Below, in pieces: positions 1 to 23,807 of a DNA stretch of 23,807 nt; the first letter of the stretch is position 1, and the number at the start of each line of letters is the position of its first letter. The notes under the pieces were generated by a model. It saw only the letters and a program-made list of their open reading frames with translations. It did no database searches and had not been told where the DNA came from. Made by a program: the position numbers and the translations under genes. This stretch comes from Asterionellopsis glacialis (Eukaryota; Bacillariophyta; Plagiogrammaphyceae; Rhaphoneidales; Asterionellopsidaceae). The stretch is from positions 5,898 to 29,704 of the forward strand of contig WKLE02000159.1 of assembly GCA_014885115.2 (NCBI GenBank), in the 5' to 3' direction.

Positions 1-565
1 AAATCAAGAAAATTTTGAAATAAAATCAAGTAGATAAAAGTCTGAATTATTGTATAAAAGAGAGTACTAATTTAAATACAAGTCTAAATCCAGAGAAATG
101 ATATTCGAAATGACAAAACTTATGAAATCGACAAAATTAGTATTATTGGATGCTAGAGTATAAGTTAATGGTTATTGATCTGCTGTGTTCGTATTGGACG
201 CTACTTACTGAGGCTGATGATGATACTGGTTATTGTAGACTAGCTTGAGGACTGTTTTTACACAGTGTCAAAGTTTCTGTACTCGTACTGCTGGTACATG
301 TCGTGTTGGTTACAGGGGGTATACCAACCCTAACTCTAATTGATATAGGAATCTGCGTTTCGAATCAATCGACTGAGTCAAGCTTGGCGAAGAAGGTGCT
401 TCGGGGTTCCTTCGTTCCAGCGCAGGGAGACGTTTTTGTAATCCTTCGTTTTTTAGGGCGCCTTTGCTTCGTACGGCAACACAGGAATCGTCTCTACCGG
501 TACGCAGTTTGCGTGTATGTGAATCCAGACACACAGAATCATCGTTGTCTGTGCGGACGGGCACG
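1..565. other. Intergenic / 5' flank of NDUFV1; no gene seen
   Basis: The first ~250 bases are AT-rich and carry no convincing coding signal. Open frames at 303-725 on both strands overlap each other and look like chance. The frame entering NDUFV1 exon 1 is open back to 464, but its first codon there is TTG, and the first ATG in frame is at 566. This stretch probably holds the promoter and 5' UTR. A small inverted repeat (GTTGGT 305-310 / ACCAAC 323-328) is present and has no assigned role. Confidence 0.5.
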
Positions 566-2352
566 ATGGCGTCATCGTTAGTAAAAGCAGCCCGTGTTGG
601 TGCACGCAACGCCACAAGAAAGGCAGCACGATCATTATCGTCCGATCCGGGAGTTCTTGCTGGAAGCGGGTGAGTAGGTTTCTTGACCCTGTAACGAACT
701 TGCTTGATTTATACGCCATTGTCACAACAAATCATCGACCCGAGAAGCCGACCTCGTGACGACATCATTCGGTGCAAGATTGCGCATGGATCAATATATT
801 TAATTTTTGGAATTTTCTTATTAAAAATTTTGCATTGCCTATTCATTGTCTGTATTGAATATTCCCCTAAACCCTAATCAATCAATCAACTTCTAAACAA
901 ACTCTCCATGCTCCATGCCCTTCTCTTGCTGTTGATCATGATACGCTTGTCAACTTTAGTGCTTATTCTGCAGGCTTGTCGGATCAGGACCGCATCTTTA
1001 CGAATCTATATGGTGAACAGGATTGGCGTTTGAAGGATGCCTTGAAGCGCGGTGATTATGAAGCAACAAAGGAAATCATGTGGATGGGTCCAGACTGGAT
1101 CGTCCAAGAAATTAAAGATTCCGGTTTGAGAGGACGTGGAGGTGCAGGTTTCCCCTCCGGTCTCAAGTGGAGTTTCATGCCCAAGGAAACTGATGGCCGT
1201 CCTTCCTTTTTGGTGGTTAACGCTGATGAATCTGAACCTGGCACCTGTAAGGATCGTGAAATCATGCGTAAGGACCCCCACAAGCTCGTAGAGGGATGTT
1301 TGTTAGCAGGATACGCTATGCGTGCCAGAGCAGCTTACATTTACATTCGCGGTGAATACTTCAACGAGGCCGTTGTTCTTGACGAGGCTATCCACGAAGC
1401 ATACGCCGCCGGTTTAATTGGAAAGAATGCATCCGGGTCTGGTTACGACTTTGACGTCTACCTTCATAGAGGTGCTGGAGCTTACATTTGCGGAGAAGAG
1501 ACTGCCCTCATTGAGAGTTTGGAAGGCCGACAAGGTAAGCCCCGTCTTAAGCCTCCATTCCCTGCCGGTGTTGGGCTGTTCGGATGTCCCTCCACTGTCA
1601 CCAACGTTGAGACAGTCGCCGTAGCACCCACCATTCTCCGTCGTGGAGCATCATGGTTCTCATCTTTTGGTAACGAAAACAACCGTGGAACAAAGCTTTT
1701 CGGTATTTCTGGCCACGTGAAGAACCCCATGGTCGTTGAGGAATCCATGTCTATTCCTCTTCAGGAACTTATTGAAAAGCACTGCGGTGGAATGCGCAAT
1801 GGATGGGATTCTCTCCAAGCGTGTATTCCTGGAGGATCGTCTGTTCCCGTTCTCAACAAGGCTCATTGCGATGAAGCTCTCATGGAGTTCGATGACCTTC
1901 GTAGTCGTGGATCCGGTCTCGGTACTGCGGCTGTAACCATGTTTGATAACACAGTTGACATGGTTGGTGCTATCCGCCGTCTTTCTCACTTTTACAAGCA
2001 CGAATCTTGTGGACAGTGCACACCCTGCCGTGAGGGAACGTCGTGGCTTGAAGAAATTTTGATTCGTATGGAGAAGGGAGATGCTGACAAGCGCGAAATT
2101 CCTATGCTTGAAGAAATCTCACGTCAAATTGAGGGTCATACCATTTGTGCTCTTGGAGATGCAGCGGCCTGGCCTGTACAAGGACTCATCCGTCACTTCA
2201 AGAAGGACATTGAAGACCGTATTGATGATCCTGCTTCCTTTGATCACGAAGCTGCCTTCCAAAAAGCATGGAGTGGAGATCCATTTGACAACGCCGAATG
2301 GGTTAGTGAACATGGTGCTGGTTTGACGTATGCCAAATCATCATCCGCATAA
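566..2352 (+). CDS. NDUFV1: NADH:ubiquinone oxidoreductase 51-kDa subunit, mitochondrial (complex I, NDUFV1/NuoF)
   Basis: Proposed join(566..669, 960..2352), 498 aa. This is the flavoprotein of the complex I N module: it oxidises NADH through FMN and passes electrons to cluster N3. The sequence shows [10 protein letters not shown] (about 93-102) and [14 protein letters not shown] for FMN/NADH binding, a [19 protein letters not shown] block, and the N3 4Fe-4S ligands Cys385, Cys388 and Cys391 (CGQCTPC) plus Cys431 (HTICALGD). Exon 1 encodes an Arg/Ala/Ser-rich presequence ([20 protein letters not shown]) typical of mitochondrial import. The donor is GGG|GTGAGT-like at 670. The acceptor TAG at 957-959 restores the frame, giving [21 protein letters not shown]; the nearer CAG at 971-973 would break it. 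Length and motifs match the family throughout. Product is very sure; the exon 1 junction is likely but not proven. Confidence 0.95.
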
Positions 2353-2791
2353 AGAAATCAGTAAAGTAAAAATCAAAGATGGATTCATCCGTTTTGATTA
2401 TGACAATAATAATCAATATGCATACTAGTTAGTTAGTGAAGGAAGTAAGAATTGCAATTGTGTATTTTTCTTTCACTTTACACTTTAATAGTGTAATTGC
2501 ACGAAAAAAGGAAGCAAAACCTGTTATCACGGGTTGAAAGTAACTTGTTAATTATGGAAAGATGTATACAGAACTAAAGATGTAGCCGAGCTTTCAACTT
2601 TATATTTTACGTGTTTTGTGCTGTCGAAGTAATCCAGAGTTCGATAGAACCCAGATTGAAAGGGACGTCAACATCGTTTATCCGTTAACACACGTGACTT
2701 TTTCATGGTTATTTTGTAATTCCAGAAGGTCTTTTTGAAGTAGTCCTGGGACTTAAAATCTTGTAAAATCAAGTCCGACTCCAATCTCCAA
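2353..2791. other. Convergent 3' intergenic region
   Basis: AT-rich 439 bases between the NDUFV1 stop and the stop of the minus-strand membrane protein gene. It presumably holds both 3' UTRs and polyadenylation sites. No open frame, RNA gene or notable repeat was seen. Confidence 0.5.
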
Positions 2792-3493
2792 CTATTTTTC
2801 GAAAGGTGACGGCAAGCATATAGCAGCCATTCCTAAAGCATCGAATAGGATATGTAGTACGCATACCGCCAATATATTTTCATGGCGTGAAGCATCATAA
2901 AGGATCAAGAGCCAAAAAATACTCATCACCGTGAGAGCGGGTAAACCAGATTTGTGGAAGGGTGATGCATCAGGTTTTACATGTCGAGGGAGAGCCAATG
3001 GCATCCAGAATTTGTCATGAATTAACGCTGAATAGATAGAAAAAGTTGTAAATCCTACCAAATTTGCAATCATTTTCGTTGGTGTCAACGTCGTTTTATC
3101 ATTCGTGAGTGGTGGCAATGCAACAAGGAAAACAAGATCATGTCCTACATCAAATGATGCCAAAATCATAAATGTCTCAAAGATCCCATTCATTATAGAG
3201 AAAATGATAACACCTAGCCAACTTCTTTTTCTTCCAAAATTGGATTGTCTTGAATCCATAATGCGATGTGTTTCATAGGTTACTACAAGAGCCGCAATAT
3301 GCCATTTTGTAAGCTTTTGTTGTTTTCGGATGATGGATGAAAAGGAGTATCCTTTCCAAGTACCAACTAACCATCCAATCGACCAATATATAGCCATTCT
3401 TGTCCAACACTTCCGATTGTTCGGTATCAACGCATTGTGATTCATATGCTCCTTTCCACGATTACTAGTTTTTGTTCTTGTAGAAGTCACCAT
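2792..3493 (-). CDS. Hypothetical multi-pass membrane protein
   Basis: 233 aa if started at the ATG complementary to 3491-3493. The frame stays open to 3547, but only a GTG lies there, with a stop shortly upstream; a second ATG at 3445 is also possible. After a basic, polar N-terminus the protein has five or six hydrophobic segments, including one starting AIYWSIGWLVGTWKGY, then WLGVIIFSIMNGIFETFMIL, a segment ending in LIHDKFWMPLALP, LPALTVMSIFWLLILYDA and a last one containing LHILFDALGMAAICL. His/Glu/Asp residues sit inside the membrane segments (YETHR, FETF, LIHD, LHILFDA), faintly like CPBP-type intramembrane proteases, but the EExxxR and FxxxH signatures are absent, so no function is assigned. 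It is divergent from the PsbP-family gene and convergent with NDUFV1. Confidence 0.7.
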   Translation of the reverse strand: MVTSTRTKTSNRGKEHMNHNALIPNNRKCWTRMAIYWSIGWLVGTWKGYSFSSIIRKQQKLTKWHIAALVVTYETHRIMDSRQSNFGRKRSWLGVIIFSIMNGIFETFMILASFDVGHDLVFLVALPPLTNDKTTLTPTKMIANLVGFTTFSIYSALIHDKFWMPLALPRHVKPDASPFHKSGLPALTVMSIFWLLILYDASRHENILAVCVLHILFDALGMAAICLPSPFEK

Positions 3494-4081
3494 GAACGTT
3501 CCCCTGTTGCTATCGTTATCGTTATTATCTTTTCTTTGTATTGTCACGACCTTGTTTTGAGTGTAGATAATGATATCTAATCCAACCTAGTAAGTTGTCT
3601 TGCCTTCTAATTTAAAGAGGGATGAAGGTTCGGTGTTGAATTAGGCAGCAATAGCGTGTATGTAAAATATCATATTATATGATGTGGGATTCATAATATG
3701 AAGTTGTCGTTCTGGAGGAAGATGGACTTGTATCGCAGGTGTTCGGGTTCTTCGGTTCTTTGCTTTTTTGCGAAAGAGAAAAATCTTTCCTCCCTAGATT
3801 TTTCAAATTTTATGAAACGATAAGAAGTGAAAAATGGCATATCTTTCTGGCTGTATGTCTGTGCTTTGTTCATGCACAGCAGATGGCGTGCAACTTTGAA
3901 CACGCACGTCAACTCTGCGTCAAGGCTAGACATCATCTTTTTTTTATCGGGCCCAAAATTACGCGAGAAAAGAAGCATCAACACGCATCAACAAGATACA
4001 GACCAGATTCATCTCGCTGTATCACACGTATCATTGATATCATCCGATCATATTGGTGATTTATTGATAAATTCAGAGACC
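3494..4081. promoter_or_regulatory. Divergent intergenic region between membrane protein (-) and PsbP-family gene (+)
   Basis: 588 bases that must hold both promoters and 5' UTRs. An open plus frame from 3827 runs into the PsbP-family start, but it begins at a GTG and its translation lacks targeting character, so it is treated as leader. No recognisable regulatory element stands out. Confidence 0.4.
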
Positions 4082-5353
4082 ATGACTGTCCGTTCTTTTC
4101 TTTCAGCTGCATGTGCAGCATTGGTATTGAGTTCCAACGATGTTGCAGCTTTTTCCCCTTTGGCCAACAGCAACAACATGGTCTCAACTACATCTCTTGG
4201 AATGTCCACCGACTCTCGACGTGATTTCCTCAACAGAGTAGCAACTACAAGTGCTGTTGTTGCTGCTGGTCTTGGTTCTGGTGTTATGCCTGCCAACGCT
4301 ATTGGTGGTGGTCTCAACAAGGTTAATGCCAAACTTGCTAGGTAAGGAAATGGGATAAAATGAAAATCTTTTCTGACATTTGATCTGTTACAAAATATAG
4401 ATCGCCAATCTTGCTGTTTTGACCTTTTTATCTTCTCAACTTCTTGTCGTCTTGATTCTTGAATTCACTCCCCCCCCTTTCTTCCCTTGAAATCCTCATG
4501 TGCGTACACGTTCCTTTCAAAACCCACCATAGCTACGGTGTCCCCACTATTTCCAGTCTTCCCGGTGGATTCACACCTTTGGCTGAAATTTATGGCAAGG
4601 GAAAGAATCGTTTCCCTCTCCTTGTTTCTTATGTGCATCCTAGTGATTGGGTTGTAGTGCTTCCCAGTAATGATGCCAATGGAGAAGATGGTACCATTCA
4701 AGTTGGTGAATATGCCAAGGGTGATACAGCCACTTTCTTTTTGTACTCCGATCCAGGAAATGTGAAGGTAAGAATAAAAGAAAATGTGAACATACTTTAT
4801 AGCTTATAGCAACTTTTCAAGCTGGGATTTTTTAACTGTTATTAAGTATCATCCAAACATTGGTTCAAGATAACAATGGACTTCCTTGTTGATAAAATAT
4901 CTTTGACGGTCAACTGTAGTGTATGTTGATTATACGTTGATACGGTGCTAACAATCAATGTCTATCTCTATCACATTTTTCTGTTGTTGTACGTAGAATA
5001 TTGGAGAGCAGCCCAAGTCTTTCTTTCAAGAAGCTGTTATTAAGGCTATTTCTCAAAAGGGAAATAATGTTTATCAAAACTTCAAGGTAACCAAGATTGA
5101 ACCTACCACATCTGGCTATAAGGATCAACAATATGTTCTTGTTGACTTCAAATACGAACTTTTGACTGGTGCTGGATTTGAAGTTGATCGTGTTGGTGTA
5201 GCCTCTGTTACTAGTGTTGGTGATGCTGTTGAAGTTCTTTGGTGTGCCAGTACACGACAGAGGTATAAGAAAACAGAAGATACACTCCGCACTATGGCAA
5301 GTTCCTTTAGGGTATATGCTGATGGTTTAAGTTTCAGTGATGAACTTTTGTAA
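4082..5353 (+). CDS. PsbP-family thylakoid lumen protein (PSII extrinsic/PsbP-domain), plastid-targeted
   Basis: Proposed join(4082..4341, 4533..4767, 4997..5353), 283 aa. All junctions are GT-AG and frame-consistent (donors GTAAGG and GTAAGA; acceptors CATAG and CGTAG). The N-terminus is tripartite: an ER-type signal (1-22) ending VAA|FSP (F24), the diatom plastid motif; a Ser/Thr/Met-rich transit stretch; then a twin-arginine signal SRRDFLNR (45-52) with a hydrophobic Ala-rich core and a probable lumen cleavage after ANA (71-73). The mature part has the PsbP fold signature: FTPLAEIYGKG, a HPSDWVVV strand, FFQEAVIKAI, and the C-terminal YELLTGAGFEVDRVGVASVT and LRTMASSFRV. PsbP-family proteins act in the lumen on the PSII oxygen-evolving side or in its assembly. 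Whether this is canonical PsbP or a PsbP-like/domain paralogue cannot be settled here. Start chosen because the signal peptide begins there and the context AGACCATGA is good. Confidence 0.9.
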
Positions 5354-5983
5354 AGAAACACACATGTGCACAATTAACATTCTTATGGGACACAGTTTCT
5401 ATAAGAAACTGCATTCGAAAAAATACACTCTTTACAAAAGTCTATTAGAAAATTCGTTTTTAAAATTCAAATTTCAATTCAAAAGTTCTTGTACATTCTT
5501 TGTTCAATATTTGGCCAACATGCGGACTGTGAATCAATTCAAGTATTTACGGCAACTCAGCTACATTTTCTACCTTACTGTTACTGTTCAAGTAAGATAT
5601 AATAAATCTTGTTGTTGATTCAATAACCTTATATCCAAGATAAAATTGAACTCATGTCCCCTCATTTACGCGAGGCAAATCCATCAATACACTAGGGTAC
5701 TTCAGCCTGTTGGACTATGGGGCCACTTTGGTAGTTCTAGTAGGTGGTAATGAATTTCAAATCCATCTAGAACCGCTGTCTTATTTTGGGTTTCTCCGGG
5801 AATGATGTAGTACAGTCCACACTTCTTGAGGTTCTGAACCAACAACCGTACTAGAGATTATGAGGACAAGACTCTTACACCGACTTTCCTTCTTTAAAAA
5901 AAAATGAAGGCCAACATTCTTGCGGTCTCATTTCTCTTCCTTTGCTCCAATGATGAATAATTTAATCTAGAGATAATGCTGTA
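5354..5983. other. Intergenic region downstream of the PsbP-family gene
   Basis: AT-rich 3' flank. A 7-bp perfect inverted repeat (GTTCTAG 5734-5740 / CTAGAAC 5767-5773, 26-nt loop) lies inside. The open frames here (for example 5337-5618) are low-complexity and unconvincing. No confident gene. Confidence 0.4.
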
Positions 5984-6675
5984 TTACCAAAATGAATGGA
6001 TGATAGTGTCATCATCCATAATTGGATATGAAAGGAGTGCCCATCCTTGATATAAATGTTCGATCACGTTTCCTATCTTGGGGATCTGAAAACAGAATGA
6101 TTGGCTCATTATTGTTTGTAGAAGATTTTTTGTTGCATTGACAACACCATCATATACAATGTCACAAAAATTAGGAGTGACAGGATGAGGATCACGAGTA
6201 GTACAATATGTATTGTTATGCATTACTCGACTATGACATTATCTTTCCAAAGAATGCCAATTTAAAAATATAAAGGATGAAGATAAAAAATTATATTCTA
6301 CAATTGTATCTGTAGCTGCTTGTTGGTATTCCTTTTTAGGTATCAATTCAATCAGGGTTGGATTGACATTGTGTTTGTTTCGTATGTGCAATACCGAACG
6401 ACCAAGAACCTTACGGCTACAATTATTACCTGTATAATTCAAAATAATACATCATTTGGTAGTGGATGGAACCATTCTTCATAGAATTTAGAGCATTCTT
6501 CGCAAAGAGCTAATTTTGTATTTTGATTGGTTGCAAATTCCAACATATTTGCAAAATTGTACAATCCGATTGCACGTCCGTGTTGATCTATCAACTCCAT
6601 GTAAACAAACATATGACTTTGTTGTTGTAGAGCAGGACTACTGTCGGATTCTCCTTCATCATTTATATTACCCAC
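5984..6675 (-). pseudogene. Decayed or intron-split gene, possibly glycosyltransferase-like
   Basis: Three consecutive minus-strand open segments (6675-6439, 6442-6239, 6223-5984) read like pieces of one protein. The last two share a frame and are separated by a single stop at about 6239-6241, with CHSRV between; the first is in another frame. Segment 1 contains GRAIGLYNFANMLEFA followed by TKLALCEE, recalling the N-terminal G-L-GN-xx-YxxAN...A...L pattern of alpha-1,2-fucosyltransferase-like enzymes. Segment 2 has VLHIRNK, resembling the HIRxGD motif but without GD. Segment 3 has SQSFCFQIPKIGN. No ATG opens the first segment (its start is GTG), although an ATATTAG that could be a splice acceptor precedes it. 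Frame breaks and the missing GD favour a relic. Family assignment is tentative. Confidence 0.35.
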
Positions 6676-6974
6676 CTAATATCTTCGTATATCGAGTAAT
6701 TGTTGTGAATCCAAGAATTTTCGAGGAAGAATCATCAACAAGAATGTTCTTCGCAATACCAAGGGACTAAGTGCCGCCGTTAGAAGGACCAAGAACACCA
6801 AAGCACGACTAAATCAAATTGTTTATAGGTGCCGTTCATCGAGCAGTGGTATCGAGCAGACCCATATAGTCCTAGGCTAGTTAGTGGATGGGTTTGAGAG
6901 ACCAAATAGTGCTGAAAAGTGTTGATTGATTTTCATTCATTTTTCATCTGTTTTATAGATAAAAGATTAAAGAG

Positions 6975-6998
6975 AGTCCTCTAGCTAAAGAGAGGACT
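6975..6998. repeat. Short inverted repeat (AGTCCTCT / AGAGGACT)
   Basis: Eight-base arms separated by 8 nt. The AGTCCT/AGGACT core recurs next to GA-rich tracts at 9691-9705 and 23725-23739. Confidence 0.7.
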
Positions 6999-7038
6999 GC
7001 TTACCGTACCAGGTACTAGAGAAATAGGAATTTAGCAC

Positions 7039-7064
7039 CTCTCTACTCTAGAGAGAGTAGAGAG
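7039..7064. repeat. Perfect inverted repeat of the CT/GA element
   Basis: Arms CTCTCTACTCT (7039-7049) and AGAGTAGAGAG (7054-7064) with a 4-nt spacer. It contains the 11-mer TCTAGAGAGAG (7047-7057) found at three other intergenic sites in the window. Confidence 0.8.
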
Positions 7065-7274
7065 TTCCATTCCCTATCTACTCGCTACATACGCCGGTAT
7101 CTGTCTATGGTACGGTGTCTACAGTATGTAAGAGTATGTAGCATTACTAGTCCTTCCGTCATACGACTTGTGCCAGGATGGGTGATGGCGGCTCTGTTGG
7201 TGTTCTCATCATTATTTTTTTTTAATACGCATTATTTTTTGTTCACCAGGTCGTAACAAAGAACAATTTACAAG

Positions 7275-8261
7275 ATGAAGATTCGTAACTTTCTCTCTCT
7301 TCTCTCTCTCTCTCTTCTTCTATCTCTAGTAGCTGGTAAAGATGTGTATAAGGAGAGAACATCAAGTAGTGCCAGCAGAAAAAGAATATCTTGGCTTTCT
7401 CAGAAGGCTAGCAAAACAAAGCTGGTATCTCTTCAACATGAAAACAACTATGACCTCAGCAAGAAGGACTCGACATTATTGTTGTCACCTTCATCTGCTC
7501 CCATGATTCATCGTCGTGGTGGTGCTGGTCCTTTCAACGACTTAGATGTCGCCAAGTTTGCAACTGTACTTGGGAGTTTGAATGCCGGTTTCATTGCTTT
7601 GGCACCTGTCAAGGCATTGACTATGAATGGTCTCGACCACACTCCACTAACAGAATATATCACTGAATGGATTGGTCATATATTGGTGGCTCAATCCATC
7701 ACAGAGTGGTGCCTCTATTATGGCGGTACAACCCTGAACAAGGCTGTTGGATCTGGTGTACTCTATACTGTCGTATTTACCATCAAATCATTATTGAATG
7801 ATATGCCTGAAAAGATTGGTTTTTCAGCTTTAGGACAATATCTTTTCCTCGTAATCAATACCGTCACGGGATATACACTTTTGACAAGTACGAATGTTCC
7901 CATTTCCAATAAAGTTCTCAAGGCTTATCCGATATTCACCATGGCAATTGCTCTACCATTTTGTATTGAACCTCATAAATTTGGAGAACAACAATGGGGT
8001 GTACATTCAGATAATGTACAGGTCACATATGAATTAAAACAAACAGGATTTACTTTACTCACCAAAGCCATTTATTTATTATTACTTGGGTTTAATATCG
8101 AACCTACCAAGGCACTAGGATACAGCAACATCCCAACATTGGCTGGTATGATAATGACGAACTATATTACCAAGGAAGTGAAACAATTGGATATGTCTAG
8201 TATGGTTCAAAAAGTATTTTTTGTTCTTCGCCTATTCTTCCTTTGGACGCTTGCTTTTTAG
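7275..8261 (+). CDS. Hypothetical secretory-pathway multi-pass membrane protein
   Basis: 328 aa, single exon, ATG at 7275 with AAG just upstream. A clear signal peptide (about 1-21, Leu/Ser-rich, ending LVAG|KDV) is followed by a basic Ser/Lys-rich stretch (22-80) and then five to seven hydrophobic segments: roughly FATVLGSLNAGFIALAPV, EWIGHILVAQSITEWCLYYG, VLYTVVFTIKSLL, LGQYLFLVINTVTGYTLL, FTMAIALPFCI, LLTKAIYLLLLGFNI and the C-terminal FFVLRLFFLWTLAF. There is no ASAFAP-type motif after the signal, so ER/Golgi/plasma membrane or another endomembrane is more likely than plastid. The RGGAGPFNDLDVAKF lead-in looks like a diatom-restricted family, but I cannot name it. The signal peptide is encoded by a CT microsatellite-like tract. 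Confidence 0.8.
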   Translation: MKIRNFLSLLSLSLLLSLVAGKDVYKERTSSSASRKRISWLSQKASKTKLVSLQHENNYDLSKKDSTLLLSPSSAPMIHRRGGAGPFNDLDVAKFATVLGSLNAGFIALAPVKALTMNGLDHTPLTEYITEWIGHILVAQSITEWCLYYGGTTLNKAVGSGVLYTVVFTIKSLLNDMPEKIGFSALGQYLFLVINTVTGYTLLTSTNVPISNKVLKAYPIFTMAIALPFCIEPHKFGEQQWGVHSDNVQVTYELKQTGFTLLTKAIYLLLLGFNIEPTKALGYSNIPTLAGMIMTNYITKEVKQLDMSSMVQKVFFVLRLFFLWTLAF

Positions 8262-8455
8262 ATAAGAAAAGAAAAACAGAGCACCGGGCTCATTCTACTG
8301 ATTGAAATAGTAATACCAGTGTCTTCATTGAAATCGAGAGTAATATCTTTGACAAATTTAACATATAAGTGTTGAAATCTTTTTATTTTACTCTTCATAA
8401 ATTTCTTTTCGTCTACTTTTTCAAATTGTTATACGATAAACAAGTGCTTTGATTT

Positions 8456-8518
8456 CATGACAAGAAACACAGATTCAGAGTTCGTTACGAGTTGCGGCAT
8501 GCCTTTGCCAATGTTGCC
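8456..8518 (-). pseudogene. Relic of a copper amine oxidase 3' end (last codons plus start of 3' UTR)
   Basis: About 80% identical to 9868-9930, the C-terminus and downstream flank of the amine oxidase gene. On the minus strand it reads LAKACRNS-stop (stop at 8487-8485), against LAKACCSS-stop in the intact gene; the bases following the stop (AACGAACTC) and a CATGA...GAAACAC block further out are also shared. Weaker TTTTATTTTAC similarity continues into 8380-8455. Upstream of it the amine oxidase sequence is absent and the two-TM hypothetical protein gene sits instead, so this is a broken duplicate. Confidence 0.75.
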
Positions 8519-8535
8519 AATGTCGTTATCAAAGT

Positions 8536-9318
8536 TCAAACTAAGTTCAGAGTTCGCGGATCTGGTAATGCTGTCCATACAATATACCTTGAATGTGCCG
8601 TCATTCTTCCTCTCCTAATAGTGTAATACACTACTGATGCCCTGATACCATGTTTCGCAAAGCGACTTTGAAATCTTGCAACAGTATTGTCCACTTTATC
8701 AAATAGTGTTGGTCTCAAACAATAGAAAATTAGCGCGAAAATAATAATTAAAGCCACCACAAACAAAAACGGATAATTATCGTAATCCACCTTTGTTGCT
8801 ACTAGGTAAATGGCAGAAATCACGATGCACTTGTAAATGATAGTATTCCAATCTCCAGCCCTCAAATCATTCGAGAAAGCACGACTGAACTCTGTCCATA
8901 ACTCATCGTCAATGGAAGATAAAAAAAGTGATTCTGGTGGCTTCGTAGGAGGAGCTGCAAGATTCCAAGTAGGAAAATCAGCAAATCTAGGGTATAAATG
9001 ATGAGAAGGAGAGCAAAAAAGTTTTGATACGATGAAGCCTTCCACATGTCCAGTAAGGAGGTAAGGTGGTGCACCGCCATATGAGTCTATTTCAACCCTC
9101 GCACTTTGTGGTTGCTGTGAAGATGCAGACGCTATACCATTTTGATGCGTATGTTGTGAAGGCGATTGTAAGTTATTGCCTTCTTTAATTAAAGCATAAT
9201 TTGTTTTAGCACCATCAGTGGGAGTAGGAGAAGACAGATCGCAACCTGAAGACATAGTTGGAAGTTCTTGGTGTCTTTCGTCAAGGTTCATCTTCTGAGA
9301 GACCGCTGATAGATGCAT
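8536..9318 (-). CDS. Hypothetical protein with two C-terminal transmembrane helices
   Basis: 260 aa, ATG at 9318. The N-terminal ~120 residues are polar and Ser/Gln/Pro-rich, probably disordered. A short conserved-looking segment, LSSIDDELWTEFSRAFSNDL (about 133-152), precedes two hydrophobic helices (about 158-175 and 183-201) and a basic C-terminal tail (FQSRFAKHGI...YYTIRRGRMTAHSRYIVW). This suggests a small integral membrane protein with a cytosolic N-terminal tail; family unknown. Its stop lies just upstream of the amine oxidase C-terminal relic, and the same frame continues past the stop into that relic (…LAKACRNS), so the present 3' end may be a recombination junction. No signal peptide was seen. 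Confidence 0.65.
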   Translation of the reverse strand: MHLSAVSQKMNLDERHQELPTMSSGCDLSSPTPTDGAKTNYALIKEGNNLQSPSQHTHQNGIASASSQQPQSARVEIDSYGGAPPYLLTGHVEGFIVSKLFCSPSHHLYPRFADFPTWNLAAPPTKPPESLFLSSIDDELWTEFSRAFSNDLRAGDWNTIIYKCIVISAIYLVATKVDYDNYPFLFVVALIIIFALIFYCLRPTLFDKVDNTVARFQSRFAKHGIRASVVYYTIRRGRMTAHSRYIVWTALPDPRTLNLV

Positions 9319-9375
9319 GTTGTATCAGGTATCTTGTACCCCTGGTACCATAGGTTGCCCTACCTGTTACCCTGG

Positions 9376-9441
9376 TACCTGGTACCTGGCACGGCATTAG
9401 TCCTAGGACCCTACCAGGTACCAGGTACCAGGTACCAGGTA
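9376..9441. repeat. Inverted arrays: TACCTGG x2 and CCAGGTA x4 with internal palindrome
   Basis: The 7-bp unit CCAGGTA occurs four times without mismatch at 9414-9441. Its reverse complement TACCTGG occurs twice at 9376-9389. GTCCTAGGAC (9400-9409) lies between, so the strand can fold into a nested hairpin. Confidence 0.85.
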
Positions 9442-9442
9442 G

Positions 9443-9462
9443 AGGTATTTTAAAAAATACCT
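9443..9462. repeat. Perfect inverted repeat, 9-bp arms and 2-nt spacer
   Basis: AGGTATTTT (9443-9451) and AAAATACCT (9454-9462). It directly follows the CCAGGTA array and looks like part of the same foldback cluster. Confidence 0.8.
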
Positions 9463-9896
9463 GTACACTAGGTAGGTCCTACTCTAAGGGTCCTAAGTAG
9501 GCTTACCTGGTACCTACCTGGTTGGGAGTATCTTGTACAGGTACCTGGTACATGGTAGTCCTGTACCCCAGGTACTGGAACCTAAGCCCTCTAGTAGTAT
9601 TAAGTCCACTCAGTACCAGCAGGTTTCCAATTTTCACTAAATTTCCACCGAAACCATCTTCATCTGTTTCAAGCCAGGACCCCTCTACCGTAGAGAGAGA
9701 GTCCTGCTCTTCAATCTTCTGTTGCCTGACTTCATTTTGTAAATCTAGAGAGAGCATACGAGCTTCACAAATTTCGAAATTATTTGAAAACTCTTTTTTA
9801 TTTTACCTCTCTTTCTGTCTTCTTTTTTGATTCATACTCAAAATTTGTTCACGTGTAGTTTGGTTTTCATGATAGGAAACACTACTTTAGAGTTCG

Positions 9897-12185
9897 TTAT
9901 GAACTGCAGCATGCCTTTGCTAATTTGCTTGCATCATTTTTATCTGGTGGAATATCAATGGTAGGATTGCCATTAAAAAAATTGTCCGGTTTGAGAGTAA
10001 AGCCAGTACTTTCACAAGGCATGACTGGAAAATCTTCGACTCGTGGCACGTGACAAACACCAAAGGCATGCCAAAGGACTACATCTTGTGCTACAAGTGG
10101 CCGATCATTGGCAGTCCAGTCGACAAGTCCTACAGACCCATCACCTTGTGGGGTATATTCTCCTGCTGGATATCTCTCCTCATCGACATAGGGAGTTACC
10201 CATAAATGTGCTCTGGCAAAGGCACCCTTCTTGGCCACTGTAGAAGAAGGATCAACTAACATTAATGGCTGCGCAGGACCCTGGGTAAACGGTAAAAGTT
10301 TATATGCCGTAGGCTTGCCATTCACACCGTTAATTTTTTCTGCATTCGAAATCTTCCAAGACCGCGCCTTTGTCATATCAGCCTTACGAATCGCATTCTT
10401 TTCGGAATCAAGAATAGTTTCTTCCGCTTGAAAAACATTGCCATATGGGTTGGTTACGCTATCATGTGGTTTACACACAACATCAACCTCACTAACAGTA
10501 TTTTCGTAGCCATCGACAGCCATGTCCAGTCTAGCACAGAACATATGTTGATGTATTTGTGCATTTACACCAGGAGCGACCAAAGTCCCATGTGTAGTAT
10601 GGCCCAGTTCATCTTCCGTGGCGGACGGTAAGTTTGTAGAAAGCTCACCTGATAATTTGATTTCAAAGTCAATCATTCCATCTTGTCGAAGTCGCCAGTA
10701 AAACAAATACTCATAATTCACAACTGTAGCTATTGAACTAATAACCAGCTCACGTGAACGCCGTGATTCATTGTGACCATTCCTATATTCAACATGTTTC
10801 CATAGGATACCCTGATCTTCTTCATGCATACATATTGCCTTTTTCTTCACTTGACCATTCCCTGCCACATCCGACAGAACAGCATCAAAGTAATGAATAT
10901 GACCTAAACAATCACATCCAAGTTCTAAACTATTAGCACAATATCCTAAACCATAGTCTCCTACATCAAAGGCACATTTGCGTTGATGTGGTGGATATGG
11001 ATCACCATACGGTACTGCCATTTCCACTAATGACGCACGATGTACCACTGGTCTCCCATCAAAGCACACATCGTGTAAAACTAACCCTTCACGGTAATTA
11101 AATCCAACACGGAATGACCATTTTTGCCATTCCACTAAATGCCCATCTGAAACTTTGAAAGAAGGTCCATCTGGTTGGAGAACATCCAACGCAGCCAACG
11201 TATCATTTCGCCATGATGTTTCCAGATATGAATTTGTTTTTACCAAGTCACGATGATAATTAACTGAAGCAGTAGGGATCTTCGGTGCTGGCCGATCAAC
11301 ACCACCTACAGTAACAACTTGTCTTGCATTTAAGTCAACAACGGGTAAAACATCAATAGGGTGTGCATAATGATTGTCTTGCAAATTATCTCCATCCTGG
11401 CGATAATACAAAAATGTCTGAACGAGTCTTGCTGGTACATCACTATCCTTATTCCATTTGGTTAATTCAACATCATCATCAGATGCAAGATGGACACTCC
11501 ACGGATCACATGCTACACGAGACATGTCAGTAATACCATACCTTTCCTTTAAAATTTCCGCCACTTCCGAGGAACTTTGGACGATCGCTTCAGCCAAGTC
11601 ACAATCTTCTGGTGTAAACATTGGTTGAACACCTGCGGGGAGCGTTTTCGAATCAACCACAGTCAAGGATGATAAATCAACAACGAATTCAGATGCTAAT
11701 CCAGTAACAGGACTTAGAGTTACTACTTCGGCTTGACGACCAGGAAGAACACCTGGGTCAAATGAATTAGACTTCTGTCCATTTAAAAAGGGTACCAATC
11801 GTGATTTGGTTGGTTCCTTCAATGATACAGCAATGAAACGTAATTTCTCAAAGTTCGAATCGTCTTCAGCAGCAATGTTCAACAATGATCGAACGGCAGC
11901 TGAAGCAGCTTGAATTTCATCAACAGACAAAGGTTCAAGTGGATGGATTATATTTTGGTCCTGTGATACAAAATTTCTAACAGGAATCTGTATCGATTTA
12001 AATGACTTCCTGTTCTTTTGTTGTGCAGAAATATTTGGCTTAAAGTGAGAGGCGGCAGAATAACCCAAAGGATTAGGGCGACTCAATACTGACAAAAATG
12101 ATCTCTGACAACCACTATTGATGCCAATGGATTTCCTAAGCAATGAACGAGGTCCATACCAAAGTCGAGCGGTACGCTGAAACAT
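9897..12185 (-). CDS. Copper-containing (TPQ) primary amine oxidase
   Basis: 762 aa from the ATG at 12185. The frame runs to 12260, but only through a TTG and a CT-rich leader. Copper amine oxidases oxidatively deaminate primary amines to aldehyde, ammonia and H2O2. Visible: the N-terminal HPLEPLSVDEIQAASAAVR start of the N2/N3 domains (about 80-98); the catalytic-base region AFDVGDYGLGYCANSLELGCD with Asp407; the cofactor motif TVVNYEY with Tyr491 as the TPQ precursor; copper ligands His545 and His547 (QIHQH) and a third His in GVCHVPR (about 712); and the closing EDFPVMPCESTGFTLKP and FFNGNPTIDIPP. Residues 1-75 are rich in Arg/Ser and nearly free of acidic residues, a likely mitochondrial presequence. 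No PTS1 is present (C-terminus KACCSS). The gene is full-length for the family and intronless. A scrap of a second copy lies 1.4 kb downstream. Confidence 0.95.
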   Translation of the reverse strand: MFQRTARLWYGPRSLLRKSIGINSGCQRSFLSVLSRPNPLGYSAASHFKPNISAQQKNRKSFKSIQIPVRNFVSQDQNIIHPLEPLSVDEIQAASAAVRSLLNIAAEDDSNFEKLRFIAVSLKEPTKSRLVPFLNGQKSNSFDPGVLPGRQAEVVTLSPVTGLASEFVVDLSSLTVVDSKTLPAGVQPMFTPEDCDLAEAIVQSSSEVAEILKERYGITDMSRVACDPWSVHLASDDDVELTKWNKDSDVPARLVQTFLYYRQDGDNLQDNHYAHPIDVLPVVDLNARQVVTVGGVDRPAPKIPTASVNYHRDLVKTNSYLETSWRNDTLAALDVLQPDGPSFKVSDGHLVEWQKWSFRVGFNYREGLVLHDVCFDGRPVVHRASLVEMAVPYGDPYPPHQRKCAFDVGDYGLGYCANSLELGCDCLGHIHYFDAVLSDVAGNGQVKKKAICMHEEDQGILWKHVEYRNGHNESRRSRELVISSIATVVNYEYLFYWRLRQDGMIDFEIKLSGELSTNLPSATEDELGHTTHGTLVAPGVNAQIHQHMFCARLDMAVDGYENTVSEVDVVCKPHDSVTNPYGNVFQAEETILDSEKNAIRKADMTKARSWKISNAEKINGVNGKPTAYKLLPFTQGPAQPLMLVDPSSTVAKKGAFARAHLWVTPYVDEERYPAGEYTPQGDGSVGLVDWTANDRPLVAQDVVLWHAFGVCHVPRVEDFPVMPCESTGFTLKPDNFFNGNPTIDIPPDKNDASKLAKACCSS

Positions 12186-12799
12186 ATCCGGAAGGTTTTC
12201 ACTGTATTCTCTAGAGAGAGAATTGTGAGAAGAAGGGAGAGAGATGTCGGTAAGTAACAACAGAGTGCCTACTCTGCGTTAGCTGGAAAGGAGCCGTGTC
12301 CTATTTATTAGTCCTACTAAAAGACTGAGAAAGTTGAACAAAGAGTCCTCGATGGTGAGATTTACAAAGAAGATCCTTCTGTGGAGATTCTTTGAGTTTA
12401 CTACTTGCTTCCGACAACAGACACGGCATTTTGAAAACTCGCCCCATTTTCCATTATTTTGTGTTTCCAAAAAAAAGGGCCTTCGGTGTTCAAACCTGCA
12501 TTCCCATTCTACAAAATTCTTAAGTAATTTTAATTAAGTCTTGGTCATATCCACGCAAAAAATAAATTTCTGCTTTTCTTTCATAATTGATATTTTAATT
12601 GAATATATAGAGATGTGATGAAAAACAAAATACAGGTATCACGTATGTACCTGGTACTGGTACTTTACTACACTTTGTACCAGGTACCTGTACCTTAAAG
12701 TCTTATCGGTATGGAAAGATGAGCAACCTCACTTATTTTTGACAGGATGCCCTTCGACACGAGTCACGCCAGAGAGGTCCACTTTTTGCTCATATAGTA
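12186..12799. promoter_or_regulatory. Intergenic region: amine oxidase promoter side and 3' flank of the EEP gene
   Basis: Holds the amine oxidase 5' leader, including TCTAGAGAGAG (12210-12220), and an AT-rich middle. Near 12647-12687 there is an 11-bp inverted repeat of the GTACC element. Short open frames on both strands look non-coding. Confidence 0.5.
12647..12687. repeat. GTACCTGGTAC / GTACCAGGTAC inverted repeat
   Basis: Perfect 11-bp arms (12647-12657 and 12677-12687) around a 19-nt spacer. Same element as the cluster at 9376-9441 and the single copies at 7006, 14994 and 15087. Confidence 0.8.
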
Positions 12800-14773
12800 T
12801 TACGGAGCATAAAGAGCAGAAAACTCGGCTCGTTCTATCCATTGGTTCACATTGCACCCAAGAATTTCCTTTGCTACTAAACGTTCTAAATTCGACATTT
12901 CATCGACTTTTGTTTTACGTTGTGCTTTCAATTCTACTTTTAAGTCACGTATTTGACTTCGTCGTTGTCTCATGAAGTCTATGACTTTTTTGGGAGGAGG
13001 TCCCTTTTTTTGCTTTTTCTTAGCGTTGTTTTTATTCTTCTTGTTGTCTTTACTACCTGTATTACCATGGTCTCCTTCTTCCTTCATATCTTGCGGTGGT
13101 ACAGTAGGAAGACAACTTTCTGCTTCAATTTGTGCTTGTTGTGCATCTAATGTATCTGTAAGATCTTTCATTTTGGTATATTGCATTTTTTCAAATGCCG
13201 AAATTTGTTCGACTAGCACAGATCGTTCTTCTACTGTAAGTTGAGGTGATTTTTGTATATTAAACATTGCACCTATTGGTAAATGATCTGACGGCCATTT
13301 ATGATTAGGCAGACCTGATTGTTGAGCTTCCTTATCTGCTTCTAAGGTAGACCATACAGATAATGGACGTAACGTATCTGTTGAATATAACATATGATCT
13401 AATGCCCATTGTCCCATCATCATACTGCTGCGCCAACCACTATTACTTGATAGAGTTGAAGACTCTTGGTTATTGTTATTGTTGTTCTCGTCATTTTTGT
13501 TATGATTGGTGTTGTCGTCCGTGCTAGTGGCATGGTCATAGGCTGCTCTTGTTTTTCCAGATTTAATTCTTGATAATGTCATACACAATTCATTCTTTAC
13601 CAATTGATTTACATCCATATACATATCTTTCCATTGTTGCAATTGCTGTTTGGATGGTTCTATATCTTGAGTCAAACGTAAAGATTCATGACATTGTTGT
13701 CGATAGTCTTCTTCTGTTGGAAAAGACTCATGATCATTGCTGTCATTGTCATTATTTTGTCTTAAAAATGCAGATACACATGAACCAGAAAATAATTCAG
13801 TATTCATATCACCCGCAATAATAAAGGAAGGACGAGGATTCGACTTAAACTTATTTGCTGTTGTGGTAGTCTGTCTTTTCAAAAGCCTTGCTAGTTGTCC
13901 TACACGTTTGGTTTCATCTGTAGCATCTAAATGAACAGATGCTACTACGACAGGTTCTATCCCCTCCATATCTGATCCTTGTACACCTTGAAGACATATT
14001 GAAACACATCGATTGGAGTTACCTTCTTGATCCGTATGGTCATATTGATCATGAGAACTGTTCTTCTTTTTATGTTTCGATTTCTTCTTTTTACTACTAG
14101 AATGGCCCTTGTTCTTTTTGTGATGGTCATGAGAATTATTACTGGTATGGTTGGTCGCCTCCTGTTGGGTATCCTCATCATTATTGTGATTATTTTCATC
14201 ACCAGCAGTGGTATTTCTAGAGAAGGGTTCGAATTTATCGACTCGATAAAGCACTGCTACTGTCACAGCACCATCAATATCTAATACCCGTCTATTCCGT
14301 TCTGCAATTTGACATAATTCTGTTTGGGAAGGTAGTACAACACAATATTTACCACCATGTTCTGCAATGAGTGGTTCAATCCATGGGGGTAAACCATAGT
14401 AATAATTATCATGACCATTTTTATTGTTTTTCGATTGTCGACGTTCTAATTGTAACTCTTGTATACAAATAATATCTGCATGACAATGCGATAAAATTTG
14501 ATATAATTTTGGTCCACGATGTTCCATACTTAATACGGCATGCGAATTATCCTCGGATATCCATTCAAAGGCAGCAAAGGATTGTATAGATCCAGTACGT
14601 TTATCTAAAGGACGAACGTAGGCTGGTGCTAGTACATTGTAACTTACAACCGATATTTGTTTGGGGTTCTCCGTGCCATCATGATGGCTTGACAGTATTG
14701 ATGATGATGATCTCAGTGGTGTGCCATTCGCAACAATTTTATTGAATGTTTTTGGTGCTGTCGTCGTCGTCAT
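12800..14773 (-). CDS. Endonuclease/exonuclease/phosphatase family protein (CCR4/nocturnin/ANGEL-like)
   Basis: 657 aa from the ATG at 14773; the frame is open upstream to a GTG at 14908, but the first ATG is preferred. The catalytic EEP signatures appear in order: SYNVLAPAY (Asn46), RGPKLYQILSHCHADIICIQE (Glu106), SVHLDA (His281), AGDMNTE (Asp322, Asn324) and LDHMLYS...WPSDHLPIGA (Asp496, His497). The complete metal/catalytic set predicts a Mg-dependent nuclease or phosphodiesterase, as in CCR4 and ANGEL deadenylase-type proteins. No leucine-rich repeat region precedes it, so it is not canonical CCR4. Two low-complexity inserts interrupt the domain: Asn/His/Lys/Ser-rich (about 190-253) and Asn-rich (about 418-440). 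The C-terminus is a Lys-rich, probably coiled-coil extension. It faces the PWP2 gene head-to-head. Confidence 0.88.
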   Translation of the reverse strand: MTTTTAPKTFNKIVANGTPLRSSSSILSSHHDGTENPKQISVVSYNVLAPAYVRPLDKRTGSIQSFAAFEWISEDNSHAVLSMEHRGPKLYQILSHCHADIICIQELQLERRQSKNNKNGHDNYYYGLPPWIEPLIAEHGGKYCVVLPSQTELCQIAERNRRVLDIDGAVTVAVLYRVDKFEPFSRNTTAGDENNHNNDEDTQQEATNHTSNNSHDHHKKNKGHSSSKKKKSKHKKKNSSHDQYDHTDQEGNSNRCVSICLQGVQGSDMEGIEPVVVASVHLDATDETKRVGQLARLLKRQTTTTANKFKSNPRPSFIIAGDMNTELFSGSCVSAFLRQNNDNDSNDHESFPTEEDYRQQCHESLRLTQDIEPSKQQLQQWKDMYMDVNQLVKNELCMTLSRIKSGKTRAAYDHATSTDDNTNHNKNDENNNNNNQESSTLSSNSGWRSSMMMGQWALDHMLYSTDTLRPLSVWSTLEADKEAQQSGLPNHKWPSDHLPIGAMFNIQKSPQLTVEERSVLVEQISAFEKMQYTKMKDLTDTLDAQQAQIEAESCLPTVPPQDMKEEGDHGNTGSKDNKKNKNNAKKKQKKGPPPKKVIDFMRQRRSQIRDLKVELKAQRKTKVDEMSNLERLVAKEILGCNVNQWIERAEFSALYAP

Positions 14774-15656
14774 CTTGGTACGATGGTGATGATAATGAAA
14801 GAATTCGTTGTTCTCTTCCTGTTTGTTGATTTTGAAAGAGTAGATTATGGTTGGCGATGGTTCGAAGTTGTTGTGGACAACTAGACTAGGACCGAACTGG
14901 ATCACCACTCTCTTCTGTGAAACGTGCCTTTTGGTGGCTATGTTCTCTCTTCGTGCGAGTCAAACGTGCTATGATCCGGTTGTAATTCGTAGTGTACCAG
15001 GTACGACTGACCAACGACCGGAGATGCTAGGTCTTGCGTGTTGGAGGGTTTCCGATGAGGAGTGTTAGACCTCTGTAGGTGCTATCGTACCAGGTACCCG
15101 TTACCGTACCTATATTACTAGTCTACTTTACCGGGTACAGGTAGTCCATGATCCTGTGCGAACCCTCGCGATTTTCACTTTTGGTCTGTCAGTCTGCCAT
15201 CTGCCATATGAATATTCCGTCCGTCAGTTCGCGCATTGTAAAGATCCTTTGTGGTTATGAGCACCGTTGACAGAGCCACTGGGCTTTGATGTACTTTTTC
15301 TCGGCTTGTCTTTTTTTCTCTCCAAGAGATAATGAGATCTTCGTTCATGCTCTCTAGGCTGCTACCCTACTGACTTTCGTCGAGAACAAACGACGACAAC
15401 CATCACATTTTTTCTTTCGCGTAAAAGAGAGGACAAACGACCATATAGTTGGCTGTAAGAAAGTCACCAACAGGAAAAGTCAATTTATCTTTATTTCATT
15501 GTTCTTGTTCGTTTTCTTTGAACGAGAGGTTTTTCGTTTACAGAGGTCTTTACTTCCTATTCATCGCTGTCTCTAACGTGGAAAGAAAAACAGAACAAAC
15601 ACATCCAACATCATCATCATCCCCTTCCACCCTCCCTCCTCCCCCAAAAATCCATT
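14774..15656. promoter_or_regulatory. Divergent intergenic region between the EEP gene (-) and PWP2 (+)
   Basis: 883 bases with no convincing gene. Two exact GTACCAGGTAC copies (14994-15004, 15087-15097) and related words (GGGTACAGGTAG near 15130) lie here. The last ~60 bases before PWP2 are C-rich/CATC-rich with no ATG until the PWP2 start, consistent with a 5' UTR. Confidence 0.5.
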
Positions 15657-18600
15657 ATGAAATTCAATTTTAAATTACGCCGATTATGTGGTGCATATTA
15701 CGGTAGTCCAACATCTACAGAATCAAAATCGGGTAGTGGTGCTAATCTTGTTTATACATCCGATGGGAATACATTACTAAGCGCTGTATCGAATCGTGTA
15801 CAAATGTTAGATTTACAAACACACACCGTACGTACCTTACCCATTGAAGCACGGTCTAACATTCGGTGTATGGCATTAAGTCCTGATGATTGTTTGTTGG
15901 TCACAGTCGATGTGCAAAATTATGCCATGTTGGTCAACGTACGTCGAGGTGTTGTATTGCACCGATTTCGTTTTTCCAAGGGCAAAGTACGTCAAGTTTT
16001 ATTTTCACCCTGTGGACAATATATGGCGGTCACGGTAGGGAAACATGTACAAGTCTGGAATTCGTTAAAAAATCGAAAACGTGAATTTGCACCCCTAGTC
16101 TTACATAGGACCTATACAGGTTTGACAGATGATGTAGTTGCCTTACATTGGAGTACTGATTCATCTATTATATGTGCTGCAAGTCGTGATGGAACGGCAA
16201 GAATATGGACCCTCCATACAACCAAACACTATGAACCAGTTACATTAAGTGGTCATAAAAGTGCATTAGTTGGAATCTTTTTATCTACAAATGTAGCACA
16301 AGGTGCAAACGAGGGTGATACCTTTCATGGACTTCCATTACTACCACAAAATACTACTGTTACTACCAGTGATAATGAAAACAGTAATAGAATTCGATCA
16401 TGTTTCACTGTCAGTATAGATGGTGCACTTGTGACCTGGGAATGTAATCCAGGAAGTGTTCATGAAGAAGAAATGAGCCCATCACCATCTTCCACAGCGC
16501 CTGACGACGATCATTTTGGTGACGATGCTGTCAGTTTCTTCACTGGTGGTGATACTTTATCAAGTGGTAATAGAAAACGATCCTTTCATGAGTTGTCATC
16601 ATCCTCGTCACCCTTTTCTTCTTCGAAATCTCAAGCACATAAGTTGGTTCATGCTACTTGGTCTGTCAAGGCACGACACTACTTCCATCAAGAAGGTGCT
16701 ACTGTGACATCCACAGATTATTGTGAAAAGGAACGATTACTTGTGGTGGGATTTTCATCAGGTTTATTTGGATTGTATGAAATGCCATCAGTATCCAACA
16801 TTCATACATTGTCAGTGGGCTCAGATCAAATTATTCGGACCTCAGTATTGAATAAAACAGGTGAATGGTTAGCCATAGGTTGTCCAACATCACAGCAACT
16901 TTTAGTATGGGAATGGAGATCGGAAACATACATATTAAAACAAAGAGGACATGCCTATGGGATGAGATGCATGGCCTACTCACCCGATGGGATTGTTGTA
17001 TGTAGTGGTGGTGAAGATGGAAAATTAAAGTTGTGGAACGCCACCAGTGGTTTTTGTTATGTAACACTCGAGCAATCACATACGGCTCCTGTTACGGCTG
17101 TAGCCTTTGCGAATTCAAGTGTTGTCTTGTCAGCTAGTTTGGACGGAACTGTAAAGGCACATGATTTGCATCGATACCGTACCTTCAAAACACTGACAAC
17201 GCCCACACCAACACAATTCCTAAGTTTGGCTGTGGATCCTAGCGGTGAAGTAGTGACAGCTGGCACTATTGATCCCTTCCACATTTATGTTTGGAATTTG
17301 CAAACAGGCAAATTGATGGATATTTTGACAGGACACACAGGACCTGTTTGTGGATTAGCGTTTCAAAGTACAGGGGGCACACTTGCGTCCGCATCATGGG
17401 ATGGTACAGTCAAGTTTTGGGATTTGTACAAGGGCAACGTCCCAACTGAAAGTGTTCAACATACATCTGATGTAGTTTGTGTTGCCTTCCGACCAGATGG
17501 GAAGGAAATTTGTACGGGAACTATTGGTGGTTTATTAAGTTTTTGGGATGTCGAAGATGCACGTCTCAAATTTGAAATTGATGGTCGTCGAGATATTGCA
17601 GGAGGTACGACGATGAGCATTCTGTGTTATTTGCTGTTGCTTATTTCTTTGTTGGTTCTAGTGTGTACGAAATACACAAACGCAGTGATGATGAATATTC
17701 CCATAAACATTCGCAGTTCAAAGCTGACGGTAGTCATTTTATGGCATGCCCATTGGAGCAGCAATTACTTCCTTGGATGTCCGAGCGTTCTGTCCTTTCA
17801 CTTCCCATCGTGCAAGTTGTCTTCATCAAAGATCCTTGTCTGACATTGCTTGATTATTTGTTTTGCGATACTTCAGGACGAAAAATGAACGATAGGATGA
17901 CAGCTGACAACAATGCCTCTTCACGATATTTCACATCAGTTTGCTATTCGGCTGATGGATCTTGCGTTTTGGCTGGAGGAAATTCTAAGTATGTATGCAT
18001 CTATGAAATTTCTCAACAAATACTTTTGAAAAAGTTTCAAGTTACTTTCAATCGAAGTCTTGATGGAGTTTTAGATGAGGTGAGAAGAAAGTACCCTTTT
18101 GCATAGAATGATTATAAACTTGAGACGCAATGATGATGATTATTCCCATAAACATTCGCAGTTCGAAGCTGACGGTAGTCTTTTATGGCATGCCCATTGG
18201 AGCAGCAATTACTTCCTTGGATGTCCGAGCGTTCTCCTCCGTTATGGACTGTGACTCCACAATAAGTTCGCAGGCTTTTCTCACACTGATCTATCGTCTT
18301 CTTTTTTCCGATAATTGCAGCTCAACTCAAAAAACCTTGGAGAAGGTGGCCCTATTGACGACCATGCCGACTCAGGTGATGAAACTACGTACAACGCTTT
18401 GACTCTTCCAGGAGCTAAACGTGGTGACGATGGTTCTCGAAAGAGTCGTGTAGAAGTCCTCACAACCCAAGTTGCCTTCTCATCTACAGGTAGAGAATGG
18501 GCTACTGTTTCAGGTGAAGGTTTGCACGTTTATTCATTAGATGATGATATGATTTTTGATCCTATAGCATTGACAGAAGATATTACTCCTGCTACTATCG

Positions 18601-19007
18601 ATGCTAAGCTATCAGCAGGAGAGTATGGCATAGCTCTCAAGATGGCGATTCATTTAAATGAATCCGAATTAGTACAGGAAGTTTTGGAGGGGACACCGTA
18701 TGGGTCTATCCCACATGTCGTGCGGACTATTGGCCCAGAACAACTAGAACGATTGCTACAATTCGTTTCCAAATCCATGGCTGATTCTCCTCACGTTGAA
18801 TTCTACCTTCAGTGGTGTCTAACATTATTGCAGACCCATGGTACGTACATGGAGAAACACAGAGGAACATTTATGAGAGCGTTTCGTGCTATGCACAAAA
18901 ATGTCCAGAGTCGCCATGATGAACTAAAAACAATATGCGACGAGAACAAATATACACTTGCTTTTGTGAAAGATCAAGCTCAATTACTTTTGAGTAAACA
19001 TTCATAA
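15657..19007 (+). CDS. PWP2: Periodic tryptophan protein 2 (PWP2/UTP1), UTP-B subunit of the SSU processome
   Basis: Proposed join(15657..17604, 17877..18079, 18321..19007), 945 aa, close to yeast Pwp2 (about 920). Pwp2 is a nucleolar tandem WD40 protein of the UTP-B complex, which binds the pre-18S 5' region and U3 during early small-subunit assembly. It starts MKFNFKLRRLCGAYYG and shows repeated WD40 blades such as DGTARIWTLH, EDGKLKLWN, SWDGTVKFWDLY and IGGLLSFWDV. The family hallmark RRDIAGGRKMNDRMTADN is recreated only by splicing at 17604/17877. CYSADGSCVLAGGNSKYVC and SLDGVLDELNSKN follow across the second junction, then the helical Utp12 domain (about 780-945). A Ser/Asp-rich insert (16470-16640) is a low-complexity loop between blades. 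Each intron contains a U14-like snoRNA. Candidate branch points CTGAC (A17843) and CTGAT (A18289) lie 33 and 31 nt before the acceptors. Confidence 0.95.
17676..17793 (+). ncRNA. SNORD14: Box C/D snoRNA U14 (SNORD14/snR128-like), copy 1, in PWP2 intron 1
   Basis: C box GTGATGA (17685-17691). Domain A ACATTCGCAGTT (17707-17718) is complementary to the conserved AACTGCGAATG near the 18S 5' end. The guide CTTCCTTGGATGT (17768-17780) is complementary to 18S ACATCCAAGGAAG and abuts a D box CCGA (17781-17784). Counting five bases from the D box targets the C of ACATC, the site U14 methylates (yeast 18S C414). A terminal stem pairs AACGC (17679-17683) with GCGTT (17785-17789) and can extend through ACA/TGT with one bulged C. 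The core ends 87 nt before the 3' splice site, suiting release from the spliced intron. The unusual feature is CCGA in place of CUGA; the GA needed for the kink-turn is kept. A CTGA at 17721-17724 could serve as D'. Confidence 0.9.
18122..18236 (+). ncRNA. SNORD14: Box C/D snoRNA U14 (SNORD14/snR128-like), copy 2, in PWP2 intron 2
   Basis: Same layout as copy 1, differing over ~109 bases by three substitutions and one deleted A. C box ATGATGA (18130-18136), domain A (18152-18163), guide CTTCCTTGGATGT (18212-18224), D box CCGA (18225-18228). The terminal stem uses other flanking bases: GAGACGC (18122-18128) pairs with GCGTTCTC (18229-18236) with one bulged T. The core ends 84 nt before the intron 2 acceptor. 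Outside the snoRNA the two introns show no similarity. Substitutions avoid the guide, domain A and D box; one changes C box position 1 (G/A), both allowed by RUGAUGA. Confidence 0.9.
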
Positions 19008-19148
19008 TCTAGAGACTTTATGAATTACAATCTTGATAGATGTAACTTTTCCCACAGAATTCTTTCTAGACAGCAATACATATTTGGTTTAACATATAAA
19101 AGGAGATATCTTTGATGCCATCACGGAGAGAGATAGAACTAGTATTAG

Positions 19149-20361
19149 TTAAAGTTCATCGTTGAGAGACGTTTTTGCTGGTTCAGCAGCTGATACCTTG
19201 AGTTTTGACACTGTCGAAAATAATTGATTTGACATGTAAGCTAGGACTCCCGTAGTCGTGAGATTAAGACTCTCCTTTACCGATACAATTACTTTTGCTT
19301 CGGTTGTAAAGGCAAAGGTTGTTTCCTCTGCCTTGAGGAGAGCCTCAGTGAGTGTAACATTGGCATCGTTAACAGCAGTATTATTAATTTTCCTAGCTTC
19401 CTCCTTGGCAGAAAGGAGTCGCGTTTGAGCTTTCGTTGTTTCTTGCGTACGTTGATTCCTAGCAAGCTCAATTTCTTCTGCAGCGGATTGTTTCGCAGCA
19501 ACAGCATTGGAATATTCACTTGGAAGTTCAACATTTTTAAGTTGAAGCGAAATTGCTAATGCGTAGACTCCAGCATCTCTATCATCCTCCGGACCTTCAA
19601 GTTTTATGCGTAGGTTATCCTCCATTGTACTTTGAATGATACCGCGTTTCTGTTGAAACTCTCCGATTTTGAATTCTAAAAATATACAAGAGGAAACAAA
19701 CATGGTAGAAAATCTAGTAAGTAATCTACTAAAAAAAATCTTGAGTTTGAAACCTCCAACTTTGGGCGGTGGGCTTACCTGAACATGAATGGTGTACGGC
19801 ACTGTTTCCAGCTGCAGTCACTACCTCTTTCCATTTATCGACATTGCGAAATTTGATTACTGCGGGATAGAGCCATTCAGCTGGCATTTGGTATTGAAAT
19901 GTAACTTCAAACTCAACTCGTAAACCATCTTGTGACACACAAGTGTCCTCAATATCAGTAGTAATGAATGTTGATGGGAATTTAATGAATTCATACCCTG
20001 GAGGACCAGAATGCATTCCTCCCAATTGGGCTTCATCACTTAACGTCTTAGAGTTGACATTGTATAGTAGTCCATATTCTGTAGAACCAAGTTTCTCAAG
20101 GGACACAGCAATTAGAACAATTGCCGTAATAAGGATGGCCGTGCATCCGACTCCCCATCCTATACGTTTAGGATTTGTATCACAGTACCGGATTGGTTCA
20201 CGTGTCCTTCGGACTCTTCCTTGGGGTTCGTATTCCGAACCTTTCTCTGGAATTATGTGAACAGCCCCTTCTTCCTCCTTCTCTTCTTCCCTATCATCTG
20301 GAATTTTTCTGATATTCGCATCCTCTTCGTCAGAAGTCTTCGGGCTGAAAATCCATGTCAT
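19149..20361 (-). CDS. SPFH/band-7 domain membrane protein (paralogue 1)
   Basis: Proposed join on the minus strand: 20361..19779 and 19675..19149, 369 aa. GTAAG donor at 19778, TTTTTAG acceptor at 19677-19676; splicing joins SAVHHSCS to EFKIGEFQQKRG in frame. Order: acidic/polar cytosolic N-terminus with a Glu-rich tract (about 12-32), one transmembrane helix (about 67-87, IGWGVGCTAILITAIVLIAV), a STEYGLLYN entry into the SPFH domain with DGLRVEFEVTFQYQMP, then an Ala/Glu/Lys-rich probable coiled coil (AAEEIELARNQRTQETTKAQ onward). SPFH proteins oligomerise on membranes and organise lipid microdomains, ion channels or proteases; the specific role here is unknown. It is divergent from a second SPFH gene of the same architecture. 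Confidence 0.82.
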
Positions 20362-20915
20362 GGTGAAGATATTAGATATACGTTCTCGTCAATACGTCGC
20401 TTTCTGTGGAAGTAAATAAATCAAAGATATGAAAGTATCGTCTCTAAAATGAGAAATACGCTTCTTGAGTTGTATGTTGATGATGAAATGATTGCCCGCG
20501 CATTTCTTTAGTCCTGGGTTTAGGTGAAAAGATGCCACGGATGAGAACTCTAAACTCGGGCTCGATACAGTACCACGTGCCTAATCTATGTACTTTGCCT
20601 GTAGTTTTTAGTCGTAAAAATGATAAATAGTGAAAAAATGGATATCACATTTCTTTAGTCTTGGGTTGGGGCTCGATACAGTAACTTTTGGTACACTTTT
20701 AACGCAAGGTGTCAACGATATGAGATTTTATGGAAACCATGACTGAAAGTTGTACTGGAAAAATTACATAGAAATCATGCCGTTATGGGATTGCACGATG
20801 CATTCACTATGTTCTTTGGGCCTCCTGGGGTTCTCATTTCTCTTCACATCCAAAAAGATCTACATTGAGCATAACATTGCACACCCAAAAGCTTTTAGAT
20901 ATTTCATCTTTCACC
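20362..20915. promoter_or_regulatory. Shared divergent promoter region of the two SPFH genes, with a duplicated block
   Basis: The only DNA between the two SPFH starts. Two sequence blocks occur twice in the same order: CATTTCTTTAGTC[C/T]TGGGTT (20501-20520 and 20648-20667) and GGGCTCGATACAGTA (20558-20572 and 20669-20683). In the right copy they are 1 nt apart; in the left they are separated by 37 nt. A duplicated cis-regulatory module is the simplest reading; it is not proven. Confidence 0.6.
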
Positions 20916-21863
20916 ATGGCATTATCCAAAGGAAATCGTGACTGTCTTTTTATTCTCCTTGCGTTGGGTATTCTACTAACCGCCATTCTAGTCCCCTTGA
21001 GTTTTTCCTATGTTGAGTACTACGAGTATGGGTTGAAACAACGTCGATCTAGTGGAAGTATTTACCTTGATCGTGTCTATACAAGTGGGCGTTATAGTAC
21101 AGGCGTTAAATATAAATTTTTCAAATATCAAGCTGATTCTCACTTTGAACATCTCAAAGAACTTGAAGTTTTTTCGGCAGGTTCAACAAACGAATCTATT
21201 GGTCTCGACTTTAAAGTTGATGTAGACTTTACGTATCTTCTGATTCAAGATCAAATTGGTCAACTCCACAAGGAACTTGCATCGTCGTACGAAACTATCG
21301 TGACATCCCGAGCCAAGGATGCTATCAAGAATGAAGCCATCTTTGTTACTTTTACAGAATACTTTCAACAACGAAAGGAAGTTGAAGCACGATTCCGTAA
21401 GGCTGTACAAGAAAGATGGAATACAAAACCATCCTTACATATTACACTTGATCAATTCCATTTAGGACGAATCCGTATCCCTGATTCAGTTGCGTCGAAG
21501 CAACTTGAAACTCGTGTTCAAAATGAGAAAAATCAAAAGGAAGCATTTGATCAACAAGCACAGTTTGAGCGGGAGCTTACAGCTGTTGAAGTTAATAGTA
21601 TTGATTTGGAAGCTGATAAAGTTCTACGTAATGCTAGAGCACAGGCCAATCTCCTACGTGCAAAGGCCAAGGTAGAGGCCGATCAGATCACTGCTGAAGC
21701 TCAACTAAATGGTACACAACTTCTTTTCGAAGCTGCTGGTATTACCACTCAAGAACACAAAACAGCCTTTACATACCTACGAACATTGAAAAATCGAGAC
21801 GAAATCGATTTGGATGTAAGTTATCTAACATCTGACAATATTATCAGGACGAAAAACGTTTGA
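20916..21863 (+). CDS. SPFH/band-7 domain membrane protein (paralogue 2)
   Basis: 315 aa, single exon. Start set at ATG 20916 (CACCATGG); the frame extends to 20865, but only to a TTG. A short N-terminus leads to one transmembrane helix (about 10-30, CLFILLALGILLTAILVPLSF), then YYEYGLKQRR entering the SPFH/prohibitin-like domain (VFSAGSTNESIGLDFKVDVDFTYLL; later FRKAVQERW and LGRIRIPDSVASKQLETRVQ) and an Ala/Glu/Arg-rich coiled coil (ADKVLRNARAQANLLRAKAK) typical of band-7 proteins. EYGL after the helix is shared with the neighbouring divergent gene. The two may be co-expressed and form hetero-oligomers as prohibitins do, which is inference. Unlike paralogue 1 it lacks the long acidic N-terminal extension. 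Confidence 0.85.
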   Translation: MALSKGNRDCLFILLALGILLTAILVPLSFSYVEYYEYGLKQRRSSGSIYLDRVYTSGRYSTGVKYKFFKYQADSHFEHLKELEVFSAGSTNESIGLDFKVDVDFTYLLIQDQIGQLHKELASSYETIVTSRAKDAIKNEAIFVTFTEYFQQRKEVEARFRKAVQERWNTKPSLHITLDQFHLGRIRIPDSVASKQLETRVQNEKNQKEAFDQQAQFERELTAVEVNSIDLEADKVLRNARAQANLLRAKAKVEADQITAEAQLNGTQLLFEAAGITTQEHKTAFTYLRTLKNRDEIDLDVSYLTSDNIIRTKNV

Positions 21864-22030
21864 AGATTATTTGTTTGTGCACATCTGAATACTAAGACAA
21901 CACTTTAAAGAAGTTTTTAACACTTAGTATCTGAAACAATATCAATATTTTCTAATTAGACAATGCAGTAATGCAACATTTGTGCTCTATATTCAATGTG
22001 TTACAACGTGTCGTACCGACCTCGCAATGA

Positions 22031-23461
22031 CTAAGCTGTTATCGCAATTTTTGGTGATGGCTTATCGTTCTTAGAAATTATATTACTGGCATGTTCATCC
22101 ACATAGCCTCTAGGTTTCAAACCTGTTGGCATCATAAAGTCTGGTAAATGCTTATGGATCTTGCGATTGTTTTTATATATTTGTTTGAGTAAAAAGTATT
22201 CCCTTGTCTTGCGTTTGGTATCATCAAAGTTACATTTAACTGCATCCGCATCTGATGCAGCCGCTGCTAGAGCCAAATCACGCGACCAAGCTGTATATTC
22301 ACGATAAACTTTAGCAATCTGTTCAGGATCATTCTTTTTGAGAAATCGTTGTTCCAATTGTTCATCCAATACCTTTTGAATTGCTTTACTATAACCTTCG
22401 AGGGTCTGTTTTGCTTGTTCAGAACATGCATGTTTTTCTAAACCTCTCCTTGAATCACCATATTTATGCCACCATTGTTTGTACTTTTGGTCCACTTCTT
22501 GTTCTCTTTCTGAAGCTGTCATCGCGTTCTTGTTTTTGTTACTCTTAATCTTTATTTGTTGGTTTTCTTCTTCCTCTTCGTCACTACTGCTTGTACTACT
22601 ACTGGTTCCGTCATAACTCTCTTTTGCAGTTTGATTTGACAATGATGACGACAAGGACCGATTCGCAAGCCAAATAGCACACGCTTCTTCCTCTTCTTCT
22701 GGTCTTGTTAGTAGTACTATACTTTCTTTGAAATGTTTGAAATCTCTCGCTTGCCACCAAATACTATCTCTTTCTTGTATCGTAGGTTGTTGAATGCGTA
22801 AAACGCGTTTTGTGGAACAAAACCGTACTCTAAAGTATGGTAGAGGAAGCCGTTGTGCTGACGATTGGAATAATTCCTTCTCAGGAGGAGAATGCCGTGG
22901 TTTATAAAATGCTGGATGAAATGAAAGTCGTTTAGCAACATTTACACCTAAAAATGCTTGAACACGTATTGATGTATTCTTCAATACACCTCTGTTGCTT
23001 CCTGCACTGCCAACCGATTCATTGTTTTGATGCAGCTGGTGATCAAATTCAAGTAAACCATCGTCGTCGTCGTCATCATCATCACCATCTTCAATGTAGT
23101 CGTCGTCATATTCACGACCATCTGCCATCCACGATACAAACAAACAGGGAAAACAATTGTTCCTTTTTTTTGGATTGGCAGTCTTCAATGGTACAATTTT
23201 TTCATAATCTGCAATATCTAGCCCTGGTCTCCATAGTGATATTGATTCTGATGTAGGGTCAGATTGTTGTTCTTGTTGTTTTTGATTCTCATCATTGGTG
23301 GGATCTATATCAATATTATCTATGCGTTGTAGAGTACATGTGGCATGCTTTGTAGAAACAAACTTCTTCGTAACTTTAACATCATGTTGTAAAGCTTCAT
23401 TTGATTCTTCTGCAAAGGCAAGCAAATCTTGACAAGAGTCTTTTGCACGCGATAACGTCAT
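22031..23461 (-). CDS. Hypothetical diatom protein with acidic tracts and a conserved C-terminal helical region
   Basis: 476 aa, ATG at 23461. The protein alternates low-complexity segments (Gln-rich about 60-67, a run of Asp about 121-134, Ser/Glu-rich about 287-304, Lys/Asn-rich just after) with conserved-looking blocks: SIWWQARDFKHFKESIVLL (about 244-262), then WWHKYGDSRRGLEKHACSEQ (about 332-351) leading into a helical stretch with VYREYTAWSRDLALAAAASD. The WW..RDF..FK...SRRGLE pattern resembles a large uncharacterised diatom family; no catalytic residues or membrane segments are evident. Probably soluble. The name and role are unknown. It lies tail-to-tail with the plus-strand SPFH gene, 167 nt apart. 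Confidence 0.8.
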   Translation of the reverse strand: MTLSRAKDSCQDLLAFAEESNEALQHDVKVTKKFVSTKHATCTLQRIDNIDIDPTNDENQKQQEQQSDPTSESISLWRPGLDIADYEKIVPLKTANPKKRNNCFPCLFVSWMADGREYDDDYIEDGDDDDDDDDGLLEFDHQLHQNNESVGSAGSNRGVLKNTSIRVQAFLGVNVAKRLSFHPAFYKPRHSPPEKELFQSSAQRLPLPYFRVRFCSTKRVLRIQQPTIQERDSIWWQARDFKHFKESIVLLTRPEEEEEACAIWLANRSLSSSLSNQTAKESYDGTSSSTSSSDEEEEENQQIKIKSNKNKNAMTASEREQEVDQKYKQWWHKYGDSRRGLEKHACSEQAKQTLEGYSKAIQKVLDEQLEQRFLKKNDPEQIAKVYREYTAWSRDLALAAAASDADAVKCNFDDTKRKTREYFLLKQIYKNNRKIHKHLPDFMMPTGLKPRGYVDEHASNIISKNDKPSPKIAITA

Positions 23462-23807
23462 GGTGTGATCAATGTTGTGCTAGTTGTGTTTATAAGATGT
23501 AGATAAGCAAACTCATACGTTCAAATTCCAATTGTGGGGGTTGAATCACAAACTCTTCAATTGTTCATATGCGTTGCTCGATGAGATACGTTCTCTTGCG
23601 GTCCACTGTGGTGAGTCCTACGGTACTCGTACATTCTTACTACCTTACATCTCAGATCTAAAAAGTTTCGAAAATGAGAAATGCGAAGCCCAAATTCTAA
23701 CAACTATCCGAAGCAGTCCACAGTAGGACTCTCTCTCTAGATAGAGAGGATTTGGAAAATGCCGAAGCGATAGTCTATGCGTCTGTACGTAGTACTCGTC
23801 TACTAAG
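23462..23807. other. 5' flank of the last gene; CT/GA palindromic element near the end
   Basis: No gene seen. AGGACTCTCTCTCTA (23725-23739) is the exact reverse complement of 9691-9705, and CTCTCTCTAGA (23731-23741) is another copy of the TCTAGAGAGAG 11-mer. A gene may begin beyond the right edge. Confidence 0.5.

Follow-up and report, generated by a model that had tools for sequence, protein, structure and literature searches.

U14-like box C/D snoRNA elements in two consecutive introns of a diatom PWP2 gene

The PWP2 (UTP1) gene at this locus is interrupted by two introns, and each was described in the initial annotation as carrying a U14 snoRNA gene. Are these intronic elements U14, and what would such genes do inside this host? 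A window of 23,807 nucleotides, which is the whole stretch of DNA that was analysed, was examined for this purpose; its contig, C72, is one of the 1503 that make up a 40.3-Mb assembly, which was searched for further copies. Coordinates refer to the window unless a contig is given (Table 1).

Host gene and the element shared by its introns

Cutting out 17605-17876 and 18080-18320 joined the exons into a continuous reading frame of 945 codons, whose only stop is at its end. The naming of the host in the initial annotation was confirmed: the top solved-structure matches of the encoded protein bear the name Periodic tryptophan protein 2 (5oql_A, E 6.5e-210; 7mq8_LO, E 8e-208), and the Utp12 C-terminal domain (PF04003) was detected by Pfam with E 3.6e-24. 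The spliced product is a letter-for-letter match to protein P0001, also of 945 aa, from mmetsp, which we take to be a marine eukaryote transcriptome collection. Since P0001 is transcript-derived and identical to spliced PWP2, both introns are evidently removed in the expressed mRNA. A homologue search yielded 2748 proteins; among the best 120 of these, the readable organism names were those of diatoms (Nitzschia, Pseudo-nitzschia, Seminavis, Cylindrotheca, Fistulifera, Thalassiosira and others), with Nitzschia inconspicua as the nearest named relative (70% identical), which points to a diatom as the source of the DNA.

Table 1. Coordinates of the PWP2 gene, its intronic elements and the U14 copies on other contigs
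Feature	Position	Strand	Remarks
PWP2 (UTP1) host gene	15657..19007	+	three coding exons, 945 aa
PWP2 coding exons	15657-17604, 17877-18079, 18321-19007	+	
PWP2 intron 1	17605..17876	+	272 nt, GT..AG, phase 1
U14 (SNORD14) copy 1	17680..17788	+	109 nt; RF00016 54.6 bits, E 1e-10
Box C GTGATGA, copy 1	17685..17691	+	
Domain A, copy 1, CATTCGCAGTT	17708..17718	+	11 nt complementary to 18S 5' region
Domain B, copy 1, CTTCCTTGGATGT	17768..17780	+	13-nt predicted guide, yeast C414 / human C462-equivalent cytosine
Box D CCGA, copy 1	17781..17784	+	consensus CUGA
Candidate branch-point A (CTGAC), intron 1	17843	+	motif scan; 55 nt past U14, 33 nt before 3' splice site
PWP2 intron 2	18080..18320	+	241 nt, GT..AG
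U14 (SNORD14) copy 2	18125..18232	+	108 nt; RF00016 52.8 bits, E 3.4e-10
Box C ATGATGA, copy 2	18130..18136	+	
Domain A, copy 2, CATTCGCAGTT	18153..18163	+	
Domain B, copy 2, CTTCCTTGGATGT	18212..18224	+	
Box D CCGA, copy 2	18225..18228	+	
Candidate branch-point A (CTGAT), intron 2	18289	+	motif scan; 57 nt past U14, 31 nt before 3' splice site
U14 copy in DIS3/RRP44 exosome gene	C81:3433-3529		51.1 bits; 224-nt intron
Weaker U14 copy	C386:29308-29409		38.1 bits; 275-nt intron; domain A 8 pairs

The two elements align with 105 matches, 3 substitutions and 1 gap, as expected from the initial description of a near-identical segment of about 109 bases in both introns. Copy 1 starts 75 nt and copy 2 45 nt past the 5' splice site, and both end 88 nt short of the 3' splice site. 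The repeat search stretched the shared element by TCT, to 17791/18235. Local alignment of the whole introns scored 202, compared with at most 31 in 500 shuffles. The remainder of the introns had been called unrelated, and indeed no significant similarity was seen between the flanks: a score as good or better was reached by 456 of 500 shuffles for the 5' flanks and by 75 of 500 for the 3' flanks, from which the common TCT after the element was removed before counting.

Duplication of a whole intron was rejected as a simple account, given flanks with no significant similarity. Because the surrounding intron is unrelated, the snoRNA unit alone would have been copied or kept alike; the pair may have arisen by copying of this unit, or the two copies may have been kept alike by selection and conversion. 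In human, members of a C/D family are described as residing mostly in one host gene, which is ascribed to recombination in cis (PMC8178906). The PWP2 pair fits this pattern, but the copied unit would be the snoRNA alone.

Other repeats and gene pairs were recorded elsewhere in the window. A 65-nt direct repeat (80% alike) is found at 8448-8512 and 9860-9924. A minus-strand ORF for copper amine oxidase overlaps the copy at 9860-9924 with its 3' end, so 8448-8512 may be the remnant of a duplicated gene end. An inverted repeat with arms of 24 nt at 9371-9394 and 9409-9432, which are 92% complementary and separated by 14 nt, is built of CCTGGTA repeats and situated between two listed ORFs. Two neighbouring ORFs, 19729-20361 (-) and 20865-21863 (+), both match SPFH/Band 7, one of them just under the curated cut-off, and are arranged like a divergent pair on opposite strands; a 37-nt direct repeat (76%) lies between them at 20484-20520 and 20631-20667.

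U14 identity and pairing with 18S rRNA

With Infernal, the RF00016 (SNORD14/U14) model matched both PWP2 elements over positions 1-111 of 111. The E-values of 1e-10 and 3.4e-10 were obtained even though both scores are under the curated gathering cut-off of 64 bits, which was used as an annotation cut-off and not treated as defining U14 membership. At this default cut-off Rfam gave no match over the whole window. The default Rfam annotation lists neither PWP2 copy, and automatic annotation would miss both. The other three matches in the E-value search were at chance level (E 4.1 to 6.1), and within 20.5 kb around the U14 copies Rfam returned nothing at E up to 0.05 beyond the two known copies. 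When the whole window was scanned for a box C combined with a box D (CUGA or CCGA) and five or more terminal stem pairs, only the two PWP2 elements came up; 20 shuffled windows gave 1 match in total. Chance as the source of the elements was rejected on the RF00016 E-values and on the stem scan compared with its shuffles.

All four copies found in the genome (see below) share one plan. Each starts with ACGC, has RUGAUGA (as GTGATGA or ATGATGA) from position 6, beside the ACGC/GCGT terminal stem, and ends in CTTCCTTGGATGT-CCGA-GCGT, so that a box D with the GA core stands at the 3' end directly before GCGT. Box C, domain B, box D and the terminal stem are conserved in 4/4 copies and the domain A 11-mer in 3/4. 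The exact CUGA of the RF00016 family consensus is absent from all four. It was not treated as defining for a box C/D snoRNA, as a published first-letter exception exists. Of the full U14 plan claimed for each PWP2 copy, RUGAUGA, the 13-mer directly before box D and the terminal stem were retained; the one correction concerns box D, whose CCGA sequence the initial annotation did not report.

The 13-mer CTTCCTTGGATGT and the 12-mer ACATTCGCAGTT (17707-17718, 18152-18163) each have two perfect matches in the window and no more. When 2 mismatches were allowed for the 13-mer and 1 for the 12-mer, 3 and 2 matches were counted, and 2 of 100 shuffles reached either count; the guide words alone are therefore not strong. 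It is rather the order of the guide words together with the Rfam match (E 1e-10) that is strong.

Folding was evaluated for all four copies, with z-scores of 0.63, 0.01, -1.19 and 0.75. The first two are those of the PWP2 elements, whose folding energy is no better than that of shuffles and thus lends the U14 reading no support. A middle hairpin is predicted in 4/4 copies, where 262, 351, 151 and 121 of 1000 shuffles fold at least as well, and two-sided changes are seen in 2 of 23 consensus pairs. Predicted hairpin and pair changes were regarded as weak support and were not used.

Pairing was computed on the 18S gene of another eukaryote (L009), which had been picked by a pattern holding both sites. 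Here domain A, CATTCGCAGTT, pairs with 18S AACTGCGAATG through 11 contiguous pairs in the PWP2 and DIS3 copies and through 8 in the C386 copy, while domain B, directly 5' of CCGA, forms 13 contiguous pairs in all four. Among 2000 shuffles of copy 1, 37 reached the 11 pairs and 1 reached the 13 pairs. The complementarity to the 18S 5' region, initially ascribed to the whole 12-mer, extends over 11 of its 12 letters; the twelfth does not pair. In box C/D guides the methylated base pairs with the fifth guide base before box D (D+5 rule), and this base is G in 4/4 copies, opposite the expected 18S cytosine. The predicted methylation site would be the fifth base (C) of 18S ACATCCAAGGAAG, equivalent to yeast C414. 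The target cytosine of U14 is tabulated as C414 in yeast, C462 in human and C416 in Arabidopsis (PMC3511168).

The 18S gene of the diatom itself was sought by means of the guide complements. Both complements at a distance of 300-330 nt were not found in the 40.3-Mb assembly. The complement of the 13-mer occurs at six places in the assembly (reversed control word at five), four of which are the U14 copies; no rRNA was detected by Rfam at the two others. The 11-mer is present at 14 places (reversed control at five), and of the 10 examined three are U14 copies and seven gave no rRNA by Rfam. As these searches came back empty, rDNA seems to be missing from the assembly.

Five contigs with both complements (L005-L009) were found by pattern, and the presence of both sites in them is by construction. 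They are filed under bacterial assemblies (e.g. Blastococcus, Brenneria, Planomonospora), and eukaryotic SSU rRNA was confirmed in 5/5. With eukaryotic 18S on bacterial-filed contigs, they look like contamination. The U14 pattern hit 0 stretches in viral contigs, and its shorter form 0 in prokaryote genome contigs.

The PWP2 introns, which are spliced out, contain two conserved U14-like elements of full length in sense orientation. The full-length RF00016 matches, guides, boxes and stem support the initial reading of both as U14 genes, and by analogy with U14 elsewhere both introns very probably encode a functional U14 box C/D snoRNA that is released from the spliced intron.

Further copies, intron position and rival readings

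Genome-wide, the covariance model, for which the best 100 of 926 candidates were scored, and a DNA search, for which all 4 candidates were, agreed on at least four U14 copies, two of them in PWP2. All four found are in introns and in sense orientation. The host on contig C81 is an exosome gene: its spliced product matches RRP44/DIS3 with E 1.9e-190, with the alignment unbroken across the junction, and carries an RNB domain (E 6.2e-99). Two other introns in the same part of the gene measure 93 and 91 nt. The host of the C386 copy encodes a 334-aa protein for which no Pfam match was obtained; the source names of its relatives include ketopantoate reductase and opine dehydrogenase domain protein, and an equal-length mmetsp protein is 94% identical and unchanged around the junction. 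Its function is uncertain, reductase-like. Two rRNA-processing genes, PWP2 and DIS3, hence host U14 in the same genome. To see if CCGA extends beyond U14, other snoRNAs were sought, and searches for U3 (RF00012), snosnR60_Z15 (RF00309) and SNORD27 (RF00086) gave no genome-wide match, an empty result which does not show absence.

The distance from the U14 end to the 3' splice site is 88 and 88 nt in PWP2, 82 nt in DIS3 and 118 nt in C386. Besides the candidates of Table 1, motif scans gave a second branch point in PWP2 intron 1 at 17853 (65 nt past U14) and candidate branch-point A's 45, 50, 55 and 61 nt past U14 in the DIS3 intron. In the C386 intron the picture is less clear: candidates were placed 11, 28 and 40 nt past U14, yet their distance to the 3' splice site is 78-107 nt, and the motif TACTAAAC has its A 75 nt past U14. 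For vertebrate intronic C/D snoRNAs, a review names a distance of about 50 nt to the downstream branch point as optimal (PMC8162545). By this comparison, three of the four copies, ending 82-88 nt before the 3' splice site, appear to be positioned much like mammalian intronic C/D snoRNAs, and the vertebrate position rule seems to hold in a stramenopile. If so, splicing-coupled snoRNP assembly would be an older or a recurrent feature.

The C/D core proteins are fibrillarin, NOP56, NOP58 and SNU13. In the proposed pathway, splicing of the PWP2 pre-mRNA would yield two lariats, and the core proteins would assemble on the terminal stem and the C/D boxes of an intron still held by the spliceosome. 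Debranching and subsequent exonuclease trimming would leave a protected RNA of about 109 nt. Its domain B would pair with 18S over 13 bp and direct 2'-O-methylation of the C414-equivalent cytosine, and domain A would pair with the 18S 5' region over 11 bp and, together with domain B, help 18S processing. For RNP assembly, release and activity of the PWP2 U14 we infer this by analogy with U14 elsewhere (PMC7277114).

Several other readings were weighed against that of two functional U14 genes. In one, the repeat is no snoRNA but a short inserted element, or a copied piece of intron kept for the sake of splicing. Near-identical segments in unrelated flanks would also fit an insertion, and three host genes carry copies. 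The full-length RF00016 match, both U14 guides, the terminal stem and the C/D boxes speak against such a repeat, as do the four copies found in 40.3 Mb, which are without exception intronic and in sense, and we give it practically no credence. A less remote alternative is that working U14 comes from just one PWP2 copy, or from the one in DIS3, and that the others are duplicates making little RNA. Weaker copies do appear to exist, as suggested by the C386 copy with 38.1 bits and 8 domain A pairs. However, the two PWP2 copies each have all U14 elements and lie equally far from the 3' splice site amid unrelated intron, which argues for selection on both; a single working copy is somewhat unlikely.

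The box D sequence raises a further alternative. In the kink-turn, the G and A of box D form sheared pairs. A CCGA box might weaken kink-turn assembly, in which case the RNAs would be U14-derived processing chaperones that act by base pairing only and guide no methylation. The presence of CCGA in 4/4 copies, against the family consensus CUGA, is in line with this proposal. Yet CCGA keeps the first C as well as the G and A of the sheared pairs, and the exact 13-nt guide abutting box D is invariant in 4/4 copies, a spacing for which a chaperone has no use. In the published variants of the terminal box D that were found, the first letter is changed and not the second, which favours the chaperone: a terminal AUGA is described in Entamoeba, for which CCGA was found only as the laxer internal D' box (PMC3542256), and an AUGA box D with a compensating box C change is reported from a cryptophyte nucleomorph (PMC6461891). 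Overall, we consider the loss of guide function very improbable. With methylation-guiding U14 as the preferred reading, a C in place of the U of box D may be tolerated.

A more far-reaching version of the preferred reading holds that U14 with both intact guides is made only as a by-product of the PWP2 (UTP-B, 18S processing) and DIS3 (exosome, rRNA trimming) mRNAs, that splicing would set its dosage, and that CCGA would show the U of CUGA to be dispensable. In this full form the proposal is improbable.

Comparison with known systems

In the initial annotation PWP2 is not among the known U14 hosts, which agrees with a targeted literature search of open-licence papers, where PWP2 was not found as a snoRNA host. 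In passages of one paper that brings together PWP2, host gene and snoRNA (PMC4264851), "host gene" occurs in a reference title only.

Vertebrate U14 offers a close arrangement in that several copies likewise reside in introns of one gene, hsc70/HSPA8, and are released from its pre-mRNA; three copies are described in the hsc70 introns of human, mouse and rat (PMC7277114). The diatom differs in its host, PWP2, which is itself an 18S-processing protein, in its CCGA box D and in two further copies elsewhere. Yeast U14 (snR128) shares with the diatom U14 the domain A and domain B complementarities and the C414 guide. It is paired with snR190 and is not known to be intronic. The yeast RNA is required for 18S production and has an essential Y-domain (PMC7277114), whereas the middle hairpin of the diatom U14 is short and varies between copies. 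Ostreococcus tauri is also a unicellular alga with U14 (Ot-CDsno13) and with C/D snoRNAs in consecutive introns of one gene. As described there, its U14 is part of a polycistronic cluster, and the consecutive-intron pair, Ot-CDsno90/91, consists of other snoRNAs in a nucleoporin gene (PMC7671301). In Plasmodium falciparum, Enp1 is likewise a ribosome-biogenesis factor gene hosting several intronic C/D snoRNAs, namely PFS5-7, three snoRNAs listed with 28S targets (PMC2656528).

Multi-copy intronic U14, ribosome-biogenesis hosts and snoRNAs in consecutive introns were thus already known, and PWP2 as the host appears to be new as far as open-licence papers go; among the additions, the CCGA box D common to all four copies and the DIS3 copy are of most interest. 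PWP2 and U14 serve the same ribosomal subunit, and the locus provides a diatom case for snoRNAs riding in the introns of genes of their own pathway.
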